Shown: positions 1 to 64,000 of the stretch, in pieces | How positions within the stretch are numbered: position 1 is the first letter of the stretch | Layout of the letters: each line of letters starts with the position of its first letter | DNA from: Odiellus spinosus | Taxonomy: Eukaryota; Arthropoda; Arachnida; Opiliones; Phalangiidae | Length of the DNA: 64,000 bases | Direction of reading: 5' to 3' | NCBI GenBank assembly: GCA_963920705.1 | Contig: OY987226.1 | Coordinates: forward strand, 30,566,424-30,630,423 | Made by a program: the position numbers and the translations under genes | Notes under the pieces: generated by a model | Database searches by the model: none | What the model was told of the DNA's origin: nothing | What the model saw: only the letters and a program-made list of their open reading frames with translations

Positions 1-109
1 AAAACTCTCAAGGCTCCCACTAGTTCCCTAAAAATACCTAAAATACCTACTTTTTTTTTAAGTTCCCCCTAAACCACCCAAAAATCGTGGTTTTGGAATT
101 TAAGCGATT

Positions 110-460
110 TTTTTACAACTTTTGAACGCTCCTAGAGAAACATAATTTAAGATTTCTCGACAATTAAAAGGTTTTTATTCGTAAAACTCGCATTCTTGGG
201 TCGAGTCATACTACGGTGCTAAAATTACTTTTTCATGTTTCGAGTTACTAACGATTTAGGGATTTCAGTGTCGTGTATCTGAAAAAAATAGTTTACCATT
301 TAAAAATAACTTTAATTTTCAAAATATGATATTCTACAAATTTTCTGTTGGTGTAATCTCAGTACGTAGGTATTTAAAACGAATTTAGCTTTCAATTTTT
401 GGTTTTCATGAATTAATTCGGGAAAACTCTCCCTTTTCGGGGCACAAGACACGAGCTACT
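110..460. repeat. Diverged direct repeat, copy 1
   Basis: This roughly 350-bp stretch recurs, diverged, at about 1515-1890. Shared anchors in the same order are ACTTTTGAACGCT, TTTTTATTCGTAAAACTCGC, TTTAAAACGAATTTAGCTTT and a CGGGAAAA..CCCTTTT block. The two copies bracket the foldback at 690-1160. I see no convincing coding sequence in the first 3.1 kb. Confidence 0.6.
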
Positions 461-689
461 GTCCATCTACTCGTGACTTAATATAAGGATTTCTCAAAAG
501 TGCGATGCAAAATTTGTTTTTCGTGATTCTTGGGAAAAAAAGAGCTTATAATGATTGGTTTTCGTACGTCAAATAGTGGGAAATGAATCGCTAAGCTTTG
601 GTCGTCGTTACCCTACGCCCGCGGAGTTTCGCGTTCTTTTCGCGAGACACCATATCCCCCGTGACTACTAGATTTAGAAATTTTCCATC

Positions 690-1160
690 GAAAAATGACT
701 AGAAAAGTTAAAGGGAAACTTGGAGCTAAAAATTATACAATTTTTTAGTATATATTCGGAATCACCTTCCCCAAAAATGTATTTGAAAATTTTTACAGAC
801 GTTTTTGGTTTTTAAATTAATTTCAAAAGTTTGGCAAAATTTGAATTTTAGTAAATATAAATTCGGACCAATCGTATTATATCTACCCTTAACCGCGCAT
901 TAAAATAATAGGCCGGCGTTCGATGCCCAAGACCTTAAGTATTTTAACGTTACGACATTACAATCGCGGTCCGAATTTATATTTACTACAATTCAAAATT
1001 TACCAAAGTTTAGAAATTATTTTAAACACGAAAAACGTGTCTAAAAATTCTGATAAAACTCTCTAATACGTTTTTTGGCACGGTGATTCGGAAAATAAAT
1101 TAAAAAGCGTACCATTTTTAGCTAGAAGTTAGTCTTTAAAAAATTTTGTTTTCGCGATAA
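690..1160. repeat. Imperfect foldback (long inverted repeat)
   Basis: The left half (about 690-905) is matched by the reverse complement of the right half (about 965-1160). The best segments are GTCCGAATTTATATTTACTA with ATTCAAA, a CCAAA..TTAGAAATTA block and GGTGATTCGGA. The arms are clearly diverged, so this is probably an old foldback or MITE-like element. Confidence 0.6.
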
Positions 1161-1514
1161 ATTCTCGAACTTACGTTGAACGAACAAAATTACGTTCATA
1201 TATATTTTTACAACAGCGACGAGCACTACATTTACGGATTTTCATATCTCATATAGGTCGAGATAATATGCGATTTTCAAGGAAATTGGCGACAAACGCC
1301 TTGGTTATATAGTCCTCCTTCTTAGCGTTAACTTGGCTAGGTTTGTCTACGCTCCCTATTTTTACACTTTCGGTTTAATAAACATGACGTATGTAGCTGA
1401 TATGTGACTGATTTGATCGAAACATTTCTTTTTACGGTCAAATCTACCAGAGAGCACGCCATTTCTTTATTACTTTCCGCGTAAAATTGGTAATGGGTGA
1501 TTTTACGAATTTTC

Positions 1515-1890
1515 AGGAATTTTATCAACTTTTGAACGCTTCTGGACGCGTAATTTAGGATTTCTCGAAATCCAAAAATGTTTTTATTCGTAAAACTCGC
1601 AAAATTTCTTGGGTCAAGTTAATATTCTGAGTCAGATTAAGGAGCCATAGCTTTCAAATTTTCATCAGATTTTCGAGTTACGGATGATTAGGTGAGGTTC
1701 AGTGTTTTGTGTCTGGCAAAATAAGCCCACCTTAAACGTTAGAGAAGGAATAATATTACCACGGAGAAAAATTGCAGATTAGATTGTGATAGTATAATTA
1801 CTACATAGCTATTTAAAACGAATTTAGCTTTCAATAATTGGTTTTCGTATATTATACGGGAAAAACTATTCCCTTTTGGGTTGCGCAAGA
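1515..1890. repeat. Diverged direct repeat, copy 2
   Basis: This is the partner of the repeat at 110-460, with the same order of anchors and numerous substitutions and small indels. Short ORFs inside show no recognisable protein features. Confidence 0.6.
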
Positions 1891-3159
1891 CGAAACCCAA
1901 GGATAAATTGACGGAATTTCTAAAAACCGGGGATTCCAAATCTCGAAAAGGTACGCTCTTTCAGCTACGGTTGTGCTTCGCCGGGGCACAAATTGTAAAA
2001 ACTTTCACTAGGAAGGCTTCAAAATCGCAGCTGTTTGGAACTTTTTTTTTGTACCACGAGTCGCGGAAAGGATTGGTGAATCAATGAACAGGTAAGCTGC
2101 AAGAGCTTGTCTGCCGAGAACAGTAGATAATCATATTGTAAAACCTCTACTTTGTTTGAAAGGGCTTTTCGCTAATATTAAATTAGGGATGGAATTTTGT
2201 CTATTTGCGACAATTGAAGAGATAATATTTCACGGAGAAAAACTACAGAGTAAACTAAAACGAAGGGGTGCGGTTAAAAAAAGCAATGTTTTAAATTTCT
2301 TCTATAAAGGGGGCTTTTCACTGGGCAAAAACCGGGTTTTTTTTTTTTTTTTTTTTTTTTGGTTTTTCAGAAAAAAAGCAAATTTGCGTCTTGACGTCTA
2401 TTTCTATTTTTGCGATATTTTTTTGCTGGAATCTCGGGCCAATCAGAGACCGCTTAGGGTTTACGTTTTATAAAAGGAGGCGCTTGTCGAATTTGACGTC
2501 CATGCTTTTATTTATAAGTTTTTAACCCTTGGCGTTGTAAATTTAGATAAACAGCAGTGAGCAGTCTATTTATCCAAATATGGATATAACATATACATTT
2601 GTAGAGTTATAATTAGAGTTTGATGAGCTTGTATAACGCTTTGGCCCTACATTTTCCGAGAAATCCGAGCAGAATTTGCGGGGAAAAACCCAAAACGAAG
2701 ATTTGCAAAAAAAAAAAAAAATAAAACGAACTATTGAAAGTTTAGATAGAGATTTCACAGTCATATGGTAGATTTAGCTATTTTTAAATTGTAACTATAA
2801 AACCAAAGTTCTTCAGCGCGCTCTTATTTTTCCATTACGGACTTAAAAATTTAAAAACTCAACTTAATTTTCCTTTGACTTTTGAGTTATCACTATAACC
2901 CATGACTCGCGTTAATCTTTGTCCGTCAAGCGGGGAGAATCACGATCCCATTGAGTGGCATATTATGGAATCTAGCTACCCAAACTCCTTAGTGATAAAC
3001 TTCCGCGTATAAGTAGCTTATTATATCCAACTCTCTTGAACGCGTGTTAGAATAAACACCTAACCGATAAGGAAAATATATAAAATTCTTCGTTAACGGG
3101 TTGCATTCTCTCTTGAAAGAAAAGGGGATATTATAAAAGCAAATCACGCATCGGCATCG
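1891..3159. other. Gene-free AT-rich stretch
   Basis: No coding, RNA or repeat feature could be supported here. The only obvious marks are a 24-base T run at 2337-2360 and an A run near 2706. Small ORFs that include the T run are low complexity (poly-Phe) and not credible. Confidence 0.5.
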
Positions 3160-3341
3160 TAAAGGCCCATTTACAAAAGAGTGGAAAGCTGAAGCGTAAT
3201 CTGATGCATGGAGCAATAATAACAGGAGGCATAGGTTCATACATCGTTTAAAAATGAGATTTTGGAACCTATGCCTCCTCGTTATTGTTCCATGCATCGG
3301 CTTACGCTTAAGCTTGCCGCTCTTTTGTAAACGGGCCTTTA
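3160..3341. mobile_element. Foldback MITE, about 180 bp, TA-flanked
   Basis: The left arm (3160-3239) and right arm (3265-3341) are near-perfect reverse complements over about 75 bp, with tips TAAAGGCCC and GGGCCTTTA and a 25-bp loop. The terminal TA on each side fits a Tc1/mariner-type target duplication, though it may be part of the repeat. No coding capacity. Confidence 0.75.
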
Positions 3342-3835
3342 GTGTTCTGGTAAATTCCTTCCAATTAGGGCTGCACACAAATAGAAAGGAACGGAATAAA
3401 ATAGTAATTTAAAACGGACCCGTAACACCCTCGCCTTCCTATAGTGAATGTCGGGTTGAAATTTCAGTATGTACGTCGTAAACGAAATTAGGCTATACCC
3501 TCGGCGCTAAGATTTCGTTTTTTCGAGAAAAAGGGTAAAACTTGGTCAAGGGGTGCTGGATCGAGAAATTAAATTTTCGATTTTTCGCCGGCAGTTTCGC
3601 GCGCTTTGTGTGACGTCACCATGAGACCTCCGGCGATAATGTGGTTAGGCGGTAAAGTTAAATTTTTCGTTTTCTATTTTCGTTTCTATGAATTTTAAAC
3701 GTACAAGAGAAAATATTTTTGTGTTTATTATTTATTATAATTATTTTGCAATGAAATAATAGAATTCAATGTAGAGACAATGCAAATTTAATACCAGAGT
3801 AACCTTTTTTTATATCAAAGGCAAAAAAATAATGG

Positions 3836-4200
3836 TACAAAGTTGTTAATAACTAATTATCACAAAAGTATACAAAGTCAGTTTATATCACAAATTGGAA
3901 AATATTCCTATCGTACGAAAAGTAGTTAACTGTTAATAACGACTTCAAGTGACATTTATTTACAAAGTTGCTAGGAACTAATTATCACAAAATGTAGTGA
4001 GTTTATATCACAAAGCGGAAAATACTCCTATCGTATGAAAAGTAGTTAATTGTTAATAACCACTTAAAGTGGCATTTATTTACAAAGTTGCTAGGAACTA
4101 ATTATCACAAAATGTAGCGAGTTTATATCATAAAGTGGAAAATATTCCTATCGTATGAAAAGTAGTTAATAGTTAATAACCACTAAAAAGTGAATTTAAT
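3836..4200. repeat. Subterminal tandem repeat, three 120-bp units
   Basis: Three consecutive units share TACAAAGTTGCTAGGAACTA, AATTATCACAAAA, GAAAAGTAGTTAA and related blocks at 120-bp spacing. They lie inside the P-type element between its left tip and the transposase 3' end. Subterminal repeats of this kind often hold transposase sites; that role here is inferred. Confidence 0.75.
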
Positions 4201-4290
4201 TATAAAGAATAGTTTGTTTTTGTTGGGATAAAAATATATGCGTAAAATGAAGAAGAATATCATTATGATATCATCATTGTATTATCTTCT

Positions 4291-7097
4291 TCATCTTTTT
4301 GGCCCTTTTTCGGTTACCATCATCATTTTCACCATCTGTTTTTTTATAGCATTGTGGAATTTTATTCTAATGAATATTCTTAGCTTAACAAAAGATTGCA
4401 CTATTTCCTGGGGGTATGAGGAACTTTTCAAAATTAAATCCGAAATAATTTTAACAATATTAGTTTCATTTGAAAGACTAATTTTGGGCAGATAATTTTG
4501 AAAATTCTGTTCAAATGTTTTAACAGTTGCAAAAAAAGAAGATGATGGGATTGCTAGTCCACCGAAAGATAAGAAACTTGCCCAAGATGGCAACTGATAA
4601 CTATGGTCCGATGTTACATTACTGTTAATTAGATTTAAGTTTGGAAATTGTTGGTTATGTTTTTTCGCTATCCATCCAGCAAAAAGGTCTATGCCATTTT
4701 CCTCTAATTTGGAAAAATCATTATTATCAAAATTATTAGAATTTTGAATAAGTTTTGACGGAGGTATACTTCGAACTTCTGGAGTTACTTTATCGCGGAT
4801 CAAACTGTTAAGATCCGAAACCGCGCTACATTCTGAATGTATTGATTCTATTGCGGCTTTTTTTAAAGCACTAGCGAGTAAAAATTCTCCCTTTTCCCGA
4901 GCTGATGAATCTAAAATATCAGTAGAAAGATATTCTGGTTGGCTTAAATCTAACGTGTTACTATTTTGGTTAACTATACCAGGATTTTTCCCCAATATAA
5001 TCATTCTAATTCGGTATATAGCATTTAGAGGCGTTGGATGGTCATCTAAACCTCCTCGAGTACGTACTTGCGAGAAGAAATTCTCAAGGCAATCTTGGTT
5101 TAAACGATGAGTTAAAATATACTTATAGCCAAATTTATTTTTAAGGTCAAAATATAAATCTTTAAGGGATTTTATTGAGATTAATAACCCTTTTTGAAAA
5201 ATTTGTAAGCATTTAGTTCCTTTACATCTCATTTAATCTATAAGAGTAGCCATTTCATCCAACGCCTCTAATTGCTCTGTTAAATTAACTCCAAAAGCAC
5301 TTTTTACTTTTCCAGGATCTTTTTCAGTATAGGAATTAAAAATTTGGAACCAAGCATTGACCTTTTTGATAAAATTCGATAGCTCTTTAAAGTCTTCAAG
5401 ATTCTCATCGTTAGGGTTGGCTTGTTTCTTGGAAACATAAATGGTACTCAAAGCTTTAGAAACAGTATTAGACAACAACTGAGCAGCTAATTTTACATAC
5501 TGCCTAGTTGGTCCTCGGCACTCTAAATATATTTTTTGCAGTTTGTGACACATTTTAATTTCATTACTGTCTAATTTTAATAGTTCATCTAAAGGTTTTC
5601 GGTTTACAAATATATCCCCATCCTCTAAGATAAATCCTTTGTTCAATAACCAGTTTCGAATCAATTTTAAAGCATGAGGTGCGTCAGCAAAGCAATACAT
5701 TAATTGATCATTTTCGATATAATGACGAAACCAATTTCTGTTAATATTTACTCCCAATTCCCGCCATAAGCCCATGTTTCCTCCACCCATGTCACAAACT
5801 GTTGATACAACAAGGTATCCAGCTTCATAAACTTTTGAAATTATTTCTAATAATAAGCTTTTCGTCATCTTTTGATCAAAACCAATATATACTGGTTGTT
5901 TCCAATTGCTATACAGCCCTCGGATCATATAGTTACTTGCATTTGCTCGTGTTTTCCTACTACTTGGTCCGCTTTAACATCATATTCATATTGACTTTTG
6001 ACTTTCATTTCATCAAACGTTAAAACTGCTAGTTTCTCACGCATTGGTTTGCTACTGCCAGTCATTTTCATTAAATTTAAAACATCAGTCAATATGCCTT
6101 GCCTTAAGTTAAGTTTCGAGGCATAAGCTCTTAAAGTTGACAAACCAGGAAGGGGTATACGCAGATCTTTTTTTAAAAAAAGATAGGCCCTTTTGCTAAA
6201 ATAGCGTAGAGTGAATGCATTTTTTAAATCCTCATGACCCCAATTAACTCTTTTTTTCCCTAATAAAATCTTTATCTGACTAGCGGAAAATACTGTACGC
6301 AAAATATCCGCTAGTTTGGAGTTAAATCGCGCTTTTTTGTTTTTCTTATTTTTTAAAGATTTAAGTTCTTTCAGAGCTCTTTTGGAAACCAAGTTTTTCA
6401 TACTAATTTCTACCTTCAAATCATTAACTAATTTATTTTTTTCAAGCCTTTGCCTGATTACTCTACTACGACTCTTTTCTAAATTGCTACATCTTTTTTC
6501 TAAATTGCTACATCTTTTTTCTAAATTCCTACATTTGTTTTCTAAAAAGTTTATTCTCGCGTTTAGTTCATTTATCAGACTAGTTTTTTTACTAGGTTTG
6601 GGTGGATTTAATAATACGTTAAATTCAACGTGTTGCGTGGCTGGAGATTCAACTGAGTTAGCTTTCGTTCCTTTTTCTTCACCAGGAGCGTGAGTTTGAA
6701 CTGTTTTGGATGTTATAATGTTTTTGGCCACTTTCATTTGAAGCCTCTTGTTTATTTTCAATTGCCTTTCTGATTGGGATGTATTTTGAACAATAACAGT
6801 TTTAGGATTTAACTTTTCCGTTGGCACTGCGTTCAACTTCAACACTTTACGATTTGGAAGTCCCAAAAGTTCCGCCTGCATATCACGTTCATAATTATCG
6901 TCTGTGAAGTGCTCGGAACAGATTCGATTAGTTTTAGAATTCCACGTATCATCTCTTTTACACTTGATGACCCAAGTTTTTCTTAATAAGGGATCTTTCT
7001 GGAAGGAGTGATACCGAATATGTAGTGTGGACGGATTTTTTTTGGTTTTCAAAAGACTGTTATTGCACACAGCAACCGCGCATCTTGTTCCTGGCAT
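4291..7097 (-). pseudogene. P-element / THAP9-like transposase, broken
   Basis: This encodes a cut-and-paste transposase of the P superfamily in three consecutive reading blocks. Residues 1-95 or so form a C2CH THAP DNA-binding domain (CAVAVC at the N-terminus, CSEHF, and an AVPT-type box). A coiled coil with three repeats of the heptad C-NLEKR follows near residues 190-220, then the RNase H-like catalytic region. Candidate catalytic acids are D in LTFDEMKV, D in CDMGGG and E in NQDCLENFF. A one-base frameshift at 5925-5928 separates block 1 from block 2, and an in-frame TAA at 5233-5235 separates block 2 from block 3. The start ATG at 7095-7097 sits directly before the THAP domain. Two lesions make it a probable pseudogene. 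The family is clear from domain order; activity is unlikely. Confidence 0.85.
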
Positions 7098-7437
7098 TAT
7101 CTTAATGGTTAATTTTTATCCTAAAATAGAAAATGAATTTAATATTTTCCGAAATCTAATCCAAAACTAAAAATAATACAAAAATAATTCCAAGCCTTGC
7201 AATATAGGGCCTCCATAAACATAATTGGCTTTTAACTTTTATTTACATAAATTCAGCTTGGGAAAACCTAATTATTCTACAGATTTATTTCCTCAGAAGC
7301 ACTAAAGTGGGTAAAAATAGTTCTATTTGTTTACAAAACATTAAAAATCTTACCAGTTTAATTAAAACAAAACACGGTATCCCAATTCCCGCCTAAGACC
7401 AGGAACCGTCGTCTGTTTTCGGGTCTCATGGTGACGT

Positions 7438-7894
7438 AAAAATCGCTAGCCAATGAAACTTCTTAAAAAAAACTTGGCTTTTTGGCCCGATCTAGCAAAC
7501 CTTATATAGCGATTTTTTACTAACCTTGAAACTTGGTACCTGCTGAATTCAAAGCATAGCCAGCATTTTGACAGATGTACGGCAAAGAGAACTTTAAATT
7601 CGCAACGCAAACCTTCAAGTTGCCTAGACCAGTACACCGTAAAAAGAACTAGAATAAATAAGCAAAATTCGTTCACGATTCAAATACAAAGTTTCGAATT
7701 ATAATTTTGACGGTAAGAGTCGCCGTTAATGAGACTTTCATTTACATTCGTTAGGTCACTAAGCCTCGACGAAAGTTCCCAAGCTTGCTTTAAAGAACTA
7801 TTTTGAAATTCCTTGACTTTTCCAGGTTTTCTAGATTTGTGGCAACAATGTATATATATAATAAACTTATTATTTACCTTGGTGAGCATATAGT
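7438..7894. other. Intergenic, nothing recognised
   Basis: Two short minus-strand ORFs exist here (7446-7676, 7680-7889), but neither has a recognisable motif, and both lie in flanking DNA of the P-type element. No feature is supported. Confidence 0.4.
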
Positions 7895-8011
7895 ATGAAT
7901 TATGTTTACTTCAGAGAAAACGACATGGTATTTTAATAGAAACTCTATTTTATTTAAATATAGTTTCTATTTACATACCATGTCGTTTTCTCTGAAGTAA
8001 ACATAATTCAT
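7895..8011. repeat. Near-perfect hairpin, 117 bp
   Basis: Both arms begin ATGAATTATGTTTACTTCAG and are reverse complements for about 57 bp with only a few mismatches around an AT-rich centre. It is probably a small foldback element. Target duplications are not obvious because the flanks are AT-rich. Confidence 0.75.
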
Positions 8012-8432
8012 GATGTATATATACATTTACATTCACCAAAAAAGAACAAAAAATCTTTCTAAAATTTCTATATACGCCTAGAGAATGATTTTTTCCATTT
8101 TTAAAATCGAGGGAAAAGCCTAATTTTCTAAAAAAAAAGTACCTTTTGAAAGTACGGTGAAGGAATTTAAAATCTTGACTATAAACAATTGGGGTAGTGT
8201 TTTTTTAATTAATGGTGATAGGCTTAAGAAAAAAAACGCAAAATTGTTAGAATTTGAGTGTTTAATTTCTGATAGCACACAAAATTTAACGAAATAACGT
8301 ACAAATTAAAGGTTTTTAACCTATTTAACATATAATTCTTATATTATTAACATAAGACTAAGAATTGTTTAATTAAGAATTATTATTGTTATTTTCTATG
8401 GTTTTTTTTTCACTTTTTCTTTACGATTTTAG

Positions 8433-8615
8433 GAATACCTCCCAAAATCATCGGATTCTGAAGAATCTGATGATGGATATTCATCTTCAGAGGCTAGAGA
8501 ATCATCTAACCACAGTTCGGGGTTTCGCGCCATAAAGGTGGCAATCGAGTACCAGACGCTCTCACGGCTATGTTATACACGACGAGAAGAACTTCTTATA
8601 TCTTTAGTCGTATAA
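8433..8615 (+). pseudogene. Exon-like remnant, Ser/Glu/Asp-rich
   Basis: A pyrimidine-rich tract ending in TTTTAG precedes an open stretch of 60 codons ending in TAA. It begins EYLPKSSDSEESDDGYSSSE and then becomes basic. The preceding sequence looks like a splice acceptor, so this may be the last exon of a lost or unseen gene. I do not recognise the protein. It could be chance, given its low complexity. Confidence 0.3.
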
Positions 8616-8792
8616 TGCAGAAAACAAGTCGTCATTAGTAAGGGATCGTCATGAACGAGATACAAATGTAGCTTATGAGAGTTTCAGTTCTTGGCTGTCA
8701 GTAAAGAAAACTCGAATACGACAAACAAGTCGTTGCGAACGAGATAGTAAAATGCTTATGCGTATTAAGTTCTAGTCTGTCTGTAATTAAAA

Positions 8793-8852
8793 GCCGAAAA
8801 ATGAAAAGTCGAAAAATGAAAAGTCGAAAAATGAAAAGCCGAAAAATGAAAA
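8793..8852. repeat. 15-bp minisatellite, four units
   Basis: Four tandem copies of G(C/T)CGAAAAATGAAAA. A related sequence, GCCGAAAAATGAAAG, reappears at about 27995, at the left edge of the foreign block inside the satellite-bearing element. Confidence 0.75.
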
Positions 8853-8980
8853 CGTTACCTTTATTTAACATATTAAATACCTAGCCTACTAACTCATTCT
8901 ATAATACTTATGTAATTATTTTAGCTTACTAAATAAACTAATAAACATCCACGTTTAGAATACGCCTGGGTGGCATACAC

Positions 8981-8988
8981 TATATAAG
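8981..8988 (+). promoter_or_regulatory. Candidate TATA box for RING gene
   Basis: TATATAAG stands about 45 bp upstream of the first open codons at 9028 and about 25-30 bp before a possible start region in ACTTCATTC. The spacing suits a polymerase II core promoter. This is position-based inference only. Confidence 0.35.
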
Positions 8989-9027
8989 CGAAGTCATCTT
9001 CGACTTAACTTCATTCATAATAGAGGA

Positions 9028-9972
9028 GTGAAGTTGAAAAGAGACTTACAACCTCTCTATCTCATTTCTAATCGTACAAGAAATCGCGTTCGAACTCGTT
9101 CTGAATCGGATAGCGATGGAGAATATAACCCTAGGAAGCAAATTTGTCTCGTCCCAAATAAATACAATTTACGCGATCGGAGCTCTTTGAACCAAACCAC
9201 TTCAGGGCAAGACTGAGTCCGTCAAGTCACGCCTTCCGATATACTTTCAACAGCATCACACGAGCTGCTAGCGAAACCATTATTTCAAACGTAGCGGCCG
9301 CTTTTAACTTCGGTAGTGGACATTCCGAAGAAGAACGAACCACTTTAGATTTATGGAGATTACTCAACTCAGGTTTAGAAATTGACGATATTGACTTAGA
9401 AACGAACATCGTGGAAGCACAGAATCTTAAGTTTGATTTTACAGAAGAAGTTTCAAAACAAGAAATGATTTTTCGACGGGCAATGGTTCGACAAGGTAAA
9501 ATAGCCAAGATTAGAAAAGTTATTGATACTCAAAGTCAAAAACTGTCTACTATCGATAACTTTAACGAATTGATATTCGCGAAATTAAGAGAAGAAAAAA
9601 AAAAAGAGAGAATCGTTACTCGCCACCAAAACCGAATTGGAAAATCTGCAAAAATCGTGTCAGCATGTACAGAGAAAGTTAGTTCGCGACGCCACCGATC
9701 TGGGAATCGTCGTATCTACGTTTAGTGGTCGCCGAAATGTCACATTAGAGGACGTATTGGAAGGCGAGGGATATTGCGAAATCTGCGTCTCTAAAAAACT
9801 TAATACCGAAATGATCTATACTTCCTGCGGACACGTGTTTTATATACAATGTCTGACTTCTTCCGAAAATAAAAGATGTTTGTTTTGCCGTAATTCCACT
9901 GCCGATTATTTTTGCCTAAAATATCTGGGTGAAATCCCATCAGTACATCTACATGTAGCCAATTTAATGTAA
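9028..9972 (+). pseudogene. RING-finger protein gene, frameshifted
   Basis: The C-terminal block (9637-9972) carries a RING-type zinc finger: CEIC, 13 residues, then CGH and QC, ending CLFC. RING domains usually give E3 ubiquitin ligase activity. The ligand expected after CGHVF (normally His or Cys) is Tyr here, so one zinc site looks damaged. Upstream, an open frame with a charged, coiled-coil-like region (about 9213-9600) and a basic N-terminal block (9028-9216) appear to belong to the same gene. They sit in different frames: one shift near 9213 and a second at the A-run around 9595-9606. No ATG opens the first block. The region is intronless, with a TATA-like box upstream and AATAAA at 9987. 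It is either a decayed gene or one with sequencing indels in the A-run. Confidence 0.55.
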
Positions 9973-9986
9973 AATCAATTTGTAAC

Positions 9987-9992
9987 AATAAA
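9987..9992 (+). terminator. Polyadenylation signal after RING gene
   Basis: AATAAA lies 15 bp past the RING stop codon, followed by a T-rich stretch. The position suits a 3' end signal. Confidence 0.45.
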
Positions 9993-10167
9993 TTCAATAT
10001 TTTGACACGTATTGCATTAAAATCTAACGTTTCGAGTACTTATTTTTTTGATCGATGCATTAGTTTATATCTAAGAAATACTTATCAATAATGTAGGCGT
10101 AAACCAACCTTTCTAATCGACAAAAAAACACACAGAGAGATAGGTTATCCATGGATAAATTATACAG

Positions 10168-10381
10168 TAGAGGGACCCACGACAATATCGTAACCACCGT
10201 AGGAATTTGCTTGAGTTATAAAATTCTGGGCTATTATTTAGTTTGCTGTAGGACGCGTAGGAGATGGCGTTATGGTCGCAGTATGTAGACGTAGGGGAGA
10301 GATTAGTTCAGGGTAGGATAAACAAGAGGGACTCAGATCGAAGTGCCGGGAATTTTGCCACCGTCGCTGTGGGTCCCTCTA
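10168..10381. mobile_element. MITE, 214 bp, 13-bp TIRs, CAG target duplication
   Basis: TAGAGGGACCCAC at 10168-10180 is exactly inverted at 10369-10381. CAG flanks both sides (10165-10167 and 10382-10384). The outer flanks (TATACAG and CAGTATA, with CCATGG further out) are also inverted, so the MITE may have landed in the centre of another palindrome. No coding capacity. Confidence 0.75.
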
Positions 10382-10559
10382 CAGTATACTTGGTCCATGG
10401 GTTATTAAAAATCTCGCAAGCCTCGTGACTATTCGGTATCCGAGTTTAATTTACAGAGCGAGGACAATTTAATTTCTACTTGGGGCTGTACTAAGAATGA
10501 AAGTCTCAGTTTCTAAGAAAGCTAAGAATTAGCAACTCATTAAAATCGCAACCCGGCAC

Positions 10560-10829
10560 TTTAATCGAGATTTAAATGAATGTTTAAACTTAGGCTATAG
10601 TAATTTGTATCCGACTAAACTTAATGAACTTGATCGTTCAAACCATCGTAGAAGTCCATCACTTGATTCTGAATCTAATTTCATTCAATTAATTTTCGAT
10701 GAAATTTTATTCCGCATTAAATTTAATTAATTTAAAGTACAACGATTAAGCTTCCCTCATTATCCTCAAGATTCGGATGATGACGATTTAGAATTATTAG
10801 GCTTAAACAAAGAAATACGAGTAAAATGA
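10560..10829 (+). pseudogene. Coding-like remnant with acidic C-terminus
   Basis: A frame open apart from one TAA runs to a TGA at 10827-10829. It includes NRDLNECLNLGYSNLYP and ends in an acidic then basic tail, DSDDDDLELLGLNKEIRVK. Composition is less biased than chance AT-rich sequence would give. I do not recognise it, and no start is evident. It may be part of the same lost gene cluster as the remnants at 8433 and 9028. Confidence 0.25.
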
Positions 10830-11330
10830 GCGTTTTGATTTTAGCGCTTCAACTTTCTTTCCCGTACAAACCGCTAGGACCGCTATCTCCGTTACCTTCG
10901 CTAAAATTGGCTGCCAACTGACTCGTGAGCCAAGCGAGCGAACGAATTTCCTCCGAAGCCTCGAAATAAAGAAAACTGACGAATTTTTGCCGTGAGAATG
11001 TTTTTAAGAGATCGGGATAAAGATATTAAACTCTCCCTAGTACCCGATTCAATAATTTGTTCGTCAAGCCAGAGTATATGGTCCTAGCCTCCTAGGTCTA
11101 ATCCTCGTTCAAATTTTGATAAATCTTGGATCAGTTAATCATTTTTAAATGGTAGAACCACGCTAGAACGATTGCCTAAGTTTGAATTTTTTTTTGGTCA
11201 TTTTAAAGCTCAAAGCCGAACTTTTCTCATGATTTATCAGCTGTATACCAACTATCGTAAGAAAATCTACTGCTTGTACCTCTGACCGTAAATTTCCTAC
11301 GAACCGAACCGTTTGTACGCTGTAAATTTA

Positions 11331-11357
11331 ACAAGATGGTCAAGCCCATAGGAATAG
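11331..11357 (+). repeat. 5' tip of satellite-bearing (Helentron-like) element, copy A
   Basis: ACAAGATGGTCAAGCCCATA followed by GGAATAG is the same sequence that precedes TAGCTAGACCC in the inverted copy at 36404-36427. The LTR retrotransposon inserted just after ATAG, so the rest of this copy resumes at 19428. Confidence 0.6.
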
Positions 11358-12395
11358 TGTAACGAATATTTTCGATACACACGTCTTTTTATTTCCCTTT
11401 TAAAATATTTTACTGTACCATGGATTGATAGAAACTAGTCTTAAAAGTAATTTTAAGTATTGAAGCCAGATGCCAGATAATGCCAGATATAGCTTCGCTA
11501 ACAAAACTTTGCCACCATAAATCTTTGCCCTCGACCGTGCCCTTACTATTGGCCGCCTTTCATCTTCAACCCGGCCGCGCAAAAGATCTCGCTACACATT
11601 CGGAGTTAAGTGCGCCATCTTAGAATCACCTCCCGCCATGTGCGCGGAAACCCGTCATGAACTAATTAGGAGATGGCGTCCCTTACAAAACCTATCAATG
11701 AGAGATATACATCTGCAACATATTATATTGCCAAGCCTTGGTATCTTCTAGAATTCAAACACCTCGTTGAGATCTCTTTTTTTGAAGAAGGACAAAAAGG
11801 CAGATAGAAAATAACTTTGAAGGAGTAAACACCAACTTTTTAAGATCGAAGCTCGGAGAGAAAATGAAAAGTACGAGATGAGTTCGCCCGGTCTTAGCCG
11901 TTTCCGATCATCCTAATCCTGTGGAATCAATCTAAATCCTTTACCTTTGGTGCCAAACCACAAGACTATATTCACCAACTTCTACATTCTTCGTTTTCAA
12001 CTCACGAGCATACGCGACGATCTGGGAACTCCACGCGCTCCAACTTGTGATAAGTACAATATATGTTTACGTAAAGGAAATATATCTAGAGAGTGGCAAA
12101 GTTAAAATATATATATATAAATCTGGCTGCATGCTGTATTTTATTTTGAGGGGTGTATATTATAATTATTTTGGGGGTCTAGTATAGTGTCGGGGTTATT
12201 AGTATCATTAGTATTGTTTATAGTTTAAAATTGATTTGTATCTAATTGTTTTAAGAGGCTTAGTAAATCCATGATATAGTAAGCTACATCTACTTAATCC
12301 ACCTATACTGAAGTCTAATTGTTGCTTCGCTGGTAGTAGACCAATGTACACGTTCTTTTTACTCCTGCTTACGTTAGGGTAAAATATTCGTGACA
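11358..12395 (+). repeat. 5' LTR
   Basis: Starts TGTAACGAATATTTTCGATA and ends AATATTCGTGACA; matches 18385-19423 with only scattered differences. A 14-bp TA-dinucleotide run (AAATATATATATATAA) lies near its middle. Confidence 0.95.
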
Positions 12396-12399
12396 TTAA

Positions 12400-12421
12400 T
12401 GGGGGCCCCGGCCGGGATTTG
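12400..12421 (+). promoter_or_regulatory. Primer-binding site, probably tRNA-Pro
   Basis: TGGGGGC followed a few bases on by CCGGGATTTG, four bases after the LTR end. The start (TGGGGGC) and end match the complement of a typical animal tRNA-Pro 3' end, but the middle differs by about four bases, so the primer identity is likely rather than certain. Confidence 0.5.
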
Positions 12422-12600
12422 TCTTCCAATACTAGTAAACTAGCAAGGAGATAATATATAGTAATTATAGATAAAAGTAGAGTTCAGGCATATTGTATTA
12501 GATAGTTTTTATTAGTTTATAGTCTCTAAGACTCTATATAGTAGTATAGTACATTTATAGTCGATATTCGTATTAAATTTATATTTAACAAATAGTCAAA

Positions 12601-14766
12601 ATGCAACGAACTCCCACTCGCGTTGCGAACCATAATTGTACCCCTGAAGCTGGCAAGGAGTATAGTTGTACCAGTTGTTTATTAGCGTTTCAGGCAAAAC
12701 TGCGTCGCCAAAGAATGAACCAAAGGGGTATGGTAAACGAACCCGAGTTGGAACAAGTTGTAGCTAGAGAGCGGAATTTAATTGCTTTAGAGCAGGGTGA
12801 CATGGATGAAGGGAGTGGTGACGAGGAGTCATACCACGGTAGCCTCCATAACGGGAACGACGTAATGGCTAACAATAGCTTACTCGATGACCCTATAATT
12901 GAAGATGAAGAAAATTCGGAAACGACCGAAGTAGAAATGGTGACAGTATCGAAGGATTTATTAGAAAGTTTACAACGCCAATTGGCGGAATTAGAGAACA
13001 AAGTTCTTCTCCTTAGTGCCCCAACAAGTGCCCCAGCTATGAACACGACCCCGGTTTCCAATCGTAGTGGAACATCGGCTCGTGCGCATGGTGTTAGTGG
13101 CGGTACCTCTGTTAAAGGTATCGGAGGGACCGGGAATAATAGTCCTAGGGTCTCCTTTAGTAGTAGTTTTGGCCCTATTGTTCCAATTAATTCTAGTCCA
13201 ACGGGTGGGAATAGTAGTCCCGGGGCATCAAATAGTAGAAGCCATGCCTTTGTTGTAAACAATCACCAAAATGAAATCGATACAAATATTAATAGTCGCA
13301 CTTTAATTGATAATAGTTTAAATTCGTCTGGTAATGTCAGCCAGGGAGTGGCTAATAGTAGTGGTCAATTTCCTGTAGCTGGTAGTAATCAAGCCTCGCC
13401 CACTCGTGGTAGTCAGGCTTCGATGGGTAATAGTAGTGCCCCAAGTGTACAAATTAATCGTCAAAATAATAGCCAGTTATTACCCAATCTCAGTAATAGT
13501 CAGAATTCGGCGCCAAATAATGGCAGTATTCAAAATTTTGCGCCAAATAATAATAGTAGCGTAAATTTGTTGCCTAGTAGTTGTTACGTTCCGAATAATA
13601 GTCATATGAATCAAATGGTACCAAATAACAATAGTCAGCCATTAATTCAAAACAATTTTAGGCAATCTTATCCTATTCAATCGCAACCTAGTCAGATGTG
13701 TTTTCAAGGGAACCAAATGCCTCCCCAGAGTTTGAGTCAAAATAGCGGATCGTTACCCTACCCAGATAACGGTATTTTTCCTTTCACGTCGACCGTCGGT
13801 CAAAGCGCGGGATCTATCTCGATCGCTAGCGGTAGAGGCCCAAACCCTTACGGAGCCTCTGGTTATCAACCCATCCCCGTAGTAGGAACAAGCACGCAAG
13901 CTATAGGAAACCCGAACTTCCATCAGGGTGGTCCCTCCCAAAACGCCTGGGCCGGCGCGGTACAATTTCCTAAGTTAACCCTCCCTAGTTTTTCAGGGAA
14001 GCCGTCGGGAATGAGTACCCGCGAATTTTTGACAAAAGTTAAACAGATAAAAGATATAGTAGGATTGCCCGACGCACTTTTTATTCAACGTTTCGCTTCT
14101 TCCATGCTAATTGGACCGGCTTTGGAGTGGTGGTTCTCATTAATCATCAAGCCCGAGTCCCTGTTAGAATTTACTGACATGGTTAAGAAGGAATTTGCTT
14201 ATCAGGTTAATGATGCCTTAATTCGGGAGCAAATAATATCCCGCAAACAAAATAGAAAGGAAAGCGTCGCTGATTTTGTATCTAGCATGAGGGAATTAAT
14301 GCTCCAGATGGAAAAACCAATCTCCCCAGAGGAACAGGCCGCCGCTATTTTTAGGAGCCTTCATTGGGACTTTAAAATTCATATGTCAGAGAAAGAGCGA
14401 TATAATAACGTGTGGGAACTATTATCACACGCTTCTAGAGTGGAATTAATAGTTAACGGTACCGTGGCAAATAGTCCCAATGATAGGCGTAGCGTAGGGA
14501 CCTACCAAAACAATGCGGACCCAGCTATAGGAAATTCATTGAATATCGGGAGATATAGTGAGCGGAATAATCGCGGAGCTGGTTTCGAGATGCAATGTTT
14601 TAATTGCAATCAAAGAGGTCATAAGACCCCAAATTGTCCCACAGTTAAATGCGCCGGGTGTGGCGTATTGGGACACTTAAAACGTAGTTGTCCAAAAGAG
14701 TTGCAGGGAAACGCAAACCGGGGAGGTGTCCAATCAGACGCGACCCTCCCCAAAACAAGGTATTAA
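12601..14766 (+). CDS. gag: Gag polyprotein of Ty3/Gypsy element
   Basis: An intact 721-residue ORF begins at the first ATG after the LTR and PBS. An N-terminal segment with a coiled-coil-like stretch (residues 115-145) is followed by a long Ser/Asn/Gln-rich linker (about 150-450). A retrotransposon Gag capsid-like region follows (about 460-620, with EWWFSL and a charged RKQNRKESV segment). Two CCHC zinc knuckles lie near the C-terminus: CFNCNQRGHKTPNC and CAGCGVLGHLKRSC. Gag forms the particle and binds element RNA. Its end overlaps the pol frame by about 79 nt, and pol is in the -1 frame relative to gag, as is usual when frameshifting supplies Gag-Pol. The 300-residue low-complexity linker is unusually long. 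Confidence 0.93.
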   Translation: MQRTPTRVANHNCTPEAGKEYSCTSCLLAFQAKLRRQRMNQRGMVNEPELEQVVARERNLIALEQGDMDEGSGDEESYHGSLHNGNDVMANNSLLDDPIIEDEENSETTEVEMVTVSKDLLESLQRQLAELENKVLLLSAPTSAPAMNTTPVSNRSGTSARAHGVSGGTSVKGIGGTGNNSPRVSFSSSFGPIVPINSSPTGGNSSPGASNSRSHAFVVNNHQNEIDTNINSRTLIDNSLNSSGNVSQGVANSSGQFPVAGSNQASPTRGSQASMGNSSAPSVQINRQNNSQLLPNLSNSQNSAPNNGSIQNFAPNNNSSVNLLPSSCYVPNNSHMNQMVPNNNSQPLIQNNFRQSYPIQSQPSQMCFQGNQMPPQSLSQNSGSLPYPDNGIFPFTSTVGQSAGSISIASGRGPNPYGASGYQPIPVVGTSTQAIGNPNFHQGGPSQNAWAGAVQFPKLTLPSFSGKPSGMSTREFLTKVKQIKDIVGLPDALFIQRFASSMLIGPALEWWFSLIIKPESLLEFTDMVKKEFAYQVNDALIREQIISRKQNRKESVADFVSSMRELMLQMEKPISPEEQAAAIFRSLHWDFKIHMSEKERYNNVWELLSHASRVELIVNGTVANSPNDRRSVGTYQNNADPAIGNSLNIGRYSERNNRGAGFEMQCFNCNQRGHKTPNCPTVKCAGCGVLGHLKRSCPKELQGNANRGGVQSDATLPKTRY

Positions 14767-17700
14767 TTTTGAAAAGTGACCCTTTCATAGCCGATTGCTT
14801 TAACGCGAGTGATTATTATAGCACACATAAAGCCCTTCTCGATATAACCGTAGGGGGTATTCCCATAGTAGCTTTAATTGATTCAGGTAGTACAGTAACA
14901 TTATTAGATAGTAAACTTAATGATAATTTAAAACAATTAGGATTTAAAAGTAAACCCACCAAGTTAAAATTAAGGGTAGTGAATAAAAAAAAGTGCATTT
15001 CGAGGGAAGCTACTCAAGTTAAATTTCAACTCCCTGGAAAAAAAATCACTCACGAAGCAATCGTGCTAGAAAATATCGCCTACCCGTGCATTCTTGGAAT
15101 GGACTTTTTGACTAAAACGGGTATGGTAGTTAATTTTAAAGAATTGTCGTTTAGTTGGATAGATTGCCCCAGTAATTCTTACGATTTCCTTCACACCGGT
15201 AATAACGTCGAATTAAGCGAGTGTCATCTGTTTGAGGACGAGGAATTTGACGGGGAGGAGATAAATAAAGCGATTAATGACGCCCCCAACGATGAGGCGC
15301 AGCGAGAACAATTAAGGTCCCTCGTTCTCCGATATAAGTGCGTTTTTTCGAAAAACCCTGGTTGCGCTAAGTCGGTCTACCATTATGTAGATACCGGAGA
15401 TTGCGCGCCCATCTCCTGTCCCCCCTATAGATATTCCCCTCACAAGAAGGAAGCGGTTGACGAAATCATAAAAGAAATGCTAGAGTTAGATTTAATAGAA
15501 CCGTGTAACAGCCCTTGGAGCGCGTAGTTCTGTTAATTAAAAAACCAGACGGAAAATACCGTCTTTGTATTGACTATAGGAAACTGAATAACGTAACTAG
15601 GTCCGACGCGTACCCCTTACCTAGAATCGAAGATATTTTGGAATCTGTTAGATCACCCGATTTTATCACCGTTCTCGATATGAGAGCGGGCTACTGGCAG
15701 ATTCCGTTGCACGAGGGAAGCCGCGACACGTGCGCGTTTGTAACTCACCAGGGAATATTTAGACCTAAGGTATTAATGTTTGGACTTAAAAACGCTCCGG
15801 CTAGCTTTGTTAGAATTGTTAACAATCTTTTTTCCAAATTGTCTAACGAGGGAGTCTTTGATTATTTCGATGACCTGTACAAATATCGGATAATTTCGAA
15901 GACCATTTAGATAGCGTGGAAAAAGTGCTTGACACGTTGAAAACCGAAGGTTTAACTATTAAGTCCTCAAAAACCCAATTTTGTAGGAAAAAGGCCCACC
16001 TCCTAGGCCATCTAGTTTCCAAGGCTGGAATAGAAGTAGATCCGGAAAAGGTAGAAGTTATTGCTAATTATCCAGTACCCCGAACCGTGCGTCAGCTCCG
16101 TCGATTTTTGGGAATGGCGGGTTTTTATCGGCGATTCATAAAAAACTTTTCGGATATAGCTACACCTCTATATCATTTAACGCACGACAATATTAGCTGG
16201 GAATGGGGCACGGTGCAACAAGAGGCCTTTGAACTATTGAAAAGGCATTTGACTAACGCGCCCATAATAGCCTCCCCGAATTTCGACCTTCCCTTTACTT
16301 TGTACACAGACGCTAGCAACAGCGGACTAGGCGCTATTTTAATGCAGGAGATTGATGAAAACAACAGAGTAGTGCAGTACGCAAGTAAGACCCTTGATCA
16401 GGCTCAAAGAAACTATTCGGTCACCGAGAGAGAAACTTTGGCAATTGTTTGGGCGGTAGAAAAATTTAGAGTATATTTGGAGGGTAAACCTTTTACAATT
16501 TTTACTGATCATAAATCGCTTGAGTGGCTGAAAAATGCCAAGGATCCTACGGGAAAGTTCACACGCTGGAGTACAAGGCTTCAAGCCTTTGATTTCAAGA
16601 TAGTATACACTCCGGGAAAACTCAATGTAGTAGCGGATGCGCTGTCGCGTATTCCGGAATCCAACGACCCTTCAATGTGTTTTGAAGAAACTAATCTGAT
16701 TGACCTTAGTACCCCTGACCCTTTAGAATTAGATAGAGAGGCAATTATCGAGGCACAGACAACAGATAAACAAATTAGTAGACTTAAAAAGTTTATAGAA
16801 AGTGGAGATTTCGGAGAACGGGATAAAATTGGTAATTGGGTGAAACGAATAGGACCTTCTTGCAGCCTGGTCGATGGTATCATCTATAGAGATGTTGTAT
16901 TAAGCCATGCGGGCGAAGAAGAGAACCTTTGTAGTAGAATAATAGTGCCCCGAAGTCTAAGAAAAACTGTCATGTCTGCTTGCCACGATATCCCTGCGTC
17001 GGGTCATCAAGGGAAAAGTAAAACGTTAGAGAGAACAAGGAAATATTATACGTGGGAAGGAATGACGAAAGAATTAGCTAGATACGTCAGATCCTGCAAA
17101 ATTTGTCAGGAACACAAAGCCCCACGCGAGAAAGAGGCGGGATTTATGAAATCCGCGGAACCCTCGAAACCTTGGGAAGTAATTGGTGTAGACCTTAAAG
17201 GAGAGTATCCCAGGAGTAAGAAGGGGAACACCTTTATTTTAGTCATTATAGATTACGCTACCAAGTGGGTAGAGGCCTTTCCTTTAAAAAAGGCTACGTC
17301 TCGTAACATCGCGAATTGTCTGGTTAACGAGGCATTCACTAGGTTCGGAGTTCCCAAGATTATGATTAGTGATAATGGTACCCAATTTGTATCTAACCTT
17401 ATGAAGGAAGTATGCAAATTGTTCGGTGTGAAACAGCGCTTGACCTCTTTTTACTCTCCCCGTGGTAACCAAACTGAGAGGGCTAATCAGAACTTGGGAA
17501 TGATGATCAAATGCTACGTTAAACATAGTCATCAGTATTGGGACGAAGGCTTGCCTCAATTTTTGATGGCGCAAAGATCGTCAAAAAATGACTCTACCGG
17601 TTTTTTGCCGGCATTTTTAAATTTTGGGAGAGAGATCCGAGAAGCCCCTATAATGAACGTGGAACTTAAAATTAGTCCCTTATGCGAGCAAGTAACGCCC

Positions 17701-18150
17701 CTAGCTAGGGCTAAAATTATAAGTAAGGCCATAAAAGCCTCGCACCAAAATTTGAAGACCGCGCAAGAGAAAAACGCCAAATATTTCAATAAGAAAAGGC
17801 GCGAATTCGAATTTAATCAGGGTGATAAAGTTTTAAAACGGACCCATTTTCAATCTTCGGCAGGAAAGAGATTCTGCGCGAAATTAGCGAAAAGTTGGGA
17901 AGGGCCGTATCTCATTGAGATGAAATTATCTCCCCACACTTATAGATTGTGTACTCTTGACAAGGGAAAACAATTAAAGGGAACATTTAACATTCGTGAG
18001 TTAAAACCCTTCATAGAAAGAGAGGTCGAAGGAGTCTCCGAGAACCTTCAACCCCCCACACCTCTGTCAAAAAACAAGCCAAAAATCGTTAGGCCACCAC
18101 CTGACGATGGCTTCCATATGACTCTAAGATCAAGGGGTAACCCTCAGTAG
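14688..18150 (+). pseudogene. pol: Pol polyprotein (PR-RT-RH-IN), two frameshifts
   Basis: Block 1 (14688-15527) holds the aspartic protease (LIDSGSTVTLLD) and the approach to reverse transcriptase. Block 2 (15515-15910) contains the RT core, including LCIDYRKLN and the YFDD active-site box. Block 3 (15916-18150) runs from the RT thumb (FLGMAGFYRRF) through RNase H (LYTDASNSGLGA, FTDHKSL). It continues with the integrase HHCC zinc site (CHDIPASGHQG..CKICQEH), a DDE core (GVDLKG, SDNGTQF, QTERANQ) and a C-terminal domain. One-base deletions just before 15523 and near 15885 put the three blocks in different frames; otherwise the gene is complete. This copy cannot make full Pol, but the near-identical LTRs show recent activity. 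No env follows. Confidence 0.93.
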
Positions 18151-18371
18151 CTAGCCAGTAAATCCTTTGCGACAAAAGAAACCATTGTTTTTGCGTGATT
18201 TTAAGTTCAGAGTAAAACTCATACAACTTCACCCATGTCATCAAGCTAGTCTGTAAGAGTAAACATGTATATAGTCCAGTTATCTTTTTTTTTCCTATTA
18301 ACTTTAATCCAGGTAATTCGCCTGAAAGTTTTTTTGGTTATTTACGTGGCCGTTCGGGGTCGCCCGGCTAT

Positions 18372-18384
18372 AAGAGGGGGGGAG
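18372..18384 (+). promoter_or_regulatory. Polypurine tract
   Basis: AAGAGGGGGGGAG abuts the 3' LTR start (TGTAACG). This is the standard site for plus-strand priming in LTR retrotransposons. Confidence 0.85.
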
Positions 18385-19423
18385 TGTAACGAATATTTTC
18401 GATACACACGTCTTTTTATTTCCCTTTTAAAATATTTTACTGTACCATGGATTGATAGAAACTAGTCTTAAAAGTAATTTTAAGTATTGAAGCCAGATGC
18501 CAGATAATGCCAGATAATAGCTTCGCTAACAAAACTTTGCCACCATAAATCTTTGCCCTCGACCGTGCCCTTACTATTGGCCGCCTTTCATCTTCAACCC
18601 GGCCGCGCAAAAGATCTCGCTACACATTCGGAGTTAAGTGCGCCATCTTAGAATCACCTCCCGCCATGTGCGCGGAAACCCGTCATGAACTAATTAGGAG
18701 ATGGCGTCCCTTACAAAACCTATCAATGAGAGATATACATCTGCAACATATTATATTGCCAAGCCTTGGTATCTTCTAGAATTCAAACACCTCGTTGAGA
18801 TCTCGTTTTTTGAAGAAGGACAAAAAGGCAGATAGAAAATAACTTTGAAGGAGTAAACACCAACTTTTTAAGATCGAAGCTCGGAGAGAAAATGAAAAGT
18901 ACGAGATGAGTTCGCCCGGTCTTAGCCGTTTCCGATCATCCTAATCCTGTGGAATCAATCTAAATCCTTTACCTTTGGCGCCAAACCACAAGACTATATT
19001 CACCAACATCTACATTCTTCGTTTTCAACTCACGAGCATACGCGACGATCTGGGAACTCCACGCGCTCCAACTTGTGATAAGTACAATATATGTTTACGT
19101 AAAGGAAATATATCTAGAGAGTGGCAAAGTTAAAATATATATATATAAATCTGGCTGCATGCTGTATTTTATTTTGAGGGGTGTATATTATAATTATTTT
19201 GGGGGTGTAGTATAGTGTCGGGGTTATTAGTATCATTAGTATTGTTTATAGTTTAAAATTGATTTGTATCTAATTGTTTTAAGAGGCTTAGTAAATCCAT
19301 GATATAGTAAGCTACTTCTACTTAATCCACCTATACTGAAGTCTAATTGTTGCTTCGCTGGTAGTAGACCAATGTACACGTTCTTTTTACTCCTGCTTAT
19401 GTTAGGGTAAAATATTCGTGACA
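18385..19423 (+). repeat. 3' LTR
   Basis: Matches 11358-12395 closely; followed by the target duplication ATAG and then the body of the host repeat (CTAGACCCATGACATTG). Confidence 0.95.
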
Positions 19424-20757
19424 ATAGCTAGACCCATGACATTGTAAAAGAGGCTGAAAAGAATTATGCTATAGCAGGGGCTTGTTATGCATGCATAAAC
19501 GCTCTTTGAACAATTTGAATGGCGTTCCGAGATTCCTTTAAACACGAAGTTGCGTAAATTTTTTCAAATCATGTTTTTCAAATCATGTTTTTCAAATCAT
19601 GTTTTTCAAATCATGTTTTTCAAATCATGTTTTTCAAATCATGTTTTTCAAATCACGTTTTTCAACTTGGCTACCTGTGAACGCGTCTTTATATCTAATC
19701 TTTATTAATTTATCTTGGATACTCGTGTGAAAGCGGCTTTATATCTAATCGTTATGTATTTATCTTGGATACCCGTGTGAACGTGGCTTTATATCGAATA
19801 TTGATTAATTTTTAACTTAGATATCCGTGCGAACAGGCATTTATATATTATCTTTGTCATTTTATCTTGGGTACTCGTGCGAACGGGACTTAATATCTAT
19901 TCTTTATTAAGTCATTTTTATTTTGGAAACGCGTCTTTATATCTATTCTTTATTAAGTCATTTTATCTTGGATACCCTGCGAACACGCCTTTATATCTAA
20001 TCTTTATTAATTTTTACCTTGTATACCCTTGTGAAGGCACCTTTACATCTAATCTTTATCGTCTTATCTTGGATACCCGTGAAAACGCACCTTAATATCT
20101 AAAATGTATTAATTCATTTTATCTTGAACACCCGTGAAAACACGCCTTTATCTAATCAACCTATAAGAAAATTTTGAATATCTTCGAAAATATCTATTAT
20201 ATTAAATTTAAGTTTCAGCAACATTGGTTTTTAGATTAAGTTAAATCATTTAGTCTGTTAATTTTAATTTAAATGAATATTACGTTTCAATTCAGTAAAA
20301 GCTATAACCTCAGAAGGCTAAAATAGACGCGAATCCAAAAGATTCTTTATAAGGCGTTCGTTTATCATTATAAACTAACAAGCGAGTAACGGTTGCTGCT
20401 CTTCAATGAGCTGTGGTGGATGTACGTTTACAGCATGGTAGAAGCTAATAACTGTATACGCGAATTCTATTGGAGGGTCAAGCGCCGTGGGTGATGACGT
20501 CTTCTTCCGACGTCACGTACAGACAGATCCTCTCCGCGAACTAAAAGTTCGCTCGGAGAGGTAAAGACGAAAATTTTTCCTATTCGATGACGTAACAGAC
20601 ATAACCTCTCCGTGAACTAAAAGTTCACTCGGAAAGGTAAGAAGACGAAAGTTTTTCGATTCGATGACGTATTTCGTCTTCTTGCAGGACGCCTACGCCG
20701 ACGCCGCAGTGAATATAGTAGCTAGACCCCACTAGGGTTGGGTCTAGCTAAAATCCA
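19424..20757 (+). mobile_element. Helentron/DINE-like element, copy A body
   Basis: After the 5' motif TAGCTAGACCC come a 14-bp minisatellite (19560-19666) and a block of diverged repeats of about 55-65 bp (19667-20160; each with CTTTATATCTAATC, ATCTTGGATA and CCGTG). A GC-rich region with two ACCTCTCC..GGAGAGGT hairpins follows. The 3' end is a terminal hairpin, TAGCTAGACCC..GGGTCTAGCTA (20719-20750). Copies B and C share this order and the same 3' boundary. Short subterminal inverted repeats, an internal minisatellite, a 3' hairpin and no clear target duplication resemble Helentron-associated (DINE-1-like) elements. That assignment is inference. Confidence 0.6.
19560..19666. repeat. 14-bp minisatellite, seven or eight units
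   Basis: Tandem TTTTTCAAATCATG units; only the last is TTTTTCAAATCACG. The CACG form is the one massively amplified in copy B. Confidence 0.9.
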
Positions 20758-21424
20758 AAGAATAGCATTTCTATAACCGAGATATAACTCCGAAACATTT
20801 TCCATGACTTTAGGAAAGCTAAATTTCGCATATTTTACTCATACCTCAACCGATTTTGAAGAAGCTTGCGCTTATTTTGGAATAAGTTAAACAATTATGA
20901 AGAATTGACACGTTACGAAAGAAATTGGCCCTGCCAATCGCTAACATTACTACAATAGGTTTTTATTATTTTGCAAGGGCAATTACACCTCATATATATA
21001 TGTATATGTATAAGTATATATCAAATGTGATCCTTTCTCCTCACTTTCTCCCCATCGCCTATCTAGTCTTCAAATACATCCTTATTCCAAAAACCACTCG
21101 TTGTATTAATTGTTTCAATTTTGTTTGTGTGTACGAGGCTTTATAGTTTGAATTCTTGGCTTAACGAGAGTTTAGGATTACAAACTATTTAGACTTGAAA
21201 ACCCTTCATCCTAGCCTCGTTTTAAAGCAAAGTTTCCTAGTAAGGTTAGTATTTAATAATTATAATAATAATTTTAGTGGTTTTAAAAATATCTTTCATA
21301 CTATATTCTTAACTTTTTCACATCTAGAACAAATCAACGTATCCAAAATATCATAATTATAATGTAATAAACCCAAAACGTTCCCAGTCTCGAGCTAAGC
21401 CTAAGCCTAACCAAAATTTCGTTT
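20758..21424. other. Intergenic, nothing recognised
   Basis: AT-rich sequence with small ORFs (for example 20925-21146) that show no family features. Confidence 0.4.
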
Positions 21425-21580
21425 TTTATCGGATGCGCGCGCTTTTTTATCGTTTTCGGAGTTATCGTACTGATCCTTATCGTATATCGCGCGCTCGAGT
21501 TAAAGAGTACGGATTTATCGAACGATCGATAAGGTCGCGCGCGGTAAAATTATCACTTATCGTTTACGATAAAATTTACA
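21425..21580. promoter_or_regulatory. Cluster of TTATCG/CGATAA motifs upstream of kinase
   Basis: Within about 155 bp there are at least eight ATCG or CGATA motifs, mostly TTATCG or its complement, including GATCGATAAG and TTACGATAAAA. They are mixed with GCGCGC runs. The cluster ends about 220 bp before the kinase ATG. ATCGAT-type motifs occur in insect core promoters (DREF-type sites), but a role here is inferred. Confidence 0.35.
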
Positions 21581-21797
21581 AAAGTTAAAGAATTGCCCCC
21601 ATTTTTTGTTCGATATGGGGTAGTCTTTAAATTGATTTAACTTATTTTTGGGTACGATATTTAAAATCAATTGGTCGTTTATCCGAAATCTGTAAGGTAC
21701 GAAAACTCACCACAGACGTTAGCGAAGCTAATTTTCTTTCAAATAAAGTCGCGAACTCGACCACGTTGGTTGCTACTTAACCTAAACTCTTAAGCTA

Positions 21798-22643
21798 ATG
21801 GCGACCGATGGAAAATCGAGCTGTAAAGAATTACTTAGCGTGGGAGTACCGTTTGAAAAATCGTTCCGGGTTGGCCATGTTTTGGGTAAAGGAGGTTACG
21901 GTACCGTCTACGCGGCTACGAGATTAATGGATAATGAGCCAGTTACAATAAAGCACGTTCTTCGTGAAAAAGTGACTTCTTGGGGAGAGTTGAATGGACG
22001 AAAATTGCCTTTAGAAATTTGTTTATTACGAAAAGTGAAAGACGTCGTGGGAGTTATCCGTATTGTGGATTGGTTCGAGATTACGAACGCTTATATAATT
22101 ATCATGGAACGGCCCTATCCCGCCAAAGATTTATTCGATTTCATCACTGACAACGGAGGATTGGAGGAGAAAATCTGCAGACTTTTGTTTCGGCAAATTG
22201 TCGAGGCTGTCATTTCGTGTCAAGAAATTGGTGTAATTCACAGAGACATAAAAGACGAAAATATTGTGGTTAACTTAGAAACTTTTCGACTGAAGATTAT
22301 AGACTTTGGATCGGGTGCCTTACTCAAAGACTCCATTTATACCGATTTTGAAGGAACTAGACTCTACAGTCCTCCCGAATGGATTCGACTTAATAGGTAT
22401 CACGGTGCTACAGCCACCGTTTGGTCCCTCGGTATTTTACTATACGACATGGTGTGTGGCGATATCCCATTCCAAGACGACGAAGAGATATTAAGGGTTG
22501 AAATAAACTTTAAGAGACAAATTTCTTTCGAATGTTGACATTTAATCCGCAAGTGCCTCTCAGTTCGACCAATCGACCGCCCTTCCTTAGAAGAGATTTT
22601 AAACAGTCCTTGGTTAATGGACAAGCTAGAGAGAGTTGTTTGA
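21798..22643 (+). pseudogene. PIM-like Ser/Thr kinase, intronless, premature stop
   Basis: The ORF runs 246 codons from ATG 21798. It has the kinase glycine loop GKGGYGTVY, the VAIK-equivalent VTIKHV, catalytic [16 protein letters not shown] and [10 protein letters not shown]. The SPPEW, DFGSG and [16 protein letters not shown] signatures are those of PIM kinases, constitutively active growth and survival kinases. A TGA at 22536-22538 interrupts the C-lobe. The same frame then continues with the expected C-terminal helix sequence ([11 protein letters not shown], then RPSLEEIL) to TGA 22641-22643. So a single nonsense change removes about 35 residues of the C-lobe. There are no introns, and AATAAA occurs at 22745, consistent with a retrogene or a compact paralogue. 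All catalytic motifs remain, so a truncated product is possible but probably unstable. Confidence 0.8.
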
Positions 22644-22744
22644 TTCGAAAATTCAAATATACCTCGTGGTTCGATAGAGCTAAACGCTGGAGACGCCTGA
22701 AACTTTCCGGTATTACACGTAATAATGTACTCAATATTTTTTTA

Positions 22745-22750
22745 AATAAA
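22745..22750 (+). terminator. Polyadenylation signal after kinase
   Basis: AATAAA about 100 bp after the frame's final stop codon. Confidence 0.45.
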
Positions 22751-23492
22751 CATTTTTCAATCGATTGAGTTGGTTTTCATTCATGGCTGGTTTCATATAA
22801 TTGAGTTTAACTAAATGTTTTGGAAAAGGAGAATACTTTTTGGGGGAAGAACTAAATTCGATCAAAACCATATTTTGAAGAAAGAGTATACTTATTCGGG
22901 AAGGGGTTAAATTTCAAACTCATTTTTTGGAAACGGAGTGTTATTTTAGGAAGCATAACTAATCGAAATAATTATTTGTTATACTTGCGACCAATTTTAG
23001 ATAGAAGAACAAGGTTCGAACGAGTGCCTATTCCAAATTTCATTAAAAAATATTAAGTCTAAGTATTTTAATGTTCATTTTAAAATTGACCTTTAGTTCA
23101 GCTCTTAACTAGTTCGGTAATCTGGCTAACTTTGTTACGTTATTCTAGGGGATTTGGTTTTTGAAAGGAGCCTACTTTTCAGATATATTTTCGAATACTT
23201 CCAGATATTTTTCAACCTTGGATTATCAGCGAGGTATCAAGTAAGTTTCACGCTTCATTTTAAGACTAATTTCATAATTTTACACCGATCCGTTGACCCA
23301 CAATCTATATTTATGAAAGGCGTAAAAATTTGTGGCGGAGAAATGGAGTCGTGAAAGGGGAAACCAAAGCCTAATTTGAAAAGTAGGCTTAGGTTTGGAG
23401 GATATGTGTATTCAATACTAAAGACTTCATTTTTCCACCTTAACCTTTTCACCGTTTTTATACATAGATTGTCAAACAACGAAAGAATTTAG

Positions 23493-23650
23493 CCTTAAAG
23501 ACCCAAAGGGACTATCTGCGATTTTAAAATCCCCTTTAAAGTCGGCTTCTTTTCTAGCTTAGCAGTCGACGTTGTACATAGCTTTTACAGTCAAAGCTAG
23601 ATCATTTTAAAGGGGTAAATTTCAGAGCAGATAGGGGCTTTAAAGCTTAA
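23493..23650. mobile_element. MITE-like foldback, about 155 bp
   Basis: The left (CTTAAAGACCC.., CTATCTGCGATTTTAAAATC) and right (GATTTTAAAGGGG.., GCAGATAGGGGCTTTAAAG) portions are imperfect inverted repeats of about 45 bp. No coding capacity. Confidence 0.5.
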
Positions 23651-23689
23651 TTGGTACTTCGATTGAGATAGTGAGAGCTATTGAGTTAT

Positions 23690-23760
23690 AAATAAGAGAA
23701 AAACTTTATTTTCAACGAGACGTTTCGAGTCGCGGCTTTTCTTCAGTCGTTCGTTAATGT
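23690..23760 (-). ncRNA. Penelope-type hammerhead ribozyme-like motif
   Basis: Read on the minus strand, CTGAAGA is followed about 13 bases later by CGAAACGTCTCG, with a short stem (GCCGCGACTC) between. The CUGANGA..GAAA pattern next to ..CGTC is the hammerhead core found in the terminal repeats of Penelope-like retroelements. The stems were judged by eye only. Confidence 0.35.
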
Positions 23761-24039
23761 TACTTTGATTTAAAAATAGATCTCGCACCAAATTCAAATT
23801 CCAAAAAGCCCGTGAGCTTGAGCTCAAACGTGTTAAATAATTTATAAGACATTTTTTTCTAGTATAACAATTTCACGCGGCTACAAAATCCGAGCGCTGT
23901 AATTCTAATAACGCGAATAAAAATAAACCTGAGTGACGTCAGACGGCCTTAGACACTCTCTCTCTCTGTAACTACTCATAGGATGACATGATATACCGCG
24001 TTTTTGTATATTAGAAATTTTTAAATAATCTTATACGTG

Positions 24040-24120
24040 GCTATGATTCAGAATGAACGACGAGCCGCTGCTCGAAACGTACGTCTCGCTGTACAACTTG
24101 TAAATAAATATTTTTTAAGT
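24040..24120 (+). repeat. Second Penelope-like terminal motif, plus strand
   Basis: ACGACGAGCCGCTGCTCGAAACGT with CGTCTCG downstream mirrors the motif at 23690-23760 in opposite orientation. The two may be inverted terminal remnants of one dead Penelope-like insertion. No reverse transcriptase sequence is visible between them. Confidence 0.3.
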
Positions 24121-24130
24121 TTTTATTTAA

Positions 24131-24755
24131 ACTCTCTCACGGGTTCATTCCTCGTTAACTACTTTTACATTCGTATTTAGACTACAGTGATAATAATCAG
24201 TTTAGCATGAACTTAATCTAACCTTAGCTCTTTTCATTACAATATTGAATTGCTAATCAAAGAAATTGCCATGGAAGGAGGAACAATAAATTAAAGCTGG
24301 AGAACGTAATCACAATTTCTCAAGAACTAAACATTGCAGATTATATCGCACGGTTTAACCGGTTTAATCTATAGTTGAAATACCCTGATTCATTAAATCT
24401 CAACAACTGACAATTCAACATTAATTAGTATTTTTAAAGGTATACAACGAAGACATTTATGCTTCAACATCCAAGATTTGAACCTATACCTACTCGAATT
24501 CTAAAATTCTTCTTCGGATTATTCAATTTTATGTAAGAAATGGAAATAATGTAATTTTACATTTCATTCTGCCTTTAAATTTATTTATACCAACCCAATC
24601 ATATCCCCGAAATAAAATGTTAACCAATAACATTTTTTCTGGGGTTAAGGGTAAATTTAATGGTAACTCCTGATATATTATTATTGTCAGAATTAAAGGG
24701 CTGAAGAGGACTACTCGAGTAGAAGAACCCAGTCAATGTAATTTTCACTTTACGA
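24131..24755. other. Intergenic, nothing recognised
   Basis: AT-rich sequence with no supportable ORF or repeat structure before the minisatellite begins. Confidence 0.4.
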
Positions 24756-27002
24756 GCTTTTCAAATCACGTTTTTCAAATCACGTTTTTCAATCACGTTT
24801 TTCAAATCACGTTTTTCAAATCACGTTTTTCAAATCACGTTTTTCAAATCACGTTTTTCAAATCACGTTTTTCAAATCACGTTTTTCAAATCACGTATTT
24901 CAAATCACGTTTTTCAAATCACGTTTTTCAAATCACGTTTTTCAAATCACGTTTTTCAAATCACGTTTTTCAAATCACGTTTTTCAAATCACGTTTTTCA
25001 AATCACGTTTTTCAAATCACGTTTTTCAAATCACGTTTTTCAAATCACGTTTTTCAAATCACGTTTTTCAAATCACGTTTTTCAAATCACGTTTTTCAAA
25101 TCACGTTTTTCAAAAATCACGTTTTTCAAAACACGTTTTTCAAATCACGTTTTTCAAATCACGTTTTTCAAATCACGTTTTTCAAATCACGTTTTTCAAA
25201 TCACGTTTTTCAAATCACGTTTTTCAAATCACGTTTTTCAAATCACGTTTTTCAAATCACGTTTTTCAAATCACGTTTTTCAAATCACGTTTTTCAAAAA
25301 TCACGTTTTTCAAAAATCACGTTTTTCAAATCACGTTTTTCAAATCACGTTTTTCAAATCACGTTTTTCAAATCACGTTTTTCAAATCACGTTTTTCAAA
25401 TCACGTTTTTCAAAAATCACGTTTTTCAAATCACGTTTTTCAAATCACGTTTTTCAAATCACGTTTTTCAAATCACGTATTTCAAATCACGTTTTTCAAA
25501 TCACGTTTTTCAAATCACGTTTTTCAAATCACGTTTTTCAAATCACGTTTTTCAATCACGTTTTTCAAATCACGTTTTTCAAATCACGTTTTTCAAATCA
25601 CGTTTTTCAAATCACGTTTTTCAAATCACGTTTTTCAAATCACGTTTTTCAAATCACGTATTTCAAATCACGTTTTTCAAATCACGTTTTTCAAATCACG
25701 TTTTTCAAATCACGTTTTTCAAATCACGTTTTTCAAATCACGTTTTTCAAATCACGTTTTTCAAATCACGTTTTTCAAATCACGTTTTTCAAATCACGTT
25801 TTTCAAATCACGTTTTTCAAATCACGTTTTTCAAATCACGTTTTTCAAATCACGTTTTTCAAATCACGTTTTTCAAATCACGTTTTTCAAATCACGTTTT
25901 TCAAATCACGTTTTTCAAATCACGTTTTTCAAATCACGTTTTTCAAAAATCACGTTTTTCAAAACACGTTTTTCAAATCACGTTTTTCAAATCACGTTTT
26001 TCAAATCACGTTTTTCAAATCACGTTTTTCAAAAATCACGTTTTTCAAATCACGTTTTTCAAATCACGTTTTTCAAATCACGTTTTTCAAATCACGTTTT
26101 TCAAATCACGTTTTTCAAAAATCACGTTTTTCAAATCACGTTTTTCAAATCACGTTTTTCAAATCACGTTTTTCAAATCACGTATTTCAAATCACGTTTT
26201 TCAAATCACGTTTTTCAAATCACGTTTTTCAAATCACGTTTTTCAAATCACGTTTTTCAAATCACGTTTTTCAAATCACGTTTTTCAAGTCACGTTTTTC
26301 AAATCACGTTTTTCAAATCACGTTTTTCAAATCACGTTTTTCAAATCACGTTTTTCAAATCACGTTTTTCAAATCACGTTTTTCAAATCACGTTTTTCAA
26401 ATCACGTTTTTCAAATCACGTTTTTCAAATCACGTTTTTCAATCACGTTTTTCAAATCACGTTTTTCAAATCACGTTTTTCAAATCACGTTTTTCAAATC
26501 ACGTTTTTCAAATCACGTTTTTCAAATCACGTTTTTCAAATCACGTTTTTCAAATCACGTATTTCAAATCACGTTTTTCAAATCACGTTTTTCAAATCAC
26601 GTTTTTCAAATCACGTTTTTCAAATCACGTTTTTCAAATCACGTTTTTCAAATCACGTTTTTCAAATCACGTTTTTCAAATCACGTTTTTCAAATCACGT
26701 TTTTCAAATCACGTTTTTCAAATCACGTTTTTCAAATCACGTTTTTCAAATCACGTTTTTCAAATCACGTTTTTCAAGTCACGTTTTTCAAATCACGTTT
26801 TTCAAATCACGTTTTTCAAATCACGTTTTTCAAATCACGTTTTTCAAATCACGTTTTTCAAATCACGTTTTTCAAATCACGTTTTTCAAATCACGTTTTT
26901 CAAATCACGTTTTTCAAATCACGTTTTTCAAATCACGTTTTTCAAATCACGTTTTTCAAATCACGTTTTTCAAATCACGTTTTTCAAATCACGTTTTTCA
27001 AC
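24756..27002. repeat. 14-bp satellite array, about 160 units
   Basis: The unit TTTTTCAAATCACG is repeated for about 2.25 kb with very little variation. Rare variants (TATTTC, CAAAAATCACG, CAAAACACG, a 13-bp unit, CAAGTCACG) recur in similar order. The CAAAAATCACG and CAAAACACG pair occurs at 25111 and 25944. TATTTC variants occur at 25476 and 26181, and again at 25657 and 26559. This shows growth by block duplication of roughly 0.7-0.9 kb on top of unit-by-unit slippage. Confidence 0.97.
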
Positions 27003-28291
27003 TTGGCTACCTGTGAACGCGTCTTTATATCTAATCTTTATTAATTTATATTGGATACCCGTGTGAAAGCGGCTTTATATCTAATCTTTATTAATTTATC
27101 TTGGATACTCGTGTGAAAGCGGCTTTATATCTAATCGTTATGTATTTATCTTGGATACCCGTGTGAAGGTGGCTTTATATCGAATATTGATTAATTTTTA
27201 ACTTAGATATCCGTGCGAACAGGCATTTATATATTATCTTTGTCATTTTATCTTGGGTACTCGTGCGAACGGGACTTAATATCTATTCTTTATTAAGTCA
27301 TTTTTATTTTGGATACGCGTCTTTATATCTATTCTTTATTAAGTCATTTTATCTTGGATACCCTGCGAACACGCCTTTATATCTAATCTTTATTAATTTT
27401 TACCTTGTATACCCTTGTGAAGGCACCTTTACATCTAATCTTTATCGTCTTATCTTGGATACCCGTGAAAACGCACCTTAATATCTAAAATTTATTAATT
27501 CATTTTATCTTGAACACCCGTGAAAACACGCCTTTATCTAATCAACCTATAAGAAAATTTTGAATATCTTCGAAAATATCTATTATATTAAATTTAAGTT
27601 TCAGCAACATTGGTTTTTAGATTAAGTTAAATCATTTAGTCTGTTTTAATTTTAATTTAAATGAATATTACGTTTCAATTCAGTAAAAGCTATAACCTCA
27701 GAAGGCTAAAATAGACGCGAATCCAAAAGATACTATATAAGGCGTTCGTTTATCGTTATAAACTAACAAGCGAGTAACGGTTGCTGCTCTTCAATGAGCT
27801 GTGGTGGATGTACGTTTACAGCATGGTAGAAGCTAATAACTGTATATGCGAATTCTATTGGAGGGTCAAGCGCCGTGGGTGATGACGTCTTCTTGCGACG
27901 TCACGTACAGACAGATCCTCTCCGCGAACTAAAAGTTCTCTCGGAGAGGTAAGAAGACGAAAATTTTTCCTATTCGATGACGTAACACCCCTGCCGAAAA
28001 ATGAAAGTCGAAAAATTGACAATTGATTGCTTCCTCGAAATCATCAATAAAATGGTGGCTACTATCGTTGAAAAACAGCCAAGATAATGAGCAACGCGAG
28101 CTCATCAGTTGGACAACCATTGTCTAACGGTTGGGTCACTATAAGTTGAGTGAAAATAGCCTGAAAATCGTAAGGAAGAATTGCTTATAAATCACCGGTT
28201 TTTGCCTATTAATGGCCCAAAAATCGACAGGAAGTAACTCAACCGTTGAGTGTAGCTCGGGCTTTGGCAGCTTAGAAATTGCTTGAATGAA

Positions 28292-28412
28292 GCTCAACCA
28301 ATAGTAGCTCGGAATAAGTTAAAAGTTGCTCAACCAATAGTAGCTCGGAATAAGTTAAAAGTTGCTCAACCAATAGTAGCTCGGAATAAGTTAAAAGTTG
28401 CTCAACCAATAG
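28292..28412. repeat. 36-bp tandem repeat, three and a half units
   Basis: Units GCTCAACCAATAGTAGCTCG plus GAATAAGTTAAAAGTT repeat three times exactly, then begin again and decay (AATAGCTGCTTAGG). Confidence 0.9.
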
Positions 28413-29742
28413 CTGCTTAGGAATTGAGAGAAAGTAGGTAGCTCAACATTAGTAGTCTAGATAAATAATAATATATAATAATTTAAATAATTTCAAAACA
28501 AATGAGTTAAAATTACTTTATTTTACTACATTAGAAGTTAAACAATGTTGCACAGTTAATTACATTTGTTACACAGTGGAATCGTCAAGAATAAAATTAA
28601 TATTATGTTTGTTATTTATTCAATGGACGTACTAAAGCCACAGAGGCATTATGTACAAACAGCGAAATTAAAGAGTTACAAGATATAGCAAAAAAATGGT
28701 TAAAACAACGAAAAACACTCACATAGTGGTGATAAATAAATTCAAAAAGTAGTACGACAAAAAATAAAAAATACCTATACAGCGAAATTATAGGCTATAA
28801 GAAAATAGTTCTGTTTCACTCTCATAGTCAACTGAGCCGTTCACACCAAACGCGACATACATGAATAACGATAGTAGAAGGCAGCTTTGGCAAGGAGTAT
28901 GGCCGTTACAATCCCATAGTGACGGCCTGTTTCGTTTTCGTGCCAAGGCCGCAAGGCGAACTCGAGTGAACTTGGAAATTTCGAGGATTATTTGTACGTC
29001 CACTACATTCCTCTCTCTATCCGCGAACACGAGGGGAAAGGCTTAGCACAGTAAATTAAAGATAATGCGTATGGATTAATTAGAGTTACTTTAGCCGAAA
29101 ATGAAAGACGTCAGCGTGTAGCACGTAAAAACCGAATAGGGACAATGATTTAAAATCATATCATTACCACATTGATAGGGGAAATAAACACATCTGAGGT
29201 CCGTTGAAAATTTTCACACGCTTGCAAACATTTTCAGTTCCAACAGTGTCTTTGATTTTAATTGAAGTCGCACTCTCAGTTTTTATTTTCCGCTGGACCA
29301 CCCGGCTTTATAATTTCTTCTCTTTACTTGCCAGAATTGCGAGTAGATGGACTTAAAAATACTCAATTTAAATGCTACAATTATATAGTCGGGAGCGCTT
29401 TTTAAAAATGACCAATATTTCCAATAATAATGTTCCTTTTCCCGTGTAAAAACCCGCGCCCAGCTTCTTACAAAAGGCGTCGAGAAAGAATCACGGAAGG
29501 GTTCAATACATAAAAAAGGGGTATGAAGAAGGCGATCGGAAAATAAGTTGAGGGGGTTTCACTAGAAAAACCAAGGTCCGAAGGTAAGAAGAGAAATAAT
29601 AGCATCGTCAAGAAATAGAAGGGAATTTCACACGTGGTGCGAGCAGCGGGAACTCTTATAGAAGGGGGGAAATGAAGGAATCTCGCCCTTCATTGAATAC
29701 AATCGTCTTTGTTTAGTCGACAGTCTTTCTCTGACCTTGGAG

Positions 29743-30600
29743 TCAACTAGAGTTTTCCTACCAGGCAGTTCTATCTCTATCAAAAAAAGCTTGGTATTTT
29801 TTCTTTTCCGTTGAACTCTCCACCTGTCTCAATGGTCAAAGACAACGTTTTCGTTATTTAAATCCACTTTTGGTTGCTTGATTTTTAGTTGATTTTACAG
29901 CAACTTTTCGACGCTTCACTTTTCTATAAAATCGACAAAACCACTATCGAACCCAGAGTCAATCCGAGTTTTCCTTCCAGGCAGTTCTATCTCTATCCAA
30001 AAAAGCTTAGGTTTTTTTCTTTTCCGTTGAACTCTCCCCCTGTCTCAATGGTCAAAGACAACGTTTTAGTTATTTAGATGTCACTTTTGGTTGCTTGATT
30101 TTTAGATGATTTAATTGCAACTTTTCGACGCTTCACTTTCAATATAATCGACCAAACCACTATCGACTCAAGAGGCCATCCGAGTTTTCCTTCCAGGCAG
30201 TTCTATCGCTATCCAAAAAAGCTTAGGTTTTTTTCTTTTCTGTTGAACTCTCCACCTGTCTCAATGGTCAAAGACAACGTTTTCGTTATTTAAATGCCAC
30301 TTTTGGTTGCTTGATTTTTGGGTGATTTAATTGCAACTTTTCGACGCTTCACTTTCAATAAAATCGACAAAACCACTATAGACTCAAGAGTCAATTAGAG
30401 TTTATCTTTCATGCTGTTACATCTCTATTAAAAAAAGCTTAATTTTTTATCTTTGCCCCTGAATTCTCCGCCTGTCTCAATAGTTAAACGCAATGCTTTG
30501 GTTATTATAGGGACACTCTTGGTTGCCTGATTTTTAGATTATTTAATAGCGACTATTCGACCCTTTATTTTCAAATTAAATCGAAAAAGGTTTTGAAAAT
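29743..30600. repeat. Tandem repeat, four units of about 216 bp
   Basis: Four successive copies (starting near 29743, 29960, 30176 and 30392) share GGCAGTTCTATC, AAAAAAGCTT, CTCTCC(A/C)CCTGTCTCAATGG and CAACTTTTCGACGCTTCACT. The last copy is the most diverged. Confidence 0.85.
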
Positions 30601-30846
30601 TTGGTTGAGCTAGGCAGCCAGATAGTTGCTTCAAAAACAAATGTTTGCACTAAAGTTGTGAAGATGTTGCCTCTTCATTGCATTACATTTTCGTAAGGGC
30701 AGACAGAACTAAAAGTTCACTCGGAGAGGTAAAACGAAAGTTTTTCGATTCGATGACGTATTTCGTCTTCTTGCAGGACGCCGACGCCGACGCCAACGCC
30801 GCAGTGAATATAGTAGCTAGACCCCACTAGGGTTGGGTCTAGCTAA

Positions 30847-33304
30847 AAAGTGGAAACTATAGGAGAAAACCTTCAATTCGCCATTTGGCTCACTCAATGT
30901 ACGCATGCCCGCGCCGAAACGCCTGCTAGTGGCGAAAAAAATCGTTCACTCGGGGAGGCCCGAGCATTACCCTATGTGGGTTTTTTTCCCCTGCCGTTCG
31001 TCGTTCTATATAGAATAAGAAATATCCATCTATATAAGGGGTATCCAATCTATTCGAACATAACAGTTTGGGAATCATCGGAGTAGGATCTAGCCTAGCT
31101 CAGTTTCAAGAAAGCGAATCCGAAAAGTTTTCAAGTATTAGACTCAACCAAGCCACTAAATTTTAAAACCAGCCTCGAGATCTTTTCAGGTTTCTGATAA
31201 GATAGTTACCAATAACGAAACAGCGAAATAAATCAAGTCTAATCAACGGAGTAATTCCAATTTCCAGCGATGAATCCGAAACTTTATAAAGTATCGCGAG
31301 AGTTCCCAAATATAAAACTGTTTATAGAAACCATCTGACTTCTCAGAGCAAGCATACGAGAAGCGGATTCAGAACAGAACCGCGAATTCAGAACAGTACC
31401 GAAGTCATTCTAAATCCGAATACTCAATGTCTCAAGTCAGTCACGTAAACATTTCCAGCGCCAAGCTTACTACGAAATTTATTCCTCGAGATAATGTAAC
31501 GTCTTTAGTTAGTCTTTCTTTAGCCTAATAACTTGATAATAAATACTAACGCTACAAATTAAAATCTATATCTCTAATGGCTCATAACATCGGGTTCATC
31601 CGCTGGCCCTTTCACTATTAGGAGGGAGCGGTGGTAACTTCTCTTTTATCGGCATCTACTTGGGATAGGCTTATATTTTTAAAATACAAGACGGAAGGTT
31701 TCCATAGGTTTAACTTGTTTAATCAAATGATCTTATAATAAAAACTAAAACTAATCATGCACTAAAACTAACAATACAATAAATACACTTTAAAATACAA
31801 TAATACAATCCCTTCCAAAATAATCCCCATATGGTTTTTAACCCTTACAAAATAATAATTAATGAAAAGTAAACTTATTGTTTTCCATGGTGACCTGATT
31901 CCTTGGTGATTGGATGGTTTTGGATCGCGCACAGCTTAATTATTTTCACGTAGTAGAACTGGTTTCTATTTTAACTTTTAAATCGCGATCGCGCCTCGAG
32001 GTTACGCGATGATGACGCAAGGCCTATTTTCGCGTGGCGTGGTTTCTTCTTGGATCCGCAACGTGGTGCGTAGATGAACTTCGGGATGGCGCCGTCGGCC
32101 AAACTCTTTAATAACTTCGGTAAATTAGCGTTTTACTTAAACTTCTTCTTTGGTTTAAGGCAGGTCCCATCTTATAGCTAGGGAGCCTCCGTTGCCGTAG
32201 AACTTCTTTGTCCGCGTGGCTAGTTGCCTACGCTTAGAGCCTCCTCTCCTCCTTCCAAGACCTTGTCGTTTCGCTGTCCAGTTCAATTCTATCTTCAAAA
32301 ACTAACCATCGTGGTCTCTCTTTTCTCGGTCCTTTCTCATTTCCTTTCACGTGGTCATTCGTTGACGTCAATCATTTCTCAACCAATCACTTGGCAGGTC
32401 CGTTGCTCGTTTTTCAGTTCCCATGCCTTCCCGCGTACTCAAATGTTTTTCCACGAGGTCAGGGTTTATTTTTAAAACCAGTTCGATTTCAGGTGGTCAC
32501 ATTATATTTACTAATGCTATACATATATATTTCTTAACCGAACAATAAAAGTAATACACACTAAAATAAAATGCACTATAAATTTCAAAACCAGTATTGG
32601 TAACCTTCGGGTCTTGTTGGGGAAAAACTAGAAATTATTGTTTAGAATTTGTGGTAGAATTTTGCGTGAGGGGAGCTTGAAAATAACGTGGCCACTATAC
32701 TTCCAAACCCCTTTTCCTAGAATTGGGATGCCACCATAGTGGTTGATGGGACCATGCATTTCACGAGCGTCCAGCGCTCGCTTCATGCTGGGTTCCCCTC
32801 AATCGCCAGGTGGGCAACCCAAGTACGATTCCTAATATAATTTTCAAGGGAAAGTCTAACCTATATGATCCCAAAATATCACTACAATAAGGCTTTAGAA
32901 TGCAAATTCTGTCAGGGAGACCTTGCTAGAGTCCCGGCACACGGAAAGCTTCTTCTGTTTTGCTTTGAGGAAGGATGCTCGCTGTTTAAAAAGTGCGTGT
33001 ACATTCAGGAAAAAAAAACACGTATCGTGAGCCTTCTCTGTTCGAAATAACTACACCGCTTGATGAAAGGCTTTTTTGCATATGGTGTGCCCAATTTAAA
33101 CATAGTGTAAAAGCGGTATGCGAGTGTACTTCATACGTGTGATTGCGAAAAGTAATCCCCTGTTAAAAACGTTACTCTTTTCGTGATTACGCTAATTAAA
33201 TGTATTCTGTCACTTTGTATCTGTACAATCGAACAATAAAATCTGAAATATTTTATTTTTATTTATCTTTTTCACATACGTATTAACTCTTTCGGGCTTG
33301 AAAA
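30847..33304. other. Long stretch without recognisable gene
   Basis: About 2.4 kb without a supportable gene. An ORF at 32865-33050 has a CKFC..C----C pattern that could be a zinc-binding scrap, but I cannot place it. Other ORFs (30850-31086, 32224-32475) show no family motif. No LTR, TIR or tRNA structure was seen. Confidence 0.4.
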
Positions 33305-33459
33305 CTTAAAGGCCAAGGATTTCTTCTGCCTACCTCCCTGGAAACGGGCTCACCCTCCAGACTTTCCCTAGCCTCGCTTCCAAAGGGGTAGCCCAGAACG
33401 TGAGCCCACTTCCAGTGAAAACGGCGGTTGGCAGGCAGAAGAAATCCTATGCCTTTAAG
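33305..33459. mobile_element. MITE, about 155 bp
   Basis: CTTAAAGGCC(A)AGGATTTCTTCTGCCTACC at the left is inverted at the right (GGCAGGCAGAAGAAATCCTATGCCTTTAAG) with two mismatches over about 29 bp. It has a GC-rich centre and no coding capacity. Confidence 0.7.
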
Positions 33460-33969
33460 CAAATTTAAGCCAACATAAGCAAACATAACTAAACTTAAAC
33501 AAACTGACTGACCGTTTTGCGTGTTTGCTAATGTTTGTTTTGCAGGTTTTGTCAGAGCTAGGGTTAATCCATTAAAAAAATCTAAATATTTCTATCGAGA
33601 AATTAGAAGTAAAAAAGTAGAAAAATTGATCGGATTTTAATCATGGAAATAGTCCTTGGAACGAGCTAGAATCCGAGGGAATAAGAGAAAAATCTCGATA
33701 ATACATAAACGCAAGTAAAAGTGTGTATAGATCGTATTATACAAAAATCTTGTTTTGCTTCGCGCTTCAAAAAATCGCATTTATAGCCAAGATACTCAAA
33801 GCCGCGAAGGGGCAGAAATTAAAAATTATAGCTGAAAGAAATGGAAAGTCACGACAGTCTCGATTACTTTCCTTTAAATCCAAAACATTTCGCCCTATTC
33901 TCAAAAGTAACGGCCATTTTAAGATAGGGGTCAATTTTGGATTTTTACTAGATTTCTATAAGTCCTTTA

Positions 33970-34395
33970 TTTTCTTTAAAGGGAGCATGCAAACTAATAA
34001 CAAGTGATTTTTAATCGATTCCTTGCCGTATAAATAGGCCTACTCCAGTAGTAATAAGTTTACAAAACAAATATTAAACTAAAAAAAATTAAAAACTTCC
34101 ACAGAAATATTCTTAGCGGGATTCATGGAGAATACCTGTAAGGAACAGCGACCAATGAACAAAGGCCCGTCTTTCGCGCGAGATCGCGCAATATCTCCAC
34201 AAGACTTTCGATTGGTCACTATACCTTACACCTATTCTCCACGAATCCCGCTAAACCTATTTTCCGTGGAAGTTTTTAATTTATTCTAGTTTAATAATTG
34301 TTTTGTAAACTTTTTACTAGTGGATTAGGCCTATATAAGGAATCAATAGAAAAAATCACTTACTATTAGGTTGCATACCTTCTTTAACAAGTGGC
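33970..34395. repeat. Large foldback, arms about 190 bp
   Basis: The arms are reverse complements from about 33970-34165 and 34200-34395 with scattered mismatches. Anchors include GTTTTGTAAAC, GGAAGTTTTTAATT, ATTCTCCA(C/T)GAATCCCGCTA and TAGGCCTA. The short centre is GC-rich (CGCGCGAGATCGCGC). Confidence 0.75.
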
Positions 34396-34860
34396 TTACG
34401 TTAATTTTATTTTTTGAAATAATCTAGGGAATGTCTTCTTTCTAATGGTGCAATATGTTTATGCCAAGATGATAGTAGAGAATCGTTACGGCCATTTTAA
34501 GAGAGGGGTAATTTTTGGATTTTTGCTCGATTTCTATAAGAGGGTCATTTTCTTTAACGAGTGGCTCATGTCAATTTTATTATTTTATATTAATTTAGGG
34601 AATGTCATCTTTCTAATGGTGCTATCGGTTTATGTCTAGATAATAGCAGAGAAAAGTTACGGCAATTTTATGATAGGGGTCATTTTTGGGTTTTTGCTCG
34701 ATTTCTATAAATGGTTTATCTTTAACGAGTAGCTCATGTCAAGTTTACTATTTTAAATTATTCTAGGAATTGCCATCTTTCTAATGGTGCTATCGGTTTT
34801 TGCTTAGGTAATAGTAGAGAAAAGTTACGGCCATTTTGAGATAGGGGTTACTTTTGTCCC
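34384..34860. repeat. Tandem repeat, about 170-bp units
   Basis: Three units each contain GTGGCT(T/C)A or GTAGCTCA, a CTTTCTAATGGTGC block, AGTTACGGCCATTTTAAGA-like sequence and GATTTTTGCTCGATTTCTAT-like sequence. A further partial unit lies upstream at about 33900-33985, so the foldback at 33970-34395 is embedded in or derived from this array. Confidence 0.75.
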
Positions 34861-35133
34861 CAGGACTCTTATTTTTAGAGTCCAATCGGGGATTCAAAGG
34901 TTGTAAAACGGTTTATTACATAAACGTTTCTGGAGAGCTTTCGGATATACAAGCTAGGAATTTAGGTACAAGTCCCTTATCAATTCACTTCTAAACTAAA
35001 TAAGATGGTTAAGCCCGGAGGATAGCCACAACACTAATGTTAGTTCAACCTAAACCTACCCTTACCAAAATGTGAAACATTTTCATTTTCCAAGCGAAAC
35101 CTTTCCATTTTTCAAGCGAAACTTTTCCATTTT

Positions 35134-36427
35134 TAGCTAGACCCAACCCTAGTGGGGTCTAGCTACTGTATTCACTGCGGCGTTGGCGTTGGCGTCGGCG
35201 TTGTACAAGAAGACGAAATACGTCATCGAATCGAAAAACTTTCGTCTTCTTACCTCTCCGAGTGATTTTTTAGATCGCGGAGAGGTTCTGTCTGTAAGTG
35301 ACGTCGGAAGAAGACGTCATCACCCACGGCTTTTACAGTTATTAGCTTCTACCTTGCTGTAAAAGTAGATCCACCACAGCTCATTGAAGAGCAGCAACCG
35401 TTACTCGCTTGTTAATTTATAACGATCAACGAACGCGTTATATAGTATATTTTGGATTCGCGTCTATTTTAGCCTTCTGAGGTTATAGCTTTTACTGAAT
35501 TGAAACGTAATATTCATTTAAATTAAAATTAAAACAGATTAAATGATTTAACTTAATCTTAAAACCAATGTTGCTGAAACTTAAATTTAATATAAAAGAT
35601 ATTTTCGAAGATATTCAATATTTTCTTATATTTTGATTAGATAAAGGCGTGTTTTCACGGGTGTTCAAGATAAAATGAATTAATAAATTTTAGATATTAT
35701 GGTACGTTTTCACGGGTATCCAAGATGAGACAATAAAGATTAGATGTAAAGGTGCCTTCACAAGGGTATCCAAGGTAAAAATTAATAAAGATTAGATATA
35801 AAGGCGTGTTCACAGGGTATCCAAGATAAAAGGACTTAATAAAGAAGAGATATAAAGACGCGTTTCCAAGATAAAAATGACTTAATAAAGAATAGAATTA
35901 AGTCCCGTTCGCACGAGTATCCAAGATAAAATGACAAAGATAATACATAAATGCCTGTTCGCACGGGTATCTAAGTTAAAAATGAATAAATATTAGATAT
36001 AAAGCCACGTTCACACGGGTATCCAAGATAAATTAATAAAGATTAGATATAAATCCGCGTTCAGACGTATCAAAGAAAAATTAAGATTCAATATAAAGCC
36101 GCGTACACACGGGTATACAAGATAAATTAATAAAGATTATATATAAAGCCGCTTTCACACGGGTATCCAAGATAAATTAATAAAGATTAGATATAAAGAC
36201 GCGTTCACAGGTAGCCAAGTTGAAAAACATGATTTGAAAAACATGATTTGAAAAACATGATTTGAAAAACTTTACGCAACTTCGTGTTTAAAGGAATCTC
36301 GAGACGCGATTCAAATTGTTTAAAGAGCGTTTATGCATGCATAACACGCCCCTGCTATAGCAAATTCTATTCAGCCTCTTTTACAATGTCATGGGTCTAG
36401 CTATTACTATGGGCTTGACCATCTTGT
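35134..36427 (-). mobile_element. Helentron/DINE-like element, copy C
   Basis: This is an inverted copy of the element described at 19424. Read on the minus strand it starts ACAAGATGGTCAAGCCCATA, reaches TAGCTAGACCC, carries only three to four 14-bp CATG-type minisatellite units (36219-36270), then the 55-65 bp repeats. It ends with the hairpin at 35134-35165. It retains the 5' tip that defines where copy A was split by the LTR retrotransposon. A related motif, AAGATGGTTAAGCCC, also occurs at 35003. Confidence 0.65.
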
Positions 36428-37199
36428 TCAGTCTAGAACCGAAACAGTCATAAGCTCTCTTATAACCTCGACCCCTTATTAACGCGTTCGTGACGACTTT
36501 TTCCCTGTATTGCACGACTCTGGAGATATAAGATATTTTTTCTTAATATATTCTAAGAACCTATAGAACAGTGGAAGAGCGTCTGGCACTCGATCGTAAG
36601 TTGTGCATTATTAAACAGTAGAATGATAAAAAATATCCATTGAATTCGAGTTAATAGAAGGAAAGGTTTAAACGTATATATACGTATACAGGGTGTTTTA
36701 GAAAGGTCTGGAAAAAATGAAGGGGTTCTTCGTGGGGTCAGACTGAGTGAAAAAGGTTTATGAACCTTTAGTCTCACGCGCTGCGTTGCGTAGTTATGAG
36801 CCCTTGAAAATAGTCCTCAAAAATACGAAAAACGACCGAAAGGTGTAGGTAAGATTGTGCCTTTGACCATTATTGTTTTTCTATTTAATTGTGCATAAGC
36901 TAATTATCGAGAGATAAGTGAAACAAGGTGTTTATTAACTAAAAAAAAGCGTATCAACATGTTTAGGAGTGGGCAATCATTAACTTTGGTCAGAAGAACT
37001 TGAACTCAAACTGTGGTTTCGGGTGTTGAAAAGGGAATTTTACAAGACACCATTGTTAATTACCATAATTATCAATTGTTAAATAATCGGAATCAGAATT
37101 ATTTACAAAAATTGTTCGAAATGCATTCCGTCAGCGTTGATACACACTTGAGCCCGTCTAATAAATGTTGCGTATGGTTTCGCAGGCATCAATAATCCT

Positions 37200-37990
37200 T
37201 TGACGTAGATCTTCCACGTCACGCACTTCACTAACATAAACAAAAGTCCTTAAGGTGGCCCCAAAGAAACAAATAACAAGGGTTTAGGTCCGGAGATCTG
37301 GCTGGTCAGGCAACCGTTCCGCCACGACCAATCCACCTCAAAGGGAATGTTTCATTTAGGAAGGCCCTAACTAGGAGAGAAAAATGAGGTGATGTACCGT
37401 CGTGCATAAACCACATGTCTCGTCTCAAGGCCAATGGTACGTCTTCAAGAAGCTCGAACACATTGTCTTGAAGAAACGGGAGATATGCTTCACCATTAAG
37501 CCTTGGCTGCAAAAAGAATGGTCCAATTAAATGGTCACCAACAATTCCGCACCAGACATTTAAGCTGAATTGAACTAGGTGAGCACTAACACTTGTAGCG
37601 TGGGGTTTTGTTGCGCCCACTGATGCCTGTTGTTTTGGGGTAAAATGATGTCTAGATGTTGAGCGATAAACCACTGACAAAAGTCCAGTCTGCTCGGATA
37701 ATCCGTTTCGTTAAGGGCTTGGACCTTCTGTAGATGGTAAGGGTGAAACTGATGTCCTCGGAGTATTCACCAGATAAGAACGTGACTTACTCCCAATTGG
37801 CGTCCAACTCGCCTAGTGCTTGTTCCTGGATCTTCGTCGAAAATGGTGAGTACTTGTTCCTCCACCTCTTCAGGAACGTCTGGAGCTACAGCACCTCGTC
37901 CCGCCGGTTGGATATGTCCACCTTCCCTCAAACGTCTGTCGACAGTTTGGATAGTTTGTTGATTACGGAGAAGACTGGACTTTTGTCAGT
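37200..37990 (-). pseudogene. Mariner transposase, minus-strand copy
   Basis: Reading from about 37990 down, the N-terminal helix-turn-helix region (RRLREGGHIQPAGRG, GTSTRRVGRQLGVSH) leads into a DDE catalytic domain (VWCGIVGDHLIGPFF, FMHDGTSPHF). The second-to-third acid spacing is 41 residues, giving DD41D, the rosa-like mariner group. Lesions include a stop in the DNA-binding half, frame breaks near 37690-37740, a TGA just past GGTVA, and Tyr in place of the third catalytic Asp (LNPCYLF). Confidence 0.75.
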
Positions 37991-38579
37991 GGTTTATCGC
38001 TCAACATCAAGACATCAACTTACCCCAAAATCTTTTAGTTACGGATGAGGCCATTTTTCTCGTGATGGCATATTGAACATGCACAACAGGCATCAATGGG
38101 CGAAACAAAACCCCCACGCTACAAGTGTTAGGGCTCACCAAGTTCAATTCAGCTTAAACGTCTGGTGCGGAATTGTTGGTGACCATTTAATTGGACCATT
38201 CTTTTTGCAGCCAAGGCTTAATGGTGAGGCATATCTCCCGTTTCTTCAAGACAATGTGTTCGAGCTTCTTGAAGACGTACCATTGGCCTTGAGACGAGAC
38301 ATGTGTTTTATGAACGACGGTGCACCACCTTATGTTTCTCTCCTAGTCAGGGCCTTCCTTAATGAAACATTCAATTTGAGGTGGATTGGTTGTGGCGGAA
38401 CGGTTGAGTGGCCAGCCAGATCTTTGAACCTAAACCCTTGTGATTTCTTTCTTTGGGGCCACCTTAAGGACTTCGTTTATGTTAGTGAAGTGCGTGACGT
38501 GGAAGATCTACGTCAAAGGATTATTAATGCCTGCGAAACCATACGCAATACACAAGGGATCTTCGAACGAGTTAGATAA
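37980..38579 (+). pseudogene. Mariner transposase C-terminal half, plus-strand copy
   Basis: The inverted duplicate of the catalytic half: VWCGIVGDHLIGPFF, then FMNDGAPPYVS, 41 residues to the Asp in LNPCDFFLWG, and the C-terminal helix to RVR. It lacks the DNA-binding half because only the 3' part of the element was duplicated, so it cannot be a functional transposase. The usual SPDLNP motif reads SLNLNP. Confidence 0.75.
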
Positions 38580-40018
38580 TCATTTATTAGACGGGCTCAA
38601 GTGTGTATCAACGCTGACGGAATGCATTTCGAAAAATTTTTGTAAATACTTCTGATTCCGATTATTAAACAATTGATAATTATGGTAATTAATGGTGTCT
38701 TGTAAAATTCCCTTTTCAACACACGCAACACACGTAATAAACCACACTTTGAGTTCAGGTACTTCTGACCAAAGTTTATGATTGCACACTTCTAAACATG
38801 TTGATACGCTTTTTTTAGTAAATAAACACCTTGTTTAACTTATCTCTCGATAATTAGCTTATGCACAATTAAATAGAAAAACAATAATGGTCAAAGGCAC
38901 AATCTTACCTACACCTTTCGGTCGTTTTTCGTATTTTTGAGGACTATTTTCAAGGGCTCATAACTACGCAACGCAGCGCGTGAGACTAAAGGTTCATAAA
39001 CCTTTTTCACTCAGTCTGACCCCACGAAGAACCCCCTTCTTTTTTTCCAGAGCTTTCTAAAACACCCTGTATATTCGGATTCTATATTATATGCTTAGGT
39101 TCTATAATTTTTAAATAAAATTAATAAAACTGGTTAAGATAATATTTTCAGATTTCTCTAACCCTTTCAGGGCCCCTTTCTCTATATTACTTCGTAAAAC
39201 TAGTCAATCAGTCATTATTGTTTTTTATAACCATGAGAAGGACTCATACACAATAAGTACTATAAATCATTTCAAACTACCTTTCTCCCTATTAGCTCGA
39301 ATTCAGTGAATATTACATATATTTCTACTGTTTAACATATACAATTTTTGTTGAGATTTTTAGACATAATTATTAAAGTTCAGTTAAGCATACGTTTAAC
39401 CCTTTTGTAGCACATTCAGGCACTTTCCTTTCGATCACTGCAAATAACTTATAAAGTTAAAGGGAAATAAGAAGTGATTTTTTATCTATCACTTAAGGCC
39501 TTTTCTCAGTTTTGAGTTGTGATTTCGGGACGCTAAATGGCGCCATTGGTATTTATACTTATGTAAAGGCATGGAATAATAAGCACAGGAATAGAAATGG
39601 GAACGCAATACCGACCCCATCCGAGAGGCTCACCACCCACAGACGGGAGTGTTAGGGGGGGAAACAAAAAGGGGAACTGGGGTAAAATATTTGTGACGTA
39701 CTTTGAGACACATCATTTGTCGCCCTCTTACCATAGAGGGAAACAATATTAGATTTTTTTTCGCGCGTACCCGAAGAATTTCTTTTCAATAGTTTCTTGA
39801 ATAGTGAAAAACGTGGTCCAAGAAAGGGGGTAGAAACGGGTTTGACGTCACTCTTAAACCCCTCATCCCACGTGGCTCTATGAAACCCCAAACTATCTCC
39901 CGCTAAGCGCACCTGGATCTTCAGTTTTCGCGCGCTTGTTTTAGAAAAAGAGATATTTTACACACAAAAAACCCGAAAACTAAAATGTTCAAAAATAGTT
40001 TCCACAGTGACCATAATT

Positions 40019-40212
40019 ATCACAAAACATGATTATTTGATTTAATATCATAATGTGTTAATATATCTTTTCGATTGATTGCTTCTATGCACAGCAAACA
40101 CTTCTGAAGATTTTTAATTGGTTTTGGTACTGGATAATATTTTACTCCACGATTGTACGATTTATTACATTTACTGTAGTTTTTACAATTACGATAAACA
40201 CAATGTTTTCCA
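40019..40212 (-). pseudogene. Orphan THAP-like exon, left copy
   Basis: The minus-strand counterpart of 62470-62663: a short open frame with CVYRNCKNYSKC and YYPVPKP, resembling the first half of a THAP zinc finger (paired cysteines, then a PxP segment). The later C..H pair is missing. It may be a leftover exon of another transposase. Confidence 0.3.
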
Positions 40213-41127
40213 TTGTTATTGAATACTAAAATTTAAAACTGAAGACAGCCGTTGGTACGTTCCGAACCTTCAAATTCCCGATAGTAAAATTATTTTTAAA
40301 ATCTGGATGGCGCGATAGTAGTTGCTTTATCACGTGATGTAAAACTATCTATCTCGAAGATATTTTAATATTGTTTTTAAATAGTTTATTTAAAGGAATA
40401 CTGACAGTTTATTTGAAAAATCGGGGTTACCTACTGAAAATCCAAGCTTTGGTTTAACCAGATATCGTCTCATTTTTTTTTCCAAAACGATATTTAAATA
40501 ACTCGGAAATTGATTGTTTTAACGAAGTATGAAGTTTTGGTTTTTTGAATTCTACTGCGAGGGAGTGGTTAAAAATGACGTAGGTGAGAAACGTAAACAT
40601 GATTGCCTCTTCCCTCATTCCCCGGCTATACGCGTTTTACGAGGTCACCGCCCAGTTTTTGGATATATGTAGTTTTTTGTCAACGCCATCTACTGCAAAA
40701 ATTCAGAACTTCTTAAAGTTATAAAAATGGCGACGTTCTAAGAAAGTTCTAAGAATCAAAAGGTAATTTCCAATAATGTTATAACTACTCATGAAACTTC
40801 AAATGGGATGAAAGACTATATGAATTTAAGTGTATTATTTTCTAGCTCAAGAAAGGGGAGTAAATTTCAAAATGGAAAACGAAATGCTAAAAATAGGTAT
40901 TATCTTTTTAGTCTATTAAATTGACGATACACCAAGGCTTACTCTTTCAATACATGTATTAGGAACTGCATCATTTAAAAATCCATCATTGATCCCAAAA
41001 GAGGAATGGTATGATGATATGGAAAACTGCCCGAAAATAACTAAAGAAAAGATATCTATGTACTTCATTCACGAGCTTGTGACGAGCAGCCAACGGATGC
41101 GAGAAAAGTTTACAAGCCAGTAATTAT

Positions 41128-42291
41128 TTGGAAAGTGGCTGGGTGGGAAAATTGATGTTGGCCAAAGTTTCTGAGGATTTAGTGGCATTGAGAGGTGACA
41201 TAACCCCATCGCAGACCTTAAGAAAAAAGGACCATCGTGCCTGGTTTGTTTCAACACCTGAAGGGACAATTCTTACAGCTTTTTGCACATGTATGGCGGA
41301 AAAAGCTAAAGTATGTAGCCACGTCACAGCATTAATGTTCAAAGTAGATTTTTGGAATTCCGAGTTAGAGAAAGGACCATCGTGCACTGACGGACAAAAT
41401 CAATGGAACTTGGGAACCAAAAGAAAAATAGAGCCACAAGCTTTTGTAGAAATTGAGTTTTCTAAAAATCAAAAAGAAATAGTAAAAGAAAATAAAATGC
41501 CTCTACAATTTTATACTCACGAATCTCTGAGAAAACATTTTTTAAAATCAGATTTAGCCGAATTGGTTTCTTTACCAGGATCAATCATTAATGATGTTTT
41601 ATCAACAAAAATTATTGAAAATCCTATAACTCAAAATATTCTCAGTCCATCAAAAAGACCAAATTTTTCAAACTCTATCGTTCATGGTTCCCACGACATA
41701 AATACTGATGAACCACTTTCATCTGGATCTTTGAAATGCAATGTTTGCCAAAGTTTCTTTAAGAAATTTGTTGATATCGGAGACCGCAGTATTGAAAAAT
41801 TGAAACAAGAAACTATCAAACAAGGAGAGAGTGCATTATGGAGCGAAACGAGACGAATACACATAACAGGCTCAACAGCGAAAGCAATTCCCAAGAAAAC
41901 TACTACGTCACCACAAAATTTCATTAAAAAACATGTTTTCCCAATATTTCGAGGAAATAGTGCAACCATTCACGGCAACAATATGGAGCCTGTAGCAAGA
42001 AACATTTTTAGTGATGAAAATCTTGTACAAGTCGAACAAGTGAGAACAGTGATTTCGGAAACAGAACCATGGTTAAGCGCTAGCCCTGACGGCCTCATTA
42101 GTCATGATAAAATACTTGAATTGAAATGTCCAGCAACACAAGATCTGAAAACCCTAATTAAGAGCAACAAATATGATGTTAGATTGGATAAAAATGGGCA
42201 ATATTATTTACAAGAAAATGGAAAAAATGGTTACTATCTTCAAATACAAATACAACTTTTTTGCACGAAGAGATGTCTCTGCTATTTTTAA
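41128..42291 (+). pseudogene. YqaJ-nuclease protein with SWIM finger, left copy
   Basis: The second protein of ISL2EU-type transposons. A SWIM zinc finger (CTC-MAEKAKVCSH) lies near residues 50-65. The C-terminal part is a YqaJ-type exonuclease: GSTAKAIP, then GNNMEPVARNIF, WLSASPDG and LELKCPA, where E and D/E-x-K acids should bind metal. The frame opens without ATG; a frameshift near 41108 cuts off about 70 upstream residues that continue to an ATG near 40872. The ORF ends early at a TAA (42289-42291) where the right copy has a Tyr codon and continues about 50 residues. The central 26 bp lost from the right copy are present here, so the nuclease core is complete. Confidence 0.75.
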
Positions 42292-42578
42292 ATATTTCAT
42301 AGTCAAATTAAAATTCAATTGGAAGACCCTTACAATGAAAAATATATGGAGCAAATGTTAAAAAAAAATGAGACATGTGTATGCTAGTCTTATGTTGCCA
42401 TTTATTGTGGATGCATTTCATAACAAAAAACTAAAATTGCCATTTTTAAGTTCTTTTTACAAAAACAATTGCTATGTTAATTAGCAAATTGTGATATTTC
42501 ATTGTGATATTTATAATTTTTCTGACAAAGTACAAATTTATTTTAAGAACCAATAAACAATTGTTAAAAATTAAATTC

Positions 42579-42751
42579 TATTTTATTGAATTTTTTGAAT
42601 TTTTACCAGCAATAGTAGATTGCAAATTACATAAAGCTCCGCACACTGTCATAATTTTATCCACTTTTTTTGCAAATGTCAATGGTAAAACTCCTTTTAA
42701 TATTCTATAGTTTTTCAGCTTTCCTATAACTCTTTCAACCTCTATCCTTAC
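42579..42751 (-). pseudogene. 3' end of ISL2EU-like transposase, truncated
   Basis: The last about 57 codons of the transposase found complete at 59294-60127 (RVIGKLKNYRILKGVLPLTF) on the minus strand, cut at the inverted-duplication breakpoint. Upstream sequence is unrelated. Confidence 0.85.
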
Positions 42752-43009
42752 GGACGTATGTATCCCTCTATCTCAACCAAAATTTCATCAGAAACCGTGA
42801 GTTAATTCCTATATAGCCGCGGCTTTTTTTTTTGGCACTAATCATCGTCAGATTCATTGCGGTCCGACCGTCCACTGAAATCGATTTAATACAGAGAAAG
42901 GTAGTGTGATTTAAGGTAATTTGTAATGTAAGAAGACTTTTATCGGGTACAAGTGCTTCTCTAGTTAAACACAGATTTAACTAATGAGAGTGATAAGGTA
43001 TTTGAAGTA

Positions 43010-43250
43010 ATAGAAAGGAAGTTGCCTGAATGGGATACAAAAGGTTTAAACCATAAGCTTGGCTGAGCTTCATTTAACGCATCTAAATTTCTAAACAGAA
43101 AATTTATTTCTTAGACAGTAGAAAGATAAGAAATGTCCATTCAATTCGAGTTAATAGAGAGAAAGGTACCTGAATGAGTTACAAAAGGAATAAAACATAA
43201 GCTTAGCAGAGCATTATTAATTGCATCTAAATGAAAAACAAAATAAATTA
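43010..43250. repeat. Dispersed tandem repeat, two units of about 130 bp
   Basis: Two units share a GAAAGG..CCTGAATG block, TACAAAAGG and CATAAGCTT(G/A)GC. Related units occur at about 36585-36680 and 63240-63420 (ATTCGAG(T/C)TAATAG, AACAGTAGAAA), so this is a dispersed repeat family. Confidence 0.6.
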
Positions 43251-43429
43251 TTTTATAATTAGTAGATAAGCTATATTTTTTTATAGTATTTTTTAAGGGT
43301 AACTGAAAATTTCATTCACCGCGTTCTTCTACTCGGGTAGCTACTCTTCAGCCCTGTAATTTTGACTATTATAATATATTAGTTGTACCCCATTAAATTC
43401 ACCCTAAACCCTAGATAAAGGATTATTGG

Positions 43430-45196
43430 TTAAAGGCCTAACTTCACTTCTCCCCGTCGAAAAAGGGTTCAAACATCTTGAATTTTAAAAACCATTGTGT
43501 CCACGGAAATTTACTACAAATTTTAAATAAATAGAGACGGATACTTCGTGGGTAATTTTATTTAAGAATGTTAATATTTTTAAAAGCTTAAACGATTTTA
43601 AAAATTTTTTACATTGCAAGCTTTCGGGCCGAAGCCCCTTCTCAAGCGATACTGGTGACCAATTTCGAAAAACATTCTACAATTCACCTCGGTGGGCGTT
43701 AACAAAGATGACAGCGTTTTACCGATTAAAAATATTAACATTCTTAAATAAAATTACCCACGAAGTATCCGTCTCTATTTATTTAAAATTTGTTCAATCA
43801 TCTTTTTTACTTCCCCTACTTACCCCTCTATTGTAAGCTCGCTCTCCCGTCTTCGGGGCTCGAAGAGATTATATATAGCTTCGTATTTGCTTGCCAAAAA
43901 CTAGAGAGAATAGGCCGCTTTTACGTTAAACCATCACTCTATCTTTGTAGCGCGTACGATATTGGCGACGAGAAAGGCGATTCTTACCTTTCCGAGGAGA
44001 AATCGGACTTCGTTTTTTCAAAAATAAAGCGTATATGCGTTTCAAATAAATAAAAATTATATAGGTACGCTAAATAATTCTGGTAATGTTTTGGTATGTA
44101 GCGAGAAAATGGTACTACAGAAGTGAATCCGTGGCCTTGGTCATTGTATTAGAGCTGGCGGGAACTCGATTGGGAGGCGGGGGTAAGGTTACACCATGCC
44201 ACTTCGGTTACTTCGGCGCCCGATCGTCCATTATATTCAGTGTTTTCATACTTTCCTGAGTTTCCTCGAAACAGCTCGAGCACCGTGAAATAATTCGAAT
44301 TTGAAATCAATAGGCCTTATTATAAAATAACCTTGGAAATGGATAAAAGAGCCGTTAAAAAGCACCCGTTTGTATTGAAGATTTTGCCTTTTTCCAAGGC
44401 TGGTTCAAAGTATAGGATTTTCTATACTTTTACCAACCTTGAAACTAACAAATAGAACCCGCGTCTACAGAAGATATTGCCTTTTTCAAGGTTGCTACAA
44501 AAGATAGAATTGTTATCGTCTATTGTGAGATACCAAACTAAAACGGATAGATCGTTTGAGAAATGTAATAAAATATCAACTCATGATATAAAACTAAATA
44601 ATAGGTATTGAATAATTTATTTGAAATTTTTAAAGGAAAGTTTTATTAATTTTTTATATATTTAGGTTTTATTCTTTCCTATATATACCTGAATATATTT
44701 TTTTTAAATTATTCTTTCTTGCATATACCTAAATATCTTTATTTGAAACGCATATATTTATTTTCGAAACCTTACCTCCGCCTCCCAATCGAGTTCCCGC
44801 CCGCTCTAATACAATGACCAAGGTCACGGATTAACTGCTGTAGTACCATTTTCTCGCTACATACCAAAACATTACCAGAATTATTTAGCGTACCTATATA
44901 ATTTTTATTTATTTGAAACGCATATACGCTTTATTTTCGAAAAAACGAAGTCCGATTTCTCCTCGGAAAGGTAAGAATCGACTTTCTCGTCGCCAATATC
45001 GTACGAGCTACGTTACGTGATAGTTTAACGTAAAAGTGACCTATTCTCTCTCGTCTTTGGCAAGCAGGTACGAACCTAAATATAATCCCTTCGAGCCCCG
45101 AAGACGGGAGAGAGAACTTACAATAGAGGGGTAAGTAGGGGAAGTAAAAAAGATGTTTGAACCCTTTTTCGACGGGGAGAAGTGAAGTTAGGCCTT
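43430..45196. mobile_element. Large foldback element with about 430-bp arms
   Basis: The left arm (43430-43480 plus 43797-44196) and right arm (44764-45196) are near-perfect reverse complements beginning GTTAAAGGCCTAACTTCACT. The left arm is interrupted by a separate insertion (about 43481-43796). The 560-bp centre contains smaller hairpins but no recognisable gene. ORF 43790-44053 lies within the arm and has no family motif. Confidence 0.8.
43481..43796. mobile_element. Insertion in left arm, perfect 66-bp terminal repeats
   Basis: Sequence absent from the right arm, flanked by TTCAAACATCTT and TTCAATCATCTT, a probable 12-bp target duplication with one change. Within it, 43516-43581 and 43727-43792 are exact inverted repeats. 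The centre holds AGCTTTCGGGCCGAAGC..CTTCTCAAG, reminiscent of Penelope-like terminal sequences. A TIR MITE is the simpler label, but the long target duplication argues for a retroelement. Confidence 0.6.
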
Positions 45197-46409
45197 TAAC
45201 GATTTAAGTTCGGAAATGTGATTGGCTTGAGCGAAATTTGAATTTAAATAAACTAAAGGAAGAATGAACAGGAAAATTTCATTTTTCTATATAAATTAAA
45301 ATAATCCGTAAATGTTTTAAAAAATCCTTGGAAAAAAGTTAACGCAAACTTTTCAATTATTAATATAAATACGATATTTGATGATTTGTGACTGTAGTCG
45401 CGACAAAAAATTAAATTGGTATCTGGTCGTTGAATACTTGTTATCCTATGCGGGTATTCATACAATATCTTGAAATTTAAAACTTGGAATTACAAAATCT
45501 CGGAAGGACAGAATCTCGAATGAATGAAATCGCGTTAGGAAACGATCGCGAATGTACACAAGGGCGATTGAACACATGGGACCTAAATTCGATGGGACGA
45601 AATCTCGACGGGATACAATCTCTAATAGACAACCTTCATGCAAATAGCCCTAAATGCATAGTGAACAATTTCGAATTGACACTTTGTCAAAATCCGGCCT
45701 ATTTATATTAAAGGATAAATGAAAACTGATGTATCACAATATTAGGCTTAAGTTTTGGCTCGCGCGCGACTCTATTTCTCCGCTTTATTATCTTCGGTCC
45801 ACTTTTAAAATTTATTGTTAACGAATTACTCGTGGCGCAATTATGAACTTAGTCTTAAAATAAAGCTTGAAACATACTTCGTATCTCACGGAAATTCCAA
45901 GGCTGCGCCATATCTGGAAGTATTAAAATTTAAATTTGAAACTTAATGTACTGACAAAAAATCAAATCCAGAGGCTCGTTCCACAGCTAGTATGCAATGG
46001 AATAAGGACTAACGCGGAGCGATACGCAGTGTTAAACCTGGCTTTATAGTCCGTCGCGAGACTTGTGGAAAAACCCGGCCATTGTACACCGGCGTACTCT
46101 GCCAGATCAATTAGATGCTTTAGTAAGTTTTTAACCTAAAAGATACGTGTTAGTCTCTTTTTCAAGTCTATTATTAAACTCGGCTTGAGTAGCTGGTGCC
46201 TCGTTATCTACCACGTTTCAATAACTATCTGTTAGCGAATGGATCAAGGTTGAATTATTCAGAACGATGAGGATGGTGGCAAGGTCGATCCGATCCCCAT
46301 GGATCTAACTCATCACTTTTATTGTCAGACTCATTCTTGTCCGAATGATAAATGCATGATTCTGAGCTTTCTGAATCTGATATTTTACTTTTAAACTACG
46401 ATCACTAAA
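45197..46409. other. Intergenic, nothing recognised
   Basis: No supportable gene. An ORF at 45484-45711 is built from diverged GGAC(G/A)-AATCTCG repeats and looks non-coding. Confidence 0.4.
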
Positions 46410-46560
46410 AAATAGATTGCTGGGTAAATTGTTTACCACCGTAAATTTGGCCAGATTTTTCCACCAACCTCGCGAAGGGCAACCACCCAGTATAGGCTAT
46501 GCCTCTGTGGTTGCCTTCAACAATTTGTTGAGAAATAAATATTGTTATTATTATTATTAT
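46410..46560 (+). mobile_element. 3' tail of a truncated non-LTR element or SINE
   Basis: A 9-bp perfect stem-loop (GGCAACCAC..GTGGTTGCC) is followed by AATAAATATTG and a (TTA)n microsatellite tail ending at 46560. This arrangement is typical of 5'-truncated non-LTR insertions. No ORF remains. Confidence 0.55.
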
Positions 46561-46664
46561 AGCTATTACCAGTTTCAGACGCAACTAAAAATGAACGGAT
46601 TTAGGTGCAGCTTAAAATGCATATATCCGTTCGTTTTTAGCTATCTCTGAAATTGGCTATAGCT
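46561..46664. mobile_element. Small foldback MITE, about 104 bp
   Basis: The arms AGCTATTACCAGTTTCAGAC.. and ..CTGAAATTGGCTATAGCT are imperfect inverted repeats of about 40 bp, including TAAAAA(T/C)GAACGGAT. It starts directly after the (TTA)n tail. Confidence 0.6.
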
Positions 46665-47185
46665 ATATAGGCCGTCGCGAGGTTAGTGGAAAAATCTGAA
46701 GAAAGAGGCGAGGGAATACGTGACTTACAGAGAAAAATCTATGTGGGGCGCCATATTGGTAAACGCGAGCAGTCGCATGTTTTCGAGCTCCATAAATTGT
46801 AACGCGATCCGTCGGTTTAATCGGGTATTTCGCCAATTTAATTTTACCGTAATTTGAACGTGATTTCGTACGGCCGTATTTGTCTCAGTCCGGTTTACGC
46901 CTCTGTATCGTGATACCTAGAGAGGCTTCCATACCACTTGAACAACTAAACAGACAATTTCGGGTTCACCTTCGCCCGCCCGCCGGCCCGGTGAAATTTA
47001 CGGGCCCCGTGCAAAACCACCGCAAGCCCGCAAGGACGTTCGTCTATCGACGCCGTACTCGGTTCGTATCAGAGGGAAAAAATATAAATAAGACCACAAA
47101 ATCCTCCATTTTGAGCGATTCGCACTCGTGCAGGTGTTAGCCACCCCCACCCCCTCCACCGCGACCGATTTTAACAATTCTAGCA

Positions 47186-48904
47186 ATGAGCTCTGACAAC
47201 CCCGGGAAATTCCGAGAAAAATTGAAGGACAACTTGGGCAAACTTCTCGTTAAAGAAAATTTAAAAAAGGGAGGGGGCGAATCTTTCGTTCTTTCACCCA
47301 GAAGCAGTAATATGGACCTCTCTAGGGCCAGAGAGCGTAGGGAAACTAGAGTTAAAAATCAAAAGGGGAAGCATGACGGGGAGGGGCCTAATACCCCTGC
47401 TCGAGCTGGGAAAGTATTACTGTTTGTATTAGATGATGCCGAAATCACTGGGGCGATATCTACCTCTCTCCCTTCCCCTTCCTCTTCTGCCCCGCCGATC
47501 ACGCTTGAAGCCATCCGCGCGCTTCTTCAAACGGAATTACTGGCTTCTACGGAAAGGAAACAGAAAGATGATGCTGCTATCCTGGCCAAAATCGACGACC
47601 TCAGCAGACAACAAACCTCTCTCCAGGACCACATCTCCAAAAGCTTCCGCTCTTTTAAAGCCGACGTTATACGAGAAGTAGACGACAAGATATCCGTCAC
47701 CACCGGCATCGTGGCGACTTTAGAAGCCGAGCAAGCCGCCCAAAAGGCCGAACATACTGATATCTTGGCCCGGCTCGCCGCGCTTGACCACTCCGTGGCC
47801 ACGCTCAAGACCACCACTGCCGAATTTTCCACGCAGGTGCAAACCCTTCAGGATAAATCCGGGTCACAGACTACCGCACCGCCGAGTCTAGATAAAAACC
47901 TTATAGTTTTTGGCTTAAAATCGGATGCCATGGCAACCCCAGCCGGGGCTCTGACTTGGATCCGCTCGCACCTTCAGCTCGGAACCGGCTCCGTCCTTCA
48001 CATTACGGACACTACCCGTTTCGGAAAAAGCCCTGTGTTGAGCCGCCAACCAGTCCGGCTCGCTTTCGATACTATTACCCAGAGGGATGAAGTTCTAGCT
48101 GCAGCTAGACAACCATGGGCCACGGAACCAGATCCGAACATAGATGGACGGATCAACATAGTCCCGGATCGCACAGAGATTCAACGCCTGCGCCACCAAC
48201 TAAACCAACAATCTCGCCGCACACCACGCGGTAGGGGCCATCAGCCGGGTCGCCACAACTCTCGACACCACTCTCGACACCACTCTCGACACCACTCTCG
48301 ACACCACTCTCGACACCACTCTCGACACCACTCTCGACACCACTCTCGACACCACTCTCGACACCACTCTCGACACCACTCTCGGCCCAACTCTCGGCCC
48401 AACTCGCGGCCCAACTCGCGGCCCAACTCGCGGCCCAACTCTCGGCCCAACTCTCGGCCCAACTCTCGGCCCAACTCTCGAGCCAACTCTCGGCGCAACA
48501 CTCGAGCCAACTCTCGACACAATTCTCGTCCAGATGCCTCGCCCCAAGGTAACAATGGCTCTGAAGCCAGCGCTAAGCGCACCCACGGGCCACCCCATTC
48601 ATTCTTCAAGCCCTCGACGGCTTCAAAAAACGGGCACCGGGGTTCGCAGCGGCGGACCCACCAGCCCACCTCTCAGCCCGACAACCACAACCAACGGAAC
48701 CAGCCGAGCAATCGCCGGCACCAGCCGAACAACCACCGGAACCAGCCGAACAATCACCAGAACCAACCGAACAATCACCGGAACCAACCGAACAATCACC
48801 GGAACCAACCGAACAATCACCGGAACCAACCGAACAATCACCGGAACCAACCGAACAATCACCAGAACCAGCCGAGCAAACACCAGCCCCAGCACAACCA
48901 ATAA
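47186..48904 (+). CDS. ORF1 protein of non-LTR retrotransposon
   Basis: A 572-residue ORF beginning ATG. Residues about 90-230 form a long alpha-helical, coiled-coil-like region, probably for trimerisation. Residues 235-330 resemble the RRM-like RNA-binding part of L1-type ORF1p ([25 protein letters not shown]-like). The C-terminal third is simple-sequence protein: about eleven HHSR units, then about a dozen (P/A)NSR units, then NHRNQPN units. The basic tail probably binds nucleic acid. The repeats come from 12-bp and 24-bp DNA tandem arrays. It precedes ORF2 by about 150 bp, as in two-ORF LINEs. Confidence 0.8.
48255..48890. repeat. In-frame tandem arrays within ORF1
   Basis: A 12-bp unit, CGACACCACTCT, repeats about eleven times, passes into CGGCCCAACTC(T/G) units to about 48520, and a 24-bp AACCAACCGAACAATCACCGG-type array spans about 48720-48880. 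All units are multiples of three, so copy-number changes keep the frame. Confidence 0.9.
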
Positions 48905-49053
48905 CGCCCGGGCCACCCTACCAAACCTCTATATCGCGCCCGACCCCTATCCCTACTCCTACGATACCGCTAACGGCGGCCGGCCAGACTACTTACCCAA
49001 GGGTCTCTCACAAGAAAGTAAAACGTGGCAAACGTAGAAATAAAAGATTGCTC

Positions 49054-52000
49054 ATGCAACACAGACTGGGCTTCATCAATATGCAGGGCGGTCGGTGCGA
49101 TGCGAAATGGGAGGAGTTAGCCGGCGTCATGGCAAAGGACGGGATTCACGTCTTTGCCGTGGCTGAAACTCACCTCAGAGAGGGCGAAACCCCGCCAATT
49201 CCTGGAGGCCTCCAGTGGACAAGTTTAAATTGCGCTCGTGGTCAGAAAGGGGGTGGCGGTCTAGGGGTCTTATCCACTGAAGCTATCAATATCACTAAAC
49301 GGTGCAAAGAGCATTTTTGGTTCACAACGGAGGCCGACCCGTCGACCCACATTGCAGCCGTATACTGTGCTTCTGGCCGCTCCCAAGAGGTCCACGACTG
49401 GAACGAGGCTATTTACGCATGCTTAACCACAGATATCGAGGCTATCGGACGTGAACACAGGGTATGCCTCGTAGGTGACTTCAATGGGCATATTGCCGAG
49501 CTCCCGCGGGAGGACCAGACCGGGGAACACCTCGACGAAAATGGTAATGGTCGCCTGCTAAAAGCATTCGCTACGGACAATGACCTCTGCATCGGCAACC
49601 TGTCCCCTAAATGTTCTGGGCGGTTTACATGGCAAGGCGCTACGTCACGTACGACGATAGATTATGTGCTATGCTCTGACGCTTTCGCGGTGGTCCTTGA
49701 CTCCATCACTATAGACGACCAAAGGCATAGTACAATAGGCAGCGATCACAACTCGATCGTTCTCAGGTGGCGAGGGCACCGCCCTCGGGCCCTGCTCTCC
49801 GCCCCCGCTGCCGCCAAGTCTACATGGAACTTACACGACAAAGAGGCTCTCCTAAACCTCTCCGCCTACATGGAATCCTGCGCCACAATAGGACTCAAAA
49901 CATATGATGCGTTTACTTCCGCGTTATACACCGGGATGTCGCTTCATCTCAAACGTAAGGTGGTGTCGGGGCAGACCCACAAGGGATACCAACCAAAAAG
50001 ATGGTGGGATGCGGACGTCGCGGCCGCTATGGCGGAAAGGAAACGTCTCAATCGCCTACACCGGCTTAGTGTTCGGCAAGGAGACCCCCCTACGGTTATC
50101 AAAGACCATTGGGCCACATACCAACGGGCAAAACCTACCGTTAAGTCAACAATCCAGAACAAAATACGTAAGACACACCGAGCAACCGAAAAAGAAATCT
50201 TGGAAGCTGGGAAGGAGAAAGGCCGGAAATTCTGGAGGTACCTCAAAAAGTTACGACGCCAAGGAACTATGCTTGAAAAGAGACTTAAGGGCGTCCGCTC
50301 GAAAACCGGAACTCTTTTTACTACTCAAACTGACATCGTACACCGCATAGTTGAATTCGTTCATGACCTAGAAACAGACCTGCTAAGTACGCCGCGAGTT
50401 ACCCTTCCGTCAGAGGCCGCACCGAATACTCTCGCCACAACCCAAACAGTAATGTCAGACCCCTTACTTGAGTCCCAGGAGGACGATATGAACGACGCTT
50501 TCACCTGCGTGGAGCTTCAGGTGGTCCTAAAACACCTTAAAACCGGAAAGGCGGCTGGGGTAGATTCAATACACGCCGAAACTCTTAAGAGTCTGGGCCC
50601 TCAAGCCAGACTCGCGCTACTCAACATACTGAACGACCAGCGGTTCGACCGCGCGATCCCGGATGCGTGGAAAAGTGCTAGAGTCACCCTTTTATATAAG
50701 GGTAAGGCAAAGGACGACACTGACCTTTCTTCCTACCGCCCAATTGCCGTGTCATCAGTCATATATAAGGTGTATGCCCTGCTCATGAAGAATCGCTTAA
50801 GCCCTTTCTTGGAAAGAAATAACCTTCTCCACGACGCTCAAATGGGGTTTCGCCCAAATCGTCGTCTCGCAGACAGCATTTTCATCATCACAAAACTTAT
50901 CGACCTCTCCCAGCGTCAGGGCACGCCCCTAGAAGTGGTTTTTCTAGACATCCAGAAGGCGTACGATAGCGTAGACCGAGACCGCCTCTGGGACACACTC
51001 TTGGAAAAAGGGGTACCTGCCGCTTTCGTGGCGGACTTTCGGTGCCTATACGCTACTTGCACCTACCAATACTCGCTCGATGGGTTTACCACCCCTCTCG
51101 TGCCCAGCCTCGTAGGCCTCAAACAGGGGTGCCCCCTCTCAACGGTCCTCTTCATCGCGTACATTGATAAGCTGGCTGTAAATCTGTGTAATTTACAGTT
51201 GGGTGCCACCCTTCCAGCCGTAGGGAACGGGGAAGCTACGATGGTCTCATGTCTTTGCTATGCCGATGACATTGTCCTCCTTGCCAACTCCCGCCCAGCC
51301 ATGCAGATCCTACTAAACGTGTGTACGAAGTTTACCAGATCGACTGGACTCCGCTTCAGTCCAGAAAAATCCAACTCGCTCTCCTTCCACAGAAAGGGAT
51401 TCGCCCCGCCATTTAGGCTCCAGGATTTCTACGTGCCGGAAGTGGAGGAGTACGTCTACTTGGGGGTCAAACTAACAAATGTTGGACATTACCTCAGCCG
51501 CGCGGCTACGGACCTCACTAAAAAATCAAATTCCCTTAGATGGGCCATAAGGAACCTAGCCGAAGGTTCCTACAATAAATACTCCGTAGCTCGCACTCTT
51601 TGGAAAGCAGTGGCGGTCCCCGCGCTTACACATGGGAATGAAGTCCTGTGCTTCCCCATGACGGTGTCAACTACCTTAGAACGTGTCCAAACGCTGGTCG
51701 GAAAAACGGCGCTGAACGCGGCCCCCATGGCGGCCAATGCTGCGGTCCAAGGGGAGATGGGCTGGAGCACTATGGAGGCGCGAGAGGCTAAATCAAAGCT
51801 CAAATACCTGGGCAGGCTAAAATTCCTCCCAGACGACACGGTCACGAGACAGGTGTATACGTCGATCCGCGGCAACGGGCTGTCCACTGATTGGACTACA
51901 CGCGTCTCTGCCCTCGACCGGAAAAATGGCAAGGGAACAGAAAGAGGCCTTTCGACATCATACAACCAGTGGGCGCACACAGTCGAAGGGGAAGTGCGTG

Positions 52001-52439
52001 AACACGCGGAACGCATCTGGCGGTCGGCGGTATGCAATAAAGAGAGCCTTAACACATACCGCGCTAAACAAACCCCGTCCCCAGAGTTCTTTTATAATGG
52101 CTCCTTTAGCTCGGGCCTCCTTTTCCAAGCGCGTACGGGCTCCCTCCTGACCGCGGTCCAAGGTTTGGGGACTTCTCCTCGACGTGCCGGTTATGCGATA
52201 ACGCGGCCGAAGACCTGTACCATGTGCTTTTCGAGTGCCCGGCGACTGGTCGGGATACCGCCATACAAGCATGGCGAGAAAAAAACTGCGATACGCCCTT
52301 GCCCGAGGTACTAGGTCTATCAACGACCGACTGGTCTAAAGACTTAGTCCAGCAAATCCTACGCAGTTGGCAAGCCCTGAAAACCGCCTGGCGACGTCAC
52401 CACCACGACATCAACGACAACGACGACGTAACTAACTAA
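49054..52439 (+). pseudogene. ORF2: APE endonuclease-reverse transcriptase, late frameshift
   Basis: The N-terminal 240 residues are an APE-type endonuclease (FINMQGG, AVAETHL, LVGDFNGH, TIDYVL, SDHNSI). The reverse transcriptase follows, with KAAGVD, SSYRPIAV, FLDIQKAYD, LKQGCPLS and the active-site box CYADDIV, then the thumb. A C-terminal zinc-knuckle-like motif, CRLCDNAAEDLYHVLFECP, is in a different frame. A one-base change near 52165 makes the long frame run on to 52314 with a nonsense tail. The true frame continues 52224-52439 to TAA. All enzymatic domains are therefore intact. I cannot name the clade with confidence. Confidence 0.85.
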
Positions 52440-52481
52440 ACGAACTGGTTATAACTACATTACCTTCTAGTTCGGTCTGTC

Positions 52482-52519
52482 CATAGACTAAGAACGGGTT
52501 TCACCCTGGACACGCGACG
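52482..52519 (+). repeat. Left terminal inverted repeat, 38 bp
   Basis: Begins CATAGACTAAGAAC; exact inverse of 58114-58151. Confidence 0.95.
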
Positions 52520-52915
52520 GGCAGCTATCTCCGCCTTCCACTGTAGTTTGCCAGATTTTTAAAAAAGTTATGGAACTTGGTGGGGCAGTTCGCTGGCGCC
52601 TCTGGCGGTCATCAGGCCAATTATTGTAGCTGCGCAGGCGCGTTAGCAGTTTCCGGCCTATTTCCGGAATCCGGAGTTTTTTTTTAAGGTTTTTTTTCTG
52701 TTACGGAAATTATTATACGAGCGGGCTCTTTGCTGAGTTTTTATGTTGTTTGCTACATAAATACCTTATGAAGTGATGTAGAGATATCTACCTAATTACA
52801 GCATGATTACAGGTATGTTAGTTAATGACGATATGTAACATTAGCGTTCAGAAAATTATTGTTAATGTTAATATTATTTTATATTCTTAAGCCTTTGTTG
52901 TTTACCTATGGAAAA

Positions 52916-55676
52916 ATGCCAAAAAACAAGAACTGTATTTATCTAGGCTGTCGAAGCGACAGTCGTTATGCAGAGAAAGAATACATGCAAAACGTGTTCT
53001 TTGTACCATTTCCCAAACCAAAAAGAAATTATTTAAAATGTGTTCGGTGGCTTCATTGGCTGGATCGTCCTGACTTTAACACTGAACGAGTTAATTCTAG
53101 TACTTTTGTTTGCTCAAAACATTTTGAAGGATTTGTGGGGCCCTCAGAAAAGTTTCCAGATCCAATATACGGAGTTACGGAAGAATTTAGTTTGAGAAGA
53201 AACCAATCTGTTCGAGTCAACAAATCTAGCATGATATCACCGCCTTCAGAATTGGAAATCGGTTTAACTGTAGAAATAGGTAACTCTAGTGAAAATGAAG
53301 ATTGCAATGATAACATTGAAACGTCACTTTTACCCTCGTACAAATTGGACCACAACTATTGTTTTAACGAAAACAATAGTAATAGTTGCCTCAAGATTGA
53401 TAAAATAAACAAACTACTAAACTTTAAACTGCCATTAACATGGTGCCTAACGTTTATTCCAGATGGAATGTGTCTTTTTAAATTAAATTTAAAAACAAAT
53501 CAGATAATTCTGAAGTTGACCATTGATAACGTACTTTCCTTGAAATTAGAGGTACTCAATATTGTAACTACCAGCCATACGCTTATGGAAGATTTCCCAA
53601 CTCTTATTTCATCAAAAAGAATCCTTTTAAAATGCTTAGAATACTTGGATAAATTATATGTCTGTTCAGGTAATGAAACCCTAGAACACATAAAACATTT
53701 TGAACGAATGAATTCGAAGGCAATATCAATGTGTCCTTTTACATTAACATTGCGGCATGCCAAATGTGAGCTTCTATCCAAAACACCAGTATGCCCAAAA
53801 TGTGTCCCGTTAAAACACGAGTTTCATTTGCTCTTGAAAAGAAAACGAGCAATCGACGAAGCTAATCCAATTAAAAAACCAAGGTTGATAAATATGAATA
53901 AAGGTGAACTTATATCCAGCTTAAAGGAATCAATTTCTGTAAAGGAAAAGCTGTTAAAAGAAAATGAAAAACTAAAACAAACAATACAATCAATTCAATT
54001 GAAAATTGAAAACAAGGGAAAGGAGATTGATATACAAAACCATTCTACGATGATAAAAATTCTCGAAAAGCATGTTGAACAACTACCGGAAAAAAAGCGA
54101 TTTGCTGATTTATTTTTGGAAACCCAATTAAAAATTTTAAAAGAAAAAAATCCGACACAACGACGCTGGCATCCGTTAGTAGTCCAATGGTGTCTATTTA
54201 TGTACAGAAAATCACCATCTCTTTACAAAATTCTACGAGAAACAGAAACGTTGAAGCTACCAGGAACAAACACGTTATTTCGTCACAATATTGAGTTTCA
54301 AAGTAAACCAGGCTTCCAGGATAAAATATTTAAACAAATGGTCGATGAAATAAATCCAAGTTCTCTTCCACCACATCAACAATATTTTTGTCTCTTGTTA
54401 GACGAAATAAAAATAAAAGAAGATCTTGTCTACAAAAAAGGTTCCGGTGATTTAATTGGATATACTAAGCTAAACGACACCTACGAACAAATTGACGCAA
54501 TGAAAGACCAAACCACACAAGAAAAACCACTGGCAACGCATGCTTTAATGTTAATGCTTCGTGGAGCAACCTCTAATTTTAAATACCCAGTAGCATATTT
54601 TGCAACTAACTCCCTCACAGCTGAAACACTTTCAAGCATTGTTTGGGAAGCGGTAAAAAATCTTGAGTTATGTGGTTTGAAAATATTGTGTATCATCGGA
54701 GATGGAGCTTCAACAAATAGAAGATTTTTTACGAAGAACAGCACAGCAGAGATCAATTACAAATGTGAAAATCCTTATTCTCTTGAAGAAAGAAATATTT
54801 TTTTCATTTTTGATGTACCACATTTACTAAAAACTGCAAGGAATTGCGTAAACAGCAGTACGGATAACTGTGCAGTTCGAAAGTTACGTATAAATGGGCA
54901 AGACATCCTATGGTCAACCTTTGAGGAAGTGTTTAATTTGGAACAAGCCACTAAAGGAAATTTAAGACAACTTCATAAGCTAATGATAGAGCACATTAAG
55001 TTAACTCCATTCAGCAAAATGCGTGTTAAATATGCTAGTCAAGTTCTTTCCCAATCAATGGCAAATTTTCTAAAAAACCATATGGATTTTGGAGATAAAG
55101 TGTCAGAAACCATAAAATTCGTCGAACTATTTAATAAATGGTTTGATATACTAAACACTAGAAATTGCACGGAAGGATTTTACTCCAGGAATCCGAATCT
55201 CTATCCATTCAAAAGTGTTAATGACAACCGTCTTAAGTGGCTGGAAAATGAGTTTATACCATATTTACAGAATTGGGAAGAACAAATTAGAACCCTACCA
55301 GGAGAATTTACTACAACCGAACGGAATCGTATGTTTCTAAGCCGGGAAACATACACAGGCCTAATTCAAACAAGTAATTTAACAAACAGTTATATTTAAA
55401 TTGTCAAATTCTAAGTCTTAAATTTATATTTTTACAGCCAAAGCAATGCTCGAGATTGTGCCATTTTTAATTAATAAGGGGGCAAAATATGTTTTAACAC
55501 GTCATTTTAATCAAGATCCCTTGGAACACGAGTTTAGCCTTCACCGACAAGCTTGTGGCTCAGCGACAAATCCCACGTTAGACCAGTTTTCTACCAGCGT
55601 TGGAAACTTAAACCAACTAAAAAGCGCAAATTTGAAAATTTCTGTATATGGAGGAAATACTGAACAAATATATTAA
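52916..55676 (+). CDS. THAP-domain P-element transposase, two exons, open
   Basis: Exons 52916-55373 and 55438-55676, joined across a 64-bp GT-AG intron in phase, give 898 residues, close to the usual length of THAP9-like transposases (about 900). The THAP domain is at the N-terminus (CIYLGC, WLHWLDRP, CSKHFEG). A coiled-coil segment lies near residues 340-390. The RNase H-like catalytic region follows, with candidate acids D in CLLLDEIKI, D in IIGDGAST and E in NQDPLEHEF; the last lies in exon 2, so splicing is needed for a complete active site. The frame opens upstream of 52916, but this ATG starts directly before the THAP motif. No stop or frameshift was found. It should bind the element ends and catalyse excision and insertion. 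Confidence 0.88.
55374..55437 (+). other. Intron of the P-type transposase
   Basis: The donor is GTAATTT; the acceptor is TTTTTACAG. Both sides are in phase 1. The unspliced frame ends at TAA 55397-55399, giving an 827-residue product without the final catalytic Glu. Retention of the homologous type of intron makes a repressor in Drosophila P elements, so regulated splicing here is a reasonable inference. Confidence 0.75.
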
Positions 55677-55880
55677 ATTAAATTGATTAAACTATTAGTT
55701 TATGTAAATCATTTCAGGCACAAAATTTTAGGAACCTCTTTATTTTAAAAATATCACAATTAAAATAATAGGACTTCTTACTAGGCATGTCGGGAGTACT
55801 TGATTTAGGTAGAATACTTGATCGAGCTTGGAGTTCATTAAACAACTTAAAATATCACAATTTAAAATTAGGACTTCTTA

Positions 55881-55911
55881 CATAGACTAAGAACGGGTTT
55901 CTTAGTCTATG
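55881..55911. mobile_element. 31-bp micro-element 1 (TIR tips only)
   Basis: Two 14-bp arms (CATAGACTAAGAAC and its inverse, one mismatch) joined by GGG. The arms equal the first 14 bp of the host transposon's terminal repeats. CTTCTTA at 55874-55880 and 55912-55918 is an exact 7-bp target duplication. Confidence 0.88.
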
Positions 55912-55919
55912 CTTCTTAC

Positions 55920-55950
55920 CATAGACTAAGAACGGGGTTCTTAGTCTATG
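55920..55950. mobile_element. 31-bp micro-element 2 (TIR tips only)
   Basis: Perfect 14-bp arms around GGG, differing from micro-element 1 by one base. TTCTTAC at 55913-55919 and 55951-55957 is an exact 7-bp target duplication. Removing both micro-elements and one copy of each duplication gives GGACTTCTTACTAGG, which is present as a paralogous empty site at 55771-55785. Confidence 0.88.
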
Positions 55951-56174
55951 TTCTTACTAGGAATACTTGATCGAGCTTCGAGTTGAGTATTCAAGTCGAG
56001 GCTCGATAACTAAAATTTATTTTTTACCTTGCCAGTTGCCACAAATTTTAATAAAATATCTCGCTTTATTTACCCTGTTAACTCGATACTCAAAATGTAA
56101 AATTTTTGATCCTCGAAGCTCGACTCGAAACCCGAAATCAAGGCTCGCACATACCTACAAAATATTGCATTTTA

Positions 56175-57918
56175 CTAAAAGTTATAGCTATCTGCTAGGG
56201 CTTTTCTAATTCTTTCTTTGGAATTAATCACAGATTTTGCTTTGGATTTGTTTAATTTCCTTCTTGCTTCAGATTTAAAGGCATTGTGGAGTTTCTTTCT
56301 TTCGCCATTCCCGATTGTATTGCAAACAGTATTCACAACTAGTTTTAATAATTTGGTTTCTGTTGTTAGAGACATTCCACAGGGTTTGCAAAAAGAATTC
56401 CATTTCTTTAAAATGTAAGCACTTTTAAAAACATTTTCTACAGCTTTCAATTTTTTGTTTTCAATGCACTTGCCATCGTAAAAACGTGCAATTATGTCGA
56501 GCATGAAATTAAAAAAATAAAATGCTTCATGAGAGCAGTATATTAATCCTCCACGGTCTTGGATTGTAGTCCAGCCATCAGGTAGATTACATTTTGATCC
56601 CTCGCGGAATTTTAGAACCGTTTCAAGAGATTGCCCTTCATTATGCGTAAGAAGTTTTCTTAAGACTGATCCAATAACGTAATGCCACGTCTCTGATGAT
56701 TCATTGTGATAGCGAGGTTTTTCTGGTTCATCTTGTTTAGCTGTCATCTTTGGTTTGAATGAGATAAATTTCTTGAAAACTTCATCAATTAAAATTCGGA
56801 CAGCGACTTGTTTTGCTTTCTGAGTCAAGGAATCATTTACCTGCTAATTTAATATATGTTAGAAGATATCTATTACGCGCAAATACAAAATAAACTTACA
56901 CCAAGAATTGAAATGAAATACTTTATTTCATTTGTAGTTTGATTAAAAATTGAGACTTTATCCCAGTAACGTTCATGGGATATCCCAGTAAAGTTTTCAC
57001 TTAAAACCTTTTCCCAATACATAATATCCGCAGTTGAAAGTGTTTTCAGCCAACATGTCATATTTTTGTTTTCAGCTGTGTGGAATGGTCGTTCTATCGA
57101 TGCCAATGTTTTTATACATTCAGCAAAGAACTCCTCGGAACATTCCAGAAATTCATTTCCTAAAGAAGTTTATTTTTTTTTCAGTTACAGAAACTACATT
57201 TGCCTAACATTTCCCGCGATATACTTTTCGGGAAAATTAACAATACTAAAATATTCTATACAATTTAAACAATTAAGCTGGGTTTTCCAAGGAGCAGGTA
57301 GCTCAATAATCGAGTGGCGCCGAGAAAAAACTTTCCCGCTAAACGAGTCGCTACCCCCTTCGATGAGATATTCTCATTTCGTTTAATTTTTATCGCACCC
57401 GCTGGATTTTTACCCGAAACCTGCTCCTTTGAAAACCCCGCTTTACACCTACGACTCATTGTGTTGTTCACTAATTTCTTCTTCCTGGGTGTTTTCTCTC
57501 TAATTGAAATAATTTAAAATAAATTTAATTGCTTGGTTAATAGTTAGTTTAAAGAGAGGTTTTACTTTTGATTTTCTTTTTCCATTATCTCCCTTTGTAT
57601 ACATTTCTTACATACAATCGAAGTTTCTGTTGGTTCTAGGCCTTTAATTTCGCCAAATAATTCATCGTCTATCATAAAATAAAATACCATTTCTGTTAAA
57701 TAATAAATTGAATAAGTAAAGATGTAAGATTAAGATACCTGAAAGCATTGCATCAAAATTTTCTTTCTGAATCAGCCTTACAGAATCGAGCCCAATTGGG
57801 GCAGCATCTGATTTACCGTCACAGCCTAAAATCCATATATTATTATTAAAACAGAATAGTAAAAATGGGAATAAATAATAAACCTACCATTAATAATTTC
57901 AGTGGTATCGTTGTTCAT
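56175..57918 (-). CDS. Second gene of P-type element, six exons, unknown function
   Basis: On the minus strand, exons 57918-57888, 57825-57739, 57692-57566, 57499-57414, 57159-56900 and 56840-56175 join in phase through GT-AG introns to 418 residues, starting MNNDTTEIING and ending ALADSYNF. The exon 4 donor (57414) is the least certain; an alternative GTAGGT lies slightly upstream. Visible features are a CKKC pair in exon 3 (possible zinc site), a basic KTPRKKK stretch, FLECSEEFF, FHTAENKNMTCWL, and a Lys/Arg-rich C-terminal segment. I do not recognise the family. The last exon alone has 222 open codons. Its position inside the TIRs, converging on the transposase gene, indicates an element-encoded accessory protein. 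Captured host cargo is the alternative. Confidence 0.7.
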
Positions 57919-58113
57919 AATTCATTACTTCATTTACAATTATAGCCAAGGCCTAAATTAGGGAGCTAAACATGCAGCGCGAACGGAAATTGACAAGATT
58001 ATGGGATATAGACATCCGGGTAGAGATGGTCACGTGGTAAGGAAGAGCGCACCACCGAAACGTACTAGTAGCGCCTCTATCGGCAATAACAGTTACTAAT
58101 GACGTAAGGAGCA

Positions 58114-58151
58114 CGTCGCGTGTCCAGGGTGAAACCCGTTCTTAGTCTATG
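58114..58151 (-). repeat. Right terminal inverted repeat, 38 bp
   Basis: Exact inverse of 52482-52519, followed by target duplication GTCTGTC. Confidence 0.95.
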
Positions 58152-58158
58152 GTCTGTC

Positions 58159-58313
58159 GAAAAACAATTTCATCGATATTCGTATCTTACTTCTTTGTAT
58201 TATTATTATCATTATTTTATTGTATTAATGTATTTGCTGAGCTTCCCCGACAGGGAAGCCGCCCCGTTTTAAAGGGGTGCACTTCGTGCGGCACCAAATA
58301 AACCTGTAATAAA
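58159..58313 (+). mobile_element. 3' UTR tail of the split non-LTR retrotransposon
   Basis: Directly beyond the P-type element are a (TTA/TCA)-rich tract and then three consecutive stem-loops (GCTTCCC..GGGAAGC, CCCC..GGGG, GTGC..GCAC). AAATAAACC and TAATAAA follow. A structured 3' end with a short A/T-rich tail is what non-LTR reverse transcriptases use for priming. The assignment to the element at 46665-52481 follows from the P insertion's target duplication. Confidence 0.65.
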
Positions 58314-58456
58314 TTTTGTCGCCATCTACAGCTCAAAAACTGAAGTATTTTCTTTATTTTTCTCCTTTCAATAAACTGTCGTTTGTAGATAACCTTACAA
58401 TTGAAATAATTTGAGGGAGTATTTTTTTGATTTAAATTGGTTTTGTGTTTAGAATA

Positions 58457-60127
58457 ATGTCAAGCTGGGGTAGGAAATGTGCCGTATTGGGTTGTAAAAG
58501 TAGTGATAGAGATAATAGGGAGTGGAAATTAGAAAAATGTCAAGATCATTCTGATCCTGGCCAAGGCTTAACAGTGTTACATAAAGATTGCCCTTGCAAA
58601 GCCCCATGCTCATTGCATATATTTCCCAAAAATTAAATATTAAAAAAACGATGGTTGGAAGCGCTCGACAGACCAAATTATGTACCAGGAAAAAATGCTG
58701 TTGTAAGTATTTGTTACGGAAGTAAAACCTTTTTACCCATAGTAATTATTAAACGTTACAAACTGTATTTAAGTATGCTCACTTCATTTCATTGTGAGAA
58801 AGCCCACTGAACGCTACCCCATTCCCAGCATTGACCTGGATATGGAATGGAAGCCAAATCGTAAACTTAAAAGATCTCTTAATTCCAGCTCTACTGACGA
58901 TAATACACCATCAAAAAAATCATGTACAGAAGATGACTTGGACAGTGCCAGAGATATAAATACATCGAGTTCAACCGCTAATAACTCCATTTTTGAAATA
59001 TCTCACTCCACTTCTTTTGGATCAGGAATGGAAAATGAAAGTTTTAATATGTCAGATGTGTCAGTTACCAGTGAGATACAACCTATTTGCATATGCTCAA
59101 AAAAAGTAATGATTTCGTTCGGAACGCAGTATGAAAATCCTATAGAGACAACTAACAGTCAAACTCAGTGGCAAGACCCATCTTTGTTAGGTCACAACTA
59201 TTCCGATCAACGTCTCTTAAAACCACTTTCAAGTCACAATATTGCAATTCAAGTTGAAATGCACGAATACCATCGTGTTAGTTTTACACGGGTTTGGATC
59301 TTGGCCGTTTTGAGAAGCTAGTGGAAGTTTTATCTAAAAATACAATCAATGTTCCTTGTTCAATGGAATTAAGAGATCAAATATTTTTGGTGCTTATCAA
59401 ACTTAGGCTAAACCTTCTGTTTCAAGATTTGGGTCGTAGGTTTTACATTTCCGGATCTCTTGCTGGTAGAATATTTAAATACTGGTTGGATGTCATGTAC
59501 GATAAGCTTTCGGATTTGATATGTTGGTTACCTCGTGAAACTATTTATAGTAGTTCACCAACAACCTTCAAAGTGAATTACCCATTGACAACTTGCGTCA
59601 TCGATTGTACAGAAGTGTTTGTACAAAGACCCAGGAAATTAAGAGCAAGAGCGTTAACTTATTTCAATTACAAGAGTCACAATACTATGAAGGCATTCAC
59701 AGCAATAGCGCCAAATGGTTATATTATGCTAATTTCTCGTTGTTTTGGAGGGAGAACAAGTGATAATTTTATCACAAGGGACTGCGGTTTTTACAAATAC
59801 TTATTACCTGGTGATGAAGTAATGGCAGACCGGGGTTTCACTGTAGCTGAAGACCTTGAATTCATTCAAGTTAAACTTAATATTCCTGCGTTTACTAGAG
59901 GTAAGGATCAGTTAGAAGAGGAAGACGTTACCAAGACTAGGCGAATAGCCACTGTAAGGATAGAGGTTGAAAGAGTTATAGGAAAGCTGAAAAACTATAG
60001 AATATTAAAAGGAGTTTTACCATTGACATTTGCAAAAAAAGTGGATAAAATTATGACAGTGTGCGGAGCTTTATGTAATTTGCAATCTACTATTGCTGGT
60101 AAAAATTCAAAAAATTCAATAAAATAG
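58457..60127 (+). pseudogene. ISL2EU-like THAP/DDE transposase, broken
   Basis: Exon 1 (58457-58706) encodes the first part of a THAP domain (CAVLGCKSS, HIFPKN, RWLEALDRPNY) with a premature TAA at 58634-58636. A 67-bp intron (GTATTT..TTTAAG) leads to exon 2 at 58774, completing THAP with CSLHF and PTERYPIPS. A Ser/Asn-rich linker follows. A one-base deletion near 59281 shifts the frame; the rest (59294-60127) is an open DDE domain of the DDE_Tnp_4 type. Its landmarks are CVIDCTEVFVQRP, FGGRTSDNFI, VMADRGFTV and the terminal RIEVERVIGKLK (acids D, D, E). The THAP stop and the frameshift disable it. Confidence 0.8.
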
Positions 60128-60220
60128 AATTTAATTTTTAACAATTTTTTATTGGTTCTTAAAATAAATTTGTACTTTGTCAGAAAAATTATAAATATCA
60201 CAATGAAATACCACAATTTG

Positions 60221-61551
60221 CTAATTAACATAGCAATTGTTTTTGTAAAAAGAACTTAAAAATGGCAATTTTAGTTTTTTGTTATGAAATGCATCCACAA
60301 TAAATGGCAACATATGACTAGCATACACATGTCTCATTTTTTTTAACATTTGCTCCATATATTTTTCATTGTAAGGGTCTTCCAATTGAATTTTCATTTC
60401 ACTATGAAATATGTAAAAATAGCAGAGACATCTCTTCGTGCAAAAAAGTTGTATTTGTATTTGAAGATAGTAACCATTTTTTCCATTCTCATGTAAATAA
60501 TATTGCCCATTTTTATCCAATCTAACATCATATTTGTTGCTCTTAATTAGGGTTTTCAGATCTTGTGTTGCTGGACATTTCAATTCAAGTATTTTATCAT
60601 GACTAATGAGGCCGTCAGGGCTAGCGCTTAACCATGGTTCTGTTTCCGAAATCACTGTTCTCACTTGTTCGACTCATACAAGATTTTCATCACTAAAAAT
60701 GTTTCTTGCTACAGGCTCCATATTGTTGCCGTGAATGGTTGCACTATTTCCTCGAAATATTGGGAAAACATGTTTTTTAATGAAATTTTGTGGTGACGTA
60801 GTAGTTTTCTTGGGAATTGTATTCGTCTCGTTTCGCTCCATAATGCACTCTCTCCTTGTTTGATAGTTTCTTGTTTCAATTTTTCAATACTGCGGTCTCC
60901 GATATCAATAAATGTCTTAAAGAAACTTTGGCATACATTGCATTTCAAAGATCCAGATGAAAGTGGTTCATCAGAATTTATGTCGTGGGAACCATGAACG
61001 ATAGAGTTTGAAAAATTTGGTCTTTTTGATGGACTGAGAATATTTTGAGTTATAGGATTTTCAATAATTTTTGTTGATAAAACATCATTAATGATTGATC
61101 CTGGTAAAGAAACCAATTCGGCTAAATCTGATTTTAAAAAATGTTTTCTCAGAGATTCGTGAGTATAAAATTGTAGAGGCATTTTATTTTCTTTTACTAT
61201 TTCTTTTTGATTTTTAGAAAACTCAATTTCTACAAAAGCTTGTGGCTCTATTTTTCTTTTGGTTCCCAAGTTCCATTGATTTTGTCCGTCAGTGCACGAT
61301 GGTCCTTTCTCTAACTCGGAATTCCAAAAATCTACTTTGAACATTAATGCTGTGACGTGGCTACATACTTTAGCTTTTTCCGCCATACATGTGCAAAAAG
61401 CTGTAAGAATTGTCCCTTCAGGTGTTGAAACAAACCAGGCACGATGGTCCTTTTTTCTTAAGGTCTGCGATGGGGTTATGTCACCTCTCAATGCCACTAA
61501 ATCCTCAGAAACTTTGGCCAACATCAATTTTCCCACCCAGCCACTTTCCAA
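60221..61551 (-). pseudogene. YqaJ-nuclease protein with SWIM finger, right copy
   Basis: Same protein as at 41128-42291. SWIM finger and linker are intact (61551 down to about 60830). A 26-bp deletion after ETRRI then removes the start of the nuclease domain and shifts the frame. A TGA also interrupts the segment after IFSDENLV. The downstream block (60664-60221) is open and retains WLSASPDG, LELKCPA and about 50 C-terminal residues that the left copy lost. It converges on the transposase gene with under 100 bp between stops. Confidence 0.78.
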
Positions 61552-62469
61552 ATAATTACTGGCTTGTAAACTTTTCTCGCATCCGTTGGCTGCTCGTCAC
61601 AAGCTCGTGAATGAAGTACATAGTTAGATATCTTTTCTTTAGTTATTTTCGGGCAGTTTTCCATATCATCATACCATTCCTCTTTTGGGATCAATGATGG
61701 ATTTTTAAATGATGCAGTTCCTAATACATGTATTGAAAGAGTAAGCCTTGGTGTATCGTCAATTTAATAGACTAAAAAGATAATACTTATTTTTAGCATT
61801 TCGTTTTCCATTTTGAAATTTACTCCCCTTTCTTGAGCTAGAAAATAATACACTTAAATTCATATAGTCTTTCATCCCATTTGAAGTTTCATAAGTAGTT
61901 ATAACATTATTGGAAATTACCTTTTGATTCTTAGAACTTTCTTAGAACGTCGCCATTTTTATAACTTTAAGAAGTTCTGAATTTTTGCAGTAGATGGCGT
62001 TGACAAAAAACTACATATATCCAAAAACTGGGCGGTGACCTCGTAAAACGCGTATAGCCGGGGAATGAGGGAAGAGGCAATCATGTTTACGTTTCTCACC
62101 TACGTCATTTTTAACCACTCCCTCGCAGTAGAATTCAAAAAACCAAAACTTCATACTTCGTTAAAACAATCAATTTCCGAGTTATTTAAATATCGTTTTG
62201 GAAAAAAAAATGAGACGATATCTGGTTAAACCAAAGCTTGGATTTTCAGTAGGTAACCCCGATTTTTCAAATAAACTGTCAGTATTCCTTTAAATAAACT
62301 ATTTAAAAACAATATTAAAATATCTTCGAGATAGATAGTTTTACATCACGTGATAAATCAACTACTATCGCGCCATCCAGATTTTAAAAATAATTTTACG
62401 ATCTGGAATTTGAAGGTTCGGAACGTACCAACGGCTGTCTTCAGTTTTAAATTTTAGTATTCAATAACA

Positions 62470-62663
62470 ATGGAAAACATTGTGTTTATCGTAATTGTAA
62501 AAACTACAGTAAATGTAATAAATCGTACAATCGTGGAGTAAAATATTATCCAGTACCAAAACCAATTAAAAATCTTCAGAAGTGTTTGCTGTGCATAGAA
62601 GCAATCAATCGAAAAGATATATTAACACATTATGATATTAAATCAAATAATCATGTTTTGTGA
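62470..62663 (+). pseudogene. Orphan THAP-like exon, right copy
   Basis: An open stretch with KHCVYRNCKNYSKCNK, VKYYPVPKP, CLLCIEAIN then TGA. Cysteine spacing and the PVPKP segment recall THAP domains, but the distal Cys-His pair is absent. It lies outside the ISL2EU-like TIRs, so it is a fragment of another element or a broken host gene. Confidence 0.3.
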
Positions 62664-63615
62664 TAATTATGGTCACTGTGGAAACTATTTTTGAACATTT
62701 TAGTTTTCGGATTTTTTGTGTGTAAAATATCTCTTTTTCTAAAACAAGCGCGCGAAAACTGAAGATCCAGGTGCGCTTAGCGGGAGATAGTTTGGGGTTT
62801 CATAGAGCCACGTGGGATGAGGGGTTTAAGAGTGACGTCAAACCCGTTTCTACCCCCTTTCTTGGACCACGTTTTTCACTATTCAAGAAACTATTGAAAA
62901 GAAATTCTTCGGGTACGCGCGAAAAAAAAAATCTAATGTTGTTTCCCTCTATGGTAAGAGGGCGACAAATGATGTGTCTCAAAGTACGTCACAAATATTT
63001 TACCCCAGTTCCCCTTTTTGTTTCCCCCCCTAACACTCCCGTCTGTGGGTGGTGAGCCTCTCGAATGGGGTCGGTATTGCGTTCCCATTTCTATTCCTGT
63101 GCTTATTATTCCATGCCTTTACATAAGTATAAATACCAATGGGGCCATTTAGCGTCCCGAAATCACAACTCAAAACTGAGAAAAGGCCTTAAGTGATAGA
63201 TAAAAAATCACTTCTTATTTCCCTTTAACTTTATAAGTTATTTGCAGTGATCGAAAGGAAAGTGCCTGAATGTGCTACAAAAGGGTTAAACGTATGCTTA
63301 ACTGAACTTTAATAATTATGTCTAAAAATCTCAACAAAAATTGTATATGTTAAACAGTAGAAATATATGTAATATTCACTGAATTCGAGCTAATAGGGAG
63401 AAAGGTAGTTCGAAATGATTTATAGTATTTATTGTGTATGAGTCCTTCTCATGGTTATAAAAAACAATAATGACTGATTGACTAGTTTTACGAAGTAATA
63501 TAGAGAGAGGGGCCCTGAAAGGGTTAGAGAAATCTGAAAATATTATCTTAACCAGTTTTATTAATTTTATTTAAAATTTATAGAACCTAAGCATATTATA
63601 TAGAATCCGAATATA

Positions 63616-64000
63616 CAGGGTGTTTTAGAAAGGTCTGGAAAAAATGAAGGGGGTTCTTCGTGGGGTCAGACTGAGTGAAAAAGGTTTATGAACCTTTAGT
63701 CTCACGCGCTGCGTTGCGTAGTTATGAGCCCTTGAAAATAGTCCTCAAAAATACGAAAAACGACCGAAAGGTGTAGGTAAGATTGTGCCTTTGACCATTA
63801 TTGTTTTTCTATTTAATTGTGCATAAGCTAATTATCGAGAGAAAAGTTAAACAAGGTGTTTATTTACTAAAAAAAGCGTATCAACATGTTTAGAAGTGTG
63901 CAATCATAAACTTTGGTCAGAAGTACTTGAACTCAAAGTGTGGTTTATTACGTGTGTTGCGTGTGTTGAAAAGGGAATTTTACAAGACACCATTAATTAC
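63616..64000 (+). mobile_element. Start of a second DD41D mariner, cut by window end
   Basis: CAGGGTGTTTTAGAAAGG preceded by TA and then the same 385 bp as the right arm of the mariner at 36689-39069, reversed. It continues past the window. Confidence 0.85.

Follow-up and report, generated by a model that had tools for sequence, protein, structure and literature searches.

We found that two 31-bp structures, E1 and E2, which lie in tandem inside a P-superfamily transposon of Odiellus spinosus, are very probably fossil excision footprints of P-superfamily elements, in which short remnants of the two element tips were sealed together between intact copies of a 7-bp target duplication. Both lie in a 64,000-nt stretch of genomic DNA (hereafter the window, whose numbering is used for all coordinates without a contig label), which belongs to an assembly of 443 Mb in 286 contigs. 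With the other tip-only loci of this genome, they make up a set of about 30 candidate scars whose joints can be identified, and through which P-type excision and its repair outside the laboratory can be read from natural fossils.

The transposon that carries E1 and E2, referred to here as the parent, spans 52482–58151 on the (+) strand (5670 bp). Its inverted tips begin CATAGACTAAGAACGGGTTTCACCC and are enclosed by an exact 7-bp target duplication, GTCTGTC. The transposase open reading frame (ORF) at 52859–55399 on the (+) strand carries THAP, TNP-like RNase H and GTP-binding domains. Searched from the ATG at 52916, it scored above the Pfam cut-offs for PF05485, PF21787 and PF21788, and it matched the solved Drosophila P transposase, 6p5a, with an E value of 5.2e-19 (phmmer). 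The parent therefore combines the features expected of the P-element superfamily, namely a THAP domain with a P-type transposase core that bears a GTP-binding insertion, and terminal inverted repeats with a target duplication of 7–8 bp. An exact 7-bp duplication was present in all six long AAC-type copies examined. Inside the parent there is also a minus-strand ORF (56175–56828), perhaps one piece of a multi-exon gene, for which no Pfam family was matched. Elsewhere in the window we noted a non-LTR retrotransposon ORF with endonuclease and reverse transcriptase (49048–52314) that stops about 170 bp short of the P element, a DDE_Tnp_4 transposase ORF just past the P element (59294–60127), and an LTR retrotransposon with gag and pol-like ORFs in separate frames (12601–18150).

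E1 and E2 lie past the main ORF of the parent. E1 (CATAGACTAAGAACGGGTTTCTTAGTCTATG, 55881–55911) has CTTCTTA on both sides (55874–55880 and 55912–55918), and E2 (CATAGACTAAGAACGGGGTTCTTAGTCTATG, 55920–55950) has TTCTTAC on both sides (55913–55919 and 55951–55957), the right target copy of E1 overlapping the left copy of E2; all of these are on the (+) strand. Both duplications are exact and equal in length to that of the parent, as an initial annotation of this DNA had recognized. The same annotation described each structure as 14 bp of the terminal repeat, GGG and the inverse 14 bp, and derived both from the termini of the parent. The derivation holds, and the description is perfect for E2; in E1 the right arm departs from the parent tip by one mismatch. 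Stepwise removal of the two structures with their extra target copies gives GGACTTCTTACTAGG, which, as had also been proposed, stands uninterrupted at 55771–55785 on the (+) strand in a real local duplicate. This empty-site paralogue comprises about 38 bp aligned up to and over the target, 27 bp unique to one copy, and 24 bp with one mismatch. We dismissed a chance hairpin, in agreement with the initial annotation: the 14-base tip with up to two mismatches occurs six times in the window, against a mean of 0.41 in shuffled sequence (0 of 100 shuffles reach six), and the genome-wide pattern of two closely spaced tips described below has a control count of 0.

Each structure consists of a prefix of the terminal repeat followed by the reverse complement of another prefix. 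At E2 the joint is made of exactly 17 + 14 terminal bases with an overlap of 0, and at E1 of 21 + 13 terminal bases with three (TTC) in common. Two independent events, at CTTCTTA and at TTCTTAC, give the observed sequence with no edits. The E1–E2 pair might instead stem from a single footprint if a 39-bp unit was then duplicated in tandem and two small mutations followed, and the best path of this kind reaches the observed sequence in two edits. One of those edits, however, must yield a perfect 7-bp target duplication and the other must convert one terminal-repeat joint into another, and we consider this history rather unlikely; in our judgement two events are clearly favoured over one. The initial annotation had spoken of two successive insertions, and of this claim the two events fit without any extra change, whereas the notion that the inserting elements were themselves 31-bp, tip-only elements is unsupported.

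To place E1 and E2 in the history of the parent, we turned to its other copies. Exact matches to the 17-base tip are present at 25 places in the genome, of which 12 are forward and 13 reverse (control, 0). There are four full parent copies, each of 5670 bp, on contigs C1, C2 (the window), C18 and C45; relative to the window copy, the remaining three have 3, 4 and 3 differing positions, and the four occupy four sites, each with its own exact 7-bp duplication. E1 and E2 are present in all four. A 471-bp query across the region matched those four places only, and with this query no parent copy lacking E1 and E2 was found in the genome. E1 and E2 are therefore older than the spread of those copies. 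The initial annotation had counted the same hairpin in all copies of the parent, with no empty-site allele, as evidence against insertion; as far as alleles are concerned this is what we found, and the empty site is represented by the internal duplicate only. Searches of the one genome with the parent region and with the flanks of locus L027 gave no filled-site allele; of the 46 matches to the 639 bp around L027, which we searched for a filled or empty allele, most are to other tips and to fragments of repeats at low identity.

A functional hairpin of the parent, a terminator or regulatory element that merely resembles the tips, would also fit the occurrence of E1 and E2 in every parent copy found and their position between the transposase gene and the minus-strand ORF. 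The exact 7-bp duplications, the uninterrupted local duplicate and the similar structures at unrelated sites point instead to an insertion-derived origin, and a hairpin of this kind is very improbable as an explanation of E1 and E2. Later use of an insertion-derived hairpin by the parent is possible.

Relatives of the parent vary in length. The longer internally deleted derivatives whose existence the initial annotation had raised were found twice, on C5 (1219 bp) and on C7 (654 bp), both enclosed by an exact duplication of 7 bp. Short elements with AAA tips form a larger set, of which five were read (L032–L036; 257–437 bp). When up to one mismatch is allowed, there are 214 forward and 194 reverse tips, compared with 54 and 41 in the controls.

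Structures made of tips only are also found outside the parent. Two exact 9-base tips with a gap of at most 30 bases occur at 17 places in the genome (control, 0), eight of which are E1 and E2 in the four parents and nine of which are other loci. The exact 31-bp sequences of E1 and E2 were found genome-wide in parent copies only, which goes against their description in the initial annotation as micro-elements. With looser patterns and reading of regions we assembled 31 tip-only loci, counting E1 and E2 once each; these are a non-random sample, as the searches require at least one well-kept tip and near-tipless scars would escape. The loci are 17–53 bp long and their joints differ. Tabulation of the flanking 7-mers bears out the duplication length proposed from E1 and E2, in that 24 of the 31 loci have a 7-bp duplication that is exact (17) or has one mismatch (7); three have two mismatches and four have three or more. 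Among the first 28 loci, 22 have at most one flank mismatch; in 10,000 shuffled flank pairings the mean number of such loci was 1.2 and the maximum 7. The seven loci with two or more mismatches include L072, the only CCAAG case of 31 bp (3 mismatches). Two loci retained in the 31, L051 (24 bp, 6 flank mismatches) and L081 (5 mismatches), are probably chance or decayed.

Longer forms are few. Matches with exact 9-base tips and a length of 49–79 bp are solely the E1–E2 span (4 places), those of 80–110 bp occur at one place (control, 1), and those of 111–141 bp at two places, one of them family-like (control, 2). Because lengths of 49–141 bp are near-empty or at control level, the tip-only forms look like a separate class and not the small end of a continuum. 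The longest scar seen, L082 (53 bp), has CCAAG tips and is invisible to those spacing patterns. A further pattern, CATAGAC N0–14 GTCTATG, gave 59 matches per strand; 50 of the 59 places were listed, and of ten that were fetched L037 and L042 were retained. Most of the places listed are CATAGACATGTCTATG-type palindromes. We dropped L038–L041 and L044–L046, in which the inner sequence is foreign to the family and every 7-bp repeat has at least two mismatches; L044, L045 and L046 are CATAGACATGTCTATG-type palindromes, all three in one other dispersed repeat. C1:22548884 was dropped as the end of a longer MITE (L035). We set aside L043 (G000:C7:22399580-22399606), a 27-bp palindrome, CATAGACATATATATTATATGTCTATG, that has a different inner sequence and an exact 8-bp direct repeat, GGCCCAAC, on either side; it is possibly a footprint left by a different P-type family, one whose duplications are 8 bp long. 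L015 and L016 have the same 7-bp duplication, ATTTTAC, with unlike outer flanks. Among the scar duplications, many begin with AT or GT or finish with AC, which suggests that there may be a target preference.

We next compared the joints between the tips. Several have bases common to both prefixes: 25 + 18 terminal bases with four in common at L015, 18 + 26 with five at L031 and at L065, 21 + 14 with four at L028 and at L072, and 8 + 15 with two at L042. L070 joins 20 + 18 bases with an overlap of 0. Filler is present at L016 (50 bp; 23 + 20 bases and seven filler bases that match neither tip), at L026 (21 + 10, two filler bases) and at L071 (22 + 15, two filler bases). L042 is one of three short forms; the other two are L037 (17 bp), with at most 8 + 11 terminal bases and two in common, and L075 (23 bp), with 18 + 4 bases and one filler base, and at both of these the duplication is exact. 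Overall, mostly 8–26 terminal bases are left. The flanks of L016, once joined, align without a gap across the join to a paralogue in L037, in which a single target copy carries one substitution.

Particular joints recur. We enumerated all joints that keep 8–30 bases, for the P tip and for the AAA (MITE) tip. With microhomology of at least 3 bp, the P tip is predicted to give joints of 39 bp (ACCC), 31 bp (TTC) and 30 bp (GTT), and the AAA tip joints of 39 bp (ACCCT) and 31 bp (TTTC), each with mirror forms. The recurrent joints (39 bp with ACCC; 31 bp with TTC or TTTC) are the best microhomology joints that the terminal repeat permits, and the 39- and 31-bp joints were found with AAC tips (L015; E1), with AAA tips (L031; L028) and with CCAAG tips (L065 and L068; L072). 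Microhomology of at least 3 bp is present in 6 of 14 sequences hand-picked as distinct and undecayed (the other 17 of the 31 were omitted as decayed or as duplicate kinds), against 1.6–2.4% of the possible joints keeping 8–25 bases. The binomial tail for 6 of 14 is 5e-7 at 2.4%, 3e-5 at 5% and 1.5e-3 at 10%, values to be taken as approximate, given that the 14 are a selection from 31.

These loci could also be read as tip-only elements of 31 or 39 bp that were inserted by a P-type transposase, each with its 7-bp duplication. Exact target duplications and empty-site paralogues would be expected from such insertions, and the 39-bp form, found at 12 places within three mismatches with two identical CCAAG copies (L065 and L068), has the abundance that a small mobile family would give. 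Microhomology preference explains that abundance too, and several observations argue against insertion and for excision footprints: exact E1 and E2 were found only in parent copies; the joints vary by locus; L037 and L075 keep too little to resemble elements, yet their duplications are exact; L016 contains filler, and its site exists uninterrupted in the L037 paralogue; and the recurring forms are those that microhomology favours, in subfamilies with three kinds of tip. The 14–25 bases kept are, moreover, far below the end lengths given for deleted P elements of D. melanogaster, in which at least 138 bp at the 5′ end and 216 bp at the 3′ end are reported as necessary, and for Anopheles P-MITEs, in which less than 100 bp is kept per end (PMC1562414). 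We consequently rejected a 31-bp mobile element as the main reading, and insertion of tip-only elements is improbable. It is likewise improbable that the 39-bp form in particular is a genuine mobile micro-transposon, which would have a P-type transposase pair and move some 18–25 terminal bases per side; were it so, the tip alone would suffice for transposition in this lineage. Such a form would, to our knowledge, be among the smallest cut-and-paste elements known.

Excision footprints, by comparison, are products that the published biochemistry of P elements predicts. The cut made by P transposase lies 17 bp within the inverted repeat, and P proper makes an 8-bp target duplication (PMC7776569); once a P element has been excised, the donor ends bear non-complementary 3′ tails of 17 nt (PMC2895639). 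E1 and E2 keep both target copies, exactly, around short tip remnants, and the joints across the set vary, with microhomology or filler, near the position of a 17-nt cut, several keeping 18–25 bases on one side. Applied to the parent, a full-length or long deleted element with AAC-type tips would have inserted at CTTCTTA (or TTCTTAC) in an ancestral copy, where 7 bp became duplicated. The transposase would then have excised this element so that either side of the break bore an element-tip tail (of 17 nt in Drosophila P), and end joining would have sealed the gap, through 3-bp microhomology at E1 and without it at E2, so that about 17–21 bases of one tip and 10–14 of the other were retained. 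This would most likely have happened twice, at overlapping targets, and the doubly scarred element would later have spread to at least four sites. The initial annotation had remarked that elements as short as E1 and E2 should hardly allow synapsis of their ends; with a longer mobile unit that later left, this problem disappears.

The tips give some indication of which elements departed. Judging from the AAC arms of E1 and E2, their source was probably the parent's own family and not the commoner AAA elements. For the CCAAG scars a source is available, since CCAAG ends also exist outside scars, on separate longer elements (left-type, L076; right-type, L078 and L093); the 273-bp element in L087, which lies in an exact duplication of 7 bp, likewise has CCAAG at one end. 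Of the 38 CCAAG tip hits, 33 were read (all but the single hits C14:7545206, C18:4798966, C18:7486025, C274:647535 and C283:136884); these include no complete element in which both tips are CCAAG, and the sole distant exact CCAAG pair read is an interrupted 39-mer, L073 (G000:C12:15088897-15089241). This 39-bp CCAAG scar, which has the exact duplication CTCCTAG and was left out of the 31 loci, appears to be split by an insert of about 306 bp; the insert contains a long palindrome.

Several observations count against footprints. The 39-bp form is common; neither a filled-site allele nor, among the hits read, a complete element with CCAAG at both ends was seen; seven of the 31 loci have two or more flank mismatches; and common products among the fly junctions discussed below have almost no tip. 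In addition, one tip contributes 18–25 bases at E1, the 39-bp forms and L016, which exceeds 17 and calls for some repair synthesis or a longer stagger. E1 requires a minimum of 18 bases from one tip, and the 39-bp form 22–25, for which a bare 17-nt tail is insufficient. In the 39-bp form, CCC would pair with the GGG that ends the other 17-nt tail, and a templated tail extension of about 8 nt may have preceded joining. Either a short phase of repair synthesis before joining, as in flies, in which synthesis-dependent strand annealing (SDSA) is combined with end joining (PMC2895639), or a slightly deeper cut by the transposase could account for the excess.

Together, these data suggest that a P lineage whose duplications are 7 bp long also undergoes long staggered cutting and end joining that retains tips, and that excisions and the pathways of their repair can be inferred from one assembly. 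They also call for caution, as a short palindrome with a perfect target duplication need not mark the insertion of a short element. The mechanism itself is already established, and the footprints are most likely of a known kind, encountered here as natural fossils.

The closest counterparts are the repair junctions of Drosophila P{wa}, which share with the present loci intact target copies, 14–17 tip bases and joints that are microhomologous, blunt or filled (PMC2895639). In Table 1 of that study, from flies lacking Rad51, both 8-bp target copies stand intact around 14 + 2 + 14 tip bases in 14 isolates, and its other junctions include similar forms, with 14–17 bases per tip and short microhomology, blunt joints or filler. 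The fly junctions also include common products with almost no tip, of a kind undetectable by the present searches. Compared with the junctions described there, those of O. spinosus are natural fossils in a 443-Mb genome and have duplications of 7 bp instead of 8 bp; here the 39-bp joint with 22–25 bases of one tip is common, and two scars lie in tandem inside a parent copy. Galileo likewise belongs to the P superfamily and has a 7-bp target duplication (consensus GTAGTAC; PMC2775673); its terminal inverted repeats have been described as unusually long, whereas here, in the sequence that was read, about 40 bp is common to the tips. The P-MITEs described from Anopheles gambiae are, like the five of 257–437 bp here, short non-autonomous relatives of P, but with an 8-bp target duplication (PMC1562414). 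Finally, excision scars with deletions and filler have been catalogued from genome sequence before, in a comparison of rice genomes (PMC4423477); P is not among the superfamilies tabulated there (Mariner, Harbinger, Mutator, CACTA and hAT), and the overhangs are short.
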